The translations under genes and the position numbers were made by a program. 64,000 nucleotides of DNA from an uncultured bacterium (GTDB lineage: Bacteria > Cyanobacteriota > Vampirovibrionia > Gastranaerophilales > Gastranaerophilaceae). The notes below the pieces were generated by a model. It had not been told where the DNA came from. It ran no database searches and saw only the letters and a program-made list of their open reading frames with translations. The DNA is taken from NCBI GenBank assembly GCA_949286705.1, contig CASEDF010000007.1:1-64000 (forward strand), given 5' to 3'. Positions 1 through 64,000 of the stretch are shown in pieces. The stretch's first letter is position 1. Each line of letters begins with the position of its first letter.

Positions 1-804
1 AATAATTCGGAAGGAGATCGAAATACAGCATTAGGATATAATGCGTGTGTAAATGTAACAGGTTCAAATAAAACCTGTATAGGTGCAGATTCAGGACCCA
101 CAAATGGTTCTGCTGCAGGAAGTAATTCAGATAATGTCGTATATCTCGGAACTTCCAATAGTACAGTTTATATTCCGGGCAGACTGCTTGTCGAGGGTGA
201 ATTTAACGTAAGTAATATGTTTCATGTCGGCACAAGGGATAGTAAGGAAATTTATATAAATATTTATAATCGACCGGGACCTACGGTAATTGACTTCAAA
301 CAAAATGAACGTGAAGTTATAGAAGGCGGCGGCGGATATTGGCAGGGCGGCAGAACTATTCCGGATGTGCGCAGTCATTATTCAGACAAACGCCTAAAGA
401 ATATTAAGGGTGTGGATAAAGCAGGTTTGGAAGAAATCAGAAAGTTAAAGGTTTACGATTATACATACAAAAATGATCCTGAAAAAGAACCGCATGTCGG
501 AGTAATTGCGCAGGAGCTGCAAGAAGTATTCCCTGATTCGGTGAGTGAAAATCTGGGCGGTTATCTTATGGTTCGACAGGAAGAAATGTTCTATGCAATG
601 GTTAATGCAATAAAAGAACTTGATGCAATTGTACAAAATTTTGTTGAAGAAATAAAGACTGCTTTTTCAAGACTTGATAAGCATGATGAAGAAATCAAGG
701 CATTGCAGGAAAAGGTTAAATCTTTACAGGATGAAAATGAAATTTTGCAAAAGCATAATCAGGATTTGGAAAAACGTTTAGAACGGTTAGAAAAACTTTT
801 TTAA
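1..804 (+). CDS. C-terminal part of a large surface/tail-fibre-like protein with S74 self-cleaving chaperone domain (5' truncated)
   Basis: The frame is open from the first base, so the gene begins upstream of the window. The visible N-terminal part (NTALGYNA, then TCIGADSG and YLGTSNSTVYIPG) looks like the short beta-repeats of YadA-like or phage-fibre stalks. From about base 382 the motif SDKRLKNI opens a peptidase S74 (intramolecular chaperone) domain, including HVGVIAQELQEVFPDSV. In this family the domain drives trimerisation and then cuts itself off at the Ser of the SD motif. The last ~60 residues are a heptad-rich coiled coil, as expected for a trimer. It could be a prophage tail fibre or a cellular adhesin; no phage neighbour is visible. 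A terminator follows directly. Confidence 0.8.
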   Translation, partial: NNSEGDRNTALGYNACVNVTGSNKTCIGADSGPTNGSAAGSNSDNVVYLGTSNSTVYIPGRLLVEGEFNVSNMFHVGTRDSKEIYINIYNRPGPTVIDFKQNEREVIEGGGGYWQGGRTIPDVRSHYSDKRLKNIKGVDKAGLEEIRKLKVYDYTYKNDPEKEPHVGVIAQELQEVFPDSVSENLGGYLMVRQEEMFYAMVNAIKELDAIVQNFVEEIKTAFSRLDKHDEEIKALQEKVKSLQDENEILQKHNQDLEKRLERLEKLF

Positions 805-823
805 CATCCCCCCGGATGTTCAA

Positions 824-852
824 GGGGGTTGAAATCTTCAGCCCCCGTTTTT
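824..852 (+). terminator. Rho-independent terminator after the S74 protein
   Basis: A ten-base stem (GGGGGTTGAA pairing with TTCAGCCCCC, one G-U pair, 3-base loop) is followed by GTTTTT. It lies 20 bases after the stop codon and separates this gene from the next promoter. Confidence 0.85.
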
Positions 853-856
853 CTTG

Positions 857-885
857 TTGCTTGATTTCAAAAAATATGCTAAAAT
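857..885 (+). promoter_or_regulatory. Promoter of the CpaE-like gene, placing the transcription start at the ATG
   Basis: TTGCTT at 857-862, a 17-base spacer and TAAAAT at 880-885, preceded by an extended -10 TG at 877-878. The ATG is at 892, six bases after the -10, so the transcript would start at or next to the start codon (leaderless). Confidence 0.6.
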
Positions 886-891
886 TTGTAT

Positions 892-2067
892 ATGCAGAAT
901 AAGGTTTCAACAATTATTTTAACTGATAATGAACAGACTCGTAATGTAATAGAGCTTTACCTGAAGGAGTTTGAGCATTTTGAATTGCTGGATAAATTCC
1001 CTGAATATATGGAAATTTTCGACACATTGTCTTCTCTGGATAAATCTGTTTTGATTGTTGATGTGTCTGACAATGCCGATGCGAAACTTGAATTTATTTC
1101 AGATGTCACACAAAATATTCATAATTGTAAGGTGCTTGTCTTGTCGGATAATCCGTCAGTTGATTTAATAGTCAGGGTTATGAGAGCAGGTGCAAAAGAA
1201 TTTTTGGCTTTACCTTTGATTAAAACAGAATTTATTGATGTTTTAACGAAGTTGAATGAATCGCTTTATTGTGCTCCCAAAAAAGATACCCGATGCAAAA
1301 TTATTTCCGTTTTTTCTAATAAAGGAGGTATCGGAAAAACTTCTATTGCATCCAATTTAGCGCTAGAGCTTGCAAAAATTACAAAAGAAAATGTAGCGCT
1401 TTTGGATTTGAATTTTCAGCTCGGTGATATTACAACATTTATGGATTTGAAGCCGTCTTTTAATATTTCGTATATGCTGGAAAATCTTGACAAAATGAAT
1501 GAGGATTTTCTTTTAAGCACAATGGAAAAGTATAAAAATACCAGTCTGTATGTACTTGCAGACCCGCCGTTTTTTAAACAGGCGGCTGATATATTGCCGG
1601 AGCATATAACCAGATTATTTTCGATGCTTAAAAAAACATTCTCTTATATTGTTGTTGATGCGGAATCCAGTTTTGACGCGAAAAATATTGCGGCGCTTAC
1701 CGAGTCTGATCTTATCTTTCTCGTGACGATTGCTAATCTTCCGGCTCTCAGAAATGCGCAGCGTTGTCTTGAGTTGTTTGAGCGATTGGGTTTCGATAAA
1801 AATAAAACACAGATACTTTTAAACCGCTATATGGAAAACGATGAAGTCAGTATTGATGATATTGAAAATGTTCTGGAAAGAAAAGTTTACTGGAAAATTC
1901 CGAATAACTATTTTACAATGATGTCGTCAATTAATAAAGGAATTCCGGTAAGTGACATAAATCCTGATTCTAATGTTGCAAAAAGCTACAGAGATTTGGC
2001 ATTGCATTTGACGGACAGTATTTATCGTACAAATTTGATTAAAAAGTATGAAAATATAATTAATTAG
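892..2067 (+). CDS. cpaE: CpaE/TadZ-like P-loop ATPase with N-terminal receiver-like domain
   Basis: Residues ~1-120 form a receiver-like domain (VSTIILTDNEQTRNVIELYL; LIVDVSD; VLVLSDNP) and ~135-390 a MinD/ParA-type ATPase with the deviant Walker A KGGIGKTS. This order is that of CpaE/TadZ, which positions Tad (tight adherence) pilus machinery in other bacteria. No other tad gene is in the window, so a pilus role is inferred from family only. A TTG at 886 is an alternative start, but ATG 892 is preferred because the promoter ends at 885. The next gene follows after eight bases and its Shine-Dalgarno overlaps this stop, so the two are co-transcribed. Confidence 0.8.
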   Translation: MQNKVSTIILTDNEQTRNVIELYLKEFEHFELLDKFPEYMEIFDTLSSLDKSVLIVDVSDNADAKLEFISDVTQNIHNCKVLVLSDNPSVDLIVRVMRAGAKEFLALPLIKTEFIDVLTKLNESLYCAPKKDTRCKIISVFSNKGGIGKTSIASNLALELAKITKENVALLDLNFQLGDITTFMDLKPSFNISYMLENLDKMNEDFLLSTMEKYKNTSLYVLADPPFFKQAADILPEHITRLFSMLKKTFSYIVVDAESSFDAKNIAALTESDLIFLVTIANLPALRNAQRCLELFERLGFDKNKTQILLNRYMENDEVSIDDIENVLERKVYWKIPNNYFTMMSSINKGIPVSDINPDSNVAKSYRDLALHLTDSIYRTNLIKKYENIIN

Positions 2068-2075
2068 GAGGTATT

Positions 2076-2399
2076 TTGGGATTAAGCGACAGATTCAAGG
2101 ATGAAAAAAAGAAGTCATCTGCAAAAAAATCAGATAAAAAAGCTGAAAAGGTAGTAGAAAAAAAATCGGCATATCCTTCGCATGTTCAGGCAGATTTAGA
2201 AATGCTGGAAGATATTGAGTGTATGGTGTTAAATAAGATTGCCTATACTCCGGTCTGGTTTGAGTTTACGGAAACAGAGCAGAAAAAACTTATAAGAGAT
2301 TATTTGAATGCTCGTCTTGCCTTGCCGGAAAATGCTGCCTTGATTTTGACGGAGGCTGAAAAAGATATTTTTGTTACAAGAATTCTTGCCTCAATTTAG
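2076..2399 (+). CDS. Small Lys-rich hypothetical protein co-transcribed with the CpaE-like gene
   Basis: This 107-residue protein is not recognised. The start is a TTG with a strong TAGGAGG site overlapping the stop of the upstream gene, five bases ahead. The first ~35 residues are almost entirely Lys/Ser/Ala/Glu and probably disordered. The remainder is a predicted helical domain (about residues 36-107) with no cysteines and no membrane segment. Tight coupling to the CpaE-like ATPase suggests a partner of that ATPase, which is inference only. Confidence 0.65.
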   Translation: MGLSDRFKDEKKKSSAKKSDKKAEKVVEKKSAYPSHVQADLEMLEDIECMVLNKIAYTPVWFEFTETEQKKLIRDYLNARLALPENAALILTEAEKDIFVTRILASI

Positions 2400-2418
2400 G
2401 TGGAATTGTTTTGGTATT

Positions 2419-2427
2419 TGTTATAAA
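2419..2427 (+). promoter_or_regulatory. Extended -10 promoter of uvrB (no clear -35)
   Basis: TGT-TATAAA, with TG at 2419-2420 and the hexamer at 2422-2427, ends eight bases before the uvrB ATG at 2436. No purine-rich ribosome site lies between, so the message may be leaderless. Confidence 0.45.
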
Positions 2428-2435
2428 CTTTTGTT

Positions 2436-4421
2436 ATGCAGTACAAAAAGTTTAAAATTGAATCCAAATACAGCCCTGCAGGTGATCAGCCAAAGGCTAT
2501 TGATGCGCTTGTCGACGGGATTAATAAAGGTGATGACGCCCAGACGCTTTTAGGCATCACCGGCTCCGGTAAAACTTTTACTATTGCAAATGTTATTGAA
2601 CGTGTGCAAATGCCCACTCTTATTATTGCGCATAATAAAACTCTTGCAGCTCAATTGTATAATGAATTTAAAGAACTTTTTCCGGAAAATGCGGTTGAAT
2701 ATTTTATCAGCTATTACGATTATTATCAACCGGAAGCATATATCCCGCGAACCGATACCTATATTGAAAAAACAGCCTCAATCAACGAAGAAATTGACCG
2801 TTTGCGCCATAATGCCACAAGATGTTTGAACGAGCGCAACGACGTAATTATTGTTGCGTCAGTCAGCTGCATTTACGGTTTAGGACTTCCTGAAAATTAT
2901 TTTAAAGGTTCTGTTGAATTAAAAGTCGGCGATTTGATTGACAGGGATGATTTGTTAAGGCATCTCGTGAGTGTTCAGTATAAGCGAAATGATCTTGTGC
3001 TTGAACGCTCAACCTTCCGCGCGCGCGGTGATATTGTTGAGATTATGCCGGCTTATGAAAAAATTGTCACAAGAATTTATTTTTTCGGGGACGAAATCGA
3101 AAAAATTATGAGAATTGATAATGTGTCGGGGGAAATTCTGGAAACTCCGGAAAGTGTTGTGATTTATCCTGCAGTTCATTATCTTTCCTATGATGAAAAC
3201 GTTGATGAAACAATGGATTTAATTAATGAGGAGCTTCAGGAACGCCTTCGTGAATTGAATGCCGAAAATAAACTCGTGGAAGCGCAAAGGCTTGAGCAGC
3301 GGGTAAAATATGATATGGAGATGATTAAAGAAATGGGGTATTGTTCGGGGATTGAAAATTATTCCCGAATTATTGAACGTCGTCCGCCAGGATCGCATCC
3401 TGCAACTTTGCTGGATTATTTTAAGGGCGATTTTTTAACCGTAATTGATGAATCGCACGTTACTTTGCCTCAATTGAAAGGTATGAGCCACGGTGACGCA
3501 TCAAGAAAAGACGTGCTTGTGGAATATGGTTTCAGGCTCCCCTGCGCAAAGGATAACAGACCTTTGACGTCTAAAGAATTTTTTGAAAAAGTCGGACAAA
3601 AAATTTATATTTCCGCAACGCCCGGCGAATTTGAACGTGAAACATCCGAACAATTAGTCGAACAGATTATCCGCCCGACAGGGCTTGTTGATCCGAAAAT
3701 TTCCGTAAGACCAATTGATACCCAGATTAATGATTTAAAAAATGAAATTCAAAAACGCGCTGATAAAAACGAAAGAGTTTTGATTACGACTTTGACAAAA
3801 AAAATGGCAGAGGATTTGACAGATTTCTTTATTCAGGAGGGTATCCGCGTCAGGTACCTGCACAGTGAAATTCAATCATTGGAGCGTGTGGAAATTCTCA
3901 GAGATTTAAGGCTCGGGGAATTTGACGTGCTTGTTGGGGTTAACCTTTTAAGAGAAGGGCTGGATATTCCGGAAGTGTCGCTTGTTGCGATTATGGATGC
4001 TGATAAAGAAGGCTTTTTGCGTTCGGAAACAAGCTTAATCCAAACAATAGGCCGTGCTGCACGTAATGCATGCGGTGAAGTTATTATGTATGCGGATAAA
4101 ATTACGGACTCAATGCAAAAGGCTATTGACGAAACCGAGCGCCGCCGCGAAATTCAAATAGCTTACAACAAAAAATACGGTATTATTCCGCAAACTATTA
4201 AAAAGCCTGTTGAAAATAATCTTCTCTCCCTTGTGGCAAGCTATCGCGACTTTGAAGATGTTGTCGCCGAAGAAATGGTTGATCTGGGAATTGATGTCAA
4301 AGATTTGCCAAAACTTATTTCCAAACTTGAAAAAGATATGCATAAAGCCGCCAAAATCCTCGACTTTGAACGCGCTGCAGAAATCAGAGATAAGCTTAAA
4401 AAATTACGCGAAATGCTTTAG
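2436..4421 (+). CDS. uvrB: Excinuclease ABC subunit B (nucleotide excision repair)
   Basis: This 661-residue protein matches UvrB in length and order. It has Walker A GITGSGKT near residue 40, the beta-hairpin region with [12 protein letters not shown] near 95, [13 protein letters not shown], the helicase C-terminal motifs ([22 protein letters not shown]), and a C-terminal UVR motif for UvrC contact ([17 protein letters not shown]). UvrB takes damaged DNA from UvrA and presents it to UvrC. ATG 2436 fits the family N-terminus ([13 protein letters not shown]) and sits just after a -10-like element. The stop overlaps the convergent gene at 4418 by four bases. Confidence 0.98.
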
Positions 4422-5119
4422 TTGTTCTCATCTCTCGGAACAAGTTCATAGTCTATTTGAGCAAAATAGTTGCCTGTAATTGCTACGTTTATTGCCAGTG
4501 CCATACAGCATAAAAATATAAATACAGGGTTTTCAAGCGTGAAAAATACTCCGAAAAGATACGCTATTATTCCGACTATTATGCCGTTAACAAGTATAAG
4601 CTGAGGTATATAAAATATTATTGCAATCAATATATCTATACAGGTGTTTGAGATTAAGGCAAAATCGTATGCATCTTTTATTTTTTGAGTTTTGGCATAT
4701 AGAATTAGTGATGTTACAACTATTGAACCTATAATAAGCCAGACTATAATAGCATATATCAGCTGCATGTTTGGAATCGGAATCGGGATTTGTATTGATG
4801 TAATTAAACTTCCGAGCCAGAGGCTTAATCCGATCAGCGGACCTACTGCAAATATTGCTTTAAATGCTGAAACGCCAAAGGTAAAAATATTAAACGTCGG
4901 TAATACGTGATTATGCCCGTTTCTTACATTATATATGCATTGTATAAGAATAGTTATCAGCATAATGAGTGTCAGTACGCCGAGAAAGTAGAACCAGCCC
5001 ATGTTTCCCTGTTTGAATAATAAATAGCAAATAAATACCGGAATCGCATACAGAATATATTTTATAAACGAAAAATCATCTGTTATAGACTCTTCAACAG
5101 CGTCTTTTATTGATGCCAT
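4418..5119 (-). CDS. Polytopic membrane protein of unknown function
   Basis: The protein has 233 residues and about six hydrophobic segments, starting near residues 20-40 ([15 protein letters not shown]), 45-62, 85-105, 120-142, 158-195 and 205-225. It has no signal peptide and a short charged N-terminus. A GGAGG site lies six bases before the ATG. The overall pattern recalls DUF4013-type membrane proteins, but I do not claim that family. It is separated from the histidine kinase upstream by about 50 bases and is probably a read-through gene of that operon. The last bases overlap the end of uvrB. Confidence 0.75.
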
Positions 5120-5172
5120 AACTATCCTCCTAAAATACTATTCGTTCTAATTATACCATATTTTTATAAAAA

Positions 5173-6231
5173 TTACAAGCCCTTTTCCGGCAAGAGTATT
5201 TTGAATTCCGAGCCTTCACAGGGTGAACTTTCTACAAATATCGTGCCTTTGTGGAGTTTTACAAGTTCTTTTGTAATGGTTAAGCCTAATCCGTTGGAGT
5301 TTTTTGCCCCGCCAAGCTGAACAAATTTTTCAAATATTTTTTCATGAAATTCCGGTGCTATACCTATGCCGTTGTCTTTGACCCGCAGAATTATATCGGG
5401 TGTTTGTTTTTCAATGTAAATATCAATTTTTCCGTTTTCGGGGGTGTATTTTATTGCATTTGTAATCAGATTGAACAAAATTTGCTGAATTTTGGTATAA
5501 TCGGCGGTAATTGCGGTATTTTTATCATAGTGTTTTTGAATTGTAATATTTTTTTTCTGCGCAAGCGGTTTTATTATATTGCAAACTTCATCGGATGTTT
5601 GGCTTAATTCAAATGTTGTCGGGTTGAGTTTCATTGACTTAGCGTCCAATTTTGCCATATCAAGAATATCGTTAATCATTCCGAGAAGATGTAGGGCGGA
5701 AATTCTGATGTCATTTATGTATTCAGTTTGTTTTTTGTTAAGCAGACCGAAAATGCCTTCTGCCAGAAGCTCGGAGGAGCTTATTACAGCATTCAAAGGT
5801 GTCCTTAATTCGTGTGAAAAATTCGCGAAAAAATCATTTTGGTTCTTGGCTGATTTGTATGCCCTGTTTGTTTCATAAATTCCTTCTTCAAGGGTTTTTA
5901 TCTGTTGTGAGATGATTTGTGACATTTCCGCATCCTTTATAATACCGGCAATAATTGATGCGCATGTTTCAAGTATATTCCGTTCTTCCTGCGTGAAGGT
6001 TGTATTCCTTTTAATTTCTATTTCGCCTAGAACTGCGTTTTTTATTTTTAGCGGTGCTGAAATCTTAAATTTCTGTTCAAGATTATTGTTGTATGAATAT
6101 TTATCGGAAATGCTTATGGTACCGGATTCAAAATCCAGTATTTCTTTTAGCACCGTAAATATTCCTTCGGGATTTTTTTGAAGGTTAAGGTCAAAAAATT
6201 TATTTATTTTTGCAAAAGCATTTTTATACAT
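5173..6231 (-). CDS. Cytoplasmic sensor histidine kinase (GAF-like sensor, HisKA, HATPase)
   Basis: The N-terminal ~125 residues resemble a GAF sensor, followed by a short coiled coil. The HisKA box is FFANFSHELRTPLNAV with the phospho-accepting His. The ATPase boxes are N (LFNLITNAIKYTPENG), G1 (VKDNGIGIAPEFHEKIFEKF) and G2 (GLGLTITKELV). There is no membrane segment, so the signal is likely cytoplasmic. No response regulator is adjacent, making it an orphan kinase. The chosen ATG (6231) overlaps the hpt stop by eight bases. An in-frame ATG at 6276 would add 15 residues inside hpt. It closes the tilS-hpt operon where other bacteria often have ftsH. Confidence 0.88.
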   Translation of the reverse strand: MYKNAFAKINKFFDLNLQKNPEGIFTVLKEILDFESGTISISDKYSYNNNLEQKFKISAPLKIKNAVLGEIEIKRNTTFTQEERNILETCASIIAGIIKDAEMSQIISQQIKTLEEGIYETNRAYKSAKNQNDFFANFSHELRTPLNAVISSSELLAEGIFGLLNKKQTEYINDIRISALHLLGMINDILDMAKLDAKSMKLNPTTFELSQTSDEVCNIIKPLAQKKNITIQKHYDKNTAITADYTKIQQILFNLITNAIKYTPENGKIDIYIEKQTPDIILRVKDNGIGIAPEFHEKIFEKFVQLGGAKNSNGLGLTITKELVKLHKGTIFVESSPCEGSEFKILLPEKGL

Positions 6232-6760
6232 TGGGTTTATATCCGATGTAGCGTAAATTTCTGTAATAGCCTTCATAGTCCAGACCGTAGCCCACAACAA
6301 ATTTGTCGTCTATGTCAAATCCGTAATAATCAGGTTCTATATCTGAAACACGGGAAATTTTTTTGTCCAGAAGCGAGCAGAATTTTGTACTCTTTGTCTT
6401 AAAATTGTTATTTATAAAATCCAGCAAAAATTTCGCCGTATGTCCCGTGTCAATAATATCTTCAATTATCAAAACATTTTTGTCGTTTAAATCAGGAAGC
6501 GAAATATCAACGGCATGGACTTTTCCTGTTGAAACTGTGCCCGTGCCGTAGCTTGATAGCCGGATAAATTCCATTTTCAAAGGCATTTTGAGATTTTTTA
6601 CAAGATCAACAGCAAACATAACCGCGCCTTTTAAAACACAGATTGCAATTACTTCATCATTGCCGTACAAATCGTTTAATTCATCAGCCAGCTCCGCTAT
6701 CCTTGTTTGAATTTGTTCTTCAGTAAATAAAACTTTCAGCTCGCTCTTTTTTATTTCCAT
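6224..6760 (-). CDS. hpt: Hypoxanthine phosphoribosyltransferase (purine salvage)
   Basis: This 178-residue type I phosphoribosyltransferase carries the PRPP-binding signature VLIIEDIIDTGHTA at about residues 95-108, the flexible-loop segment SSYGTGTVSTGKV and the C-terminal KFVVGYGLDYEGYYRNLRYIG typical of Hpt. It converts hypoxanthine or guanine plus PRPP to IMP or GMP in the cytoplasm. It follows tilS by three bases; tilS-hpt is a widely conserved gene pair. A de novo purine cluster lies elsewhere in the window (51.7-54.3 kb). Confidence 0.96.
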   Translation of the reverse strand: MEIKKSELKVLFTEEQIQTRIAELADELNDLYGNDEVIAICVLKGAVMFAVDLVKNLKMPLKMEFIRLSSYGTGTVSTGKVHAVDISLPDLNDKNVLIIEDIIDTGHTAKFLLDFINNNFKTKSTKFCSLLDKKISRVSDIEPDYYGFDIDDKFVVGYGLDYEGYYRNLRYIGYKPNV

Positions 6761-6763
6761 AAT

Positions 6764-8065
6764 TTACCTCTTTTCTAATTTTAGCACATGGGTAGGATGA
6801 TTTACAACCTTAATTTTATCGTTTATACCGAGTCCCGGCGCCCATAGAATTTCGCTATTCCGGCATAAAAATATCTGATTATCCCTCAGGTGTTTGGGAA
6901 TTTGTTTCTCCATAAGATATTTTTTTAATTTTTTCGTTCCTTGTACACCGAGCGGCTGAATTATATCGCCGTCTTTTCGGGTACGGAGGGTGAAATCTAT
7001 CCCGTCAAGTTCTGCGTAGGCAGCATATTCATTGTCAGGCGGAAATTTTTCAGGCATTTGGGTACAAGGCTCTATTATAAATCTGTAGCCTGATATTTCA
7101 TAAATCCCTGTATTTTTTATTTGAATCTCGGATATGTTTTTTGCGGTTTTTGTTATGACGGAAATATTTTTATTGTTTACAAAAAGCCATTTGTTTTTTG
7201 TTAATGAGCAGGTTCTGCCTGATTTTGAATTTCTGTTCGCAATTATAAATTGTGTTATTTCGTCAATTTTTTTTCTGTCATAATCAAGATTAAGCCGGCG
7301 GACGAATTTGTGAACCGCGGTTGTTTGAAGAAATTCATCAAGCTTTGAAAATTCATCCGGGGTGTATTTTTCAAGTTTTTTCACTTTTTTTTCTATAATT
7401 TTATTCGCAAATTGTGCGGATTTTGCAATTTTATTCAAATTTTTTTCAATATCAGGTGAAAATTCTTTTAATTTCGGAAAAATTTCGCAGCGGATTTTAT
7501 TTCTCTGATAATTCGTATCAAAGTTTGAGCTGTCAATATTCGGGGTAAGGTGATTTTCTTTACAGTAGGCTTCAATTTCGGCTCTATAAACTTCAAGAAG
7601 CGGTCTATAGTATATCCCGCGTTTTTCCTGAATTCCCTCTAATCCTGTCAGCCCCGTTCCTTTCAGCATTCTGTAATAAACAGTTTCAGCATTATCATTT
7701 GCGTTATGGGCAGTCAAAACTGTTTTTGACTTGAATTTTTTGGCACATCTTTCAAAAAATTCATAACGTGCTTCCCGTGCGGCGGTTTCAGTATGCGGAA
7801 TATCGGGTGGCAGCTTCTCGCTGTAAAAATTTATGCCGGACGCAAATTTTTTGCAATTTTCTTCTTCTCTGTCGCTTTCTTTTCCACGCCAATTGTGGTT
7901 GAGATGGATTGCATACAAATTCAGCCTGTATTCAGGTGCAAGTTTTTGCATAATGTCCAAAAGACACATAGAGTCATAGCCGCCTGAAAAAGCAACCAAA
8001 ATATTACTTTCTGGCATAAGCAAATCATATTTTTCTAAAAATGATTTGACCGTGTCAATTAACAT
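6764..8065 (-). CDS. tilS: tRNA(Ile)-lysidine synthase
   Basis: The 433-residue protein has the PP-loop ATP pyrophosphatase motif AFSGGYDSMCLL near residues 25-36, the N-terminal synthase domain to ~215 (TAHNANDNAETVYYRMLKGTG) and the C-terminal TilS domain (IQPLGVQGTKKLKKYLMEKQIP). It attaches lysine to C34 of tRNA-Ile2 so that it reads AUA rather than AUG, an essential reaction. The gene starts seven bases inside the end of the Clp N-domain gene and is followed after three bases by hpt, indicating translational coupling. Confidence 0.96.
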   Translation of the reverse strand: MLIDTVKSFLEKYDLLMPESNILVAFSGGYDSMCLLDIMQKLAPEYRLNLYAIHLNHNWRGKESDREEENCKKFASGINFYSEKLPPDIPHTETAAREARYEFFERCAKKFKSKTVLTAHNANDNAETVYYRMLKGTGLTGLEGIQEKRGIYYRPLLEVYRAEIEAYCKENHLTPNIDSSNFDTNYQRNKIRCEIFPKLKEFSPDIEKNLNKIAKSAQFANKIIEKKVKKLEKYTPDEFSKLDEFLQTTAVHKFVRRLNLDYDRKKIDEITQFIIANRNSKSGRTCSLTKNKWLFVNNKNISVITKTAKNISEIQIKNTGIYEISGYRFIIEPCTQMPEKFPPDNEYAAYAELDGIDFTLRTRKDGDIIQPLGVQGTKKLKKYLMEKQIPKHLRDNQIFLCRNSEILWAPGLGINDKIKVVNHPTHVLKLEKR

Positions 8066-9417
8066 TTATGTTTTTTAATTCCTTCTTTAATTTCGACGGC
8101 ATCAACTCCGAGCTGCTCAAGTGCTTTCATTGCTAAAGATGTCGGTTCCGTTGTGATTGCAAGGAGCATATGTTCGGATTCAATACGTTCTTTGTTGTCT
8201 TTTTTGGCAAATTCCCAGGCTTTTTCCAGCACTCTTTTGGCACGTTTGGTGAATACGATTTCTTTGTCAAAATATTCATTTCCAAAGCCGATGAGTTTTT
8301 CGACAACATCCCGTGCATCTTTTATATTTATTTCCAATTCGGTAAGCACTGTAGCGCCTATACCTGTTGCTTCACCGATTATACCGAGCAGAAACATCTC
8401 TGTTCCGACAACTGATCTGCCGAGCCGGCGGGCTTCCTGTTTGGCAAGCCTTAAAATAGTCAGAGTTTCCGGCATTTGTTTTTCAATCGGTTTTATAATG
8501 CTGTGTGCAAGATCGTCGTCATTTATATGTAATTCTTTTAAAATATCGTATGCAACGCCTTTTTTGGTTTTTAAAAGCCCTAGAACAATGTGTTCCGGCA
8601 AAACTACGGACGAGCCGAGTTCTTTAGCTGTTTGAAGCGCCATGCTCATTGTCCTGAAAGCGTTCGGCGTGAAAATTATCTGGCGTCCCTCGTATTCTGA
8701 TTTTCGGGACTGGATATTTGCAAGTTTTTCTTCAAAGTTTTCGGCCGTTATCCCGTATGCGGCAAATATTTTGGTTAAATCGGAATTTTTATCTTCAAGA
8801 ATTGACGAAATAATCTGTTCCGTCCCTAAAATTTCATAATTAGAAGCGGAAAGTTTTGCAACCGCGCGCTCAAACACTTCTCCCGATTCTTTGCTGTCAA
8901 ATATCGAATCGGTTTCTTTTGAAAGATTTATTTCAGGCTCTTTTGTATCGTCAATTTCAGGATGATAAAGCCGTTTTGTCTTTCGTTGAACAAGTTTTTC
9001 CAGTAAGTCTTTTGATTTTTGAAGATCAAACCCGAGTCTTTCAAGGGTTTTGCAATTGTTTGAATTTTTATCAGTTATTACCGCAAGAAATAAATGTTCG
9101 TATAAAACGGTAGCATTTCCGGAGCGTGCCGCCAAATCAAGAGTTCTTCTTAAAAGTACTTTCATTGAATCGCTGAAAGCAAGTGCCGGCAAATTCAAAT
9201 CGGTCGTTTCAAGTTTTGCGTCTTTCAAAAGTTCTGTTTCCAAATCTTTGAAATCTATATTGTATGATTTGAAAATCTTTAGAGAAATCCCTCTTGCCTC
9301 TTTTACAAGCGCAAGAAGAAGATGCTCCGGCATAACGCATGTCGAATGCTCATCTTTTGCGGTGTTTTGTGCTTCGGTTACTACATTGATTGCTTTTTCG
9401 GTAAATTTTTCAAACAA
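8059..9417 (-). CDS. Protein made only of Clp N-domain repeats, lacking any AAA+ ATPase
   Basis: Six Clp N half-repeats can be read at about residues 3-60, 78-143, 178-235, 247-312, 316-378 and 389-450. Each has the pattern A-x7-A...hhxxEHhhLAh..., for example STCVMPEHLLLALVKEARG, SVVLPEHIVLGLLKTKKG and ERIESEHMLLAITTEP. That equals three complete Clp N domains. No Walker A or B motif exists, so this is not ClpC or ClpB. Clp N-domains bind adaptors and substrates, and ATPase-free versions (ClpT) occur in plants. A role in modulating a Clp protease is inferred. It sits one base after the DUF1292 gene and overlaps tilS, in an operon that also encodes a stand-alone ClpX zinc domain. Confidence 0.85.
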   Translation of the reverse strand: MFEKFTEKAINVVTEAQNTAKDEHSTCVMPEHLLLALVKEARGISLKIFKSYNIDFKDLETELLKDAKLETTDLNLPALAFSDSMKVLLRRTLDLAARSGNATVLYEHLFLAVITDKNSNNCKTLERLGFDLQKSKDLLEKLVQRKTKRLYHPEIDDTKEPEINLSKETDSIFDSKESGEVFERAVAKLSASNYEILGTEQIISSILEDKNSDLTKIFAAYGITAENFEEKLANIQSRKSEYEGRQIIFTPNAFRTMSMALQTAKELGSSVVLPEHIVLGLLKTKKGVAYDILKELHINDDDLAHSIIKPIEKQMPETLTILRLAKQEARRLGRSVVGTEMFLLGIIGEATGIGATVLTELEINIKDARDVVEKLIGFGNEYFDKEIVFTKRAKRVLEKAWEFAKKDNKERIESEHMLLAITTEPTSLAMKALEQLGVDAVEIKEGIKKHKC

Positions 9418-9418
9418 A

Positions 9419-9676
9419 TTATTCTTCCTCGTCCATACTTTCTATGTATTCAGCTACTTTGTCAAATTCAGCGTCGTCATCTATATTTTCAAAAATATAG
9501 TCGTCGCCTTCCTGCGAAAGTCTCATCAATACAACTTCTTCTTCCTCTTTTGTTTCGGAATCAGCCGGAATTAAAAGTGCGTATTCCTGTCCTTCCACTT
9601 CTACTATATCATATAATTCAAAATTAATGACATTTCCGTTTTCATCCGTTGTTTCAATTAACTGTTTTTCTTCCAT
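9419..9676 (-). CDS. DUF1292 (UPF0473/YrzB-like) acidic protein
   Basis: This 85-residue protein is very acidic. The core (ENGNVINFELYDIVEVEGQEYALLIP, then EVVLMRLSQEG) is typical of DUF1292, whose function is unknown. It follows ruvX by two bases. The pair ruvX plus DUF1292 gene is a long-known linkage in Firmicutes (yrrK-yrzB), and finding it here points to a conserved functional tie. ATG 9676 is chosen because an AAAGGA site lies nine bases upstream; an earlier in-frame start at 9724 lies inside ruvX. Confidence 0.85.
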   Translation of the reverse strand: MEEKQLIETTDENGNVINFELYDIVEVEGQEYALLIPADSETKEEEEVVLMRLSQEGDDYIFENIDDDAEFDKVAEYIESMDEEE

Positions 9677-9678
9677 AA

Positions 9679-10089
9679 TTAATTTTCCTTTCTTCTTGCA
9701 AGATATTGTTCCAGTATAATACAAGCGCTCTCAATATCAACCAGACCTTTATCTTTTCTGAAATTTATTTTTTTATTGCGTAAATTTTCTTCTGCTGTGT
9801 CAGACGTAAGTCTTTCATCTTCAAATATTATTTCATAACCCTCAATTTTTCGGGCAAATTCGCGGCAGTCTTTTGCTTGTGAACCTTCCGAATTGTCCAT
9901 ATTCAAGGGTAAACCGATTACTATTTTTTTTACATTGTTTTCTTTGGCTATTTTACGGATTGCTTCAAGCGCTTTATCTTCAGGCATCCTTTCAATATAT
10001 GAATGACCCGACGCCAGCATGAGTAAATAGTCGCTCAGCGCGATTCCTATACGTTTTGTGCCTATATCAAGCGCCATTATTTTGTACAT
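9679..10089 (-). CDS. ruvX: RuvX/YqgF-type Holliday junction resolvase-like nuclease
   Basis: About 136 residues with an RNase H-like fold. Visible family motifs are MALDIGTKRIGIALSD at the N-terminus, KKIVIGLPLNMDNSEG near residue 60, FEDERLTSDTAE near 95 and DIESACIILEQYL at the C-terminus, supplying the acidic residues of the active site. Family members act in 16S rRNA 5' maturation and possibly recombination. ATG 10089 is preferred because GAGGA lies nine bases upstream; ATG 10095 would leave only three bases. The start overlaps the end of the upstream gene by 13 bases. Confidence 0.93.
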   Translation of the reverse strand: MYKIMALDIGTKRIGIALSDYLLMLASGHSYIERMPEDKALEAIRKIAKENNVKKIVIGLPLNMDNSEGSQAKDCREFARKIEGYEIIFEDERLTSDTAEENLRNKKINFRKDKGLVDIESACIILEQYLARRKEN

Positions 10090-11663
10090 ACCCATAAATC
10101 CTCAATTTTTTCGATGATTTTATCCAGTTCATCAAGCGTATATCTGCCGTTATTCAGTTCAGTATTAAATTTTAGGCTTACGTAATATTCGTAAATGCTT
10201 TTTTTAAGAATATATTTGAAAAATTCACGCTTGAAATTTTCGTCAAAATGCAGGCTGTATAATAATTGTGCCTCATCAGATTTATTTTCGCAAAGTTTTA
10301 AATACGTTGAGGACAAAAGTCTTTGCGACCAGATGAAACTTTCTTCTTCGTAAAATACTCTGTCAACGTTATCTTCAACCAACAGGTTAAAATTTTCCGG
10401 CACATTCCGGGTCAAATCCTGAAATTCATCGCTGTAGTCAGCATCTAAAAACCACCTGTCAATAAATTCCATGTCTGTTATTTTTTCAAAATCTTCCTGC
10501 GTCAGCGGAATAAGTGTTAATTTTTTCGCAAGAATTTCTTTATATGATCTGTTGTCCCCGTCAATATCATTTAAAAGATTTTTCCAGCAAACGTATTCGT
10601 ACGGCAAAAGCCAGTTGTTTGAACTTTTTTGAGAAATTTTTTCGGCATTTAAAAGTATTGTCTTTAGATTTTCTGGAGTAATGGCGACTTCTTTTTCGTC
10701 TTTATAAAATCTTTCGATTATTTTGTCGCATTCAAATTTTGAAATTTCGTTGAAGCCGAAGCAGTCCCTGATTCCGTGGTAATCATCAATTACAATCGCA
10801 ACAAATCTTATTTTGCCCTCTTTTGTTTCCCTCGTAAAAATCAGCGCCTGATTTCCATGCCCGTCAGGGTAGGTTGTGCAGAATTTATACGGCTTAGATT
10901 CAGAAAGAATTTTTTTGTAAAATTCGTGTGTGTTATCTTCTCTGATACCTGCAATTTTAAGTGTCGAAAGACTTTTTTTGATAAGCGGTTTTAAAGTATC
11001 CCGTGAAGTTTCAAGGGCATTGTTCAATGCATGAAACGCAAGTTGTGATTTAGATTCCCCGAGAAGTTTGAGTGCCTCAAGCCCCGCGTCGCTGTCCGGC
11101 TGTGACAAAAATACAGGGATAAGCATATTACTCAGGGCGTCTTCCGTATAGTCAGAAGCAAGCGAATTTATCAGTGTAATTTTGTCATTATTGCTTAATG
11201 AGGTTAGAAAATCCAGAAAATCAATTTGCACTTCAGGGTTTACAATTGCGTTATCAAGAAGTTTTTTTGTATCGGCATCTAAAATTTCCGCGTTTAAAAG
11301 CTCATCACCCGTATCAAGCTCCCAATTTGTGTCGAGTCCGCGTAAAAAATTTACCGTAACTATTTTTACGTTATTCGGTGCAACCGGATTTTTGAGTAAT
11401 TCCCATAATTTTTTGCTCAATTCGTCTTTATCCGCATATCTTTCAAGTAAAAAGCAGATAATTGTTCCGTCATCGGTTTTTAAGTTGTAAAGCTCTTTGA
11501 AAAGAATTTTGGAGATGGTTCTTTTGTCATTCTGCGCATCAAGAAGTTTTATGCTGTCAATGTAGTTTGAAATATCGTTGACATCTTTAAATTTTGAAAT
11601 AAGGTTGATTATTTCAGCTTTTATCTCAAACGGATTAAGTTGTTTTACAGTATCGTTCGGCAT
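10077..11663 (-). CDS. Large cytoplasmic protein of unknown function with HEAT-like helical repeats
   Basis: About 528 residues, not recognised. The N-terminal half (to ~250) is a run of paired helices resembling HEAT repeats (SDAGLEALKLLGESKSQLAFHAL). A beta-rich middle segment contains FCTTYPDGHGNQALIFTRE and VAIVIDDYHGIRDCFGF near residues 260-310. The C-terminal third is again helical and acidic. There is no signal peptide or membrane segment. ATG 11663 shares one base with the stop of the zinc-finger gene (TAATG), showing coupling; an upstream TTG at 11684 is possible. Its place between two orphan Clp adaptor-docking proteins makes a proteolysis link worth considering, but nothing in the sequence proves it. 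Confidence 0.8.
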   Translation of the reverse strand: MPNDTVKQLNPFEIKAEIINLISKFKDVNDISNYIDSIKLLDAQNDKRTISKILFKELYNLKTDDGTIICFLLERYADKDELSKKLWELLKNPVAPNNVKIVTVNFLRGLDTNWELDTGDELLNAEILDADTKKLLDNAIVNPEVQIDFLDFLTSLSNNDKITLINSLASDYTEDALSNMLIPVFLSQPDSDAGLEALKLLGESKSQLAFHALNNALETSRDTLKPLIKKSLSTLKIAGIREDNTHEFYKKILSESKPYKFCTTYPDGHGNQALIFTRETKEGKIRFVAIVIDDYHGIRDCFGFNEISKFECDKIIERFYKDEKEVAITPENLKTILLNAEKISQKSSNNWLLPYEYVCWKNLLNDIDGDNRSYKEILAKKLTLIPLTQEDFEKITDMEFIDRWFLDADYSDEFQDLTRNVPENFNLLVEDNVDRVFYEEESFIWSQRLLSSTYLKLCENKSDEAQLLYSLHFDENFKREFFKYILKKSIYEYYVSLKFNTELNNGRYTLDELDKIIEKIEDLWVCTK

Positions 11664-11920
11664 TATTTTCTGGCTTTCCCCCAAAAAGCGTCCAAAATCT
11701 GTTGCGCTTCCGCAGACGGCATTCTGTCGTTAAGTATAAGATATTGAACAGCTATCATCGCGCATTCTGAACAGATATTTACACCCGGTCCCTGTACCAT
11801 TTTTAATACCTGTGTGTTAGGTCTGCCGCAAAAACTGCAATAGACAAGTCCGTTATCTTCGTTTTCGTTATGTTTTTCGTTATGTTCTTTTTTTGCCCCT
11901 AATTTAACGACTTTTGCCAT
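11663..11920 (-). CDS. Stand-alone ClpX-type C4 zinc-finger protein
   Basis: This 85-residue protein has a basic, His/Asn-rich N-terminus and then the ClpX zinc-binding domain: CSFCG, LKMVQGPGVNICSEC and a following helix. The two CxxC pairs are intact. In full-length ClpX this domain dimerises and docks adaptors and some substrates. Here it ends about 25 residues later with no ATPase. ATG 11920 has AAGGAG nine bases upstream; an ATG six bases earlier is only three bases from it. It is the first gene of the minus-strand operon, transcribed from the promoter at 11944-11972. Confidence 0.85.
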   Translation of the reverse strand: MAKVVKLGAKKEHNEKHNENEDNGLVYCSFCGRPNTQVLKMVQGPGVNICSECAMIAVQYLILNDRMPSAEAQQILDAFWGKARK

Positions 11921-11943
11921 GCACATATTCTCCTTTTGTTTTA

Positions 11944-11972
11944 ATTGTAACTTAAATTAATAAAATTTGCCA
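11944..11972 (-). promoter_or_regulatory. Promoter of the ClpX-zinc-finger/ruvX/tilS operon
   Basis: On the minus strand TGGCAA (11972-11967), a 17-base spacer and TACAAT (11949-11944). The -35 hexamer is the reverse complement of the -35 of the divergent lipoprotein promoter, so the two promoters share the same six base pairs. Confidence 0.5.
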
Positions 11973-11995
11973 TATTTTTATTTTTCCCTTATAAT
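11967..11995 (+). promoter_or_regulatory. Promoter of the lipoprotein-lgt operon
   Basis: TTGCCA at 11967-11972, exactly 17 bases, then a perfect TATAAT at 11990-11995. The expected start near 12002 gives a leader of about 27 bases with an AGAGGGG ribosome site. Confidence 0.8.
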
Positions 11996-12028
11996 TACTT
12001 TACAGATGTTTTGTAAAGAGGGGATTAG

Positions 12029-12607
12029 ATGAAAAAGGCTTTATTACTGGCAAGTATATTATTTGTATCCGTAATGTCAACTGCCTGTATTAACAATTTT
12101 GCGGTACAGGAATTAAATTCCAAGGCTAAAATTTATATGGAAGAGGGCGATTATAACGCAGCAATCGAGCGTCTTAAATCAAGTATTGATCTTGATGATA
12201 CGATTTTTGAAACGCATTATAACCTTGCTGTAGCGTATACTCAGGCTGAGGAGTATGCTAATGCTATTGAAGCATATAAGGACGCTATAAATTTGAACCC
12301 CGATATGCCTGATTCGTATTATTCTCTTGCAGTTGCAGAAGAAAATTTGACTGTTGATTTGAAAAGCGGTGCTGTAAGACTTAATGAAGAAGGCGCAATT
12401 TATGCTCCTGATGATTTGGCAGATGAAGAAGCAAAGTATGAACCTGATGAAGCTGTTTTAACAATGATTACTTCATTGAAAAGTGACGCACTGAAAAATT
12501 ATCAGACATATCTTGAAAAAGCGCCTCAATCTGCTGATGCGGAAGAAGTTAAACAAAAAATTGAAGCTTTGAAATCAGCGCTTCAAGCTCCTGCGGTCGA
12601 ACAATGA
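12029..12607 (+). CDS. TPR-containing lipoprotein
   Basis: The first ~20 residues are a signal sequence ending in a probable lipobox (MSTAC; the -3 residue is Ser, which is atypical), so the mature protein would carry a lipid on Cys20. Residues ~25-110 hold two to three TPR helical pairs (AKIYMEEGDYNAAIERLKSS, HYNLAVAYTQAEEYANAIEAY, SYYSLAVAEENL). The C-terminal part is acidic and ends with a further helix. It probably acts as a scaffold at the cell envelope. It overlaps lgt by four bases (ATGA), so the modifying enzyme and this substrate-type protein are made together. Confidence 0.85.
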   Translation: MKKALLLASILFVSVMSTACINNFAVQELNSKAKIYMEEGDYNAAIERLKSSIDLDDTIFETHYNLAVAYTQAEEYANAIEAYKDAINLNPDMPDSYYSLAVAEENLTVDLKSGAVRLNEEGAIYAPDDLADEEAKYEPDEAVLTMITSLKSDALKNYQTYLEKAPQSADAEEVKQKIEALKSALQAPAVEQ

Positions 12608-13380
12608 TAATTCAATCCCCCGGAGAGATTGCCTTTAATATTTTTAATTTTCCTGTATATTCATACGGGATAATTCTTGCGTTTGCTGTATTCTTGGGTG
12701 TGTGTACGGCAGAAATCCTCGCGAAAAAGTTTTCTGATATACCCGAAAACTTTTTTGTAGATAATTCGCCTGCCGTAATCATTGCCGGGATATTTGGTGC
12801 ACGGCTTTATTATTGTATTGTAAATTATCCCTACTATATACATAACCCTTTGGAAATTTTTGATATCCGTCAGGGCGGGTTGTCAATCCATGGCATGCTT
12901 ATTGCCGGTATTATTACGTTTTACTTTCTTGCTAAAAAATATCGTGTTAATTTGTTAAGGCTTCTGGATGTGCTGGCATGTTCTGTTATTCTTGCGCAAT
13001 CTGCCGGACGCTGGGGAAATTTTTTTAATTCGGAGGCTTTCGGGTATCCGACAGGCGGTAATTGGGGAGTTTTTATCCCTGTTTCCCAAAGACCTGTTGA
13101 ATTTTTGAATTATGAATTTTTTCATCCTGCGTTTTTGTACGAATCTTTTTTGGACTTAGTCATTTTTGCGGTGCTTATTTTTATTCTTAGAAGAACACGG
13201 GCAGGCTGTACTTTTTTCTGGTATTTGATTTTGTATTCTGTGGTCAGAATTTTTGTGGAATATTTCAGAATTGACAGTGTTTTAAATATCGGCGGATTTC
13301 CGATAGCGCAGGTGGTTTCGGTATTGCTGATTATTGCCGGCGTCATCGGGTTAAAGACGGTTAATTGTAAAAGATACTAA
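12604..13380 (+). CDS. lgt: Prolipoprotein diacylglyceryl transferase
   Basis: A 258-residue inner-membrane protein with about seven hydrophobic segments. Lgt hallmarks are visible: GARLYY near residue 65, IRQGGLSIHGMLIAGI near 90 with the conserved HG, and AGRWGNFFNSEAFGYPT near 135-150 (the Lgt signature). It transfers diacylglycerol from phosphatidylglycerol to the lipobox Cys of prolipoproteins. The ATG lies inside the stop of the lipoprotein gene. Confidence 0.96.
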   Translation: MIIQSPGEIAFNIFNFPVYSYGIILAFAVFLGVCTAEILAKKFSDIPENFFVDNSPAVIIAGIFGARLYYCIVNYPYYIHNPLEIFDIRQGGLSIHGMLIAGIITFYFLAKKYRVNLLRLLDVLACSVILAQSAGRWGNFFNSEAFGYPTGGNWGVFIPVSQRPVEFLNYEFFHPAFLYESFLDLVIFAVLIFILRRTRAGCTFFWYLILYSVVRIFVEYFRIDSVLNIGGFPIAQVVSVLLIIAGVIGLKTVNCKRY

Positions 13381-13411
13381 GTTACCGTGGCGGTAAAAGC
13401 ATAGTATTTCA

Positions 13412-14397
13412 TTATTTAGGCAAATTTTTAAAATAATCTTTTGTATTCATTGCTTTATATGCACATGTGAAACCGTTGTATTCATTATCTGTTTCGTAAT
13501 TACAATAAAGATCTGCATTGTTGTATTTTGGTGCCTCAGGGTGCCCCAGAGGGTAAACAATGTCATTTTTGCCGATTATAAATGCAAAAGTGTCTATCCC
13601 CATTCTGTTAGGTTTGTTGAAAATACCGTTTAAGTCTATAGATATTATTGGAGATTTGCTTTCGCTGCCTGTTTCGCATAGAATTGTCATTCCGTTGTTT
13701 AATTGGAATGAGCCGTCGTCAAGTAAACGACCCGCAAATGTTGTTGTCCCGAGCAAAGTTTTATATGCTGTCAGCAGTTCATCATTGGATACTATTGCCA
13801 TGTTTTTATTCGTACTGTCTTTTGTATACATGTTTTTAAATGCCAGAGAAAAATTGTAAACAAATGTTTTTTCTTTTGCAAAAGAAATGTCGTTTCCTGT
13901 CCAGGTTTTGCCGTAAACCCAGATATCTTGTGAATGTAAATAGCTTATGGCGTTTGTTGTAAGCGTATATGCCTGTTTTAATTTTGTTTCGTATTGTTTT
14001 GCCTGAAAATTGTTTATGAGTGTCGGAATTGTCATGGCCGCTACAATACCGATGATGCCGAGTGTGATTAGCACCTCAGCGAGTGTAAACGCGGCACGAC
14101 GAAGGCTGTCTGACGTAGCATCGGCTTTCTTTTTAAAGCCGTTAAGACGATATGACGTTAGGACGTTAAGTTCTTTACTGTGAGCTTTGCTTGCGTCTTT
14201 GTCACCCTGAACTCGTTTCAGGGACTCATCAACTTTTCTGTCGGCTTGGTAAAGCCGACCTGCATTTTTAATTTGTTGACGTGTTTCCGGCACTTCGTGA
14301 GGATATATAAAACTAAAATCCTTAAAACCTAAACACCGAGCTAACCTCGGGGGGGGGCGACTATCTGAACCGCTTTTGTAGTAATCTTTTTCAACAT
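13412..14397 (-). CDS. Type IV prepilin-like protein with long repeat-filled leader; start codon out of frame at a C9 tract
   Basis: The prepilin core is read from about 14091 downward: AAFTLAEVLITLGIIGIVAA, Glu5 present and Ala (not Gly) before the cleavage site, then a ~225-residue globular domain with several Cys. The best start is ATG 14397, with AGGAG seven bases upstream and a good promoter. That ATG is not in the prepilin frame: after 18 codons, just past a run of nine C, it meets TAG at 14343-14341. With C7 or C10 the ATG frame would join the prepilin frame and give a leader of ~102 residues. The related gene at 35468 has C7 and is in frame. The prepilin frame itself is open from 14458 but has no good start. 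I read it as a phase-OFF gene; a sequencing error in the tract is the alternative. Confidence 0.75.
14139..14170 (-). repeat. Four tandem 8-bp units in the prepilin leader
   Basis: Read on the plus strand: CCGTTAAG, ACGATATG, ACGTTAGG, ACGTTAAG. The array lies about 45 bases before the FTLAEV codons. Eight is not a multiple of three, so gain or loss of a unit would shift the reading frame. A similar 8-bp family occurs in the 28184 gene. Confidence 0.6.
14198..14259. repeat. Two palindromic repeats inside the prepilin leader
   Basis: CCCTGAA-CTCGT-TTCAGGG at 14205-14223 and GTCGGCTT-GGTA-AAGCCGAC at 14240-14259 are perfect hairpins in the coding region. Bases 14198-14218 also match 28652-28672 in the second prepilin leader exactly over 21 bases (opposite strand). 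Confidence 0.7.
14349..14357 (-). repeat. Homopolymeric C9 tract in the prepilin 5' coding region
   Basis: Nine G on the plus strand (C on the coding strand), 40 to 48 bases into the gene counting from ATG 14397. Such tracts slip during replication. C9 puts the ATG out of frame with the prepilin; C7 or C10 would restore it. Confidence 0.85.
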
Positions 14398-14419
14398 AAT
14401 AACTCTCCTTTTCCCTTTT

Positions 14420-14448
14420 ATTAAATATTATTTTGCATATTTTGTCAA
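14420..14448 (-). promoter_or_regulatory. Promoter of the 14397 prepilin gene
   Basis: Minus-strand TTGACA (14448-14443), 17 bases, TTTAAT (14425-14420). The same arrangement and much of the surrounding sequence recur upstream of the prepilin gene at 35468, so the two genes share a promoter module. Confidence 0.7.
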
Positions 14449-14493
14449 GGTAATACAATTGATTTTTGTTTATGTTTTGAAAATAATAATTTT

Positions 14494-15660
14494 ATGAATA
14501 AAAAATCCGGACATTTGCCGCGCATCTGGCTTGCGGGCGGACATTTTGTAAACGATATTTATACAGGGTTTCTTAACCCTATTATGCCGTTTATTGCCGC
14601 AAAAATAGGAATTTCTATGGCAGTTGCGACTGTTGTTTTGAGTATGTCGCATATTTTTTCGTCGCTTTTGCAGCCTATTTTCGGATTTTTCGCTGATAAT
14701 ATGCTCAAGCGTGCCTTTATTTTCTGGGGGTTGCTTTTTACATCATGTTTTATACCGTTTGCGCCGGCGTCTCAAACTTTGCCGGTTATGATTGTTTTTA
14801 TTATTCTGGGAAGCCTCGGTTCAAGCCTTTTTCACCCTCAAGCACTCGGGCTTGCAAATAAATATGCCGGATCCGACAGAGTTAAATATATGGGAATTTT
14901 CCTCGGAATGGGAACTCTTGGCTATTCGGTCGGACCGCTGTTGTCGGCTTATGTCGCACAATTCTGGGGACTGAATAAAATGCCTGTCCTTTCGGTTATC
15001 GGGTTTATTTGGGCATGTGTTATGTTTAGATTTGTACCTAAGATTTCAAATTTAAAAATTGTAAAGCCTCATTATGAGTTGAAAACAGCTTTTAAAACCA
15101 TTCTCGGTAATCGTAAATTGAATATTTTAAATGTGATTTCAATGCTGAAGTCTTTAATTTCTACTTCTTGTTTTATTTTATTACCGTTTTTGTGGAAAAG
15201 CATGGGGTATTCACCGTTTTTTATCGGTGCAGCATTATTTGTGTTTATTTTCGTGGGAGGAATAGGCTCAATGCTCAGCAATAAATTTGAAAAACTCGTC
15301 GGAACCCGTAATGTTTTTTATTTTTCCATGATTTCAACTCTGCCTTTGATGTTTTTATTTGTATTGACGTATAAAGTTTTCCCTGCGTTTTCTTTTGCGG
15401 TTTATTTCGTAATGGGATTTGTCACTATGCTTGCGGTGCCTGTCACTATGAATATGGCGCAGAGTATTATCCCTGAATATAAAAGCATTATCGGCGGATT
15501 TATTAACGGTTTTTCGTGGGGAATTGTTGCACTCATTATGTCTCTAAACGGTTATGTTGCACAAAAATTCGGTATTACAAATGTCCTTTTAGGTGTTTCT
15601 ATAATCCCCGCACTGTTTTCCGTTTTTGTTAAATATTTGTTTGACGAGCGCTTAAGCTAA
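14494..15660 (+). CDS. MFS transporter of the fosmidomycin-resistance (Fsr) type
   Basis: This 388-residue protein has 12 predicted membrane segments and no signal peptide. The N-terminal GGHFVNDIYTGFLNPIMPFI and the segment LGSSLFHPQALGLA are characteristic of the Fsr branch of the major facilitator superfamily (drug or small-molecule efflux). Actual substrate unknown. No good ribosome site precedes the ATG; AATAAT at 14482-14487 lies six bases before it, so this may be another leaderless gene. It is divergent from the 14397 prepilin gene. Its last nine bases overlap a small minus-strand ORF. Confidence 0.88.
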   Translation: MNKKSGHLPRIWLAGGHFVNDIYTGFLNPIMPFIAAKIGISMAVATVVLSMSHIFSSLLQPIFGFFADNMLKRAFIFWGLLFTSCFIPFAPASQTLPVMIVFIILGSLGSSLFHPQALGLANKYAGSDRVKYMGIFLGMGTLGYSVGPLLSAYVAQFWGLNKMPVLSVIGFIWACVMFRFVPKISNLKIVKPHYELKTAFKTILGNRKLNILNVISMLKSLISTSCFILLPFLWKSMGYSPFFIGAALFVFIFVGGIGSMLSNKFEKLVGTRNVFYFSMISTLPLMFLFVLTYKVFPAFSFAVYFVMGFVTMLAVPVTMNMAQSIIPEYKSIIGGFINGFSWGIVALIMSLNGYVAQKFGITNVLLGVSIIPALFSVFVKYLFDERLS

Positions 15661-15831
15661 TACGTCTAAATTTTTACCGTGCTCTCTCATATTGCTGTTT
15701 TTTGGCGTGTCGTCTGCAGTATTATTTTTATTCTGCATAATTTGAGTATTTTTGTCGCCGTTAAAAGTATTTTGTGTTTTGTAATTATTCGTCTTTACGG
15801 CTGTCAGCTTCGCTATGGATGATACCAGCAT
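15652..15831 (-). CDS. Small (59-residue) hypothetical protein with an N-terminal TFNG motif
   Basis: The polar, Asn/Lys/Thr-rich protein begins MLVSSIAKLTAVK and contains NTFNGDKN at residues 21-28, similar to the F-x-G motif near the N-terminus of three larger proteins in this window (starts 39370, 40939, 51654). It has no hydrophobic segment. A GGGG stretch lies seven bases before the ATG, and a possible promoter (TTGCCA, 17 bases, TACGAT) lies upstream at 15868-15896. Its end overlaps the MFS gene by nine bases. It could be a chance ORF. Confidence 0.45.
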   Translation of the reverse strand: MLVSSIAKLTAVKTNNYKTQNTFNGDKNTQIMQNKNNTADDTPKNSNMREHGKNLDVLA

Positions 15832-16066
15832 CTCTTAACCCCAAAATTTCTTAACTACTTTTTTATCGTATTATAAACATCACTTTTTGGCAAATTCTTA
15901 ATATAAATTTTTGTAACAAAAACAGAACTTCTTGAATTTAGGTAAAAAGTATATACTTTATATATATAAGAACATTAAATTAACACGAAAGATGTTAAGA
16001 GAGAGATTATTTCCGTTTAAGTAAAGAGAGACAAACTTCCTATTCCTATTTCCTAGAGAAAAATTT
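15832..16066. other. AT-rich intergenic stretch, possible small RNA upstream of a strong terminator
   Basis: No protein longer than about ten residues fits here. The plus strand has TATA-rich sequence near 15950-15970 and then about 100 bases of purine-rich sequence (repeated AGAGAG) leading straight into the terminator at 16067. Because no coding gene on the plus strand ends there, a short non-coding transcript is possible. The left part holds the promoter region of the 59-residue ORF. Confidence 0.3.
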
Positions 16067-16092
16067 AAGCCCCTTAAAAGGGGCTTTTTTTT
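16067..16092. terminator. Bidirectional rho-independent terminator at the pyk 3' end
   Basis: AAGCCCC-TTAAAA-GGGGCTT with eight T on the plus strand and TTAAATTTTT on the minus strand. It overlaps the pyk stop codon, so it ends pyk and also any plus-strand transcript. Confidence 0.85.
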
Positions 16093-17527
16093 ATGCTGCT
16101 TCATCGATTTTGTGGATTTTTATGAAATTCGTTCCGCCGACAAGAACGTTAGGAACGGAACCCGTTATGATTACGGTATCTTGAGAATTGAAGTTAAGTT
16201 TTTTCATCAGAAATTTATCCATTCTATCGAGTGATGAGCGGTCAATTTTTCTTTCAAATTTGAATGTAATCGGGAAAACCGCTCTGTATAATTTGATAGC
16301 TCTGCAGATTTTTAAATCCGGACAGCAGGCAAGAATAGGAACGGAAGGTTTGCTTTCGGATAAAAATACCGGAGTAAAACCGCTACCCGTCAGGGCAACA
16401 ATTGCCTTTATGTTAGGCACTTTTTTAATCATGTCTGAAAGCGCCATGCCGATTGCCATTGCTTGAGTATTGTTCTGGTCAATCATCCTTTTCGGGAAAC
16501 AGTTGTGGTGTAAAAACAGACTGTTTTCGGCATTTTCCGCAATTAATTTCATCATTTTGACTGCTTCTACAGGATATTTGCCTGCAGCTGTTTCGCCGGA
16601 GAGCATAATTGCATCAGTTCCGTCTAATATTGCGTTTGCTACGTCAGAGGCTTCCGCGCGGGTCGGAATCGGGTTTTCTATCATGCTTTCAAGCATTTGT
16701 GTCGCGACAATTACGGCTTTGCTTTTGAAATTTGCTTTTTTGATTATTGTTTTCTGGACAATAGGAACTTTTTCGGTTGAAATTTCAATACCTAAATCTC
16801 CTCTTGCAACCATGATTCCGTCGGAAAGTTCAATAATTTCATCAATATTATCAACAGCCTGCGGTTTTTCTATTTTTGAAATTATTCTGATATCGCTGTT
16901 TTTTGAGTGTAGTATTTCTCGCAATTGAGCAACGTCATCGGCAGTTCTTACAAATGAAAGTCCAATGTAATCAATATTATTTTCAACGGCAAAATTAATA
17001 AATATTCTGTCACGTTCTGTTAAAACATCAATGCTGCCTGTAGAACCCGGAATATTTATCCCTTTGCGTTGTTTTAAAAGTCCGTCTGTCAGAACTTTCG
17101 CATATATTACATCTCCTTCAACTTTTTCTACTATAAGTTGAAGTTTCCCGTCATCTATAAGAATTTTTTCACCTTTTTTAACGTCTTTGGCTATTCCTGC
17201 ATAGTCTACAGGAATGATGTCGTCGGTTATTTTATCCTGATGGCGGAATTTTAGTATTTCCCCTTTTTTTATTTCAATCGGGTTATCCAAATTTCCGATT
17301 CGGATTTTCGGACCTTGTAGATCCAGTAATACCGGAATAAGTGTTTTTTCGTCTTTTTCTACTTCTCTGATCAGATTTAGGGTTTTCTGGTGAACTTCCG
17401 GTGTTTCGTGTGATGAATTTATGCGGAACATTGTAACACCGGCTTTAAACAAATCACGTATTTTTTCTTTAGTGTTGCTGGCAGGACCTAATGTTGCAAC
17501 AATCTTCGTCATAGTGTAATCTTCCAT
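16091..17527 (-). CDS. pyk: Pyruvate kinase (glycolysis)
   Basis: The 478-residue protein shows the complete PK pattern: TKIVATLGPAS, MFRINSSH, DLQGPKIRIG, the active-site signature ISKIEKPQAVDNIDEI with the catalytic Lys, VARGDLGIE, ATQMLESMI and DAIMLSGETAAGKYP. It makes ATP and pyruvate from phosphoenolpyruvate. The extra C-terminal PEP-utiliser-like domain of some Firmicutes enzymes is absent. ATG 17527 is preferred over ATG 17512 because AGAGGAG lies five bases before it. It stands alone between two terminators; gpmI and the oxaloacetate decarboxylase genes elsewhere in the window feed the same PEP/pyruvate node. Confidence 0.97.
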   Translation of the reverse strand: MEDYTMTKIVATLGPASNTKEKIRDLFKAGVTMFRINSSHETPEVHQKTLNLIREVEKDEKTLIPVLLDLQGPKIRIGNLDNPIEIKKGEILKFRHQDKITDDIIPVDYAGIAKDVKKGEKILIDDGKLQLIVEKVEGDVIYAKVLTDGLLKQRKGINIPGSTGSIDVLTERDRIFINFAVENNIDYIGLSFVRTADDVAQLREILHSKNSDIRIISKIEKPQAVDNIDEIIELSDGIMVARGDLGIEISTEKVPIVQKTIIKKANFKSKAVIVATQMLESMIENPIPTRAEASDVANAILDGTDAIMLSGETAAGKYPVEAVKMMKLIAENAENSLFLHHNCFPKRMIDQNNTQAMAIGMALSDMIKKVPNIKAIVALTGSGFTPVFLSESKPSVPILACCPDLKICRAIKLYRAVFPITFKFERKIDRSSLDRMDKFLMKKLNFNSQDTVIITGSVPNVLVGGTNFIKIHKIDEAA

Positions 17528-17576
17528 TGTGTCTCCTCTTATGTATATTAATTTATTTTTAAATTATAATTATGAC

Positions 17577-17605
17577 TTTACAAATCATGATATTTACGTT
17601 ATACT
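17577..17605 (+). promoter_or_regulatory. Promoter of the SLH protein gene
   Basis: TTTACA at 17577-17582, 17-base spacer, TATACT at 17600-17605. The leader to the ATG at 17650 is about 38 bases and carries AGAAGGAAG. Confidence 0.7.
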
Positions 17606-17649
17606 ATAAAAAAAATTAGTTTACTAGTGGTAAGAGAAGGAAGATTATT

Positions 17650-18936
17650 ATGAAAAAAATTTTTGCTGGAGTGATGGCTTTCAGTTTGTTAGTCTGGAAT
17701 GCTCTTCCGGTATTTGCCGGTCAGTCAGTAAAAATTCTTGATGTTAGCAAGGATTACTGGGCAAGACCGGAAATCGTAGAAGTTGTTTCAGACAACATCA
17801 TGACTCTTGACGATGCAGGTAATTTTTATCCTGAAGATACTGTTCAAAGAGTTGAGTTTGTTAAGGCTTTGTTGAAGCTTTTATCAAATGACAATTTGAA
17901 TGTTAACATTAAAAACATCTTTACTGATGTTTCATCATCAAATGCTGATTATGCTGACATTTTGCGTTCTCAGCAATTAGGTTTGGTTTACGGTTATCCT
18001 GACAGAACTTTTAAACCTCAACAGGTTATGACAAGAGCTGAAGTTCAATCTGTAATCAGCCATATTACAAAAGATGCTTCTGCTGATACATCTGTATTGA
18101 ATTATTTTGATGATGCTAATCAGGTTCCGCAATGGGCAGTAAGACCTTATGCAAAATCTTTGGCTTACGGTATTTATGTAAATTATCCGAATGCTAAAGA
18201 ATTGCGTCCGAATGACGATTTGACAAGGGCAGAAGCTGCTGTTCTTCTTGCCAGATTAAAAGATAAAATCGGTCTTGTTAAAGAAGAATATGTTGGTCCT
18301 GATTTGGAAAAAGTGATTGCTATTGAGCATTTGAATATGAAGAAAAATGCTCCGAATCACTCTGTTAAAATTACCAATAAAAGAAATATTGTTATGAGCG
18401 GTAACGTTCTTGAAGTTGCATTTACTGACAAATTCAGATCTGAAGCTGCTTCTGCAGGTCAGGTTGTAAAATTTGTTGCACCTCAAGATATTTGCACTGA
18501 TGAAGGTACAGTATTGTTCCCTGCAAATTCAGTATTCTCAGGAAAGGTTTTGGATGTTGTTCCTCAAAAATGGTTCAACAAGAACGCACGTGTATATATT
18601 CAGTTAACAGAAGTATGCATGCCTGACGGTAAAAAGGTTGACTTGAATGCTAAGCCTTTCTACAGAAATTATGAATTAAAAGAAGGACCTTGGATGACAG
18701 CAGGTAAAGTGGCATTGTGGACTGTAGGTCTTGGTGCTGTTGGTACAGGTGCCGGTGTTGGGTTTGCTTTCATTCCGAACCCTGCTGAAATCGGTAAAGG
18801 TATCGCAATTGGTACTCCTATCGGTGCCGGTGTTGGTTTGATTACCGGTCTTGTAACTCCTGGTCTTAAGTATCATGCTAAATCAGGCGAACAAATTTAC
18901 GTTATCCTTTGTGATGACGCAAGCATTGTTAAGTAA
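17650..18936 (+). CDS. Secreted SLH-domain surface protein
   Basis: A signal peptide (residues ~1-23, ending PVFAG) precedes three SLH domains at about 27-80, 90-145 and 150-207 (FYPEDTVQRVEFV, GYPDRTFKPQQVMTRAE, LRPNDDLTRAEAAVLL). SLH domains anchor proteins to cell-wall polymers or peptidoglycan. The rest is a ~110-residue beta-rich domain and a C-terminal glycine-zipper hairpin (GLGAVGTGAGVGFAF, IGTPIGAGVGLITG) ending IYVILCDDASIVK. In outer-membrane bacteria such proteins link the outer membrane to the wall. It is shorter than the usual SLH-OprB porins of cyanobacteria and lacks a porin barrel. The codons favour common A/T endings, as in highly expressed genes. Confidence 0.9.
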   Translation: MKKIFAGVMAFSLLVWNALPVFAGQSVKILDVSKDYWARPEIVEVVSDNIMTLDDAGNFYPEDTVQRVEFVKALLKLLSNDNLNVNIKNIFTDVSSSNADYADILRSQQLGLVYGYPDRTFKPQQVMTRAEVQSVISHITKDASADTSVLNYFDDANQVPQWAVRPYAKSLAYGIYVNYPNAKELRPNDDLTRAEAAVLLARLKDKIGLVKEEYVGPDLEKVIAIEHLNMKKNAPNHSVKITNKRNIVMSGNVLEVAFTDKFRSEAASAGQVVKFVAPQDICTDEGTVLFPANSVFSGKVLDVVPQKWFNKNARVYIQLTEVCMPDGKKVDLNAKPFYRNYELKEGPWMTAGKVALWTVGLGAVGTGAGVGFAFIPNPAEIGKGIAIGTPIGAGVGLITGLVTPGLKYHAKSGEQIYVILCDDASIVK

Positions 18937-18955
18937 TATGCTTGATTAAAATTTG

Positions 18956-18989
18956 AAAAGCGGACTTCTTTTGAGGTTCGCTTTTTTTT
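18956..18989 (+). terminator. Terminator of the SLH protein gene
   Basis: AAAAGCG pairs with CGCTTTT (extended inward by GAC/GTT wobble pairing), followed by eight T. Confidence 0.85.
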
Positions 18990-19116
18990 ATTGCACTTTT
19001 TGTTAACTCCTTTTGTTTAGTTTATATTGCCTTATGCGGTGTGGAAATATTAAGTTGCATGTTTAAAATGGTAATGTGGCTGATATGGTTCGGCTATTTT
19101 AGAAAAGGAGTAAATT

Positions 19117-19386
19117 ATGAAAAAAACGCTCGCATCACTTGCTTTATTTGCATTTTTCTTCTTACCGGCGCAGGGTGCCTTTGCATGGACTTATGACGGT
19201 ATAGGCAGTCTGAATCCGTTTACGGGCTTCAGAAACTGCAATAAGTGTGAAAAAGTAAAATGCCACAAGGTTAAAAAAGCTAAATGTGATCCTTGTCAGA
19301 AGGTTAAAATTGTACCGAATTGCGATAAGTGTACAAAAGCCTTCAATACAGAACAAAATTGCCCTTGTCACAGAACAAGCTATTAA
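19117..19386 (+). CDS. Small exported Cys-rich protein
   Basis: The 89-residue protein has a clear signal peptide (residues 1-23, PAQGAFA) and a ~65-residue mature part with ten Cys, mostly as CxxC or CxC: CNKC, KCDPC, CDKC and CPCH, mixed with many Lys. This could bind metal or form disulfides outside the cytoplasm. No known family is recognised. An AAAAGGAG site lies six bases before the ATG. It follows the SLH gene but has its own terminators on both sides, so it is a single-gene unit. Confidence 0.75.
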   Translation: MKKTLASLALFAFFFLPAQGAFAWTYDGIGSLNPFTGFRNCNKCEKVKCHKVKKAKCDPCQKVKIVPNCDKCTKAFNTEQNCPCHRTSY

Positions 19387-19411
19387 AAAAGGCGCTTTAT
19401 GCGCCTTTTTT
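19386..19411. terminator. Bidirectional terminator between the Cys-rich gene and the P-loop kinase gene
   Basis: AAAAAGGCGC-TTTAT-GCGCCTTTTT, a ten-base perfect stem with T runs on both strands, placed between two convergent genes. Confidence 0.9.
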
Positions 19412-20249
19412 AATAATCTATATCATCATGTAAAACTTTAAATATTTTATCCGTAATTTGTTGGATATATTCCTGACTGACCATACCGTTAATAACGGCA
19501 TCCGCTATCTGATAATTCGGCCGGATATATTCCTGAGCGGTTTTATTAACATCCTGAAACTGCATGTCTGCGGCTGTACCTGTTTTGCCGCGAAGTGCCG
19601 CGCGTTTATACCAGCGTTCTTTAATGACCTCAAGCGGTGTGAATACATAAACTTTTACATCCATTATATCCGCAAGCCCTTTATTTAAGACATAAAGTCC
19701 TTCTGTTAAAACAACTTTTGCCGGCTGCTTGTGGTCGCCGTTCGGATCTGAAACGCAGGTTACAAAGTCATATTTGGGTGAAGTTACGCTTTTGCCTGAT
19801 TTTAATTCAATCAAATGTTTTTTCATTAATTCCAGATCTATGGCATCGGGGGTATCAAAGCTAAAACCTGTTTTGAATAATTCTTCATAGCTCCCTGCTT
19901 CCTGCAGTTCTTTTGAAGTATCCTTATAATAGTCATCACATCGGATTACTGTATAAATGCCTTGTTTTTTGTCTTTTACGCATGCTTTTATTGTGTTATC
20001 AACAAAAACTGTTTTGCCGGAGGCGCTTTCACCGGTAATTCCGATTAGAAAAGTTTTCTTTTTTTCCTGAACAACTTTTCTTGCAATGTTCAAAATGAGA
20101 TTTTCGGATGTTTTCAGAAATAAAGGCTGTTCTGCGTGTTTATCTTCTTCCAAAACTTTTTTTAAAGCCTCAACGATTTGCGAAATAACTTCCATATCCC
20201 GTCGGCTTGAATAGTAATCATAACTGGTTAATTGAAACTCTTTCATCAA
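19410..20249 (-). CDS. Uridine kinase/phosphoribulokinase-family P-loop kinase
   Basis: This 279-residue protein has Walker A GITGESASGKT near residues 73-83, DDYYKDTS near 105 and the SFDTPDAID segment that is typical of uridine kinases (F-D-x-P-x-A-h-D). It probably phosphorylates uridine/cytidine or a related sugar substrate with ATP. The ~65-residue N-terminal extension before the P-loop (MMKEFQLTSYDYYSS) is longer than in canonical Udk, so the substrate is uncertain. GGGGAAG lies five bases before the first ATG. It is a single-gene unit. Confidence 0.8.
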   Translation of the reverse strand: MMKEFQLTSYDYYSSRRDMEVISQIVEALKKVLEEDKHAEQPLFLKTSENLILNIARKVVQEKKKTFLIGITGESASGKTVFVDNTIKACVKDKKQGIYTVIRCDDYYKDTSKELQEAGSYEELFKTGFSFDTPDAIDLELMKKHLIELKSGKSVTSPKYDFVTCVSDPNGDHKQPAKVVLTEGLYVLNKGLADIMDVKVYVFTPLEVIKERWYKRAALRGKTGTAADMQFQDVNKTAQEYIRPNYQIADAVINGMVSQEYIQQITDKIFKVLHDDIDY

Positions 20250-20396
20250 AACTTCCCCTTACATATTAATTATTTTACTTTAAAGTTTTAAAATTTTCCC
20301 GTAATACTAAATTTTGTAACAATATTGTTTAAAAAATTAAAGTTTGCGGAATAAAAATACGTATATATCTATGTGAAGATAGATAGGAGTATAATA

Positions 20397-20570
20397 ATGT
20401 ATCAAGAAGAAATTTTTTCAAACGCGATTACAGATGCCAAAAAAGCAGGCTATGATGCTTTAAAAAATGAAATCAAGGGAATGGAAGCTGCAATAGAAAG
20501 ATTTTTTACTAAAATCTTTGACACTTCATCATCTCTTGCGGAACGTGATTATAATGTTACTTCGCTATAA
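20397..20570 (+). CDS. Small (57-residue) hypothetical protein
   Basis: The protein starts MYQEEIFSNAITDAKKAGYD and is almost entirely one or two amphipathic helices with no Cys and no membrane segment. ATG 20397 has GATAGGAG seven bases upstream; an earlier in-frame start (20373) has none. A perfect terminator follows. Not recognised. It is convergent with, and adjacent to, the large glycine-zipper gene at 20605. Confidence 0.7.
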   Translation: MYQEEIFSNAITDAKKAGYDALKNEIKGMEAAIERFFTKIFDTSSSLAERDYNVTSL

Positions 20571-20575
20571 AAATT

Positions 20576-20602
20576 AAAAAGACCGGTACAAGCCGGTCTT
20601 TT
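20576..20602. terminator. Terminator between convergent genes
   Basis: AAGACCGG-TACAAG-CCGGTCTT with T run after and A run before; works on both strands. Confidence 0.85.
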
Positions 20603-20604
20603 AT

Positions 20605-22107
20605 TTATGCTGCGAGGTTGCCGTAATTAAATGGATTAAAATAATTATTCATAAAAGGATTGAATGCTGTATTGGAACCGAATATCGGCATAAACTGTCC
20701 GAAATAATTATTCATAAACGGGTTGAATACCGTGTTCATATTGGATGACCATCCGAACGGATTGTTTGTATATCCCGTTGATATTTTACCGTCTGCAAGT
20801 GCGAATAATGCGTTTAATCCTGCATCAGGTTCAAACGTATTTTGTGTGGCTGCTGCAGTTGTTGTACCTGTAGCAGTTGTTGTGTTTGTTGAAGGTGCAG
20901 CCACAGCGGTAGTTTCAGCACCGGTGAGTGAGGCTGCAACTTTATCAACACTTTGTGCTATGGCTTCAGCGTCTTCTTCTGATGCAACATTTCCTGTTTT
21001 AAGATTTTCGCTTGCGTTAATTGCAAGTTCTGCCTGAAGTTCAGGGTTATCTTTTGCTGCTTCTGCAAGTTGTTTGGTTTGTTCTTCCTGAGCTATTTCA
21101 AGTTCATCTTTGCCGACAACGGCTCTTGCAGCTTTACCTGCAAGCCAGCTGCCTAAAATGCCTCCGGCAATACCGATTATAGCACCAACAGCTCCTCCGA
21201 CCGCAGTACCTATTGGGCCGCCAATACATGTACCTATTGTTGCCCCCAGTTTTGCGCCGGCAATACCGCCAAGCTTTGCACCTACTGCAAAACCTGCTGT
21301 ATCTGCCGCAACTTTTACTGCGGATTTTCCAAGTTGTTTTGTCCCTTTTTTGCCGCCCAGCTCTTTATATGTTTTAACAACCGTTGGCACTTCAAGTCCT
21401 GCGGATATAAGTGCCATTACACCGCCGGCTTTAGCACCTTTTGAAATTATTTTTACAGCTTTATTGCTGCTTAATGTGCCTTCTAAAACTTTATTTTCAA
21501 GTGCTCTTACACCGCTTTTTGTTTTTACCCATGATGCTGCTTTGCCTAATTTTGTCTCTTTTGTAATTACTCCTGCGGCTTTTGCATTATTTTCTGCGAT
21601 TTTTGCTTTAGTTTGCGCAATTTTAATTTCATCTATTTTTGCGGCAAGCTCTTTACCTTTTAATGTTTTTGCTTCATTTGTTAATTTGGTTACATCTTTA
21701 TATATATCTGCCTTTTTAACATCTTGAGGTTTGGTTAAATCAAATGCGGGTGTTTTGATTCTTTTTAATTCACCTTGAAGGTAATTATTGTTTACAGTGT
21801 CCCAGAATTTACCTTTCAAAGGAGCCCTGTTTGCTGCAAAAATTGTAGTTTGACCGATTGTATTTTTATAGGTATTTCGAAGTGCCGGACCGTAGTTACC
21901 CCAATTTTGATATGTCCATACGGGCAGATCCCAGATAACAGCTTTACCGGTTTTACATGCTAAAGGAAGTGCCATAATCCCACCGCCGAAGAGCAGGTAG
22001 TTTTTAAGTTCTTCAGCACTGCTTGCGCGGTTTATTGCTGCGCCGGTTGCTGCCGCACTTAAGACGTATAAATCCCTTTCTGTAACTCCGTTTATATAAT
22101 TACTCAT
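20605..22107 (-). CDS. Large Ala/Gly-rich glycine-zipper protein of unknown function
   Basis: 500 residues, not recognised. It has an N-terminal ~70-residue domain with a hydrophobic patch (LLFGGGIMALPLACKTGK), a Lys/Ala-rich helical region (~110-230), then a 90-residue hydrophobic glycine-zipper block near 250-340 (GGIAGAKLGATIGTCIG; GGAVGAIIGIAGGILGSWLAG), an acidic helix, a Thr/Ala linker, and an Asn/Phe-rich tail with repeated NPFMNNYF. Such zippers form membrane hairpins in pore-forming colicins and some toxins, but no toxin domain is identified. It is homologous in its middle part to the next gene upstream (22197-22952). No signal peptide is visible. Confidence 0.7.
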   Translation of the reverse strand: MSNYINGVTERDLYVLSAAATGAAINRASSAEELKNYLLFGGGIMALPLACKTGKAVIWDLPVWTYQNWGNYGPALRNTYKNTIGQTTIFAANRAPLKGKFWDTVNNNYLQGELKRIKTPAFDLTKPQDVKKADIYKDVTKLTNEAKTLKGKELAAKIDEIKIAQTKAKIAENNAKAAGVITKETKLGKAASWVKTKSGVRALENKVLEGTLSSNKAVKIISKGAKAGGVMALISAGLEVPTVVKTYKELGGKKGTKQLGKSAVKVAADTAGFAVGAKLGGIAGAKLGATIGTCIGGPIGTAVGGAVGAIIGIAGGILGSWLAGKAARAVVGKDELEIAQEEQTKQLAEAAKDNPELQAELAINASENLKTGNVASEEDAEAIAQSVDKVAASLTGAETTAVAAPSTNTTTATGTTTAAATQNTFEPDAGLNALFALADGKISTGYTNNPFGWSSNMNTVFNPFMNNYFGQFMPIFGSNTAFNPFMNNYFNPFNYGNLAA

Positions 22108-22169
22108 ATTTATTCCCCGTATTAATATAAAGTTTATTTGATTTTTAAAATTGCTTTTTGTATTAAGAA

Positions 22170-22199
22170 ATGTAAAGCCCGATAATATACCGGACTTTA
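22170..22199 (-). terminator. Hairpin at the end of the 22197-22952 gene (weak terminator)
   Basis: GTAAAG-YCCG stem around an eight-base AT loop, overlapping the stop codon. It lacks a clear U-run, so it may be a 3'-end stabilising hairpin and not a terminator. Confidence 0.35.
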
Positions 22200-22952
22200 C
22201 GCTGTTACGTTTAATTTTTGATTATTAGCGGCATTTGTCATAAAATCATTATTATTTCCGCTATATAACATTTGTTGCAGTATTAATAAATCTTGAGGCG
22301 ACATTGTCATTTTAAGCGATGACTCAGGAGCCTTAACATCATATCCTGTCATATTTCGCGTGAATTCAGCTTGTTGGGCTGCCTTTTTTTCGGAATAGCT
22401 TTTGCCGACAACCAGTTTCCCGAGCAGATCACCTATAATGAAACCGGGGATACTTCCGAGCGGCCCTAAAATCGCAGTACCTATAGCACCGCATGCAACG
22501 CCTGCCGCAATCCTTACTGCACTTTTGCCTGTTTCTGCAGCGCCGTTAATCAGTCCGCCTTCTTTTGTTGCTTTAAATATATTAGGCAGTTCAAATGCAA
22601 CCATTAATGCAGTACCGATTAAGGGGGCGCGTTTTCCAAGACCTTTCAGCGTCCCGCCGATTTTGGAAAGAAACTTTTTGTCACTTTTCCAGAGTGCTGA
22701 AACATCTGTTCTATAGCTTTTTAATGAATCTTTTAAACTCTGAAAAATTTTTTTATTTGAGGTGTATTTATCCGCTTTTTGAAATGCGCTTCCGATTTGT
22801 TTGTCAAATTGGAAAAATCTTCCTTTGCCACTTCTTTTGTAATAGTTGCCGGAATTTTTTAGACTGCTTGTAATCTTTGTTGCAAATCTGTCATCAAAAA
22901 TTAACCTTCCGGCATAATTAAGCCCTGTTTTGGCAATACTTACTATTCCCAT
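22197..22952 (-). CDS. Glycine-zipper protein, paralogue of the adjacent 500-residue protein
   Basis: 251 residues, not recognised. A basic N-terminal ~100 residues is followed by a hydrophobic glycine-rich block (VACGAIGTAILGPLGSIP, GFIIGDLLGKLVVGKS). The order 'AhxxhELPxhhKxxKEGG ... GKSAVRhAAG ... GPhGohhG ... GKhhVGK' matches the middle of the neighbouring 20605-22107 product, so the two arose by duplication. The tail is Asn/Gln-rich. It is preceded by two copies of AGGTAGGTTA and a start-stop ATGTAA, an unusual leader. Pore formation is a guess from the zipper only. Confidence 0.7.
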   Translation of the reverse strand: MGIVSIAKTGLNYAGRLIFDDRFATKITSSLKNSGNYYKRSGKGRFFQFDKQIGSAFQKADKYTSNKKIFQSLKDSLKSYRTDVSALWKSDKKFLSKIGGTLKGLGKRAPLIGTALMVAFELPNIFKATKEGGLINGAAETGKSAVRIAAGVACGAIGTAILGPLGSIPGFIIGDLLGKLVVGKSYSEKKAAQQAEFTRNMTGYDVKAPESSLKMTMSPQDLLILQQMLYSGNNNDFMTNAANNQKLNVTA

Positions 22953-23090
22953 AACTGTAACCTACCTTTTACATAACCTACCTTACCTATATAAAAAATT
23001 TTGCGTGTTTGGGATTGCTAAATTAATAAAATTTTTCTTAACATTTTGTAATGTTTTTTTGTTGTAATATTAATATAAAGGAGGCTTTAT

Positions 23091-24083
23091 ATGCGTACAA
23101 TAACCTTGATTAACGGTGACGGAATCGGTCCTGAGATATCCGATGCAGTGATGAAAATTATAAAGGCAAGCGGGCTTGAAATTAATTGGGATATCCAAAC
23201 TGCAGGTGCTGAGGTTGCAGAGGTTGAGGGCACACCTTTACCTGAGCGCGTGATTAATTCAATACGTGAAAATAAAGTAGCCTTAAAGGCTCCTGTTACA
23301 ACACCTATCGGTAAAGGATTCAGATCTGTTAATGTGCAGCTCAGGAAAGATTTGGATTTGTATGCTAATTTAAGACCGTGTAAAAACCTTCCGAATGTTA
23401 AAACCCGCTTTGAAAATGTTGATTTGATTGTTGTGCGTGAAAATACGGAAGATTTGTATGCGGGAATTGAACATATGAAAGACGGTGATACCGCCGAAAG
23501 TATCAAGATTATTACGCGTCATGCATCAGAGAGAATTTGTAAATTTGCGTTTGATTATGCCCTTAAAAATAATAGGCATGAAGTTTGCGTTGTTACTAAA
23601 GCAAATATTATGAAGCTGTCTGACGGTTTGTTTTTGGAAAGTTACAGAAAAGTTGCAGAAAATTATCCGCAAATTAAAAAACGTGAAATTTTGGTTGATA
23701 ATTTGTGTATGCAGCTTGTACAGGATCCGACGAGGTTTGATGTACTGGTTATGCCTAATTTATACGGTGATATTGTGTCTGATTTGACGGCCGGGTTAAT
23801 AGGCGGCTTAGGTGTTGCACAAGGGGCTAATATCGGTGAACATTGTGCGGTGTTCGAGCCGGTTCACGGTTCTGCTCCGGATATTAAAGGTCAAAATAAG
23901 GCTAATCCGACGGCGCTTTTGTTGTCTGCTGTCGAAATGCTTAAATATATAGGCGAAAATTCTTGCGCAGAAAAAATTGAACGTGCTTTATTCAAAACTC
24001 TTTCTCAAAATATTAAAACGGCCGATTTGGGCGGAAATGCAACAACTACAGAGTTTACACAAAAAGTTATTGAAAACTTATAA
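23091..24083 (+). CDS. icd: NAD-dependent isocitrate dehydrogenase
   Basis: The 330-residue beta-decarboxylating dehydrogenase carries GDGIGPEI near the N-terminus, VNVQLRKDLDLYANLRP, VVRENTEDLYAGIEH (isocitrate-type, not the isopropylmalate pattern), MPNLYGDIVSDLTAGLIGGLG, and HGSAPDIKGQNKANP. The Asp-Ile after HGSAP replaces the Lys-Tyr of NADP enzymes, indicating NAD. It makes 2-oxoglutarate, presumably for glutamate synthesis. AAAGGAGG precedes the ATG. With the LeuA-like synthase and LeuC-like dehydratase at 58-60.7 kb it could complete a citrate-to-2-oxoglutarate branch. A homoisocitrate dehydrogenase role cannot be excluded by eye. The 3' end overlaps the next gene by six bases. Confidence 0.88.
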   Translation: MRTITLINGDGIGPEISDAVMKIIKASGLEINWDIQTAGAEVAEVEGTPLPERVINSIRENKVALKAPVTTPIGKGFRSVNVQLRKDLDLYANLRPCKNLPNVKTRFENVDLIVVRENTEDLYAGIEHMKDGDTAESIKIITRHASERICKFAFDYALKNNRHEVCVVTKANIMKLSDGLFLESYRKVAENYPQIKKREILVDNLCMQLVQDPTRFDVLVMPNLYGDIVSDLTAGLIGGLGVAQGANIGEHCAVFEPVHGSAPDIKGQNKANPTALLLSAVEMLKYIGENSCAEKIERALFKTLSQNIKTADLGGNATTTEFTQKVIENL

Positions 24084-24401
24084 CAATCCTAAATCTCTAA
24101 GAAATTTTTGATTGTTTGCAAGGTCAGCAAGCTTTTCATCCACAAAAGGATCTGCAACGCCGTCATCAAAAAGTTTTTTAACCATATCATTATGGGATTT
24201 GTTTTCGGGGTTTGAGAGCACAAGTTTTGAAAAATTACTTATATCTGTTTGTTTTTCATAAAGCTCAACCGCTTTTTTGGTCATGTCTTTCAGATATTCA
24301 TTTTTGGGTGTTATAAAAATATCTCCGAAAGGCAGTGTTTGCGGTGCGGTGTTTGTTTTTGTATTGTAATCTCTTAAACGTTGTGCGAGTTTTTTGAACA
24401 T
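24078..24401 (-). CDS. Hypothetical protein (about 107 residues)
   Basis: Not recognised. The N-terminus is basic (MFKKLAQRLRDY), followed by a polar linker TNTAPQTLPFGDIFITPK whose PFG resembles the F-G motif of other proteins here, then helices rich in Lys/Asp/Leu to the end. No signal or membrane segment. ATG 24401 is chosen because GAAGGG lies eight bases upstream; an ATG six bases earlier is too close. It overlaps icd by six bases at the 3' end. Confidence 0.65.
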   Translation of the reverse strand: MFKKLAQRLRDYNTKTNTAPQTLPFGDIFITPKNEYLKDMTKKAVELYEKQTDISNFSKLVLSNPENKSHNDMVKKLFDDGVADPFVDEKLADLANNQKFLRDLGLL

Positions 24402-24484
24402 ATACATATCCCTTCATGTTATATTATCTGCATTTTTTTGTAAATGTCTATCAATCTTTGGATTGAGTTTTTGATAATTTTCTC

Positions 24485-24513
24485 TTGATTATAACTTTTA
24501 TTTAAATTAGAAT
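24485..24513 (+). promoter_or_regulatory. Promoter of serS
   Basis: TTGATT at 24485-24490, 17 bases, TAGAAT at 24508-24513; start expected near 24520. The leader is only about 20 bases, so no T-box riboswitch is present. Confidence 0.6.
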
Positions 24514-24540
24514 AATCCTGTAGTAAGAAAGAGGTTCAAG

Positions 24541-25809
24541 ATGCTTGATATCAAATTAATAAGAGAAAATCCCGAAAAAATAAACGAACTTTTAAAACGC
24601 AGAAATCCTGAGTTATCAATAGATGAAGTTATTGAAATAGATGTAGAACGCCGTAAAATTCAAACTCTGGCGGACGATTTGCGTGCAAAACGTAAAGCTG
24701 AATCCCAAAAAATCGGTGAATTAAAGAAAAAAGGCGAAAATACCGACGCAATTCAAGAAGATGTTCGTAAAATCGGGGAAGATATCAAGGAACTTGAAGA
24801 TAAGCAATCGGTTTTGGACGAAAGACAAAGGGATCTTTTATTGCATATCCCGAATATTCCGGACGAAACAACTCCAATCGGCGCGTCAGAAGATGATAAC
24901 GTAGAAGTTTATAAATGGGGTGAGCCGAGAAAATTTGATTTTGAATTCAAGCCTCACTGGGATATTTGCGAAGAAAAGAAACTTGTTGATTTTGAACGCG
25001 GTGTAAAGCTTTCTCAGAGCAGATTTACGCTTTACCGCGGACTCGGTGCAAAGTTAGAGCGTGCAATTATAAACTTTTTCCTGGATTATCATACGGGAGA
25101 ACAGGGGTATGAGGAAATTTTACCGCCTTTTATGGCAAATGCCGCAACCATGACCGGTACCGGACAATTGCCTAAATTTGCGGAAGATATGTACAAATGT
25201 GTTGACGAAGATTTGTACTTAATTCCGACAGCAGAAGTCCCTGTTACAAATATTTATGCCGGTGAAATTTTATCCGAAGAGCAGCTCCCGATGTATATGA
25301 CGGCTTACACTCCATGCTTTAGACGTGAAGCAGGTTCTGCCGGAAAAGATACAAGAGGCTTAATCAGAGTCCATCAGTTCAATAAGGTTGAACTGGTTAA
25401 ACTTTGTACACCTCAGACAAGTAAAGATGAGCATGAAAAATTGACCGAAGATGCTGAAAAGATGCTTCAATTATTGGAGCTTCCATATCGCCGCGAGGCT
25501 TTATGTACGGCTGATATCGGTTTTAGTGCCAATAAATGCTGGGATTTGGAAGTTTGGATGCCGTCTTACGGAACTTATAAAGAAATTTCCAGCTGTTCAA
25601 ATTACGGTGATTATCAGGCAAGACGCGCGAATATCAGATATCGCGACAAAGCAACCGGCAAAACCCAGTTTGTTCATACAATTAACGGTTCCGGACTTGC
25701 GGTCGGCAGAACTTTTGCCGCAATTGTTGAAAATTACCAGCAGGCGGACGGTTCTATCGTTATTCCGGAAGTTTTGCGCAAATACACAGGCTTTGATATT
25801 ATTAAATAA
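24541..25809 (+). CDS. serS: Seryl-tRNA synthetase
   Basis: 422 residues, the usual length. Residues ~1-105 form the antiparallel coiled-coil arm that contacts the long variable arm of tRNA-Ser. The class II catalytic core follows, with motif 2 in [24 protein letters not shown] and motif 3 in [22 protein letters not shown] 24541 has AAAGAGG seven bases upstream. Single gene with its own promoter. Confidence 0.98.
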
Positions 25810-25810
25810 T

Positions 25811-25839
25811 TTTACAAACATATAAATTTATGTCATAAT
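25811..25839 (+). promoter_or_regulatory. Promoter of the Ski2-like helicase gene
   Basis: TTTACA at 25811-25816, 17 bases, CATAAT at 25834-25839, just after the serS stop. Confidence 0.5.
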
Positions 25840-25859
25840 AGTTTTAAGGATAGTTTGTT

Positions 25860-28148
25860 ATGTATGAATTTCCCTTTGAACTGGATGATTTTCAAAAAGA
25901 TGCCTGTAATTTTATTGATGCGGGCAAAAGTGTTGTGGTTTGCGCACCGACAGGGGCAGGTAAAACAGTTATTGCAGAGCACGCTATTCATAGAGCTTTG
26001 GCTGAGGGGAAAAGAATTTTTTATACAACACCGTTAAAAGCTCTTTCTAACCAGAAATATTATGATTTCGGGCAAAAATACGGTCAGGATAACGTCGGAC
26101 TTTTGACGGGCGATACATCAATTAACAGAAACGGTCAAATTGTTGTGATGACAACCGAAGTTTTCCGAAACATGCTTTACGGTACAAATTTCGGTGCTGT
26201 TGCGGACAATTTGAAAGATGTGAAATATGTTGTTCTGGATGAAGTTCACTATATGAACGACGAACAGAGGGGAACTGTTTGGGAAGAAAGTATAATCTAT
26301 TGCCCGACAAATGTCCAGATTATTGCTCTTTCGGCAACAGTCGCAAATGCAGATGAGCTGACCAATTGGATTAACACGGTACATTCAAAAACCGAGCTTG
26401 TGGATACTGATTTTCGCCCGGTACCTTTGAAATTTTATTATTTTGACAGTTCACAGCCGAATAAACTGCTTCCGTTATTCACTCCGAGCGGTCAGTTGAA
26501 TAAAAAAATTAAGCCTGAAAAACATGCATGGGGTAAACATGGTAAAAATAAGCAAAAATCTCCGGTAAAAGATGTTATAAGAAATTTGGCAGCCGAGGAT
26601 ATGCTGCCTGCAATTTACTTTACTTTCTCACGAAAAAAATGTGATGAGCAGATGGAAAAATGTGCGTCACTCGGACTTGTTACTGCCGGTGAACAGGCTC
26701 AAATCAGGCAGTTTGTGGATGATTACATAGCTGAAAATCCGCATTTATACGGCAACAAGCACATTGAATATCTGTTGCAAGGAGTTGCGTCGCACCATGC
26801 CGGGCTTTTGCCTGCATGGAAAAATCTTGTGGAAAAGTTATTCCAAAAAGGTTTGATTAAAGTTGTTTTTGCAACGGAAACGCTTGCGGCAGGGATTAAT
26901 ATGCCGGCGCGTTCTACTGTAATAAGTTCAACCAGTAAAAGAACGGACAGCGGTCACAGAATGCTGACGGCAAGTGAATTTTTGCAAATGTCTGGACGTG
27001 CCGGACGCAGAGGAATGGATGAAATCGGTTATGTAACGATTGTCGGCACCCCTTTTCAATCTCCGGAAGAAGTTGCAGAACTTGTCCTGAGTGATGCTAA
27101 TCCTCTGGAAAGCCGTTTTTCCCCGAGTTATTCAATGGTTTTGAATTTGCTGCAAAGGTTCAGCCTTGAGGAATCAAAAGAACTTATTTTAAAAAGTTTC
27201 GGGTATTATTCTGCGGGGTCGCGTCTACAGCCTCTGTTAAAACAGTTTGAGATTAGCGAAAAAGAGCGTGCAGAGAGAACTTTTGCATGTCCGCATAAGA
27301 TTTCTGATGAAGAATTTCTTAAATACGACAAAATGCGGCATTTGTACGTCCAAAACAGGCTTACTTATAAAAAAATCTGCAAGCAGGAGCAGGCTAAAAA
27401 ACGTCCGCTGTCTGATGAAGTTATCGCTTTTCGCGATAGTAACAGGCTGCTTCTTGAACAGCTGCATTCATATCCTTGTGACAATTGTAACAGGTATAAA
27501 AAACATGCTAAAAATTTAGAGGTTCTCGGACGAATTGAAGTTCGTCAGGCAAGGCTTGAAAAAGAAATGGAGCGGCAAAGAGATATTTACTGGAATAAAT
27601 TTCTCTCACACCGCAGCGTTTTGACGGATTTCGGGTATTTAAAAGATGATTTTCCGACTGCAAAAGGGGTTACAACATCTCAAATTAGATCGGAAAATGA
27701 ACTTTATATCGCGGAAATTATTTTCTCCAATGTCTTGGAAGGTTTGACCCCGTCGCAATTAGCTGCCGTAATTTGTGCGGTTACGACAGAGGATTTAAGG
27801 ATTGATATTCCGTATTTGCCCTTTTCCCAAACTGTCAGAAAAACTCTTAATCTTATCAGAAACATCCGCCGCAAAATAGACAAAGTGCAAAAACGTCATC
27901 TCGTTGAATCGCCGATGTATATAAATCCGTATTTCAGCTCGTTAATTGAATTGTGGGTTGAAGGCGCCGAGTGGGAAACCATTACCGAACAAATTGACAT
28001 GGGCGAAGGTGATATCGTAAGAGCTTTTAAGCGGACTGTGGATGTTTTAAGACAGTTCACAACAATTGATAATATACCGGAGAGCCTTGTATTTACAGCA
28101 CGTGAAGCAATTGAAAAGATTTTGCGCGAACCCGTTGATGTGGATTAA
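25860..28148 (+). CDS. Ski2/Mtr4-like DEVH-box RNA helicase
   Basis: 762 residues. Helicase motifs in order: Q-like FELDDFQKDA, Walker A APTGAGKT (~33-40), TTPLKALSNQK (Ia), LLTGD (Ib), DEVHYMND (II), ALSATVAN (III), the second domain with ASHHAGLLPAWK and FATETLAAGINMPARS (V), and QMSGRAGRRGMDEIG (VI). The C-terminal ~300 residues include a DSHCT-like region (LAAVICAVTTEDLR). Related proteins (HelY, cyanobacterial Ski2-like) are linked to RNA turnover. The 3' end carries the promoter of the next prepilin gene. Confidence 0.92.
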   Translation: MYEFPFELDDFQKDACNFIDAGKSVVVCAPTGAGKTVIAEHAIHRALAEGKRIFYTTPLKALSNQKYYDFGQKYGQDNVGLLTGDTSINRNGQIVVMTTEVFRNMLYGTNFGAVADNLKDVKYVVLDEVHYMNDEQRGTVWEESIIYCPTNVQIIALSATVANADELTNWINTVHSKTELVDTDFRPVPLKFYYFDSSQPNKLLPLFTPSGQLNKKIKPEKHAWGKHGKNKQKSPVKDVIRNLAAEDMLPAIYFTFSRKKCDEQMEKCASLGLVTAGEQAQIRQFVDDYIAENPHLYGNKHIEYLLQGVASHHAGLLPAWKNLVEKLFQKGLIKVVFATETLAAGINMPARSTVISSTSKRTDSGHRMLTASEFLQMSGRAGRRGMDEIGYVTIVGTPFQSPEEVAELVLSDANPLESRFSPSYSMVLNLLQRFSLEESKELILKSFGYYSAGSRLQPLLKQFEISEKERAERTFACPHKISDEEFLKYDKMRHLYVQNRLTYKKICKQEQAKKRPLSDEVIAFRDSNRLLLEQLHSYPCDNCNRYKKHAKNLEVLGRIEVRQARLEKEMERQRDIYWNKFLSHRSVLTDFGYLKDDFPTAKGVTTSQIRSENELYIAEIIFSNVLEGLTPSQLAAVICAVTTEDLRIDIPYLPFSQTVRKTLNLIRNIRRKIDKVQKRHLVESPMYINPYFSSLIELWVEGAEWETITEQIDMGEGDIVRAFKRTVDVLRQFTTIDNIPESLVFTAREAIEKILREPVDVD

Positions 28149-28163
28149 TTTTAATGTTACAAT
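28135..28163 (+). promoter_or_regulatory. Promoter of the 28184 prepilin gene
   Basis: TTGATG at 28135-28140 (inside the helicase gene), 17 bases, TACAAT at 28158-28163 with an extended -10 TG at 28155-28156. Unlike the promoters of the other two prepilin genes. Confidence 0.65.
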
Positions 28164-28183
28164 TGCCAAAAAGGAGAACGCAA

Positions 28184-29473
28184 ATGAAGTTGAAAAAGAG
28201 TTTGACTAACGGGGGGGCGACTCCTCTAAGTGAGCAGGACAATGGTTTTTGGGGTATTGTTTGGGAAAAGTTACTAAGATACTATGATACTAAGGCACTA
28301 AGAAGTAACATTCATCATAGTAAGGCGGAGCAATATAGAAATAGCAGGAGTTTTGGTGACTTGTTATCCTCGCCCCTTGCGGGAGAGGGAAGAATTTCAA
28401 CACGAGGAACGAGTGTTAGAAATTCGGGTGAGGGGTGGTGCAAGAGGCACGACACCATATTAGGTTTTTGCGGAACTTTGCGGGTCATCCCGGGGTGGTT
28501 AAGAAACGTAGGTTGGCATTACAAGCCCTACAACAAAATTGACAAAGGAGCAAATACAAATTATAATTCTAATATGATGAATTATAATTCAGTGATCCTG
28601 CGGAAAAACCGGACATTTTTCACAAAATCGAAGATTTTGGAAAAAGTAGTCAAACGAGTTCAGGGTGACAAAAAAACTCACGCCATTCAATCAAAAAAAT
28701 TCTTAGTGCCTTACTGCCTTAGTAACTTAGTATCTTTTAAGAAGGCAGCATTTACTCTGGCGGAGGTTCTGATAACCCTCGGAATAATCGGGATTGTTGC
28801 AGCATTGACAATACCTAATCTTGTTGTTAAATATCAGCGAAAAGTCATGCAGACAAGGTTTCAGAAAGCATATTCCATTTTGACGGAAGTTAATACCCGT
28901 ATGATTGCTGAAAATATTAATCAGTACAGGGATTTTGTTCGTACAGAAAAGGATGAAAACGGCAAATATTCAGAAGAAGCCCGTAATCGCCAGCTTGACA
29001 CTCTTGCGTCATTTTTAAACGGTGCAAAAGTATGTAACGGTTCTTATTATAGCTGTTCAGGAATTGAAGATGCATATGATTTTCCTGATAAGATTCATAA
29101 AACTCTTGACGGGCAGAATAACGCACATATCGCTGCCGACGCGTATATGAAAAAGACAGTAATTACTAATGACGGTATGGATATATGGGCTGGTGGTCTG
29201 CAGTTTGAAATTGACAAATACTATGTAGATACCAACGGTTATAATAACGGTCCTAACAAGCTTGGCTATGACCTTTTTAGATTTGTGATTAATAGTAATG
29301 GAACTGTTACTCCGGAAAAAGATAGTGGAGCTCGCAATAAATGCTCATTTATATCGCCTGCAGAAAGTGCAGCTTACCTCGGTTTTGGCTGTGCGTATTA
29401 TGCCTGGAAAAATGTGAATCCTGATGCTTTGGATGATCCGTCACAGGATTATTGGAATGATTTTTTGAAATAG
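28184..29473 (+). CDS. Type IV prepilin-like protein with a ~189-residue repeat-filled leader and a G7 tract
   Basis: ATG 28184 has AAGGAG seven bases upstream. A G7 tract begins at codon 10 and is in frame. The prepilin motif KKAAFTLAEVLITLGIIGIV starts only near residue 187, so the leader is about 189 residues where known type IV leaders have 5-30. The leader holds inverted 8-bp repeat arrays, a large palindrome (SSPLAGEGR...SGEGW) and a 21-base segment shared with the 14397 gene. The mature part (~240 residues) has Glu5, a hydrophobic helix and a globular domain with several Cys (KVCNGSYYSC, GFGCAYYAW). An internal start such as ATG 28574 cannot be excluded, though it lacks a good ribosome site. 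Confidence 0.75.
   Translation: MKLKKSLTNGGATPLSEQDNGFWGIVWEKLLRYYDTKALRSNIHHSKAEQYRNSRSFGDLLSSPLAGEGRISTRGTSVRNSGEGWCKRHDTILGFCGTLRVIPGWLRNVGWHYKPYNKIDKGANTNYNSNMMNYNSVILRKNRTFFTKSKILEKVVKRVQGDKKTHAIQSKKFLVPYCLSNLVSFKKAAFTLAEVLITLGIIGIVAALTIPNLVVKYQRKVMQTRFQKAYSILTEVNTRMIAENINQYRDFVRTEKDENGKYSEEARNRQLDTLASFLNGAKVCNGSYYSCSGIEDAYDFPDKIHKTLDGQNNAHIAADAYMKKTVITNDGMDIWAGGLQFEIDKYYVDTNGYNNGPNKLGYDLFRFVINSNGTVTPEKDSGARNKCSFISPAESAAYLGFGCAYYAWKNVNPDALDDPSQDYWNDFLK
28211..28217 (+). repeat. G7 tract near the prepilin start
   Basis: Seven G, 27 bases into the gene, in the 12-mer GGGGGGGCGACT. The same 12-mer occurs on the opposite coding strand in the 14397 and 35468 prepilin genes. Change by one or two bases would shift the frame. 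Confidence 0.75.
28271..28302 (+). repeat. 8-bp tandem array, inverted relative to the array at 28702
   Basis: TTACTAAG, ATACTATG, ATACTAAG, GCACTAAG. These units are reverse complements of those at 28702-28733, so the two arrays form a long imperfect inverted repeat about 430 bases apart, flanking most of the leader. Confidence 0.65.
28379..28440. repeat. Palindromic repeat element inside the prepilin leader
   Basis: The core is GAATTTC-AACAC-(9 bases)-GTGTT-A-GAAATTC (28392-28425), with GC-rich flanks (CGCCCC to the left, GGGTGAGGGG to the right) that can extend the stem. It encodes the in-frame SPLAGEG-type peptide that occurs in dispersed bacterial repeats. ACGAGGAACG from its loop also occurs at 35364-35373. 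Confidence 0.65.
28652..28672 (+). repeat. 21-base segment shared with the 14397 prepilin leader
   Basis: Exact match to the reverse complement of 14198-14218. In both genes it is read in the same frame as KRVQGDK. Here only half of the palindrome is present. Confidence 0.7.
28702..28741 (+). repeat. Five tandem 8-bp units just before the prepilin motif
   Basis: CTTAGTGC, CTTACTGC, CTTAGTAA, CTTAGTAT, CTTTTAAG. The array ends two bases before the KAAFTLAEV codons. Confidence 0.7.
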
Positions 29474-29493
29474 TTTGCTAATTCACTCCAGTA

Positions 29494-29522
29494 TTGTATT
29501 TTTTTTATGTTCCTGTTAAAAT
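29494..29522 (+). promoter_or_regulatory. Promoter of gpmI
   Basis: TTGTAT at 29494-29499, 17 bases, TAAAAT at 29517-29522 with extended -10 TGT. Leader about 20 bases with GAAGGG. Confidence 0.65.
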
Positions 29523-29549
29523 TTAGCCATAGTACGAAAGAAGGGATAT

Positions 29550-31082
29550 ATGTCAAACAGAGTATTGTTATGTATTATGGACGGCTGGGGCATAAGCAAA
29601 AATCACCCCGAATTTGATGCAACAAAGCTTGCCCATCCGGTTCATGTTGATAAATTAGAAAAAGAAGAACAGTTTATAAGACTTCATGCAGACGGCGAAT
29701 ACGTCGGGCTTCCCGCAGGTCAGATGGGAAACAGTGAAGTCGGTCACCTGAATTTGGGTGCAGGACGCATTGTTTATCAGGATTTATCAAGAATTAATAA
29801 TGCTATAAAAGACGGATCATTCTTTACTAACGAAAGATTCTTGATGGCAATTGACCATGTAAAGAAAAATGATTCTGCTTTACATATTTATGGTTTGGTT
29901 TCAACAGGCGGTGTCCACTCATCTTTGGAACACGTTATGGCATTGATTAAACTTGCAGCTGATAACGGTTTGAAAAAAGTTTATGTCCACGCATTTTTAG
30001 ACGGCAGAGATACTCCTCCTCAAAGTGCATGCACGTTTTTGGAACCGGTTGAAGAAGAACTTAAGAAATATGGTTTGCCTCCGATTGCAACCGTTATCGG
30101 ACGTTATTACATAATGGATCGTGACAATCGCTGGGATAGGGTTGAAAAAGGCTATAATGCACTATTGTTAGGTGAAGGTGAACATGCATCATCTGCCTGC
30201 GAAGCTGTTAAGCAGTCTTATGCAAGAGGCGACAACGATGAATTTGTGCTCCCGACAGTAATTGGCGGCGAAGAATCAAGAATTCACGATAATGATGCTG
30301 TTATTTTCTTTAATTACAGACCTGACAGAGCAAGAGAAATTACTAAGGCAATTAATTTTGAAAACTTTGACGGTTTCGACCGCAAAAAGGTGCTTAAAAA
30401 TATTTGCTATATTACTATGACAAGTTATAACGAGGATTTCACGTTCCCTGTGGCTTTCCCGAAAGAACATCTGGTAAATATTTTGGGCGATGTCTTGGAA
30501 GCTAACGGAATAAATCAGTTCAGAACAGCGGAAACTGAAAAATATGCTCACGTTACCTTCTTCTTTAACGGGGGAATTGATGAGCCGCAGCCTCACGAAA
30601 CACGAGTTCTTGTTCCGTCTCCAAAGGTTGCAACTTATGATATGCAGCCTGAAATGAGCGCAATTGAGGTTTGCGAAAATGTTTTGAAAGCTATTGACAA
30701 TCCCGAATACGGATTTATCTTAGTAAACTTTGCAAACCCTGATATGGTTGGGCATACAGGTGTAATTGAAGCGGCTGTTAAGGCTTGTCATACCGTAGAT
30801 GAATGTGTCGGAAAAATTGCCGAGGCTTGCAAAAAACACGGTGTTATCATGCTTTTGACCGCTGACCACGGAAATTCCGAGGTTATGGTAAATCCGGAAA
30901 CAGGTAAACCTCAAACCGCGCATACTACAAATGAAGTTCCGCTTGTTTTGATTAACGCGCCGGAGGGGGTTGAATTAAAACAAACCGGCGACGGTGCTTT
31001 ATGCAATATTGCGCCGACTGTTCTGGAACTTTTGGGTATTGATAAACCGAAAGAAATGTCAGCAGAGTCATTATTGAAATAA
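29550..31082 (+). CDS. gpmI: 2,3-bisphosphoglycerate-independent phosphoglycerate mutase
   Basis: 510 residues, standard length. LCIMDGWGIS at the N-terminus and GQMGNSEVGHLNLGAGR near residue 60 hold the metal ligand and the phospho-accepting Ser; HAFLDGRDTPP, GRYYIMDRDNRW and the C-terminal LTADHGNSEVM complete the two-manganese active site of the alkaline-phosphatase superfamily. It interconverts 3- and 2-phosphoglycerate in glycolysis, and pyruvate kinase is also in this window. Seven bases separate it from the SNF2 gene, suggesting co-transcription. Confidence 0.98.
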   Translation: MSNRVLLCIMDGWGISKNHPEFDATKLAHPVHVDKLEKEEQFIRLHADGEYVGLPAGQMGNSEVGHLNLGAGRIVYQDLSRINNAIKDGSFFTNERFLMAIDHVKKNDSALHIYGLVSTGGVHSSLEHVMALIKLAADNGLKKVYVHAFLDGRDTPPQSACTFLEPVEEELKKYGLPPIATVIGRYYIMDRDNRWDRVEKGYNALLLGEGEHASSACEAVKQSYARGDNDEFVLPTVIGGEESRIHDNDAVIFFNYRPDRAREITKAINFENFDGFDRKKVLKNICYITMTSYNEDFTFPVAFPKEHLVNILGDVLEANGINQFRTAETEKYAHVTFFFNGGIDEPQPHETRVLVPSPKVATYDMQPEMSAIEVCENVLKAIDNPEYGFILVNFANPDMVGHTGVIEAAVKACHTVDECVGKIAEACKKHGVIMLLTADHGNSEVMVNPETGKPQTAHTTNEVPLVLINAPEGVELKQTGDGALCNIAPTVLELLGIDKPKEMSAESLLK

Positions 31083-31089
31083 GGAATTT

Positions 31090-34053
31090 ATGACACAAGA
31101 CTGGGATATAGATTTTTCATTTAAAAAGAATAACGTGGATGAATTGTTCTTTAACCTGAGCGAAAACCCCGAAGGGTTTAAGAACAAGGATTTCCGTTAC
31201 ACTTTGAGCATGATTTATCAGATAGTGGAGGACGAATTTGCAGGCGTTTTCTTAAGCCCGTATACGCCCGCCAGAAATACAAATTTTTTCCTTGTTAACG
31301 ATAATGAAAAGCTTTCGTTTTTCGTAACTCCGACAAATAATTTTCAGTATTATTTGAAATCAAAAGGGTCGTTATTCCGGTTTAATTCGCAGGTACTGGG
31401 CAAGGATGTCGGGTATGCGCTTTCTCTGGATGTCGTATTGGATTATTTCGGCGGTTTCGGGAATATCGTTGACATTGAATCTTTGACGCCGACTTTTGTC
31501 TATATGAACAAATTGACTTATTTTGTGATGAAATTAATCGAAAAATTGTATTTCATCCCGACGGTTAAACGTCACGGTCAGATGTTCAGAATAGTTTATG
31601 AACCTATAATTTCAAACCAGCAGCTTGCAAGAATTGTTAACCTGTTTGAAGAAAATATGCCGGAAAACCTTTTTATAAAAGGTGAAAAACCGAAAAATTT
31701 TGTTTATGAATTTATATACAACTACCTGAATTACGTTTTGTATAAATTTTTGGGCATAAAGGCATACAGATTCAAAGACGTTAAATCAGGCACTTATTTA
31801 ATAAAAGACCTTGAGCAGCGCGCTGTAATGAAAGGTCAGGATTTGGCGGAGAATTTTGCGCAGTGGTTTGACGAGCTTTACCTCGGGAAATACGACGTGA
31901 TCCCGTTCTTCAAGATTGAAAAAATTGAAGATGAGCTTTTCAGACTTAAAGTTTATATTAAAAACCGTAAAACTGATGAGAGTGTTTTGATAGATAAGCT
32001 TTATACGGATGATGAGGTCTTCGGGGCAAATTCGTCCGATATCTCAAGAATTGTCGAAAAGCAGTTGAATTATGCCCTCCGTTATATGCCGGAACTCGAG
32101 GAGTTGTTTGAAGATGAGGAAAAACTTGCGCTTGATTTAAACCTTAACGAGGTTTATAAAATTATTACGCAGACCGCATATTATCTTCAAAAAGCCCAGA
32201 TTGACGTTGTTTTGCCTGATGAGCTGGTTAATGTTGTTGTGCCGAGAGCTTCAATTAACGCTAAAGTTAAGGCTTCCCGCTCGGCAGATCTAGCGGATAT
32301 ATTTAACAGCAATACTTCCGGCAAAATTTCGCTTGATGATATTTTGGATTTTTCTTACGAAATTGCAATCGGCAACGACAAAATTTCGCTTGAAGAATTC
32401 AATAAAATGGTTGAAAACAGCACGGGGCTTATTAAATATAAAAATAAATACGTGCTTGTGGATAAGGAAGAAAGCAAAAAGATTTTTGAACAGGTTGCAA
32501 AGGCGAACCTCAAATCAATGTCGCGTATGGAGTTAATCCATGCTGCAATGTCAGGGCAAATTGACGAATATGATTTTGATTACGATGATGCGTTTGCCCG
32601 TGTTATAAAAGATTTCACAAAGCCGGTTGAGGTTACGGTGCCGAAAACTTTGAACGGAGAATTAAGACCTTATCAGCAAATCGGTCTGAAATGGCTCTGG
32701 ACTAACGTTTCAAAAGGATTTGGCGCATGTATGGCAGACGATATGGGGCTTGGTAAAACTATTCAGGTTATCAGTCTTATTTTGAAATTAAAGGAAGAAA
32801 AATCGCTTACAAAGCCTGTTCTTGTAATTTGTCCGACGACTCTTATGGGCAACTGGATGAAGGAACTTCAGATGTTTGCTCCGACTTTGGACGCTGTAGT
32901 TTACCATGGCGCTGAAAGAAACCTTGATGTAAAGCATGATGTAATTTTGACGACTTACGCGATTATGAGGATTGACGTTGAGGAGTTGAAAAAGCAAAGC
33001 TGGGGGATGCTTATTGTTGATGAAGCTCAGAATATTAAAAACCCCGATACGGCGCAAACTCTTGCTATCAAAATGCTTAAATCCGATATCAAAATCGCTA
33101 TGACAGGCACCCCTGTCGAAAACAGATTAACTGAATTGTGGAGTATTTTTGACTTTATCAATAAGGGGTATTTGGGCTCGTTGAAAGATTTCCAGAAAAG
33201 TTATGCAATACCTATTGAAAGATTTAAAGAAACTTCCCGCGCGGCAAAATTAAAAATGTCAGTATCTCCGTTTGTTTTGAGGAGGTTGAAAACCGATAAG
33301 CACGTAATTACAGACTTGCCTGAAAAAATGGTGCTCAACGAATACTGCTATCTCACAAAACCGCAGGCTGTTTTATATGAAAAAACTCTTAATGAAATGA
33401 TGGATAAGATAAGCGGATTCACAGGCATTAACAGACGCGGTAATATTTTCAAACTTATTACGGCGCTTAAGCAGATTTGCAACCACCCTTATCAGTTCCT
33501 TAAGTCAGGTGAAATGGGCAAAGAACTTTCTGGTAAAATGGAAAAATGTGTATCAACTGTTCAAACAATTCTTGAAAACAATGAAAAAACGCTTATTTTT
33601 ACCCAGTATAAAGAAATGGGCGATATCCTGACAAAAGTTCTGGCACAGGAATGCAATACTGAACCGCTCTTTTTCCACGGCTCGTTGACAGTTCCTCAAA
33701 GGGAAGAATTGATTGACAAATTCCAGAATGACGATGATACAAAATTAATGATATTATCTTTGAAAGCCGGCGGTACGGGGCTTAACCTGACAAGTGCAAC
33801 GAATGTAATCCATTATGATCTGTGGTGGAACCCTGCGGTTGAAGAGCAGGCAACGGACAGAACTTATCGTATAGGTCAGGATAAAAACGTTCTTGTACAC
33901 AGGATGATTACGCTCGGAACTTTTGAAGAAAAAATCGATGAAATGCTTAAGTCTAAAAAAGAACTTGCTGATTTAGCCGTTTACGAAGGCGAAAAGATTA
34001 TTACAGAGCTTTCGGACGAGGAAATTTACAATATCTTTACGCTTTCGGCATAG
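31090..34053 (+). CDS. SNF2/RapA-family ATPase (SF2 helicase-like)
   Basis: 987 residues. The N-terminal ~510 residues are a large accessory region without motifs I recognise. The SNF2 ATPase runs from about 525: LRPYQQIGLKWLW, DDMGLGKTIQVISLIL (Walker A), ICPTTLMGNW, DEAQNIKNPDT (Walker B), MTGTPVENRLTELWSIFDF, then the second lobe with LIFTQYKEMGDIL, LKAGGTGLNLT and WWNPAVEEQATDRTYRIGQ. Bacterial members remodel protein-DNA complexes such as stalled RNA polymerase. GGAA precedes the ATG by five bases. A repeat element follows. Confidence 0.93.
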   Translation: MTQDWDIDFSFKKNNVDELFFNLSENPEGFKNKDFRYTLSMIYQIVEDEFAGVFLSPYTPARNTNFFLVNDNEKLSFFVTPTNNFQYYLKSKGSLFRFNSQVLGKDVGYALSLDVVLDYFGGFGNIVDIESLTPTFVYMNKLTYFVMKLIEKLYFIPTVKRHGQMFRIVYEPIISNQQLARIVNLFEENMPENLFIKGEKPKNFVYEFIYNYLNYVLYKFLGIKAYRFKDVKSGTYLIKDLEQRAVMKGQDLAENFAQWFDELYLGKYDVIPFFKIEKIEDELFRLKVYIKNRKTDESVLIDKLYTDDEVFGANSSDISRIVEKQLNYALRYMPELEELFEDEEKLALDLNLNEVYKIITQTAYYLQKAQIDVVLPDELVNVVVPRASINAKVKASRSADLADIFNSNTSGKISLDDILDFSYEIAIGNDKISLEEFNKMVENSTGLIKYKNKYVLVDKEESKKIFEQVAKANLKSMSRMELIHAAMSGQIDEYDFDYDDAFARVIKDFTKPVEVTVPKTLNGELRPYQQIGLKWLWTNVSKGFGACMADDMGLGKTIQVISLILKLKEEKSLTKPVLVICPTTLMGNWMKELQMFAPTLDAVVYHGAERNLDVKHDVILTTYAIMRIDVEELKKQSWGMLIVDEAQNIKNPDTAQTLAIKMLKSDIKIAMTGTPVENRLTELWSIFDFINKGYLGSLKDFQKSYAIPIERFKETSRAAKLKMSVSPFVLRRLKTDKHVITDLPEKMVLNEYCYLTKPQAVLYEKTLNEMMDKISGFTGINRRGNIFKLITALKQICNHPYQFLKSGEMGKELSGKMEKCVSTVQTILENNEKTLIFTQYKEMGDILTKVLAQECNTEPLFFHGSLTVPQREELIDKFQNDDDTKLMILSLKAGGTGLNLTSATNVIHYDLWWNPAVEEQATDRTYRIGQDKNVLVHRMITLGTFEEKIDEMLKSKKELADLAVYEGEKIITELSDEEIYNIFTLSA

Positions 34054-34069
34054 AGCTATTGTAGCTTAT

Positions 34070-34257
34070 GTCATTACGGAGAGAATGTGGAGCCTTCGAC
34101 GTGCTAATCTCATTCAACTCCAACGACTTTAGGATTTGGTAGTCATTGTTTCTGTTTCATAACCTTGCGATTGTCACGCTCGCTCCGATCCCACGCATTG
34201 ACCTGACAAGGTACACAGATATTGTCTGGTGTCGTGGCTTTGGCACCTCGCAATGAC
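34070..34257. repeat. MITE-like dispersed repeat (about 188 bp) with inverted termini
   Basis: The left end GTCATTACGGAG and right end CTCGCAATGAC are imperfect inverted repeats. The interior is richer in C and G than the flanks and carries no ORF of note. The GTCATTRCGAG terminus matches a repeat type seen in many bacterial genomes, and GTCATTACGAGG also occurs inside the adjacent prepilin leader at 35358. No transposase is present. A second short hairpin (ATCCT...AGGAT) lies at 34268-34290. Confidence 0.5.
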
Positions 34258-34301
34258 ATTTTTAATGAGATCCTTCGGCTATACCTCAGGATGACGTAAA
34301 A

Positions 34302-35468
34302 TTAATCACCCAGACATACCGCCGGAGGATCGCTATAGTTACGGCTGCCGTTGCCCTTGCCAGTACTGGTAGGGTTGAAGTAGCGGTAGTCCGCGTTGTA
34401 ACTATTCCCCTCGCCGGACCAAATGTCGAAATTTGTCCCTGTGAATCCAAGCTCTGCTGCTTTATCATAGTCTAATGTTAAAGGGCTGACATTATCATAT
34501 GCACCTATGTCTGATGTGTTGTATACATAATTTGCAATGTCTGCAACCTGAGCCATTGTAGGCATTTTAGTAACACCGCCGCAAGCTTTAACAGCACCTG
34601 CCCAATAGTCACTTCCATAATTACATCCTTCAATTCCTAGATCGCCTTTTAATTGTTCACATTCAGCTTTAGTGAGAGGATCAGGCTTAAACGGAGCGGA
34701 GAAACAAGTACTGCCGGATCTGAAAGCACAGGATTTTAAAAACGAATTAATTCCTCTTACATCTTTGTTAAAAGAGTTCGGCGACTTGAATCCGTTAGTA
34801 TCATAAACGAGAGAAACACAGCTGGTACCGGTGAATTGATTAGAAAAGGGTTGTTCTCTGCAATTGAGATTGTAGGCAATAATTCCGGTTGTGCCGTTTG
34901 CAAATTGAACTCCGACAGCGTCAGAATTCCAATCATCCTGTCCTAAAGCCGCAGCTGTCGTAATTGTAGTCATATCATAAGAACCTGATTCATTATCTCC
35001 GGCAGAAATATCCAGAACATCCCATGTTATTTTATCTTCAAAACAAGACATAATATCATTATTAGAGCAGATTTTATTAATCTTAAAGTGTTTAGATAAT
35101 TCACCGACAAATTCTTCGGTAGAAGAGTAACCTGCAAGAACCTGCTGAGTGTTCATGGTTTTGAGAGCTTCTTCAAATTTTCTTTCAAATACCTGAGCGG
35201 AAGTACTCCAGGTTTTTTCCTGATAATTTGCGACAAGAGTCGGAATGGTCATAGCAGCCACAATGCCTATGATTGCAAGTGTTATCAAGACTTCCGCAAG
35301 GGTAAAGGCGGCTTTTTTACCGTGAGTAAAGTGAGTGAGGTGAGTATAGTGAGGTTTGTCATTACGAGGAACGTGTACAGCACTTCCTACTAAGGTAAAA
35401 CCATTACATAGCGGTAATCTCGGGGGGGCGACTATTTGAACCGCTTTTTGTACAACCTTTTCCAACAT
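34302..35468 (-). CDS. Type IV prepilin-like protein with C7 tract and 54-residue leader (in frame)
   Basis: ATG 35468 has AAGGAG eight bases upstream and is in frame. The first ~19 codons (MLEKVVQKAVQIVAPPR) closely match the start of the 14397 gene, the main difference being C7 here against C9 there. After a leader of 54 residues comes KKAAFTLAEVLITLAIIGIV, cleaved before Phe55, with Glu5. The ~330-residue mature protein is Cys-rich (KICSNNDIMSCFEDK; SCAFRSGSTCF; VKACGGVTKMP) and ends with an aromatic, glycine-rich segment. It is probably a secreted pilin or pseudopilin. The leader includes HVPRND, encoded by a dispersed repeat, and a 9-bp tandem array. Confidence 0.85.
   Translation of the reverse strand: MLEKVVQKAVQIVAPPRLPLCNGFTLVGSAVHVPRNDKPHYTHLTHFTHGKKAAFTLAEVLITLAIIGIVAAMTIPTLVANYQEKTWSTSAQVFERKFEEALKTMNTQQVLAGYSSTEEFVGELSKHFKINKICSNNDIMSCFEDKITWDVLDISAGDNESGSYDMTTITTAAALGQDDWNSDAVGVQFANGTTGIIAYNLNCREQPFSNQFTGTSCVSLVYDTNGFKSPNSFNKDVRGINSFLKSCAFRSGSTCFSAPFKPDPLTKAECEQLKGDLGIEGCNYGSDYWAGAVKACGGVTKMPTMAQVADIANYVYNTSDIGAYDNVSPLTLDYDKAAELGFTGTNFDIWSGEGNSYNADYRYFNPTSTGKGNGSRNYSDPPAVCLGD
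35322..35354 (-). repeat. 9-bp tandem repeat in the prepilin leader
   Basis: Plus strand GTGAGTAAA, GTGAGTGAG, GTGAGTATA, GTGAGG. It encodes the tripeptide repeat HYT-HLT-HFT-HG right before the prepilin motif; copy-number change here would keep the frame. Confidence 0.7.
35422..35428 (-). repeat. C7 tract in the prepilin 5' coding region
   Basis: Seven C on the coding strand at the same codon position as the C9 tract of the 14397 gene; here the frame is open. Confidence 0.8.
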
Positions 35469-35491
35469 ATCTAATCTCCTTTTTTTTCTTT

Positions 35492-35520
35492 ATTAAATAT
35501 TATTTTTTACTTTTTGTCAA
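35492..35520 (-). promoter_or_regulatory. Promoter of the 35468 prepilin gene
   Basis: Minus-strand TTGACA (35520-35515), 17 bases, TTTAAT (35497-35492), homologous to the promoter at 14420-14448. Confidence 0.75.
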
Positions 35521-35548
35521 TAATTTTTTTGTCAGGTTTTTATACCAT

Positions 35549-35577
35549 TTGCTATTTTTATTCTTTTGTGATACAAT
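35549..35577 (+). promoter_or_regulatory. Promoter of rpsU
   Basis: TTGCTA at 35549-35554, 17 bases, TACAAT at 35572-35577 with extended -10 TGA. Start near 35584, leader about 38 bases with AAAGGTGGTG. Confidence 0.75.
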
Positions 35578-35621
35578 TTTTTCCGTACCCAACAAGATTT
35601 ATAAAGGTGGTGAAAATATAA

Positions 35622-35795
35622 ATGGCAGAAGTTAAAGTCGGAGAAAACGAATCAATCGAAAGCGCGTTGAGACGTTTTAAGAAAAAAATCCAAAAAGCCG
35701 GCATTCTTTCAGAAGTTAAAAAACGCGAAAGATACGAAAAACCGAGCGTTAAAAGAAAACGCAAATCCGAAGCGGCCAGAAAAAGAAAAGTATAA
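35622..35795 (+). CDS. rpsU: 30S ribosomal protein S21
   Basis: 57 residues starting [19 protein letters not shown], then [20 protein letters not shown] and a Lys/Arg-rich tail ending ARKRKV. This is the full S21 pattern ([12 protein letters not shown], then [11 protein letters not shown]). S21 sits near the 3' end of 16S rRNA and helps initiation. An AAAGGTGG site lies nine bases before the ATG. Single-gene unit with its own promoter and terminator. Confidence 0.96.
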
Positions 35796-35796
35796 A

Positions 35797-35824
35797 AAAA
35801 GAGCCTCAAAAGGGCTCTTTTTTT
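35797..35824 (+). terminator. Terminator of rpsU
   Basis: AAAGAGCC-TCAAAAG-GGCTCTTT followed by T; also lies at the 3' end of the convergent gene at 35841. Confidence 0.85.
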
Positions 35825-35840
35825 CAATGTATTTTTTCTG

Positions 35841-36905
35841 TTATTTTGTTTCAATAAAGTTAGTATTCGGAATATATTCCGATTTATGTCCGTTAATTTC
35901 AATATTATTAATAATATTCGCGCGTTTTTTGCGGAAAAGCATATCAACAAACGCTTCCAGACGGGTTATAAATCCTGCTTCCCCTGTATGTTCGTCAATT
36001 GTAAGATTCAAAAGCGGCTTATTGAATCTTTTGGCTTTTCGTGTGATTCTTTCAACCATTAATGAATCAGGTCCGCAGCCAAAAGCCGTGAGGGTAATTA
36101 CGCCGTCGACTTTGTTGTCTTTCAGGTAATGACCTGCACTTCCCGTCATATCGTATTCATTCGCCCAGTATTGCTCGTTGCCGAGAGATGCAATCCCGTC
36201 ATCCAATTGCTCGTTCGATAATTGGAGCGAAGTGTAAACTTTTACGTCCATCGCTTCAAGTTTGTCAAAAATTTTCATACAGGTTCTGTCGTCATAAATG
36301 TTATAACCGTGTGACACAAGCGCAATTGATATAGGGTATTCTTTTGTCCGGTTTTCAATGAAAACTTTTCCCTGAAGCGCATAATTCAGCGCTTTTTTGT
36401 AGCTCATGCCTGATTTTGACATGATGTGAAAATTATTATAGCAGCGCCAGCCTGCTTTTGAAGCTCTTTTAATAATCTTTTCATCGGTAATTCCAAAAGG
36501 TTTTGCCATTTCTGCCAGAAATTCATAGAGCCCGTGACCTTTTTCTGACTTGTCAAGTGTTGCCTCAACCATTGTAAAATCGCGTTTAACAACATTTCTT
36601 ACCAGATCCGGCAGACCTCTGATCTTTGAACAGTTATAAATTTTCGGCGCAATTGACTGGATTGACGGCACAAAAATTTTATCTACACCCTTGTCAATCA
36701 AATTCAAGATATGCCCTATATAAACTTTAATCGGTAAGCAGGTTTCGGTTACGACAAGAGCGGAGCCGCTTGACATTGTTTGTTTGGTCGTGACGTCAGA
36801 CAAAACTATTTTTATCCCCAGATCCGTAAAAAATCCGTAATAAAAAGGGTAATTGTTATAAAAAGACATTGCTCTTGGTATTCCGATTACTTTTTCATTA
36901 TCCAT
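35841..36905 (-). CDS. Acyl-CoA dehydratase activase-related protein (DUF2229 type)
   Basis: About 354 residues. KVIGIPRAMSFYNNYPFYYGFF at the N-terminus and VTETCLPIKVYIGHILNL are typical of DUF2229, the domain found with the ATPase activators of 2-hydroxyacyl-CoA dehydratases. Conserved Cys (TETCLP, IYNCSK, AFGCGPDS) could hold an iron-sulfur cluster. The BcrAD ATPase domain that usually accompanies it is absent, so this is the stand-alone form with unknown target. ATG 36905 has GGGA seven bases upstream; ATG 36911 is too close. Confidence 0.82.
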   Translation of the reverse strand: MDNEKVIGIPRAMSFYNNYPFYYGFFTDLGIKIVLSDVTTKQTMSSGSALVVTETCLPIKVYIGHILNLIDKGVDKIFVPSIQSIAPKIYNCSKIRGLPDLVRNVVKRDFTMVEATLDKSEKGHGLYEFLAEMAKPFGITDEKIIKRASKAGWRCYNNFHIMSKSGMSYKKALNYALQGKVFIENRTKEYPISIALVSHGYNIYDDRTCMKIFDKLEAMDVKVYTSLQLSNEQLDDGIASLGNEQYWANEYDMTGSAGHYLKDNKVDGVITLTAFGCGPDSLMVERITRKAKRFNKPLLNLTIDEHTGEAGFITRLEAFVDMLFRKKRANIINNIEINGHKSEYIPNTNFIETK

Positions 36906-36993
36906 TTCCATATCCCAATTTTCTACTACTTGTATAATACTACAATAAAAAAATTTTTACCACCCTAAAATATAAAATTTAACAATTTTGTTG

Positions 36994-36999
36994 TATTAT
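36994..36999 (+). promoter_or_regulatory. -10 element of rsmE, six bases before the ATG
   Basis: TATTAT at 36994-36999, no clear -35, and ATG at 37006. No ribosome site is present, so the gene may be leaderless. Confidence 0.4.
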
Positions 37000-37005
37000 T
37001 TAGTT

Positions 37006-37731
37006 ATGCCACACTTTTTTATATCGTCAAAAGAGGTTAATAACAATCGCATTGCAATATCTGACAGGGAAAATTACAACCATATTGCAAAATCTTTGCG
37101 TATCAGAAAAGGTGAAAAGCTGCTTTTAATTGACGAAAATAAAATTCAATACGAAACTGTTGTTGAAAATGTTACATCAAGCGAGGTTATCGTAAGAATT
37201 GAAAATAGTTATAAGTCTTTTAGAAGCCTGGATTTTGGATTATATCTGACGCAAAGTCCGCTCAGAAGCGACGCGCAATCATTTGTTGTCGAAAAAGCTG
37301 CAGAGCTTGGCGTCAAAGGAATTTATCCTGTTAGGACTGACAATTGCGCTCTGGGTGATAAAGTTATTAAAAAGAAAATAGACAAGTGGCAGAAAATTAT
37401 GTATCAGGCTTCAAAACAGTGTGAAAGAGCGGATATCCCTGTATGTTTTGAGCCGGAAACACTTGAAAATCTGATTGGAAAATTTTCCAGGGTAATTGTT
37501 TTTTGTGAGCGAATTGCCTCCAAAACTCTGCACGATATCGCACCTGTTAAAAAAGGCGAAGATGTTCTTGTGATAATAGGTCCTGAGGGCGGGTTTTCGG
37601 ACAGAGAATTCAGGCTTTTTGAAGATAAAAAATGCGATATGCTGACTTTGGGTAATCTTATTTTAAAAGCCGAAACAGCGGTTACAGTGGCACTCGGAAA
37701 TATCATTTATGAATTTAGCGGAAAAAATTAA
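37006..37731 (+). CDS. rsmE: 16S rRNA (uridine-1498-N3)-methyltransferase
   Basis: About 241 residues, SPOUT superfamily. MPHFFISSKEV is the usual start, the N-terminal PUA-like domain has HIAKSLRIRKGEKLLLID, and the knotted C-terminal domain has LTQSPLRSDAQSFVVEKAAELGV, IGPEGGFSDREFRLF and TLGNLILKAETAV (SAM site). It methylates U1498 of 16S rRNA. The earlier TTG at 36988 is rejected because it would lie upstream of the -10. The 3' end overlaps the next gene by 23 bases. Confidence 0.95.
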   Translation: MPHFFISSKEVNNNRIAISDRENYNHIAKSLRIRKGEKLLLIDENKIQYETVVENVTSSEVIVRIENSYKSFRSLDFGLYLTQSPLRSDAQSFVVEKAAELGVKGIYPVRTDNCALGDKVIKKKIDKWQKIMYQASKQCERADIPVCFEPETLENLIGKFSRVIVFCERIASKTLHDIAPVKKGEDVLVIIGPEGGFSDREFRLFEDKKCDMLTLGNLILKAETAVTVALGNIIYEFSGKN

Positions 37732-39112
37732 AAACGACGAAATTTTAAATACTATTGCAGGCGAATTCGACCCGGAAATATATCTCGTAGGCGGTGCTGT
37801 CAGAGATTTTTTGCTCGGAAAAAATACTTATGACCGCGATTTAATTGTTTGCAATGAAGATGCCCGCGTGTTTTCGCAAAAATTGGCTGAAAGATTCGGT
37901 GCAACATTTGTCCCGCTGGACGAAGTTAACAGGATTTACCGTCTGGTTTTTAAGGATAAATTGAATTACCTTGATATCACAAACCCTGTCGGAAATTCGC
38001 TTGAGGCGGATATTAAGCGCCGCGATTTGACCATTAATGCGATTGCGGTAAATATAAGGTCAGGTGAAGTTATTGATTTGACGGGTGGTTTGGACGATAT
38101 AAAAAATAAGAAAATTAATTTTATTTCGGAACAAAATTTCATAGACGATCCATTAAGACTTTTGAGAATTTACAGATTTCAGGCAGGTTTGGGGTTTGAT
38201 GTGGTGCCTGAATTATCGGGAATCGTCAAAAAGCATAAAAAACTTATTCATAAACCTGCATATGAACGCGTAATTTATGAAATCGTTAAGCTTTTTGGCG
38301 GAAATTATGCTCATCTTGCATTGTTGGCAATGGATGAGGCAGGGCTTTTGGAAGAAATATTCCCTGTAATGGCTGATGTAAAGAAAGTTCCGCCTAATTC
38401 GCATCATCATCTTGATTTGTTTCATCATTCAGTTGAAACGGTCAGACAGATTAATGAAATATACAAAAGCAGTCCTGTTGAAGTCAAAGAACACCTTGAC
38501 CGCGTTGATTTCGGCGGTTTGCCCAGAATTGCGCACTTGAAACTTGCGGGATTTTTGCATGATATCGGAAAATTCTCAACATGGACCATCGAACAAGATA
38601 CCGGTCGTCACAGATTTATCAAACACGATGATGTCGGCTCAAAAATGGCTTTGAAAATTCTGAAAGATATGCATTTTTCCAACAAACAGGTTGATTATAT
38701 TACTCTGATGATTAAAAATCATATTTATCCGTCGCATGTTATGTGCAGCCCTACAGATAAAACAATGATGCGTTTCGTGAGAAAAACAGGTGATAATTCT
38801 GTTGATAATATTGTGCTTGCAATGGCTGACAGACTTTCTGCCCGCGGACCCGAAATTACCGAAGATGTGGTTAATAATAATATTTTATCCTTAAAGCGTC
38901 TGACTGAATTTTATTTTTCCGTCAGAGAAACCCTAAAACCTTTGCCCAAACTGCTCGATGGCAATCAAGTCATGAAAATTTTGAAAATAAAACCGTCCCC
39001 TCTTCTGGGTGAAATTATGGATGCTCTCCATGACGCTCAATTTGACGGTTCTGTTGTTTCAAAAGAAGATGCGGTTGATTTTGTCAAAAATTTCTACCAT
39101 TCTTTGTCTTAA
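37709..39112 (+). CDS. tRNA nucleotidyltransferase / poly(A) polymerase family protein with HD domain
   Basis: 467 residues. The nucleotidyltransferase head has YLVGGAVRDFLLGK, YDRDLIV (catalytic Asp pair), RRDLTINAIAVN and DPLRLLRIYRFQAGLGF. An HD domain follows with HHHLDLFHHSVETV and FLHDIGKFSTW, and HRFIKHDDVGSKMALKIL. It most likely builds or repairs the CCA end of tRNA; the HD domain suggests added phosphatase or phosphodiesterase activity as in other bacterial CCA enzymes. A pure poly(A) polymerase cannot be excluded. Overlap with rsmE suggests translational coupling. Confidence 0.92.
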   Translation: MNLAEKIKNDEILNTIAGEFDPEIYLVGGAVRDFLLGKNTYDRDLIVCNEDARVFSQKLAERFGATFVPLDEVNRIYRLVFKDKLNYLDITNPVGNSLEADIKRRDLTINAIAVNIRSGEVIDLTGGLDDIKNKKINFISEQNFIDDPLRLLRIYRFQAGLGFDVVPELSGIVKKHKKLIHKPAYERVIYEIVKLFGGNYAHLALLAMDEAGLLEEIFPVMADVKKVPPNSHHHLDLFHHSVETVRQINEIYKSSPVEVKEHLDRVDFGGLPRIAHLKLAGFLHDIGKFSTWTIEQDTGRHRFIKHDDVGSKMALKILKDMHFSNKQVDYITLMIKNHIYPSHVMCSPTDKTMMRFVRKTGDNSVDNIVLAMADRLSARGPEITEDVVNNNILSLKRLTEFYFSVRETLKPLPKLLDGNQVMKILKIKPSPLLGEIMDALHDAQFDGSVVSKEDAVDFVKNFYHSLS

Positions 39113-39330
39113 TATGCAAAAAATTTACAAAAATTTACAAAAAATTCTTGCATAAAAAATTGTATTTTTTACGCTTTTTATTAATTTTTTGTCAAAATTT
39201 GATAAAAAATCATAAAAAATTCTTTTAAAATGTCTTATTTTTATAAAAATATTTAAAATACAGCCTTTACATTAACTTAACATTACGGAGTTGGATGGCA
39301 ATTTTGGAATATCACCGCTTTTAATTTAAA
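39113..39330. other. Very AT-rich intergenic region with short direct repeats
   Basis: No gene seen. Repeated AAAAATTTAC and AAAAAATTCTT blocks occupy 39116-39230, with many A-tracts that could bend DNA. It lies upstream of the paralogous membrane-protein pair. Confidence 0.4.
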
Positions 39331-39338
39331 TATACTGT

Positions 39339-39347
39339 TGCTATAAT
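39339..39347 (+). promoter_or_regulatory. Extended -10 promoter of the F-x-G membrane protein pair
   Basis: TGC-TATAAT with the perfect hexamer at 39342-39347. Start expected near 39354, about 16 bases before the ATG; the ribosome site (AGAAAAG) is weak. Confidence 0.55.
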
Positions 39348-39369
39348 AGCAATAGAAAAGAACCAGACT

Positions 39370-40929
39370 ATGATTAGTAAGATTAGTAGTGTAGAAAACA
39401 GAAAAAATACCCCTAATTGGGATGCAAAAAATCAGCAGCCGTCATTTAACGGGCTTGGTGATGCAATTTTGCGCGGAGTTCAGCTTTGTGAAGAAGTTCC
39501 CATGGTTAATGTTTCCGTACTGGATTTGTCTACTGCAATTATTCCCCGTACCATTATCGAAACTAAAGAGTCTAATGCTTATGCCGGAATGGAAGCTTTT
39601 CGCCGTGAATCTTCAGGTTTGATTGTTAACTGTCTGTTACCGAGTTTTATTGTAATGGGTATGGCAGGGCTTTTGCAGAAAACAGGTATTTTCAAGGGAC
39701 TTAAAGGAATGTCTAATGTCTGGGCAAATGAAGAATCATTAAAAATTATTCAAAAATATTTGCAAAATGCCGAAGGGAAAGGTTCAGTAAAACTTGAAAA
39801 TGCTGTAACAGCGTTTGTCAATGATTTGACAGGTATTGACGGAAATTGCAAAAAAGCCTTTAAGGATTTTGATTTAAAATCAGGAATAAAAGCCGTTGCA
39901 AAATCTTCACGTCTTAAAAAGGGTACTAAGCTGCTTAAAAAGGGTTATCTGGAAATAGCTGACAAAACTCATATGACAGAGCATATTGAGTTGAACGGTA
40001 AAGCTTTGTCTAAAAATTTGAAAGGATATCTCGAAGATTTTGTTAATGTTCAAAAAGCTGTCGAGAAAAACGGTATAAAAACTGCTGAAGAATTTTCTAA
40101 ATTTATTAATAAGTCGGTTAAACTTGTAAATTGGAAGAGTTTTGCAGGTCTTGGTGTTATTTTACCGCTTGCAATATCTATGCAGCCTTTAAACAGATGG
40201 CTGACTGCCCGTCATTCCGGTGTTAAAGGTGCGCCGATTTATAAGGATTTTGCACAGAATAATGATCAGCGCGAGATGACCCCAAGAGAAAAATCAGCGC
40301 TGTTAAAACAAAAATTTATCTCTGTCGGCTCAATGATTGGTGTGATGCTTATGTCTATGGGATTTAAGCTTCCGAGCAAACAGATGCTGCAGTTTAAAGA
40401 AATCTTCCCGACCATGGATCAGGCAAGATTTATATCTACCGCTACTTTCGCAAGTCGTATGATGGCGTCTGAAGATAAAAATGAACTCAGAGAAGCGACC
40501 ATTCGTGATATCGCTACTTTCTCAAGCCTTTATTTCCTCGGCGATTATGCCGCAAAAGGCGTTGCTACATTTATTGAAAAAGTTAAACCGGATGTAAAAT
40601 TACTCAACAGATTAAAAGAAGCCCCGAAAGATGCAAATGCAATGAAAAAATTCTGGCATTGGATTAAAGATGTTAGTCTTAAATCATCGGATGAAGTCGC
40701 AGGTAAAACTGCCAAAAATCTTCGATCAGTATGCCAGTTAGGCAATCTTGCCTTCTCATTATTAGCTTTAGGTATATTTATCCCGCTCTATACCCGAACG
40801 CAAACTAATAAAAAACGTGAGGCGGAACTTAGAAAACTTGCAGAATCGGTTAATTCTACAAACGGGTTCTTGAAAGACCAAATCAAAGACAGTTCCCCTA
40901 CCTTTAAATCATTTTTTAGTTTACAATAG
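39370..40929 (+). CDS. F-x-G-motif membrane protein, first of a paralogous pair
   Basis: 519 residues, no known family. The N-terminus is polar with QQPSFNG (Phe26), then IIPRTIIETKE...GMEAFRRESSG before a hydrophobic segment (LLPSFIVMGMAGLL). Further hydrophobic segments lie near 257-272 (FAGLGVILPLAISMQPLNRWLT), 318-335 and 465-485 (LAFSLLALGIFIPLY). The middle is Lys-rich and helical. It shares layout and blocks such as PRT-x-G-x-E-x-hRRE-SG, QPhNxhLT and REAThRD with the next gene. Integral membrane with several soluble loops; function unknown. Confidence 0.75.
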   Translation: MISKISSVENRKNTPNWDAKNQQPSFNGLGDAILRGVQLCEEVPMVNVSVLDLSTAIIPRTIIETKESNAYAGMEAFRRESSGLIVNCLLPSFIVMGMAGLLQKTGIFKGLKGMSNVWANEESLKIIQKYLQNAEGKGSVKLENAVTAFVNDLTGIDGNCKKAFKDFDLKSGIKAVAKSSRLKKGTKLLKKGYLEIADKTHMTEHIELNGKALSKNLKGYLEDFVNVQKAVEKNGIKTAEEFSKFINKSVKLVNWKSFAGLGVILPLAISMQPLNRWLTARHSGVKGAPIYKDFAQNNDQREMTPREKSALLKQKFISVGSMIGVMLMSMGFKLPSKQMLQFKEIFPTMDQARFISTATFASRMMASEDKNELREATIRDIATFSSLYFLGDYAAKGVATFIEKVKPDVKLLNRLKEAPKDANAMKKFWHWIKDVSLKSSDEVAGKTAKNLRSVCQLGNLAFSLLALGIFIPLYTRTQTNKKREAELRKLAESVNSTNGFLKDQIKDSSPTFKSFFSLQ

Positions 40930-40938
40930 GAATACATC

Positions 40939-42498
40939 ATGAAAATACATCAGATTAATCAACAACAAAATATTGACAGAAAAAAATCACCCCAATTTAC
41001 CGGACTTGCAGATACAGGTGTGCAGTTATTAAGATTTTTGGACACAAATCAGGCATGGGGCGCAACTGCTGTTGACTTTTCTTGTATGGTTGCACCAAGA
41101 ACATTTACGGATTTTACAAGGGGTCCTCTTGCCGGTGTAGAAACTTTACGCCGTGAAGGCAGCGGAACTGTCAACCATGCGTTTGTCGGTTTGGTCTACG
41201 GACCTTTAGCCGGTATGTTAATGGCTGTTGCGTTTAATAAAAAATACGGTATTAAAGCTCAAAATATTTTTGCTGATTCTGATGCGGTTGATATTTTGAG
41301 TAAATTCAGATATGATGTATTGAAATCAGACAGTACTGATAATATTATAGATTATTCAAGACAGGTTGCGTCAAGTATCTCAACTAAAGACGCTAAAAAA
41401 TTCCTCTCCGATGATGCAAAAGAACAATTCGCTCAAACTCTGGCAAAGGAAATTAAAACGCCTTCCAAAGAAAATAAGGCAATGCTTAAAAATATTGTTC
41501 TTTCCGATTTGGGCGAAGAAGCAACTGTACTTTTGAAATCCGGTAACAAAGAGGTAAAAACCTCATTAAGTGACATTGTTGAAAATATAACTTCAATGTC
41601 AAAAGCTCTGTTCAAAGAAAAAGTGGTTGATTCATTCAAACACGCCGCAAAATTTGAAGATGTAAATTTTGTAAAAGCAATGAAGAATTTCGGTCTTCGC
41701 CGTTCAATTCTCGGGCTTGGTATTGCGTCTGCTATCGGCTGCTGTATTCAACCGTTTAATATTTATTTGACGAAAAAGAAAACCGGCAGCGACGGTTTTG
41801 TTGGAGTTGAAGGCAGAGAAAAGGATAATTCCGCTAAATTTAAAGCTTTAAAAGTTGGTACCGCCGCAGCGTTTGGCACAATGGTTTACGGATTGATTAC
41901 TAAATTTAATCCGAAAAACTTCCTGCCTAATATTCAATATAAAGGTATAACTCCGACTCTTAATCAGTTCAAGCTGGTTTACGGATTGACTATTATGTCA
42001 AGATTTTTGGTAGCACGTGATAAAGATGAACTCCGTGAAGCAACTGTTAAAGATACTCTCGGGTATTTGAGCTGGCTTGTATTCGGTAACTTTGTCGCCA
42101 AAGGTGCATTAAAGGCTCTTGATAAAAATCTTGTCGGAAAAACAAGAGATGAGGTTCTTTATGCAGCCTTGAAAAAAGCCGGAATTCCGACTGTTAAGGA
42201 CGGTAAAGCATTACCGTTTAAAGAACTTTTGAAACTCTTGCCGAAAACTGATAAAGCTGCAAGAAAGAGTCTTAGATTTTTGAATATTGCCCAACTCGCC
42301 GGTTATGCTTTCTCAGGTCTTGTGCTCGGTTTCGGCATTCCGAAACTTAACATCTATATGACCAACAGAAGTGAACAAAAACGCGCTATGAAACGTGCTA
42401 TGAATAATCAGCAAAATATAATGTTTAAGCCGGAAAATATGGCATTTTTAAGCAATCAGATGAATTTTACATCAAATAAAATTTTAAAAGAAAATTAA
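40939..42498 (+). CDS. F-x-G-motif membrane protein, second of a paralogous pair
   Basis: 519 residues, the same length as its neighbour nine bases upstream, and clearly paralogous: APRTFTDFTRGPLAGVETLRR, QPFNIYLTKKKTGSDGFVGVEG, DELREATVKDTLGYLSWLVFGN. The N-terminal motif is SPQFTGLAD (Phe20). Four hydrophobic segments are visible near 75-95, 255-275, 310-330 and 452-472. No enzymatic motif is recognised. The two are probably co-transcribed and end at a strong terminator. Confidence 0.75.
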   Translation: MKIHQINQQQNIDRKKSPQFTGLADTGVQLLRFLDTNQAWGATAVDFSCMVAPRTFTDFTRGPLAGVETLRREGSGTVNHAFVGLVYGPLAGMLMAVAFNKKYGIKAQNIFADSDAVDILSKFRYDVLKSDSTDNIIDYSRQVASSISTKDAKKFLSDDAKEQFAQTLAKEIKTPSKENKAMLKNIVLSDLGEEATVLLKSGNKEVKTSLSDIVENITSMSKALFKEKVVDSFKHAAKFEDVNFVKAMKNFGLRRSILGLGIASAIGCCIQPFNIYLTKKKTGSDGFVGVEGREKDNSAKFKALKVGTAAAFGTMVYGLITKFNPKNFLPNIQYKGITPTLNQFKLVYGLTIMSRFLVARDKDELREATVKDTLGYLSWLVFGNFVAKGALKALDKNLVGKTRDEVLYAALKKAGIPTVKDGKALPFKELLKLLPKTDKAARKSLRFLNIAQLAGYAFSGLVLGFGIPKLNIYMTNRSEQKRAMKRAMNNQQNIMFKPENMAFLSNQMNFTSNKILKEN

Positions 42499-42510
42499 TT
42501 ATCAACGCTG

Positions 42511-42552
42511 AAAAATTAAAAGCACCGCCTGCAGACGGTGCTTTTAATTTTT
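42511..42552. terminator. Strong bidirectional terminator
   Basis: A 17-base perfect stem (AAAAATTAAAAGCACCG with CGGTGCTTTTAATTTTT) around an eight-base loop, serving both the plus-strand pair and the atp operon. Confidence 0.95.
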
Positions 42553-42557
42553 TATTA

Positions 42558-43469
42558 TTACCCTTGAGCATTTGCTCCGGATACAACTTCAATAATTTCC
42601 TGAGTGATGGCAAATTGTCGGGTTTTGTTGTATTGTATAGAGAGTTCATTAAGCATCTTTTCGGCATTTGAAGTTGCCGCAGACATTGCCGTCATTCTGG
42701 ATGCAAGTTCTGATGCCTGAGCTTCAAGTAATGCCTGATAAATAATGTTTGTAATATAAAGAGGCACAATTTTTTGCAAAATACTTTCTTTATTCGGTTC
42801 AAATTCCATCAGCGGGTCAATATGATGGTCTTCTTCAGGCTTTTGTACGGGAAGAACAACCCAGTCTTCCGTAAAATAACTCATCATATTTCTAAAACGC
42901 GTTGTTACAATTTCAATTCTGTCGATTTTTTCTTCAACAAAATATTTTGCAATATCTTCCGTAATTATGTTTGTTCCGGCGGGTGTCGGGTCATTTGCAA
43001 CGCTTAAATATTCACCTGCAATTTCGCAATCAAGATTTTTACATCGTTTATGCAGAACGGAAATCCCTTTTTGACCTACAACAAACAATTTGCATTTGAT
43101 ACCCTGAGAAGCGTAATCCTCAATGAGTTTTACTGTTTTTCTGATAACATTGGCATTATAGGCGCCTGCAAGACCTTTATTTGAAGTTATAACAAGAATA
43201 CCTGCCGTCTTTACGGGTCTTGTTTGCAAAAGACACGGGTAATTATCAACGGCATTTTTTGAATTAACTTTGCAGTCATTGATATTACCGACGGAATTCA
43301 GAAGTTTTGAAAACATTGCATTTAATTCCGCCGTGTATGGTCGTGAGGCTTTGACGGCATTTTCAGCGCGTTTAACTTTTGCAGCCGCAACCATTTTCAT
43401 TGCACGCGTTATCTTTTTTGTGCTTTCAACACTTTGTATTCTGTTTTTTATGTCTTTTAAATTAGCCAT
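42558..43469 (-). CDS. atpG: ATP synthase F1 subunit gamma
   Basis: 303 residues. N-terminal LKDIKNRIQSVESTKKITRAMKMVAAAKV and C-terminal helix ASRMTAMSAATSNAEKMLNELSIQYNKTRQ form the coiled-coil rotor shaft; GLAGAYNANV lies between. Compared with phototrophic cyanobacteria no obvious redox-switch insertion with paired Cys is evident. Last gene of the atp operon; the beta and epsilon genes are not downstream, as in cyanobacterial genomes. Confidence 0.97.
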   Translation of the reverse strand: MANLKDIKNRIQSVESTKKITRAMKMVAAAKVKRAENAVKASRPYTAELNAMFSKLLNSVGNINDCKVNSKNAVDNYPCLLQTRPVKTAGILVITSNKGLAGAYNANVIRKTVKLIEDYASQGIKCKLFVVGQKGISVLHKRCKNLDCEIAGEYLSVANDPTPAGTNIITEDIAKYFVEEKIDRIEIVTTRFRNMMSYFTEDWVVLPVQKPEEDHHIDPLMEFEPNKESILQKIVPLYITNIIYQALLEAQASELASRMTAMSAATSNAEKMLNELSIQYNKTRQFAITQEIIEVVSGANAQG

Positions 43470-43481
43470 TATGTTACCTTT

Positions 43482-44993
43482 TTAGAATGTCTTTTTAAAG
43501 TTTTCAATTGCCTCTTTAAGTTCTTTTTTGTCGTCATCAGACAGTGCGCTGCCGCCGTTTAATCTGTCGGAGAGCTCTTTGAGGTTTGATGACAGGTGAA
43601 CAAACCATTCTTTTTTGAATCTGCCGATATCAGAGGTTTTGACGTCATCAAGAAGCCCTTCGTTTGCAGCAAACAAAATGCTTACCTGCTCAGCAACGCT
43701 CAGCGGATTGTATTGAGGCTGTTTCAAAACTTCCGTCAATTTTTCACCTCTGAGAAGCTGATTTTTTGTTGCCTGATCAAGGTCTGAGGCAAATTGAGCG
43801 AATGCTTCAAGTTCTCTGAACTGCGCCAAATCAAGTCTTAACTGACCCGCAACCTGTTTGATAGCTTTTGTTTGAGCGGCACCGCCGACACGGGATACTG
43901 AAATACCCGCGTTAATCGCCGGTCTTACACCTGCGTTAAACAAGCCTGATTCTAAGAATATTTGACCGTCCGTAATTGAAATTACGTTTGTCGGAATGTA
44001 TGCGGAAACGTCGCCTGCTTGAGTTTCAATAATCGGCAATGCCGTAATACTTCCGCCGCCAAGTTCGTCATTCAATTTTACCGCACGTTCAAGAAGTCTT
44101 GAGTGAAGGTAGAATACGTCACCCGGATAAGCTTCACGTCCCGGCGGTCTTTTAAGAAGCAAACTCATTGCACGATAGGCTTGAGCGTGTTTTGAAAGGT
44201 CGTCGTAAACTATCAAAACTGATTTGCCCTGCTCCATAAATTCTTCAGCAATAGCAACACCGGCAAACGGTGCGATATATTGAAGCGGTGCTGATTCGTC
44301 AGCGGTTGCTGAAACTATTATTGAATAATCCATTGCACCGTGATTTTCCAATGTTTTTGCCAATTGTGCAACTGTGGACGCTTTTTGACCGATTGCAACG
44401 TATATACAAATTACGTCCGTATCTTTCTGGTTAATTATTGTATCTATTGCAATAGCGGTTTTACCTGTTTGTCTGTCGCCGATAATAAGTTCACGCTGAC
44501 CTCTGCCGATAGGTGTCAGACCGTCGATTGCGGTCAGACCTGTTTGAAGCGGCTGGTGAACGGATCTTCTTGCAACAATACCCGGTGCAACACGTTCAAT
44601 CGGACGGGTTTTTGTATATTCAATTTCGCCTTTACCGTCGATTGGTTTGCCTGTCGGGTCTATAATTCTTCCGATTAAGTTATCTCCTACCGGAACTGAG
44701 GCAATTCTGCCGGTTGTTTTAACAGTCATGCCTTCTTTTATCTGGGCATATTCACCCAAAATTACGACACCGACGTTGTCTTCGTCAAGGTTCATTGCAA
44801 TTCCGAGAGTGCCTCTGCCGTCTTCAAACATAACAAGTTCGCTTGCCATTACGTTTCTTAATCCGTAAACACGGGCAATACCGTCGCCGACTTCCAATAC
44901 GCTGCCGGTATTTGCAACTTCTGTTTGTATTTCGTAATTTTCAATCCGGTTCTTAATAATAGAACTGATTTCATCAGGTTGTATTAGTGTCAT
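43482..44993 (-). CDS. atpA: ATP synthase F1 subunit alpha
   Basis: 503 residues, normal length. P-loop [28 protein letters not shown] and the signature region [15 protein letters not shown] with the catalytic arginine finger in SVSRVGG are present. It starts four bases inside atpH (ATGA). Confidence 0.98.
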
Positions 44994-45538
44994 AAGTTCC
45001 CCTTTATAATATTTTTACTTAAATTTTCGAGTTTATTTTTTATGCTTGTGTCAATTACGTTATCGTCGATGCGGATTACAAGACCGCCGATGACGGTTTC
45101 GTCTTTTTGCCAGGTCGCATAAATTGTTTTGTGTAATTTTTCCTGCAATTTGTTAATTATTTTTTGTTTGTAATCTTCCGGCAAATCAACGGCTGATATA
45201 ACTGCAATGCGTTTGATACCGTTAATTTCGTCCAATTCTTCTTTATAAGCTTCCGTGATTTCTTCAAATTCGCCGAAGCGTTTTTTTTCGGCAAGAATTT
45301 TTAAGAAATTGACCATATTAGGGCTTATTTGGTTTGTAAACACATCCGTTATGATTTCCTGCTTTTGTTCGGTCGGAACTGCAGGGGTAATAAGAACATT
45401 TTTTAAGTCAGCAGAGCTTTTTAAAATTGTGCTGACTGTTTCAAGGTCTTTCAAAATATCATCGTAAGTTGCAGAACCGTCCTGACTCATTTTAGTCAGT
45501 GCGTCTGCATATATTTTTGCTGTTTGAGATATTTTCAT
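44990..45538 (-). CDS. atpH: ATP synthase subunit delta
   Basis: 182 residues. IAKTYADAL-type start ([16 protein letters not shown]), central [18 protein letters not shown] and C-terminal [24 protein letters not shown] match delta/OSCP, which ties the F1 head to the b stalk. Overlaps atpF by four bases and atpA by four bases. Confidence 0.95.
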
Positions 45539-46035
45539 AATTGTACCCTGTCTATTTCGTTGATACTGTCGTCAATAAATTTGTTGTGCAAGTCCGGATT
45601 TTCATTGAGTTTGTTTATAATATTTTGTTTTGCAAGCTCAATTGAATTATTCACGGTGTCTTGAGTTAATTTTGCGGATAAAGATTTTTCTTCCGCATTA
45701 ATAACTTTTAAAATATTGGATTTGATGTTTTCGATCTGAAGTTCGGTGTTTTTCATAATGCCTTGAGATAAGTTTTGAGCGTTATTTTTTGCGGTCTTTA
45801 ACTGTTCGGCAACTTCATTATCGGTATTTGCAGCTGTTTTTTGGGCGGTTTTTAAGTCTTTTTCGGCATTTTCTTTTTCCTGTTTTGCGTTTTCAATAGC
45901 TCTTGCAACGTCATTTTTAATTTTTTCAATAATGCCGGGCAGGTCTATTTTTGCAAATACAACCGCAATAATTATTACCAGAATTGCAAAGTTAAATGTA
46001 TTTGATTGTACTATCAGGTTCCAAAATTCAGCCAT
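45535..46035 (-). CDS. atpF: ATP synthase F0 subunit b
   Basis: 166 residues: one N-terminal membrane helix (FNFAILVIIIAVVFAKID) and a long charged helix rich in Ala/Lys/Glu that forms half of the peripheral stalk. It lies between the b' gene and atpH, as in cyanobacteria. Confidence 0.92.
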   Translation of the reverse strand: MAEFWNLIVQSNTFNFAILVIIIAVVFAKIDLPGIIEKIKNDVARAIENAKQEKENAEKDLKTAQKTAANTDNEVAEQLKTAKNNAQNLSQGIMKNTELQIENIKSNILKVINAEEKSLSAKLTQDTVNNSIELAKQNIINKLNENPDLHNKFIDDSINEIDRVQL

Positions 46036-46038
46036 GTT

Positions 46039-46452
46039 TTATCCTAATATTTTTGTTGTAATTACATTTGCAAGCTCGTTTACCGTGTCGCTGAGTCTTG
46101 ATTGAACATCGGAATTTTGAGCTGCTAAATCCGCTTTTTTAGAGTTAATTTCATTTGTTGAATCGTCTTTTGCTTTCAAAATCATTTCTTTTGAATCTGC
46201 ATTTGCCTTTTCAACGCTTGATGAAATTATTTTTTTGCTGTCATCGCGTGCTTTGGTTAATTTGTTTTCGCGTTCGGTCAAGATGCCGGAGGCTTTGTCG
46301 CGTGAATTTTTCGCCTCATTTAAAGTATCATCAACAAGTTTTTCGCGCTTTTCAATAATGTCAGTCAAAGGCGCATAGAAAATCTTGTTCATAATGAATA
46401 CGAACACGAGAAAACTTATTGCTGATACTAAAAATGTTGCGTTAAATTCCAT
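46039..46452 (-). CDS. atpF2: ATP synthase F0 subunit b' (second b-type subunit)
   Basis: 137 residues with membrane helix ATFLVSAISFLVFVFIMNKIFYAPL followed by IIEKREKLVDDTLNEAKN and a long charged helix. Two different b-type subunits in tandem are typical of cyanobacteria and their relatives. Three bases upstream of atpF. Confidence 0.92.
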   Translation of the reverse strand: MEFNATFLVSAISFLVFVFIMNKIFYAPLTDIIEKREKLVDDTLNEAKNSRDKASGILTERENKLTKARDDSKKIISSSVEKANADSKEMILKAKDDSTNEINSKKADLAAQNSDVQSRLSDTVNELANVITTKILG

Positions 46453-46461
46453 ATTATCCTC

Positions 46462-46704
46462 TTACATCAAGCCTACTAATTTAGCTGCGATAACGAATGC
46501 GTACAATGCGCAGGCTTCTGATAATGCAGCACCAAGAAGGAAGAAACCGAATGCTTTACCGGAAACTTCAGGCTGTCTTGAAATTGCATCCATCAAACCT
46601 TTTGTCGCAAACCCGATACCGAGTCCGGCACCGATTGCACCAAAGCCGATTGCGACACCGCCGCCTAATTGTGCCAAGTCAGAAATTGTTTTTAATTCTT
46701 CCAT
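46462..46704 (-). CDS. atpE: ATP synthase F0 subunit c (rotor ring)
   Basis: 80 residues, two membrane helices joined by the polar loop SRQPE. The ion-binding Glu is in LSEACALY. The residues that ligand Na+ in Na+-type rings (Gln in helix 1 and Ser after the Glu) are Ile and Ala here, so the ring is predicted to carry H+. ATG 46704 is chosen from GGAG six bases upstream; an in-frame start at 46752 would overlap atpB. Confidence 0.96.
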   Translation of the reverse strand: MEELKTISDLAQLGGGVAIGFGAIGAGLGIGFATKGLMDAISRQPEVSGKAFGFFLLGAALSEACALYAFVIAAKLVGLM

Positions 46705-46720
46705 TTTTATCTCCTTTAAA

Positions 46721-47419
46721 TTAATGCTCATCGCCTGTGGCTGATGATACATACGCTATTGTCAACATCATAAATACTGTTGCCTGAATAAATGCAACCA
46801 GAATTTCAAATAACATAATCGGCAGCGGCAGTAAATATGCAAATACTCCCAGTGCTACCGTTACAAGAATCTCTCCCGCAAAAATGTTCGCAAAAAGTCG
46901 GATTGCAAGGCTTAAAGGTCTTGTAATCATTTCCAAAAGTTCAACAAGTCCCATTATTATCCCTGTAAAACTGAATTCGTGCAGGAAAAATTTGAATCCT
47001 TTTTTCTTCAAACCCATGCCTACATAATAGATTAAAACAATAATCGCCATTGCGGCAGTCAGGTTCAAATCGTTTGTCGGAGAAGCTAATTCCCCGCTTT
47101 TTAAATGTATAATTCTTAAAGGCAGCTGCCCCATAAGGTTTGCTATTAATATAAATAAAAACAGCGATGCAACGAGCGGAACATGCTTTCTGTTATCCGA
47201 CGGTATCATTGTGTCTAAGACCCCCCAGAAAAATCGCATTAAGCTTTCCGATATTGCCTGAAGTTTTCCCGGAATTATGGAGAGATTTCTTGTTGCAATG
47301 AATGCAAAAATAAGTACAACAGCCATTGCAAACCACATGGTAAATATGGTGTCCAGATTGAATGAAAAACCATGCCCGTTAATTACTGTATTATAGACCC
47401 AATGTCCGGTTTCACTCAT
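46721..47419 (-). CDS. atpB: ATP synthase F0 subunit a
   Basis: 232 residues with five to six membrane helices. LSLAIRLFANIFAGEIL carries the essential stator Arg, and VAFIQATVFMMLTIAYV is the conserved last helix. First gene of the atp operon, with AGGAGAG six bases before the ATG. No atpI gene precedes it. Confidence 0.97.
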   Translation of the reverse strand: MSETGHWVYNTVINGHGFSFNLDTIFTMWFAMAVVLIFAFIATRNLSIIPGKLQAISESLMRFFWGVLDTMIPSDNRKHVPLVASLFLFILIANLMGQLPLRIIHLKSGELASPTNDLNLTAAMAIIVLIYYVGMGLKKKGFKFFLHEFSFTGIIMGLVELLEMITRPLSLAIRLFANIFAGEILVTVALGVFAYLLPLPIMLFEILVAFIQATVFMMLTIAYVSSATGDEH

Positions 47420-47441
47420 TTTTCTCTCTCCTTATGAACTT

Positions 47442-47470
47442 ATTTTAACTCGGTGAAAAAAAATTAGCAA
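47442..47470 (-). promoter_or_regulatory. Promoter of the atp operon
   Basis: Minus-strand TTGCTA (47470-47465), 17 bases, TAAAAT (47447-47442). Divergent -10-like elements for birA (TATAAA at 47486-47491) lie just beyond, so the two operons share a 106-base control region. Confidence 0.7.
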
Positions 47471-47525
47471 ATATTTTTTGTTTATTATAAAATAAATCTT
47501 GTATGTTGCTTTACTCGAGGGAGAA

Positions 47526-48245
47526 ATGGAGCTTATAACCCTTAAAGAAGTTGATTCTACAAATAATTATGCGAAGAAAAATTTGGAAATTTTTTCTGAC
47601 AAAACAGTTGTGCGCGCTTTAAGACAAACTTCCGGCAAAGGCAGATTAAACCGCAGCTGGGTTGATTTAGGCGAGGGAAATTTGTTTTTCTCAATAGTTT
47701 TAAAACCGTCGGACAAATTTTGTGACATTTATGCAAATCTTACCCAGTATATGTCCGTTGTGCTCTGTGAATTGTTGGAAGAATACGGTTTGGCTCCGCA
47801 AATCAAATGGCCGAATGACGTCTTAATTGACGGTAAAAAAATCGCAGGAATTCTTTCGGAAACAGTTATGCTGGGGGCTAATTTTAAAGGGCTTATACTC
47901 GGTGTCGGAATTAATCTTAATGCTGAAATTAAGGATGTCAAACGCGTTCCGGATAAACTTGTTACGGCGCTCAGCATTGAACTTTCAACAAAAATTGATG
48001 CGGTTGAATTTTTAAATAAGCTTCTTGATAAATTTTTCTCTAATTACGATGAATTTTTGGATAACGGGTTTGAATTTATCAAATCCGATTACATAAAAAG
48101 AGCCTGTTTTCTTGATAAGGAAGTGTGCGTACAGCTCATTAACGAAACAAAACACGGGATTGCAAAATCCGTAAATGATTCAGGCGAGCTTGTTCTGGAA
48201 GATGACGGAAAAGAATTTTCTCTCACTATAGGTGATATATTATAA
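47526..48245 (+). CDS. birA: Biotin-protein ligase (no DNA-binding domain)
   Basis: 239 residues. LKEVDSTNNYAKKN, the biotin loop RQTSGKGRLNRSWVD, FFSIVLKP, IKWPNDVLIDGKKIAGILSE and LGVGINLNA form the catalytic core. There is no N-terminal helix-turn-helix, so it cannot repress biotin genes as E. coli BirA does. ATG 47526 has GAGGGAG five bases upstream; the earlier ATG at 47499 lacks a site. It is followed after 18 bases by the biotin-dependent OadA gene, whose Lys it would modify. Confidence 0.95.
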   Translation: MELITLKEVDSTNNYAKKNLEIFSDKTVVRALRQTSGKGRLNRSWVDLGEGNLFFSIVLKPSDKFCDIYANLTQYMSVVLCELLEEYGLAPQIKWPNDVLIDGKKIAGILSETVMLGANFKGLILGVGINLNAEIKDVKRVPDKLVTALSIELSTKIDAVEFLNKLLDKFFSNYDEFLDNGFEFIKSDYIKRACFLDKEVCVQLINETKHGIAKSVNDSGELVLEDDGKEFSLTIGDIL

Positions 48246-48263
48246 CGAAAGGGAATATAAAAT

Positions 48264-50045
48264 ATGACAAAAAAACTTATCAAAGTTATGGATACTTCGT
48301 TCAGGGACGGATTTCAATCTGTTTACGGCGCAAGAGTGTTTGTGGATGATTTTATTCCTGCATTGCAGTCAGCTGTTGCTGCAGGGATTAATCATTTTGA
48401 AGTTGCAGGCGGTGCAAGATTTCAGTCACCGATTTTTTATTGCAATGAAAATGCGTTTGAAACTATGGATAAAATCAGAGCGGCTGTCGGACCTGATGTT
48501 AATCTTCAATCTTTAGCACGCGGTGTGAATGTTGTCGGGCTTGATTCTCAGCCCAGAGATATTATCAATCTTCATGCCAAAATGTTCAAAAAACACGGCG
48601 TGACAACGGTTCGTAACTTTGATGCGTTGAATGATGTAAATAACCTTATTTATTCCGGCCAGTGCATAAAAGATAACGGCCTTAAGCACGAAGTCACAAT
48701 TACCATGATGGAGCTTCCGATTGGCTGCACAGGTGCTCATGATGTTGATTTTTATGAAAGAGTTTTGAGAAATATTCTGGATGCAGGAATTCCGTTTGAT
48801 TCAATAGCATTTAAAGATGCATCAGGAACATCTGCCCCGAGAAAGGTTTATGAAACTATTAAACGTACAAGAGAAATTCTCGGAAATGATGCTCATATAA
48901 GATTCCATTCGCATGAAACCGCAGGTACGGGTTTGGCTGCGTATTTGGCGGCACTTGACGGCGGCGCGGACGGTATTGATTTATCCATGAAGCCTGTTTC
49001 CGGCGGAACTGCCCAGCCTGATATTGTTTCTATGTGGCATGCTCTTAAGGGTACGGAATTTGATCTCGGAATTGATATTGAAAAAATTCTTGAAACCGAA
49101 GAAGTTTTCAAAGACTGCATGAAAGATTACTTCCTGCCGCCGGAAGCTTTGGCTGTTAATCCGATGATTATTCAGTCACCTTTACCCGGCGGTGCGTTGA
49201 CTGCCAATACTCAAATGCTTCGTGATAACGGAATTATGGATAAATACCCTGAAATCGTTTCTGCCATGAAAGAAGTTGTTGAAAAAGGCGGCTTTGGAAC
49301 ATCGGTTACTCCTGTTTCGCAATTCTATTTCCAGCAGGCATTTAATAACGTTATGTTCGGCAAATGGAAAAAAATTGCAGAAGGCTACGGAAAAATGGTT
49401 CTCGGTTATTTCGGCAAAACTCCGTGCGAGCCAGACAGTGAAGTTGTTAAACTTGCGTCTGAACAGTTGAAACTTCAGCCGACAACCGAATGTGTTGTTG
49501 ATATTAACGACAAAGATCCGAATAAAGGTATTGAGGCTGCGCGCAAAATGCTTAAAGATGCAGGACTTGAAGAATCGGATGAAAATATCTTTATAGCTGC
49601 TGCCTGCAAAGAAAAAGGTATTTTGTTCCTTGAAGGCAAAGGTACAATCGGCGTAAGAAAAAATGAACAAAAATCTGAAGCGTCAGATTCTTCCGCAAAC
49701 GGTTACACAGTTACTATCAACGGGAAAAAATATGCTGTTGCGCTCGAAGGCGAAAAAGCTACCGTTAACGGCAAACTCTATGATTTTTCTATAAAATCAG
49801 GTATTGAAGCTAAGCAATCCGTCGGCGGAGAAGGAACGCCTGTTAAGGCTGCACTTCCGGGAACTGTTTTAAAGGTGCTTGTAGAAGAAGGCGACAACAT
49901 TGAACAGGGTGATGTTCTGGCAGTTGTTGAAGCCATGAAAATGGAAACTGAGATTAAATCACCTGTCGGCGGCACGGTTCAATCGGTCGAAATTGAGGTC
50001 GGCGGGCATGTCCAAACAGGTCAGGTTCTTGTGACTGTAGCATAA
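48264..50045 (+). CDS. oadA: Oxaloacetate decarboxylase subunit alpha (biotin carboxyltransferase)
   Basis: 593 residues. The N-terminal carboxyltransferase barrel has DTSFRDGFQS, FEVAGGARFQ, IAFKDASG and HSHETAGTG with the metal-binding His pair. A conserved carboxylase region follows (~310-460), then a linker and a C-terminal biotinyl domain with VEAMKMETEI, where the Lys is biotinylated. It removes CO2 from oxaloacetate to biotin. Pyruvate carboxylase subunit B is similar, but the adjacent oadB argues for the decarboxylase pump. Confidence 0.92.
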   Translation: MTKKLIKVMDTSFRDGFQSVYGARVFVDDFIPALQSAVAAGINHFEVAGGARFQSPIFYCNENAFETMDKIRAAVGPDVNLQSLARGVNVVGLDSQPRDIINLHAKMFKKHGVTTVRNFDALNDVNNLIYSGQCIKDNGLKHEVTITMMELPIGCTGAHDVDFYERVLRNILDAGIPFDSIAFKDASGTSAPRKVYETIKRTREILGNDAHIRFHSHETAGTGLAAYLAALDGGADGIDLSMKPVSGGTAQPDIVSMWHALKGTEFDLGIDIEKILETEEVFKDCMKDYFLPPEALAVNPMIIQSPLPGGALTANTQMLRDNGIMDKYPEIVSAMKEVVEKGGFGTSVTPVSQFYFQQAFNNVMFGKWKKIAEGYGKMVLGYFGKTPCEPDSEVVKLASEQLKLQPTTECVVDINDKDPNKGIEAARKMLKDAGLEESDENIFIAAACKEKGILFLEGKGTIGVRKNEQKSEASDSSANGYTVTINGKKYAVALEGEKATVNGKLYDFSIKSGIEAKQSVGGEGTPVKAALPGTVLKVLVEEGDNIEQGDVLAVVEAMKMETEIKSPVGGTVQSVEIEVGGHVQTGQVLVTVA

Positions 50046-50064
50046 TTTATAAGGAAATAATAAA

Positions 50065-51270
50065 ATGGATATTACTGAAAGTTTAATAAAATTATGGAAT
50101 TCAACGGGTGTAGCAAATTTTGTTCAGCCTGTTGACCCCAATATAACAAACGGATTTGAACAATTCTTACATCAATTCGGGTCGCCGATTATGATTCTGG
50201 TATGTTTATTTCTGTTGTGGCTCGGAATTAAAAAACAGTTTGAGCCGTTATTGCTGGTACCGATTGCATTCGGCGGATTATTATCTAACATACCGGTTGC
50301 TGATATTGCAGGGCCAAACGGATTTTTGGGAATAATTTATGAGGCGGGTATTCATAAAGGTATTTTCCCGTTGATTATATTTATGGGTGTCGGAGCAATG
50401 ACAGATTTCGGTCCTTTGATTGCAAATCCTAAAACCGCTTTGTTGGGCGGTGCAGCTCAGTTCGGTATATTCGGTGCTTTGCTTTTGGCTTTATGTGTAT
50501 TCGGATTTACACTTCCGCAGTCTGCAGCTATCGGTATTATAGGCGGTGCTGACGGTCCGACGTCTATTTATGTTACCTCAAAACTTGCGCCGGAACTTCT
50601 GGGCGCAATTGCGGTTGCGGCTTATTCTTATATGGCGTTGGTGCCTGTTATTCAGCCTCCTATTATGAAACTTTTAACAACTAAAGAAGAACGTAAAATC
50701 CAGATGTCACAGTTGAGAAATGTTACAAAGCGTGAAAAAATCGTATTCCCGATTGTGGTTTTGGGACTTTGTATAATATTTTTACCTGATGCGTGTCCGC
50801 TGATCGGTGCCTTGACGTTCGGTAATTTGTGTAAGGAATGCGGTGTTGTTGAAAGACTTTCAGATACTATGCAAAATGCTTTAATTAATATTGTAACGAT
50901 TTTCTTAGGTTTATCTGTAGGTTCAAAATTATCTGCGGATCAGTTTTTAACCTTGCAGACATTATTTATACTCGTTCTGGGTGTTACGGCTTTTGCTCTT
51001 GCAACCGCAGGAGGAGTTATATTTGCTAAAGTTATGAATGCTTGTTCTTACTTTATGCACAAAGTATTCAAAAAGCCGCTCAATCTTGTTAACCCGCTTA
51101 TCGGTTCTGCCGGTGTATCTGCTGTTCCTATGGCAGCCCGCGTGTCAAATAAAGTCGGATTGGAAGAAAACGATCAGAATTATCTTTTGATGCACGCGAT
51201 GGGTCCGAATGTCGCAGGTGTTATCGGTTCAGGCGTCGCGGCAGGTATTTTGCTCGCATTATGCGGTTAA
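50065..51270 (+). CDS. oadB: Na+-translocating decarboxylase subunit beta
   Basis: 401 residues, about nine to ten membrane segments. [38 protein letters not shown] and [18 protein letters not shown] are the conserved family blocks; the Asp in GGADGPT is essential for Na+ transport in homologues. It decarboxylates carboxybiotin and pumps Na+ out. The gamma subunit gene, which normally joins alpha and beta, is not found here, and the operon ends at a terminator right after. Confidence 0.96.
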
Positions 51271-51271
51271 A

Positions 51272-51300
51272 TAAAAAGCTCCTTTTATAGGAGCTTTTTA
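51272..51300. terminator. Bidirectional terminator after oadB
   Basis: TAAAAAGCTCC and GGAGCTTTTTA, an 11-base stem with a seven-base loop, overlapping the stop of the convergent small gene. Confidence 0.9.
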
Positions 51301-51654
51301 TATTGTTATATCAATTGTTTCACCCAATTCTTTGACTATCGGCTTGACAAATTCCTGTAAATCTTTTTTTGTCGCCATCGGATTTTTATCTGTATATTCT
51401 AAAATTTCAAAAGCAGCATCTGAAATTTTTGGGTATTTTTCGACTATTTTATCACCGATAATTTTTAAATAATAACGATAGCCTCTGTTGCCTGTACCTT
51501 TTAATTTTGCCGGCCAGAGTGCATCTATCAGCGGTTTCATATCCGAAACAGTTTCTCTTGTTATGGATTTGAAGGTTGCAGCTTCCAAGACCCTTATGGT
51601 ATCTACTTTTGTTCCAAATGTCGGTTGTTGATTATTTATTTTGTTTATTTGCAT
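51298..51654 (-). CDS. Small F-G-motif protein of unknown function
   Basis: About 118 residues. It starts MQINKINNQQPTFGTK, which matches the short F-x-G/F-G N-terminal motif of other proteins here, then is mainly helical and soluble with basic patches (WPAKLKGTGNRGYRYYLK). No signal peptide. An in-frame ATG at 51669 also exists. Divergent from purM, whose -10 lies about 55 bases away. Confidence 0.65.
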   Translation of the reverse strand: MQINKINNQQPTFGTKVDTIRVLEAATFKSITRETVSDMKPLIDALWPAKLKGTGNRGYRYYLKIIGDKIVEKYPKISDAAFEILEYTDKNPMATKKDLQEFVKPIVKELGETIDITI

Positions 51655-51708
51655 ATTTATACAATACATGGAAAAATAAATTTTGCTAGCGGTATTATTT
51701 TTTTGTAA

Positions 51709-51714
51709 TAAAAT
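51709..51714 (+). promoter_or_regulatory. -10 element of purM, six bases before the ATG
   Basis: TAAAAT at 51709-51714 with the ATG at 51721 and no ribosome site; a -35 (TTGCTA at 51683) is at a non-standard distance. Confidence 0.4.
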
Positions 51715-51720
51715 GTAACT

Positions 51721-52635
51721 ATGGGTGAGTTGTATAAAAAATCAGGGGTGAATATAGCAGAAGCAAATTGCCTTTCGAAAAAATTAGGGCTTCTTGGAAC
51801 TGATTTCAGAAATTTCGCAGGGGAAATATCCTATGGTGATCTTAAAATTTTGAATTGCTGCGATGGTATCGGTACAAAAATTATCCCTTTGTATGATCGC
51901 AAATTATTCAAAACAATTGCAATTGATCTTGCGGCTGCTAATTTGAATGATCTTGCAACTAAAAATGCTCGTGCAGTTGCTTTTTCTGATTACATTGCGG
52001 TTAATAAGCTTGATAGTGCGTCGATTGCTCAAATAATATTTGAATTGAAAAATATTCTGGATGTGTGCGATTGTAAGCTGCTCGGCGGAGAAACTTCGGA
52101 AATGCCTGCTTTGTTAAAAGACGGTGCCATTGATATATGCGGTTTTGCTATAGGTGTTGCCGACGGAAAATATTTACCTGCGGAGATTGGGGAAGGCGAC
52201 GTTGTTATAGGTCTTAAATCCAACGGTATTCATGCTAACGGATTTTCGTTAATCCGAAGTTTATATTCAGCCGGAAAGTTGTCCGAAAATGAGTTTTGCG
52301 AATGTTTAAAGCCTTCATTTATTTATTATAATTCTGTAAGAAAATTATGGGAGAATAATCTCATTAAGGCTGCTGCAAATATTACAGGCGGCGGTCTTTT
52401 GACTAATCTTGAACGGGTATTTCCGCTTAATTTGAAACCGCAGTTGAATTTTTCCGTTATTCCAGAACAATATATATTTGAAAAATTATTCAAACTGTGC
52501 GGCGATGAAGTTTATGAAGTGTTTAATTGCGGTGTCGGATTTTGTCTTATAGCTAATCAGGAAAATTATAATGTAATATCTGATATATGTGAAAAATTTG
52601 AACCGTTTATTTTAGGAAAGGTAGTGAAAAAATGA
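51721..52635 (+). CDS. purM: Phosphoribosylformylglycinamidine cyclo-ligase (AIR synthetase)
   Basis: 304 residues. CDGIGTKIIPLYD, DLAAANLNDLATKNARAVAF, LLGGETSEMPALLK, GLKSNGIHANGFSLIR and NITGGGLLTNLERVFP mark the PurM fold. It closes the imidazole ring in purine synthesis. It is about 35 residues shorter than common PurM, mostly at the C-terminus. First gene of purM-purN-purD; overlaps purN by four bases (ATGA). Confidence 0.96.
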   Translation: MGELYKKSGVNIAEANCLSKKLGLLGTDFRNFAGEISYGDLKILNCCDGIGTKIIPLYDRKLFKTIAIDLAAANLNDLATKNARAVAFSDYIAVNKLDSASIAQIIFELKNILDVCDCKLLGGETSEMPALLKDGAIDICGFAIGVADGKYLPAEIGEGDVVIGLKSNGIHANGFSLIRSLYSAGKLSENEFCECLKPSFIYYNSVRKLWENNLIKAAANITGGGLLTNLERVFPLNLKPQLNFSVIPEQYIFEKLFKLCGDEVYEVFNCGVGFCLIANQENYNVISDICEKFEPFILGKVVKK

Positions 52636-53222
52636 CAAAACATATTGCGGTTATGGGATCAGGCGAAGGAACAAATTTTCAGGCTATAGCTGAATATTTT
52701 AAAGACAAGGATGTAAAAATTACGTGTCTTAGCGATAAATTAAATGCAAAAATTCTTGAACGCGCCAAAAATCTTGGTATTGAAAATCACTATCTGCCGT
52801 TTGAAGAAACAGCAGGTTATTTTGGGGCAAATAGTTTTGATTTAATTGTTCTTGCAGGTTATATGCGTATCCTGCCGGATGATGTTTTAGAGTTGGGGCG
52901 TTTTATAAATATTCATCCTTCGCTGTTGCCGGCATTTAAAGGAAAAGATGCAATTCAACGCGCTTTTCTCTCCGGTGTCAAAGTCAGCGGGGTTACTGTC
53001 CACCGGGTTACAGATGAACTCGATGGCGGAAAAATTATTGCTCAGTATCCTGTTTTGATTGATAATTCTATGCATTTTGATGAATTTGAGGCTGAAATTC
53101 ATCAAACCGAGCATATTTTATACCCGATTGTCATTGATAAATTACTCAAAGATGAGGTTTTTGATTTTTCTGATTTATTTGGTAGGTGCGGTAACTGCGG
53201 AGATTGCGGCAAATGTCATTAA
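52632..53222 (+). CDS. purN: GAR transformylase with an extra cysteine-rich C-terminal tail
   Basis: 196 residues. The catalytic core is normal: GSGEGTNFQAI, LAGYMRILPDDVL, NIHPSLLPAFKGKDAIQRAF (Asn and His of the active site) and VHRVTDELDGGKIIAQ (Asp). It formylates GAR using 10-formyl-THF. After the core ends near residue 180 there is a tail FGRCGNCGDCGKCH with four Cys spaced CxxCxxCxxC, not part of the family. The gene overlaps purD by ten bases, so the tail is encoded in the overlap region, but the Cys codons mostly lie before it. Confidence 0.94.
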   Translation: MTKHIAVMGSGEGTNFQAIAEYFKDKDVKITCLSDKLNAKILERAKNLGIENHYLPFEETAGYFGANSFDLIVLAGYMRILPDDVLELGRFINIHPSLLPAFKGKDAIQRAFLSGVKVSGVTVHRVTDELDGGKIIAQYPVLIDNSMHFDEFEAEIHQTEHILYPIVIDKLLKDEVFDFSDLFGRCGNCGDCGKCH

Positions 53223-54292
53223 AAATTTGTGTCTACGGTTCGGGTGCCCGTGAAGAAGCCTTAAAAGATATTATATCAAAATCTCCGCTTTGCAGCGAGG
53301 TTACGTCTTTTCCCGCTGAAAATACCGATTTGATTATTTTCGGACCGGAACAGCCTATTTGTGACGGTCTTGTTGATTATTACAGCTCAAAAGGAATTAA
53401 ATGTATCGGAGTTAACAAAAAATTTTCCGCGCTTGAAAGTTCAAAACTTTTTGCTAAAAAATTTATGGTAAATCACGGTATAAAGTGTGCCAAACTTTTG
53501 CCTGTTGATTCGGATATTTTCCCGCAAGTTGTTAAAGCTGACGGGCTTTGTAAAGGAAAAGGAGTCAAAGTCGTGTATAATCAGCGCGAAAAAGATGAGT
53601 TTACACGTAAAATTTCTCAACCTTATTTCATTGAAGAATTTTTAGACGGAAATGAAATTTCTCTAATGTCATATTTTAACGGCGCAAGGCTTATAAATTT
53701 TTGTCCCGCACGTGATTTCAAACGTTTGACATCTGATATAAAATCTCCTAATACAGGTGGTATGGGTGCATATTGCCCTGTTGATTTAACTGAAATTCAA
53801 CAAGAAAAATTGAAGATTTATTTTAATTCGCTGCAGACGGCATTAATTAGTGAAGGCGCGGATTTTAACGGATTTATATATTCGGGTTTAATATGGGCGA
53901 AAAATGATTGGTATGTGCTTGAATACAATGTAAGGCTGGGAGATCCTGAATGTCAGGCTGTATTAAATTATTTGGAGAATGATTTTCTTTCAATTCTTTT
54001 GAATAATGAAGAACCAAGGTATAAAAAGGGATATTCAGCCTGTTTAACCGTTGCAAGCGAAGGATATCCTGATAATCCGGTAAAAGGAGATGAAATTATT
54101 CTGCCCAAAGATGACAGGGTAAAAGTTTATTTTGCAGGTGTAAAATCAGAAAATGACCGTTTATTTTCAAACGGAGGCAGAGTATTGTCGTTATGCAATG
54201 TTTCCGATAATCCGTTTCCTTTGCTGCGTGCGTTTGCTGAAAAAATTTTTATGAAACATAAAATTTTCCGTGATGATATAAACATTTTTTAA
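53213..54292 (+). CDS. purD: Phosphoribosylamine-glycine ligase (GAR synthetase)
   Basis: About 359 residues against ~420 for most PurD, with shortened loops. ATP-grasp features: CVYGSGAREEAL, FGPEQPICDGLVDY, SSKLFAKKFMVNHGI, VVKADGLCKGKGVKVV, SPNTGGMGAYCPVD and LEYNVRLGDPECQAVL. It joins glycine to phosphoribosylamine. ATG 53213 is preferred; it lies within the end of purN (ATGTCATTAA). Confidence 0.93.
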   Translation: MSLKICVYGSGAREEALKDIISKSPLCSEVTSFPAENTDLIIFGPEQPICDGLVDYYSSKGIKCIGVNKKFSALESSKLFAKKFMVNHGIKCAKLLPVDSDIFPQVVKADGLCKGKGVKVVYNQREKDEFTRKISQPYFIEEFLDGNEISLMSYFNGARLINFCPARDFKRLTSDIKSPNTGGMGAYCPVDLTEIQQEKLKIYFNSLQTALISEGADFNGFIYSGLIWAKNDWYVLEYNVRLGDPECQAVLNYLENDFLSILLNNEEPRYKKGYSACLTVASEGYPDNPVKGDEIILPKDDRVKVYFAGVKSENDRLFSNGGRVLSLCNVSDNPFPLLRAFAEKIFMKHKIFRDDINIF

Positions 54293-54337
54293 TATTTTGT
54301 GTATAATATGGATATATATTTTAGATGAGGATTTTAT

Positions 54338-55573
54338 ATGTCAATTGATGATGCACTGGTTATGATTCTTGCAGGCGGTGAGGGTAAAAGACTTTATCCT
54401 TTAACTAAAGACAGGGCAAAACCTGCTGTGCCGTTCGGAGGACGTTACAGAATTATTGATTTTGTTATCAATAATTTTATTAATTCGGGTTTTTTTAAGA
54501 TAAAAGTATTAACCCAGTATAAGTCCGATTCTTTAAATAAACACATTACTCGAGGCTGGATGCTGTCACCATTTTTAAATCAGTATATAGATCTGGCTCC
54601 GGCGCAGATGAGAACCGGTAACGATTGGTACAGAGGTACTGCGGATGCTATTTATCAAAATATTTTCCACATTGAAGATGAAGACCCGAAATACGTTTGT
54701 ATTTTCGGCGGTGATCATATTTATAAAATGGATGTTTCGCAGATGCTTGATTTCCATAAATCTAAAAATGCGGATTTATCTATTTCTGCAATTCCTATCC
54801 CGATTGAAGAAGCTTCGGAATTCGGGATTATTGAAGTGGACGACGATTGGCGTTTGATTAATTTTGTCGAAAAACCTCAATCCGCGCCTAAATCTATTCC
54901 GGGTAATCCTGATATGTGTCTGGCATCTATGGGCAATTATATCTTTAATAAGGAAATTCTCCTTGATGCTCTTGTCAGAGATGATAAAATTGAAACCTCA
55001 AGCCATGATTTCGGCAAAAATGTTATTCCGATGCTGTTAAATGAAGGTAAAAATATCTATATTTATAATTTCCACGATAATTGTCTTTCAGGTATGTCTG
55101 ATGCGGAAAGAGGTTACTGGCGTGATGTCGGTAGTATAGATGCGTACTGGCAGGCAAATATGGATTTATTGCAGGCAACTCCGGAATTGGATTTGTATTC
55201 TAAAGATTGGCCTATAAGAACGTTTAATTATAATTATCCGCCTGCAAAATTTATCTGGCAGGAAGGAGATAGAGTCGGTATGGCAACAAATTCAATGGTT
55301 TCCGAAGGCTGTATTGTCTCCGGCGGTGTCCTGTCGCATTGTGTATTGTCGCCTAAAGTAAGGATAAACAGTTATTCAATGGTTTGCGACAGTATTTTGA
55401 TGGAAAATGTCGAGGTGGGCAGATATTCTAAAATACGTAAGGCTATTATTGATAAAAACGTCAAAATTCCTCCAAATACCCGTATTGGTTACAACTGGCA
55501 GGAAGATGTTAACCGCGGATTCCATGTTTCTCCGGGCGGGGTCACTGTTGTACCTAAGGGTGCTATTTTATAA
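54338..55573 (+). CDS. glgC: Glucose-1-phosphate adenylyltransferase (glycogen synthesis)
   Basis: 411 residues. LAGGEGKRLYPLTKDRAKPAVPFGG, WYRGTADAIYQN, FGGDHIYKMD, IIEVDDDWRLINFVEKP and YWRDVGSIDAYWQANMDLL are GlgC hallmarks; a left-handed beta-helix follows (SEGCIVSGGVLSHCVLSPKV). It makes ADP-glucose for glycogen. GAGG lies eight bases before the ATG, and TATAAT at 54302-54307 is a likely -10. No glgA is next to it. Confidence 0.96.
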   Translation: MSIDDALVMILAGGEGKRLYPLTKDRAKPAVPFGGRYRIIDFVINNFINSGFFKIKVLTQYKSDSLNKHITRGWMLSPFLNQYIDLAPAQMRTGNDWYRGTADAIYQNIFHIEDEDPKYVCIFGGDHIYKMDVSQMLDFHKSKNADLSISAIPIPIEEASEFGIIEVDDDWRLINFVEKPQSAPKSIPGNPDMCLASMGNYIFNKEILLDALVRDDKIETSSHDFGKNVIPMLLNEGKNIYIYNFHDNCLSGMSDAERGYWRDVGSIDAYWQANMDLLQATPELDLYSKDWPIRTFNYNYPPAKFIWQEGDRVGMATNSMVSEGCIVSGGVLSHCVLSPKVRINSYSMVCDSILMENVEVGRYSKIRKAIIDKNVKIPPNTRIGYNWQEDVNRGFHVSPGGVTVVPKGAIL

Positions 55574-55686
55574 TTTGTTTTATGTGCTATAGTATTTATT
55601 GGTCATAAGTTCTTAATATTTGTTAATAAATAAGAATTTTAGGGCAATTCTATACATTTACTATCTTTACATGCTTGGGTAGGAAT

Positions 55687-56283
55687 ATGGCATCAATAAG
55701 TTCAATACGTAATTTTTCATTTTCTCGTGCTTACGACAAGTTTAGCCGTCGCGTATCAAGAGCGGCTTTGAATATGGTCGGCAGCAGTGAAAATTTGCCT
55801 ACGGTTTCCAACCCTAAAACTTTGAATGCCGTTGATTGGATAGGGAAAAAGCTTTCATCTGCAGAAAATCGTTTAATACTCGGGGCTTCCGCCCTTTTGT
55901 CCCAGCCGTTTATTGATGCCTCCAATAAAGAAGTTGATGCTGAAACCCGCCGTTATTCCATTTGCCGGACAATTGCAAAAATTATTGCAGGTACCGTAAC
56001 AGGTTATTCTATCCGTAAGCTTTGTATTAAATCTATTGATGCTTTTACCAAATCTGTTAATGAAATTAAACCTGATATGAAGTTTAAAAATTTGCGAACG
56101 CTGTTAACTCCGACTTTGAAATATACTGCGGATGAATTGGCTCAGTATAAAAATACTCTCGGAACTATATTGGCGCTCGGCGTTATGGTATTCACAAACT
56201 TTTTGATTGATGCTCCTTTGACAAAAGGTTTGACAAATGCATTTACAAAACTTGGAGGAATAAAAAATGATGAATCCAAGTAA
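55687..56283 (+). CDS. Membrane-associated protein of unknown function (first of pair)
   Basis: About 198 residues, not recognised. The basic N-terminus (ASISSIRNFSFSRAYDKFSRR) is followed by hydrophobic segments near 75-92 (LILGASALLSQPFI), 107-122 (IIAGTVTGYSIRKL) and 160-180 (ILALGVMVFTNFLIDAPLT). ATG 55687 and a TTG at 55675 are both possible. It overlaps the next gene by 17 bases, and the segment style resembles the F-x-G membrane proteins at 39-42 kb. Confidence 0.65.
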   Translation: MASISSIRNFSFSRAYDKFSRRVSRAALNMVGSSENLPTVSNPKTLNAVDWIGKKLSSAENRLILGASALLSQPFIDASNKEVDAETRRYSICRTIAKIIAGTVTGYSIRKLCIKSIDAFTKSVNEIKPDMKFKNLRTLLTPTLKYTADELAQYKNTLGTILALGVMVFTNFLIDAPLTKGLTNAFTKLGGIKNDESK

Positions 56284-56929
56284 ACTGTTTGCAAATTTCA
56301 AAAATACAATTTTGACTAAATATGGTCCGAACCCCGCTAAAATGCTTATTTATACAGGTGTACTCGGCTGGTTCTTGTCATCTGCAGCTCAAGTCGTTGC
56401 AATTGCCGTGAACGATAAAATTCCAAAAGAGCAGAAAATGTTTTTGATTCCTCAGGAAATAGGCGACGGTGCAATTAATGTTGTGTCTTTTTTCCTCGTT
56501 ACTTCTGTTATTAAAAATTTTGCTTCAAGACTTGTTTCGTCCGGCAGGCTTGCAAGTCCTAAAATAAGAGAATTTTTAACCGAATCAGGAATAAATATAA
56601 AAACAAAAAAAGGCTGGAAAGTTCTTCCTGATTTTGATTTTTCTAAATTTAACATAGAAAATTTGACGAATTTTTATAAGATAAAAGATGATTATAAAAG
56701 CTTTAAAAATGGTGTTGATGTCATTGGAATGACGGCAGGTTCCATTCTCTCATGCAATATAATTACTCCTGTATTACGTAATAAATATGCTGCCCAAAGA
56801 CAAAAGAAAACTCTTGCGGAAATGAACAGAATTCCAAGCAACAAAGTTAATTATCCGAGAGGAATTTCCATGGATACTTATCAAAAATACGCTGCAATGA
56901 AGTATTCAAATCCCTCTTTAAAAATATAG
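56267..56929 (+). CDS. Membrane-associated protein of unknown function (second of pair)
   Basis: 220 residues, not recognised. Two to three hydrophobic segments near 28-50 (MLIYTGVLGWFLSSAAQVVAIAV), 68-85 (GAINVVSFFLVTSVI) and 155-172 (VIGMTAGSILSCNIITPVL), with charged soluble parts between. GGAGG lies eight bases before ATG 56267. Its last 12 bases overlap the anti-sigma gene on the other strand. Confidence 0.65.
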   Translation: MMNPSKLFANFKNTILTKYGPNPAKMLIYTGVLGWFLSSAAQVVAIAVNDKIPKEQKMFLIPQEIGDGAINVVSFFLVTSVIKNFASRLVSSGRLASPKIREFLTESGINIKTKKGWKVLPDFDFSKFNIENLTNFYKIKDDYKSFKNGVDVIGMTAGSILSCNIITPVLRNKYAAQRQKKTLAEMNRIPSNKVNYPRGISMDTYQKYAAMKYSNPSLKI

Positions 56930-57454
56930 AGTGGCAAGAAATCCGAAAATTATAAGGCTTACTAATGCTGTAAATGCGCCTATTAGTTTGTAGAATGGAT
57001 CCATTTGTATTTTTTCCGGATTTTTGTTTAATTTATTTATTATAAGTTTTGAATAGTCATTTTTCCATTCAGTGCGCGTTTTTTCAAATGAACTGTGCAA
57101 TAATTTTTTGAAGGTATACATATCCTCTAAATCTTTTCTCGCAAGAGGATTGGTTATCGCTATTTTTTTAATTCTCACACTTTCATTTTCGGTAAGTTCA
57201 TTATCTATATATGCCGATAAATTATTTTTAAAATCCTCATATTGTTTTGTGTGATATGAATCAGTTTGGTCGTTATAATTTGTAAGCGACATTATATGAT
57301 TTGCAATTTTTTGGGATTGCATATAAACTTCCCTGCATCCCGGACAATGCCTGAGATGTTCATCTACATACTCTTTTAATCTGGAATTCAGTTTGTCTTC
57401 AACATAAAAACTCATAAGTGCTATTACCTGATTACACGTTAACTCATTTGTCAT
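56918..57454 (-). CDS. Anti-sigma factor with zinc-finger (ZAS) domain and C-terminal membrane anchor
   Basis: 178 residues. The N-terminus holds the zf-HC2 pattern, with Cys7 and then HLRHCPGC (H-x3-C-x2-C). A helical middle domain (~75-150) follows, and a single membrane helix near 155-176 (IGAFTALVSLIIFGFLATLY). It would bind and hold the ECF sigma factor encoded 11 bases upstream, releasing it on an unknown signal. Confidence 0.88.
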   Translation of the reverse strand: MTNELTCNQVIALMSFYVEDKLNSRLKEYVDEHLRHCPGCREVYMQSQKIANHIMSLTNYNDQTDSYHTKQYEDFKNNLSAYIDNELTENESVRIKKIAITNPLARKDLEDMYTFKKLLHSSFEKTRTEWKNDYSKLIINKLNKNPEKIQMDPFYKLIGAFTALVSLIIFGFLATLYF

Positions 57455-57465
57455 GTTTTTTCTCC

Positions 57466-58044
57466 TTATATATATGATTTAAGACCATTTTGAAGCTTGC
57501 CTCTTGCACGTGCTATTCTTGATTTAACTGTTCCCACGCTGGAATTGGTGATTTCGGCAATTTCTTCATAGCTGAGTCCTTGCAGTTCTCTTAAAATTAT
57601 TGCGATGCGAAATTGTTCAGGCAGATCCCGTATTGCGTCTTTTATCATTTCTTCAAGTTCTGTTGAAAGACATTTTTCGTGTGGTTTGCACTTTTTATCC
57701 GGAAGCTGGGTTTTGATGGAATTTTCGCCTTCATCTTCATCAATGGATATCAGGTCAGGTCTGCGTTGTTTTTTTCTCAGTTCGTCGTAAAATAGGTTTG
57801 ATATAATTTGATTGAGCCAGCTTTTAAAATTCTTCGGGTTTTTCAGACTATGAATATTTTTTGCGACTTTTAAAAGGGCGTCCTGAGTCATATCAGCAAC
57901 ATTTTCGCGTTTTTTGCTCAGATATGAAAATGCCGCAAACACATTTTTTTGTTCGCGTCGTATAAGTTCTTCAAGCGCTTTTAAATCATCTTTCTGGGAT
58001 AAAACAACCAGCTCTTCAAGCGGCATTTTCTTGTAGTTAGGCAT
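57466..58044 (-). CDS. ECF-type RNA polymerase sigma factor
   Basis: 192 residues. Region 2 has NVFAAFSYLSKKRENVADMTQDALLKVAKNI and NFKSWLNQIISNLFYDELRKKQRR. After an acidic linker with two Cys (KKCKPHEKCLS), region 4 has LPEQFRIAIILRELQGLSYEEIAEI, ending with a GTVKSRIARARGKL helix-turn-helix. It should direct RNA polymerase to a specific promoter set. The Shine-Dalgarno can be paired in a hairpin at 58053-58071. Confidence 0.93.
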   Translation of the reverse strand: MPNYKKMPLEELVVLSQKDDLKALEELIRREQKNVFAAFSYLSKKRENVADMTQDALLKVAKNIHSLKNPKNFKSWLNQIISNLFYDELRKKQRRPDLISIDEDEGENSIKTQLPDKKCKPHEKCLSTELEEMIKDAIRDLPEQFRIAIILRELQGLSYEEIAEITNSSVGTVKSRIARARGKLQNGLKSYI

Positions 58045-58052
58045 AAAATTCT

Positions 58053-58071
58053 CCTTACTTTTATGGTAAGG
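58053..58071 (-). promoter_or_regulatory. Hairpin that can hide the ribosome site of the ECF sigma gene
   Basis: On the mRNA CCTTAC-CATAAAA-GTAAGG is a six-base stem whose 3' arm contains most of the TAAGGAG ribosome site, nine bases before the ATG. Melting or binding could control translation. Confidence 0.35.
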
Positions 58072-58141
58072 AAAATTGTGCTGAAATTACTCATTCATTG
58101 TAATATAGTAGACCGGTTATATTTTCTTAATTAAAATTATA

Positions 58142-59383
58142 CTATTTGTCCGCAATATAGCCTCTTATGGCGCTGTATGCCGCAACATAAGGCGATGAAA
58201 GATATATATACCCTTTTGTGTTGCCCATTCTGCCCTGAAAATTTCTGTTTTGAGTGGAAAGGCAAACTTCATCATCTGCTAAAATTCCGGCATGAACCCC
58301 TACGCATGGACCGCATCCGGGAGGTAAAATTGTTGCGCCTGCCTCCATAAATATTTTTATTAATCCTTCGTCAAGCGATTTGAGATAAATATCTTTTGAC
58401 GCGGGACAAATCAAAAGCCGAACACCTTCTTTTACTTTATTCCCCTTTAAAATGCCCGCGGCAACCCGCATATCTTCCAGACGTCCGTTTGTGCAGGTTC
58501 CGATATAAACCTGATCAACCTTAACTTCGCCTAATTCGTCCACTGTTTTTGTGTTATCCACGGTATGCGGACACGAAACTGTATGCTTTATATCTTCTGC
58601 ATTGATTTCTATAATCCTTTCATAAACCGCATCATCGTCGGGTTTTACTGATCTGAATTTATCTTCTCTGCCGTGTTCTTTCAAGTAAGCTTTGGTTTTT
58701 TCATCTGCAATAAAAAGTCCGGCTTTAGCTCCGGCTTCAACTGCCATATTGGCAAGTGTAAAGCGTTCTGACATCTCCATATTATCAATTGTTTCACCGC
58801 AAAATTCAAGTGCTTTATAAGTGGCGCCGTCAGCACCAATCATTCCTATCAAATGCAGCATGAGATCTTTTGAAGAAATGCCTTCATTGAATTTGCCGTT
58901 TACAATGATTTTAAATGTCTGCGGAACTTTAAGCCATGTTTTGCCGAGCGCCATAGCAACCGCAATATCGGTTGACCCCATGCCGGTTGCAAATGCACCA
59001 AGTGCGCCTGACGTACAGGTATGTGAATCTGCCCCCACAAGAATTTCGCAAGGGTTAACGTAGCTTTCGATTAACCTCTGGTGGCAGACTCCTGTGCCGA
59101 CTTCCGACAGCACTGCCCCGTAATCACGGGAAAAATCTCTGAGGGTCGTATGCATATTTGAAAGTTCTTTTTTCGGGCTGGGGGACGCGTGATCAATAAA
59201 AAGAATTGTGCGTTCCGGATTAAATAATTTATCTTTACCGAGTTTTTTAAATTCCTGAACTGTCAAAGGTCCTGTACCGTCTTGAACGGCGCATACATCA
59301 ACTTTTGCAATAACTAATTCTCCTGCTTTGACATTTTTGCCTGCATGTTCCGATATAATTTTTTCTGCCAGAGTTTGTCCCAT
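58142..59383 (-). CDS. Aconitase / isopropylmalate dehydratase-type large subunit (LeuC-like)
   Basis: 413 residues, the short (archaeal/LeuC type 2) form of the hydro-lyase large subunit. GADSHTCTSGALGAFATGMGS near residue 118, YIGTCTNGRLEDM near 290 and LPPGCGPCVGVHAG near 350 supply the three Cys of the 4Fe-4S cluster. No LeuD-like small subunit is adjacent. Together with the LeuA-like gene four bases upstream it may isomerise isopropylmalate, citrate or homocitrate; the exact substrate is not decidable by eye. Confidence 0.9.
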   Translation of the reverse strand: MGQTLAEKIISEHAGKNVKAGELVIAKVDVCAVQDGTGPLTVQEFKKLGKDKLFNPERTILFIDHASPSPKKELSNMHTTLRDFSRDYGAVLSEVGTGVCHQRLIESYVNPCEILVGADSHTCTSGALGAFATGMGSTDIAVAMALGKTWLKVPQTFKIIVNGKFNEGISSKDLMLHLIGMIGADGATYKALEFCGETIDNMEMSERFTLANMAVEAGAKAGLFIADEKTKAYLKEHGREDKFRSVKPDDDAVYERIIEINAEDIKHTVSCPHTVDNTKTVDELGEVKVDQVYIGTCTNGRLEDMRVAAGILKGNKVKEGVRLLICPASKDIYLKSLDEGLIKIFMEAGATILPPGCGPCVGVHAGILADDEVCLSTQNRNFQGRMGNTKGYIYLSSPYVAAYSAIRGYIADK

Positions 59384-59387
59384 TATT

Positions 59388-60686
59388 CTAAATCCTTATA
59401 TTTGCTGATATTTGTGATTCTACACGTTCTTTTATTGCGCCGATCGGTTCATAATAAGGTGAAACCGTCATAATTTGAGCTGCAATATCAGGATAGTAAT
59501 AAATAAATTTCAATTCATCCGTTGTCAAAGGCTGCTGCGTGTGTACATTTGCGTAGCGGACAAGTTCAAGAATATTACGTGCTTCGTGTTCATCTTTAAA
59601 TTCAATTTCAAGGTTGTTATAGACATTTCGGAATCCTTTAATTCCTCCGTATTCGCCCGTGGTAATCATTCTGCCGGTTTCAATTATTTCAGGTTCGCCG
59701 CGTCCGAGTTCCTCAAAATCGTAAAGTTCGTAATTTCTGCGGTCTTTAAGAGCTCCGTCTGCGTGAATCCCTGATTCATGTGCAAAAGCATTGTCGCCGA
59801 CTGCGGGCTGATTTTTAGGAATAGGCACTCCAAACGCGTATGCCGTGTATTTTGCAAGGTGCCATGCCTTACTTAAATCTATGTTTTCGTCAATTTTGTA
59901 TTTATCTTTAAATCCTGCTGATTTTAAAATCGCCAAAAGGCAGGATACTAAATCCGCATTTCCCGCGCGTTCGCCCATACCGTTAATTGCCGTATTTATA
60001 TATGCATCAACTCCCGCATCAATTGCGGCTTTAGCTCCCATAACGGAGCAGCCGACAGCCATCCCTAAATCATTATGAAAGTGGAGTTCAACCGGCATTT
60101 CGGTTTGTTTTGCTATTTCATAAATCCTGTTGTACGTTGTCTGCGGATCTTCATACCCCAGAGTATCGCAGTATCTGAATCTGTTGGCTCCGCATTTTTT
60201 TGCTTCTTTTGCATAGCGGATTAAAAAGTGGATGTCGCTTCTTGACGCGTCTTCGGCATTTACTCCGATTATTTTTGCGCCGTGAGATACCGCGCATTCG
60301 ACAGCTTCGCAGGTCATTTTTAAAATATCTTCAAGTGTCTTTTTGCCTTGATATTTGCCCAGGGTCATCTGCTCGGAAGTGGATTGAGAAAGGTTTACAT
60401 ATTTAAGCTTAGGTACATTTTTAAATGAATCGTCAACATCGCTTGCAACAGCTCTCATCCAGCCTGAAAGCTTTGTATTCTTTATAGCTCCGCGTTCGAC
60501 AAGTTCAAGATTGCCGTTAAGGTAGTTTATTTCGTGCTTTGTGGTCGGAAAACCGAATTCTGACTGGGTAATCCCCATATCATCGAGCATTATGTTTATT
60601 ATTGTTTTTTGCAGTTTCGCCAACCCCAAACGTGAAGTTTGTACGCCGTCTCTGTTTGTTACATCTACAAAATATATTTTTCTCAT
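59388..60686 (-). CDS. Isopropylmalate/homocitrate/Re-citrate synthase family enzyme (LeuA-like)
   Basis: 432 residues, DRE-TIM barrel. The start motif is DVTNRDGVQT in place of the common LRDGxQ; VELHFHNDLGMAVG holds the metal His pair, NTAINGMGERAGNADL is the family signature, and AFAHESGIHADG lies in the lid. There is no regulatory LeuA dimer domain at the C-terminus, so it is closer to homocitrate or Re-citrate synthases than to feedback-regulated LeuA. ATG 60686 has GAGGG seven bases upstream; an in-frame ATG at 60713 does not. A TATAAT -10 lies upstream on this strand. Confidence 0.88.
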   Translation of the reverse strand: MRKIYFVDVTNRDGVQTSRLGLAKLQKTIINIMLDDMGITQSEFGFPTTKHEINYLNGNLELVERGAIKNTKLSGWMRAVASDVDDSFKNVPKLKYVNLSQSTSEQMTLGKYQGKKTLEDILKMTCEAVECAVSHGAKIIGVNAEDASRSDIHFLIRYAKEAKKCGANRFRYCDTLGYEDPQTTYNRIYEIAKQTEMPVELHFHNDLGMAVGCSVMGAKAAIDAGVDAYINTAINGMGERAGNADLVSCLLAILKSAGFKDKYKIDENIDLSKAWHLAKYTAYAFGVPIPKNQPAVGDNAFAHESGIHADGALKDRRNYELYDFEELGRGEPEIIETGRMITTGEYGGIKGFRNVYNNLEIEFKDEHEARNILELVRYANVHTQQPLTTDELKFIYYYPDIAAQIMTVSPYYEPIGAIKERVESQISANIRI

Positions 60687-60755
60687 AGGCAAGCCCTCTT
60701 TTGTATTATACACGAAATATTAATAACTTGCATTTTTCAGGAAAGTTATTTACAA

Positions 60756-60764
60756 TGTTATTAT
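60756..60764 (+). promoter_or_regulatory. Extended -10 promoter of the TPR gene
   Basis: TGT-TATTAT with the hexamer at 60759-60764; ATG at 60770 only five bases later and no ribosome site, so probably leaderless. Divergent from the LeuA-like gene. Confidence 0.5.
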
Positions 60765-60769
60765 ACACT

Positions 60770-62356
60770 ATGGACAAGCTATTAGAGAAAAAGATTAATA
60801 AAGAATTCAAAACCGGAAATGTAAAATCAGCTATTGAATTATGTCAGATAGGTTTGCAAAATGACCCCACAAATGCGGATTTGCATATAAGACTCGGCGA
60901 TTTATTTTTAGCGTGGCATCTGGATATATATAATTCATGCCAGTATATTGATGAGGCTATAACTGAATATCAAAGAGCTTTAGAAACTTATATTGATTCG
61001 GCGGAAATTTATTTTAAAATTGCTCAGGCACAGTTTTATAAAGGTGATCTGGATAAAGCAATTAATTACCTTGATATGGCAATTGCAAAGGATGAAAAAT
61101 TCGCAAAAGCCTATTATCTTCTTGCGCAAACTTATACAAAAAAAGCAAGATTTTTGGAAGCAGGGTTAAATGCCAGAAAGGCAATAAAATACAAACCTTT
61201 CAGAAATTCCTGCGCGCATTATTTGCTATATTCTTTATATAGAATTTCATCTTTCAGATGCTTTAAGACTACTGCAAAAGCTTATTTTGAACTTCTCCTT
61301 TCGTGGCTTACTCTGCCTTTTGATATGCAGGCATTGAAAAATGTCGCTAAATCTCTTTCTTATCTTAAATTTATGCCAATGATGATTAAGGGATTTTATA
61401 TGGTGCAGACAAAAGGTTTGCAGGAAGCAATAGACGTTTACGCTCAGGCTATAGAAAAAGCTCCCGGGTTTGTGCCTTTATATTGTCTTCTGGGTGACAT
61501 TTACAGATCCGTCGGACAATTTGACAACGCGATTACTGAATATAAAATGGCAATTTGGCTTGACAGTTTGAATATTTCAGCATACCGCCATCTTTGTCAG
61601 GCATATGAAGAACTGGGCGATTATGACAGCGCTGTTGAAATTTATGAAAAATTAATACAAATTATGCCGAATATTCCTGAATTTCATTCGAATCTGGCAA
61701 ATATTTTGTATATAAAAGGAGATGCTGACGGTGCGGTGTCGCATTTTCAAACGGCGGTTACTTTGAATCCGAATAAACAGTGGACAAGTGTTATTAATCA
61801 AACTCTCGGGTATGTTTTTCAGGAAAACAAATCCGATTTGAACGCGGCAATCAGTTCTTATCAGAGTGCTTATCTTCTCACTCCGGAAGATATTGATATC
61901 TATATAAATCTTGGAAGCGCTTTTTACGACAAGGAAGACTACAATAATGCTCTTGCTGTCTACAGAAATGCGCTGGATCTTGAACCTGAAAATGCTAAAA
62001 TTCATTGTAATTTAGGGTTTTTATACTGGGGAAAAGGGGATATTGATGAGGCTATAAAAGAGTATGAGCTTGCAATTGAATATGATAACAATTACGATAT
62101 AGCATATAACAATTTGGGTGTAATTTATCTTGACGATCTTGGCAGGGTGCAAAAAGCGATGGAATTGTTTAAAAAATCAGTTGAATGTAATCCGAATTAT
62201 GCACTTGCACATTTCAATCTTGCAAGATGTATTGCTCTCACCGGAGATAAAATAGAGGCTGCTAAGCTTTATCAGATTGCCCAGGATATTAATAAGGTTA
62301 CAGGTGAAATTGACCCGCAGGATATTGTTGACAAAATTAATGCGTTATTTGATTAG
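60770..62356 (+). CDS. TPR-repeat protein
   Basis: 528 residues, about ten to eleven tetratricopeptide repeats along the whole length, e.g. AEIYFKIAQAQFYKGDLDKAI, AYYLLAQTYTKKARFLEAGL, YRHLCQAYEELGDYDSAVEIY, IYINLGSAFYDKEDYNNAL, IHCNLGFLYWGKGDIDEAI and AHFNLARCIALTGDKIEAA. A break near residues 150-215 contains aromatic, more hydrophobic sequence. No signal peptide if ATG 60770 is used. It is a protein-protein scaffold; partner unknown. Confidence 0.88.
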   Translation: MDKLLEKKINKEFKTGNVKSAIELCQIGLQNDPTNADLHIRLGDLFLAWHLDIYNSCQYIDEAITEYQRALETYIDSAEIYFKIAQAQFYKGDLDKAINYLDMAIAKDEKFAKAYYLLAQTYTKKARFLEAGLNARKAIKYKPFRNSCAHYLLYSLYRISSFRCFKTTAKAYFELLLSWLTLPFDMQALKNVAKSLSYLKFMPMMIKGFYMVQTKGLQEAIDVYAQAIEKAPGFVPLYCLLGDIYRSVGQFDNAITEYKMAIWLDSLNISAYRHLCQAYEELGDYDSAVEIYEKLIQIMPNIPEFHSNLANILYIKGDADGAVSHFQTAVTLNPNKQWTSVINQTLGYVFQENKSDLNAAISSYQSAYLLTPEDIDIYINLGSAFYDKEDYNNALAVYRNALDLEPENAKIHCNLGFLYWGKGDIDEAIKEYELAIEYDNNYDIAYNNLGVIYLDDLGRVQKAMELFKKSVECNPNYALAHFNLARCIALTGDKIEAAKLYQIAQDINKVTGEIDPQDIVDKINALFD

Positions 62357-62424
62357 TTACATTTTGTAAATATGTTAGCAAATTATTTTTTGATTTGCTT
62401 TATATATTTTAAAAGGAGTCTTTT

Positions 62425-62802
62425 ATGGCAATAGTTAGCGGAATTACTGACAGAGGTACCGTCTGGATTAAAAAATTAGACAGACGCGGTAATTTATTGC
62501 AGAAACGTGTTTTTCGAAACAGAATTCAATATGATACTTTGTTCAGTAAGCAGGACGGACGACCTAAACTTTTTTTAAGAACGAATTTTTACGGTAATAC
62601 TCAAACTGCGTATAAATTTCCCAAAAGAGGGTTCTGGAATAAATTTTTGCCTGAAAAAAGACTTAAATTATTAAATATGAATAATTCGTTGCTGGCAAAG
62701 CGTGTTCGCAGGGCAACAGGATTTGATAATAAAAATTTTGACAGAATATCTGAGAATTTGCTTGCCAGGTATCTTGAAAATTGGGAAAATATGTATTTGT
62801 AA
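62425..62802 (+). CDS. Hypothetical basic protein, first of a tandem duplicate
   Basis: 125 residues, not recognised. It begins MAIVSGITDRGTVWIKKLDRRG and is basic, with LQKRVFRNRIQYDTLFSKQDG. The start shares SIVSGIT-x-x-G-T-h-WIKxLDxxG with the next gene, but the C-terminal halves differ. AAAAGGAG lies eight bases before the ATG. No signal or membrane segment. Confidence 0.65.
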   Translation: MAIVSGITDRGTVWIKKLDRRGNLLQKRVFRNRIQYDTLFSKQDGRPKLFLRTNFYGNTQTAYKFPKRGFWNKFLPEKRLKLLNMNNSLLAKRVRRATGFDNKNFDRISENLLARYLENWENMYL

Positions 62803-62811
62803 AGGAGAAAA

Positions 62812-63198
62812 ATGTCTATAGTTAGCGGAATTACCCCGAAAGGTACTATTTGGATTAAAAATCTTGATGAAAAAGGCAGACTTATTTCAAAGCGTGTTAT
62901 AAAAAATGGTATGCAATATGACACGGGTTTTAGAAAATACGATCAAACACCGTCATTCTTAGTTAAAACTGATATGCAAACCGGAAAACAATTCTTCAAA
63001 CCTATTCCTGACAGGAACAGCTTGTTTGTTAAATTAAATTTCAAGTCTTTAATGAGAGCTCCTATGGAAGAATTGAAAGATATGGATAAATATTTGGGTT
63101 TTGATTATGAAAACTCAGTTCGTGAAATTTCAGGTTTTTTGAATAAAAATATTGATAATGTAGCACAAAAAATGTTGAAAAGTCTGATTAAACACTAA
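62812..63198 (+). CDS. Hypothetical basic protein, second of a tandem duplicate
   Basis: 128 residues, not recognised. N-terminal MSIVSGITPKGTIWIKNLDEKG and SKRVIKNGMQYDTGFRKYD parallel the gene nine bases upstream; the rest is helical and Lys-rich. AAAGGAG precedes the ATG. Co-transcribed with its sibling. Its last 11 bases overlap the histidine kinase on the other strand. Confidence 0.65.
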   Translation: MSIVSGITPKGTIWIKNLDEKGRLISKRVIKNGMQYDTGFRKYDQTPSFLVKTDMQTGKQFFKPIPDRNSLFVKLNFKSLMRAPMEELKDMDKYLGFDYENSVREISGFLNKNIDNVAQKMLKSLIKH

Positions 63199-64000
63199 CC
63201 GTTGCATTTATCGGAAGTGTGAACCCGAAGGTTGAACCTTCAGAAACTTTTGAGTTTACAAAGACTTTGCCGCCGTGGTGTTTTTCTATCGCGGTTTTTA
63301 CAAGGTGCAGACCGAGTCCTGTGCCTTTTATTGTGTGAGTATCGTTTTCAACACGGTAAAATCTGTCGAATATTTTCTTTTGATGCTCAGGTGAAATTCC
63401 ACAGCCTTCATCCTGAACTGTTACAACAATATTATTTTCTGAGCCTCTGTAGACCCGTACATAGATTTTTTTGCCATCAGGTGAATATTTTATTGCGTTT
63501 GACAAAAGATTTCTCAGCGCGCGTTCTATGCTGTCGTAATTAAATAAAATTTCAGGAATATTATCTTCTTTTGAAACCTCTATTGTTAAATGTTTTTCCT
63601 GTGCCAGTATATTTATTTGATTTACGCAGTTTTCAACAAGCTGTGCGATGTCATTATAGGATTTATCAAGTTCTACATCAGAATCAAGCCTTGAAAAGTC
63701 AAGAATATCGTTAACCATATTTTGCAGCCTGATAATTTCGTTATTAAGTGTTCCGATAAATTCTTTCTGGGTTTCGTAATCAAATTCATTCCCCATTGTG
63801 TAAAGCGTATCTATATAGCTTCTCAAAACAGTTACGGGCGTCCTCAATTCGTGAGAAACATTTGAAATAAATTGTGATTTCATCAAATCCATTTCGGTTT
63901 CTTTTGTAACATCAATCAAAACGATTATATAGCCTACATATTCACCGCTTCTTGTATACATTGGCGAAATTATTGATTTAATAATGCGCTTGTCAACGGT
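63188..64000 (-). CDS. PAS-containing sensor histidine kinase (5' truncated by window edge)
   Basis: The frame stays open to the last base of the window, so the N-terminus is missing. The visible part begins with the end of a PAS domain (RSGEYVGYIIVLIDVTKETEMD), then HisKA FISNVSHELRTPVTVLRSYID with the phospho-His, followed by the ATPase N box ALRNLLSNAIKYSPDGK, G1 VQDEGCGISPEHQKKIFDRFYRVE and G2 GTGLGLHLVKTAIE. This is the layout of membrane-linked PhoR/ResE-type kinases. A response regulator is probably beyond the edge. Confidence 0.92.
   Translation of the reverse strand, partial: TVDKRIIKSIISPMYTRSGEYVGYIIVLIDVTKETEMDLMKSQFISNVSHELRTPVTVLRSYIDTLYTMGNEFDYETQKEFIGTLNNEIIRLQNMVNDILDFSRLDSDVELDKSYNDIAQLVENCVNQINILAQEKHLTIEVSKEDNIPEILFNYDSIERALRNLLSNAIKYSPDGKKIYVRVYRGSENNIVVTVQDEGCGISPEHQKKIFDRFYRVENDTHTIKGTGLGLHLVKTAIEKHHGGKVFVNSKVSEGSTFGFTLPINATVSV

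Follow-up and report, generated by a model that had tools for sequence, protein, structure and literature searches.

The prepilin genes of this genome very probably constitute a phase-variable (slipped-strand) repertoire of genome-wide extent, in which the leader acts as an exchange zone for pilin bodies; we put the probability of this reading at about 0.8. The window, that is, the whole 64,000-nt stretch of DNA analysed here, belongs to a draft MAG of the Gastranaerophilaceae (1.85 Mb, 96% complete, 68 FTLAEV sites). Each locus has a fixed platform (Shine-Dalgarno, start, 6-13 codons, then a tract of 7-11 G or C), and the prepilin behind it has a reading frame that opens at the tract. In the proposed mechanism, replication slippage in the tract would shift the start into or out of the pilin frame. 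The ON state would yield leader plus pilin, the OFF state just a short peptide, some 12-34 codons long. In the ON state, the leader would be translated, remain cytoplasmic and be removed by prepilin peptidase. Because it would be cut off after translation, its residues could be almost free and it could collect repeats; because it is built of in-frame modules common to many loci, it could serve as a crossover zone for pilin bodies. Slippage inside the population, expression, leader cleavage and the exchange route are steps that we infer.

The window holds three FTLAEV motifs, at 14,073-14,089 (minus strand), 28,751-28,767 (plus) and 35,290-35,306 (minus), against a chance expectation of 0.01. 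The first prepilin gene (28,184-29,473, plus strand) displays the full arrangement: a Shine-Dalgarno sequence AAGGAG at 28,171-28,176, in the geometry common to 54 of the 68 prepilin genes, an ATG at 28,184-28,186 and a G7 tract at 28,211-28,217. The tract lies 27 nt after the start, a spacing identical at 32 of 54 loci, and places start and pilin in one frame, i.e. ON. The repeat-mosaic leader behind it (28,218-28,750) is open in the pilin frame as far as the A|F junction, with about 177 repeat-rich codons between G7 and A|FTLAEVLITLGIIGIVAALTIP. It contains an octamer-like module with units of about 8 nt (TAAGATAC TATGATAC TAAGGCAC; 28,266-28,304, plus strand) that is present in up to 27 other leaders and pairs with an inverted copy (LVPYCLSNLVSF) at 28,700-28,738, and a long palindromic module (SPLAGEGR...NSGEG; 28,368-28,436) of which a 98.6% copy exists outside leaders, in L035. 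In total, 85% of this leader behind the tract recurs in the leaders of further prepilin genes in this genome. The mature type IV pilin-like protein (28,751-29,473; 240 aa plus stop) matches PF07963 barely above the cut-off.

The second gene (34,302-35,468, minus strand) is likewise ON, with a 54-codon leader and a C7 tract (35,422-35,428) 40 nt after the ATG at 35,468. Directly behind it, at 34,161-34,258, are two short stretches resembling a leader module of L031. The third gene (13,412-14,397, minus strand) has its C9 tract (14,349-14,357) at the same distance from the ATG at 14,397 and is OFF as assembled, 1 nt short of frame, while its mature part (13,415-14,089) is intact. A GTAG-type REP palindrome (GCAGGTCGGCTTTACCAAGCCGAC) lies in the leader of this gene, at 14,240-14,263 (minus strand). 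The sequence-only reading had given leader lengths of about 54, 102 and 189 residues. The outer two figures hold, as long leaders of 189 codons (ORF 28,184-29,473) and 54 codons (minus-strand ORF from 35,468) are real; the figure of 102 does not, since the 308 nt from the Shine-Dalgarno-preceded ATG at 14,397 to FTLAEV are out of frame owing to the C9 tract, and a search of the pilin frame of this gene for a strong Shine-Dalgarno start found none. What had been overlooked is that each leader opens with a run of G or C, which follows the start codon after 18-40 nt. It is this tract that organises the region: leader translation is conditional, and one of the three examples in the window is out of frame.

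PF07963 was matched by two of the three window prepilin proteins, the third having been searched minus its leader, and a prepilin peptidase domain (PF01478) scores above cut-off in the same genome. Across 44 pilins, the N-terminus has 16 invariant columns, and the type III signal motif, in which G or A precedes [F]TLAE and a hydrophobic helix, is invariant in all 44. A fold search of the PDB with the AlphaFold model, in which the leader is mostly of low confidence and the underlying alignment shallow, returned no significant match. Besides, an Rfam search of the window yielded no family at threshold; whalefall-1, a sub-threshold hit on one palindromic module of loci L003 and L004, is absent from the window leader and was set aside.

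The same platform recurs throughout the genome. A Shine-Dalgarno sequence, a start, 18-40 nt and then seven to eleven G or C precede 54 of the 68 FTLAEV prepilin genes, and at 41 of the G-type loci the spacing from start to tract (18-30 nt) is in every case divisible by three. Reverse-complementing the G-type motif (GGGGGGGGGCGACT) gives the C-type one (AGTCGCCCCCCCCC). From tract to FTLAEV, the pilin frame is open in 49 of the 54 loci and damaged in five. At 54 of 68 genes the tract is placed such that a change in its length would alter the frame, as in a slipped-strand contingency locus, with 10 ON, 39 OFF and 5 damaged as assembled. The excess of OFF over ON should be read with care: the ON share, 10 of 49, is not convincingly lower than one third (p = 0.07). 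The commonest tract is G9, found at 29 of the 41 open G loci. A chance origin of the repeats was ruled out by the frame-specific stop counts, the sharing between leaders (both given below) and the motif expectation, and loss of mismatch repair was discarded as a cause, MutS1 being present in this genome and in every relative tested. In most loci of this genome, a complement of the Shine-Dalgarno sequence, either CTCCT or TTAACCTCC, stands a few nucleotides behind the G-type tract; it is longer than in the control (5.5 versus 3.5 nt) and may hide the start.

The OFF genes do not look like debris. They encode undamaged mature pilins of 209-341 aa, and mismatch rates of 0.216, 0.148 and 0.399 at the three codon positions indicate purifying selection. 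With bodies that are both intact and under purifying selection, these genes must be read at times.

The alternative that fares best, albeit an unlikely one, is recoding: -1 ribosomal slippage on G GGG GGG, or a G inserted by RNA polymerase, would keep G9 genes at a steady low level of expression. The heptamer G GGG GGG fits the slippery pattern known for ribosomal slippage, G9 is the commonest tract, and nearly always the same +1 nt is needed in this genome and in relatives G006, G010 and G011. Evidence against it comes in part from the relatives, which where named are Candidatus Gastranaerophilales MAGs. The Shine-Dalgarno-ATG-tract pattern, which counts in favour of the phase-variable reading, occurs in 31 of 59 of them; almost all of these belong to a single family, the reversed control gave values close to zero, and FTLAEV counts reach 109 per genome. 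G9 is the modal tract in G006 and G11 in G018, and G024 has G11-G13 ahead of FTMAEI pilins. With G10 being ON in both genomes, the G9 genes here need +1 and the G11 genes of G018 need -1; this difference in sign speaks against one fixed programmed frameshift. Furthermore, G7, G8, G10, G11 and G12 are found at sister and syntenic loci, and C9 genes would require another slip. Tract length is unequal at 9 of the 19 loci syntenic with the close relative G011. The locus of the first window gene (helicase, pilin, gpmI) carries G7, ON, here and G9, OFF, in G010 and G001, whose leaders are different but open; in G011, G009 and G012 the pilin gene is absent from this locus. In G018, G010 and G014, many short-read contigs stop within a few hundred nucleotides of a tract, so MAGs probably understate the number of such genes.

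Still less probable is that the leaders are untranslated, with pilins starting near FTLAEV behind a stretch that is regulatory or decaying. Most tract loci of G025, a member of another genus (loci L163-L192), do have a separate pilin start: at 25 of 29 sampled loci a short upstream ORF carries the tract, and the pilin has its own Shine-Dalgarno-ATG. Loci L003 and L004 of the present genome look similar, with G10, some 274 nt ahead of FTLAEV, in what may be an upstream ORF, a long, conserved and highly folded 5' region and ordinary 6-residue pilin leaders (MTKRFG), and the first window gene has a TTG with a Shine-Dalgarno-like site 130 codons ahead of the F. Against this stands that stops are absent from the pilin frame specifically: over the 54 stretches from tract to FTLAEV (4,704 codons), there are 32 stops in the pilin frame, all confined to the five damaged loci, versus 332 and 453 in the other two frames. 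If the leaders diverged neutrally by 6%, some 19 of 49 would be broken, and none of 200 simulated runs broke fewer than 10; the observed figure is 5 damaged among 54. A start just ahead of FTLAEV, which would have refuted the sequence-only reading by its own criterion, was sought directly; none of the 39 OFF genes has a strong Shine-Dalgarno start in the pilin frame, and the leader is free of stops. Finally, it is highly improbable that the OFF state marks pseudogenes, or that it arises from homopolymer errors in a draft MAG, as five damaged loci might suggest, given that the geometry repeats in many independent genomes, the OFF bodies are intact and under purifying selection, and the tracts are far above chance.

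Over all leaders of the genome, 90% of the DNA is common to another leader, and the modules occur at only 24 places outside leaders in the 276 kb covered, i.e. the surroundings of prepilin genes plus the window. Shared modules lie in the identical frame in 535 of 562 alignments, a pattern that stems from inheritance, recombination or stop filtering. Mismatch rates by codon position are nearly even in leaders (0.124/0.130/0.153), whereas those of mature pilins are not (0.123/0.057/0.473), which points to a leader whose frame is kept while its residues are almost free. Between relatives, leader content has been rebuilt with the frame still open. These observations bear out what was proposed from the sequence alone, namely that the leaders are dispersed repeats kept in the pilin frame, an idea whose core is a preserved frame with nearly free residues. 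Six leaders of this genome (L020, L028, L029, L030, L032 and L047) contain a second FTLAE motif (KKAAFTLAEGATHVDMSDNIRRVA|FTLAEV), as if cassettes had been nested at the cleavage site.

The leader module TGTAGGTCGGCTTTACCAAGCCGACAG bears the GTAG tag of REPs, and this palindrome is present in 17 copies in 14 leaders. Copies also flank the only Y1_Tnp (RAYT-like) transposase gene of the genome (L256 272-775; G000:C2), and one copy lies within the reading frame of that gene. At least one leader module is a GTAG-type REP with a RAYT-like transposase, its mobility being putative. Independent insertion is not the visible pattern, as the modules share their frame and crossovers between loci fall in the leader. 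The suggested likeness to Rickettsia palindromic elements extends to units inside ORFs. REP and RPE units are both known from within ORFs, and RPEs have a CGTC tag at one end (PMC3733652); on the present palindrome that tag was sought and GTAG found instead.

Comparison with G011 suggests what the leaders might be used for. In 14 of 19 syntenic pairs, the pilin past residue 25 is less than 50% identical, while the 5' flank is 80-99% identical; identity usually extends through the tract and partway into the leader. In 10 of the 14 replaced pairs, 3' flank identity (78-98%) resumes near the stop codon, mostly within 40 nt past it. Two genes are chimeric: L029 of the present genome combines the platform of G011 L262 with the body and 3' flank of G011 L286, and G011 L273 combines the platform of L044-2058 of the present genome with the body of its neighbour L044-3459. 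The joins of both fall in or beside the leader, which therefore looks like a cassette-exchange junction. The chimeras could be misassemblies at repeats, but the two-sided replacements are hard to explain in that way. At one tract locus, L254 1518 (G000:C8), the leader passes directly into TIPTLV, without the FTLAEV helix start, which looks like a faulty exchange.

Several points weigh against reading these loci as phase-variable. Free switching does not predict the dominance of G9, which mutational equilibrium could give; MutS1 is intact; leaders of 189 residues are far above the usual length, with processing by the peptidase being putative; tract lengths are those of an assembly consensus; and the PDB fold search lent no support. 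A broader picture, to which we give slightly less than even odds, would be a combinatorial surface system in one gut-dwelling family related to cyanobacteria: dozens of fixed, G-tract-gated platforms would exchange pilin cassettes via a translated, disposable, repeat-built leader serving as recombination linker, and a sister genus would have rewired the tract into a phase-variable upstream-ORF attenuator. The G025 loci behind the latter idea have mostly G11 tracts and, at 23 of 29, a conserved hairpin CCGTG...CACGG about 64-92 nt past the tract, with a weak stem (about -8 kcal/mol). As assembled, the upstream ORF stops at +8 in most cases; one more G would move the stop to between +58 and +97, mostly to +61 or +91. 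We regard these loci as candidates for a phase-variable attenuator in dozens of copies.

Slippery-tract pilus switching is known for small numbers of loci; in the present genome, it would involve most of one protein family. If true, this would explain why genomes of about 2 Mb hold tens of prepilin genes, turn an animal-gut lineage into an example of surface diversification on a large scale and provide a natural setting in which to test the evolution of a translated-then-discarded peptide. On the practical side, conventional gene-calling programs will set the wrong start for most tract-bearing prepilin genes or break them up. In a literature search of incomplete coverage, Gastranaerophilales were not found together with phase variation, and papers on their pili do not report it.

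Several known systems come close. Variable-length leaders with G or A as their last residue in front of the hydrophobic helix are shared with long-leader type IV prepilins (PMC10191384), whereas here 54-189 residues are made of dispersed repeats and are tract-gated. As with GTAG REPs and their RAYTs and with Rickettsia palindromic elements (PMC3733652), short GTAG-ended palindromes flank a transposase gene and occur inside ORFs, yet here they make up one module among several, cluster in prepilin leaders and are of putative mobility. S. gallolyticus Pil1 is controlled by a phase-variable leader-peptide attenuator with GCAGA repeats (PMC3894217). Its geometry resembles that of G025, not the design of the window genes: in G025, too, a slippery upstream ORF would terminate either well short of the hairpin that precedes the pilin gene or beside it, but with G11 in place of GCAGA repeats, in dozens of copies, for a type IV pilin and with putative termination. 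In Bifidobacterium breve, replication slippage at an intragenic G tract switches sortase-pilus genes on and off (PMC9187656). Here as well, G-tract slippage is proposed as a pilus-gene switch in a gut commensal; however, B. breve has two sortase pilus clusters, while the present phylum is unrelated, the genes are dozens of type IV prepilins, and the tract sits within the first codons with a long repeat leader behind it. Lastly, like the contingency loci of Neisseria and Campylobacter (PMC5084427, PMC8355987), this genome has many G/C-tract genes with surface functions and tract lengths of about 8-12, but where those gene sets are mixed, almost the whole set here is one prepilin family, with body exchange taking place, as we propose, behind the switch.
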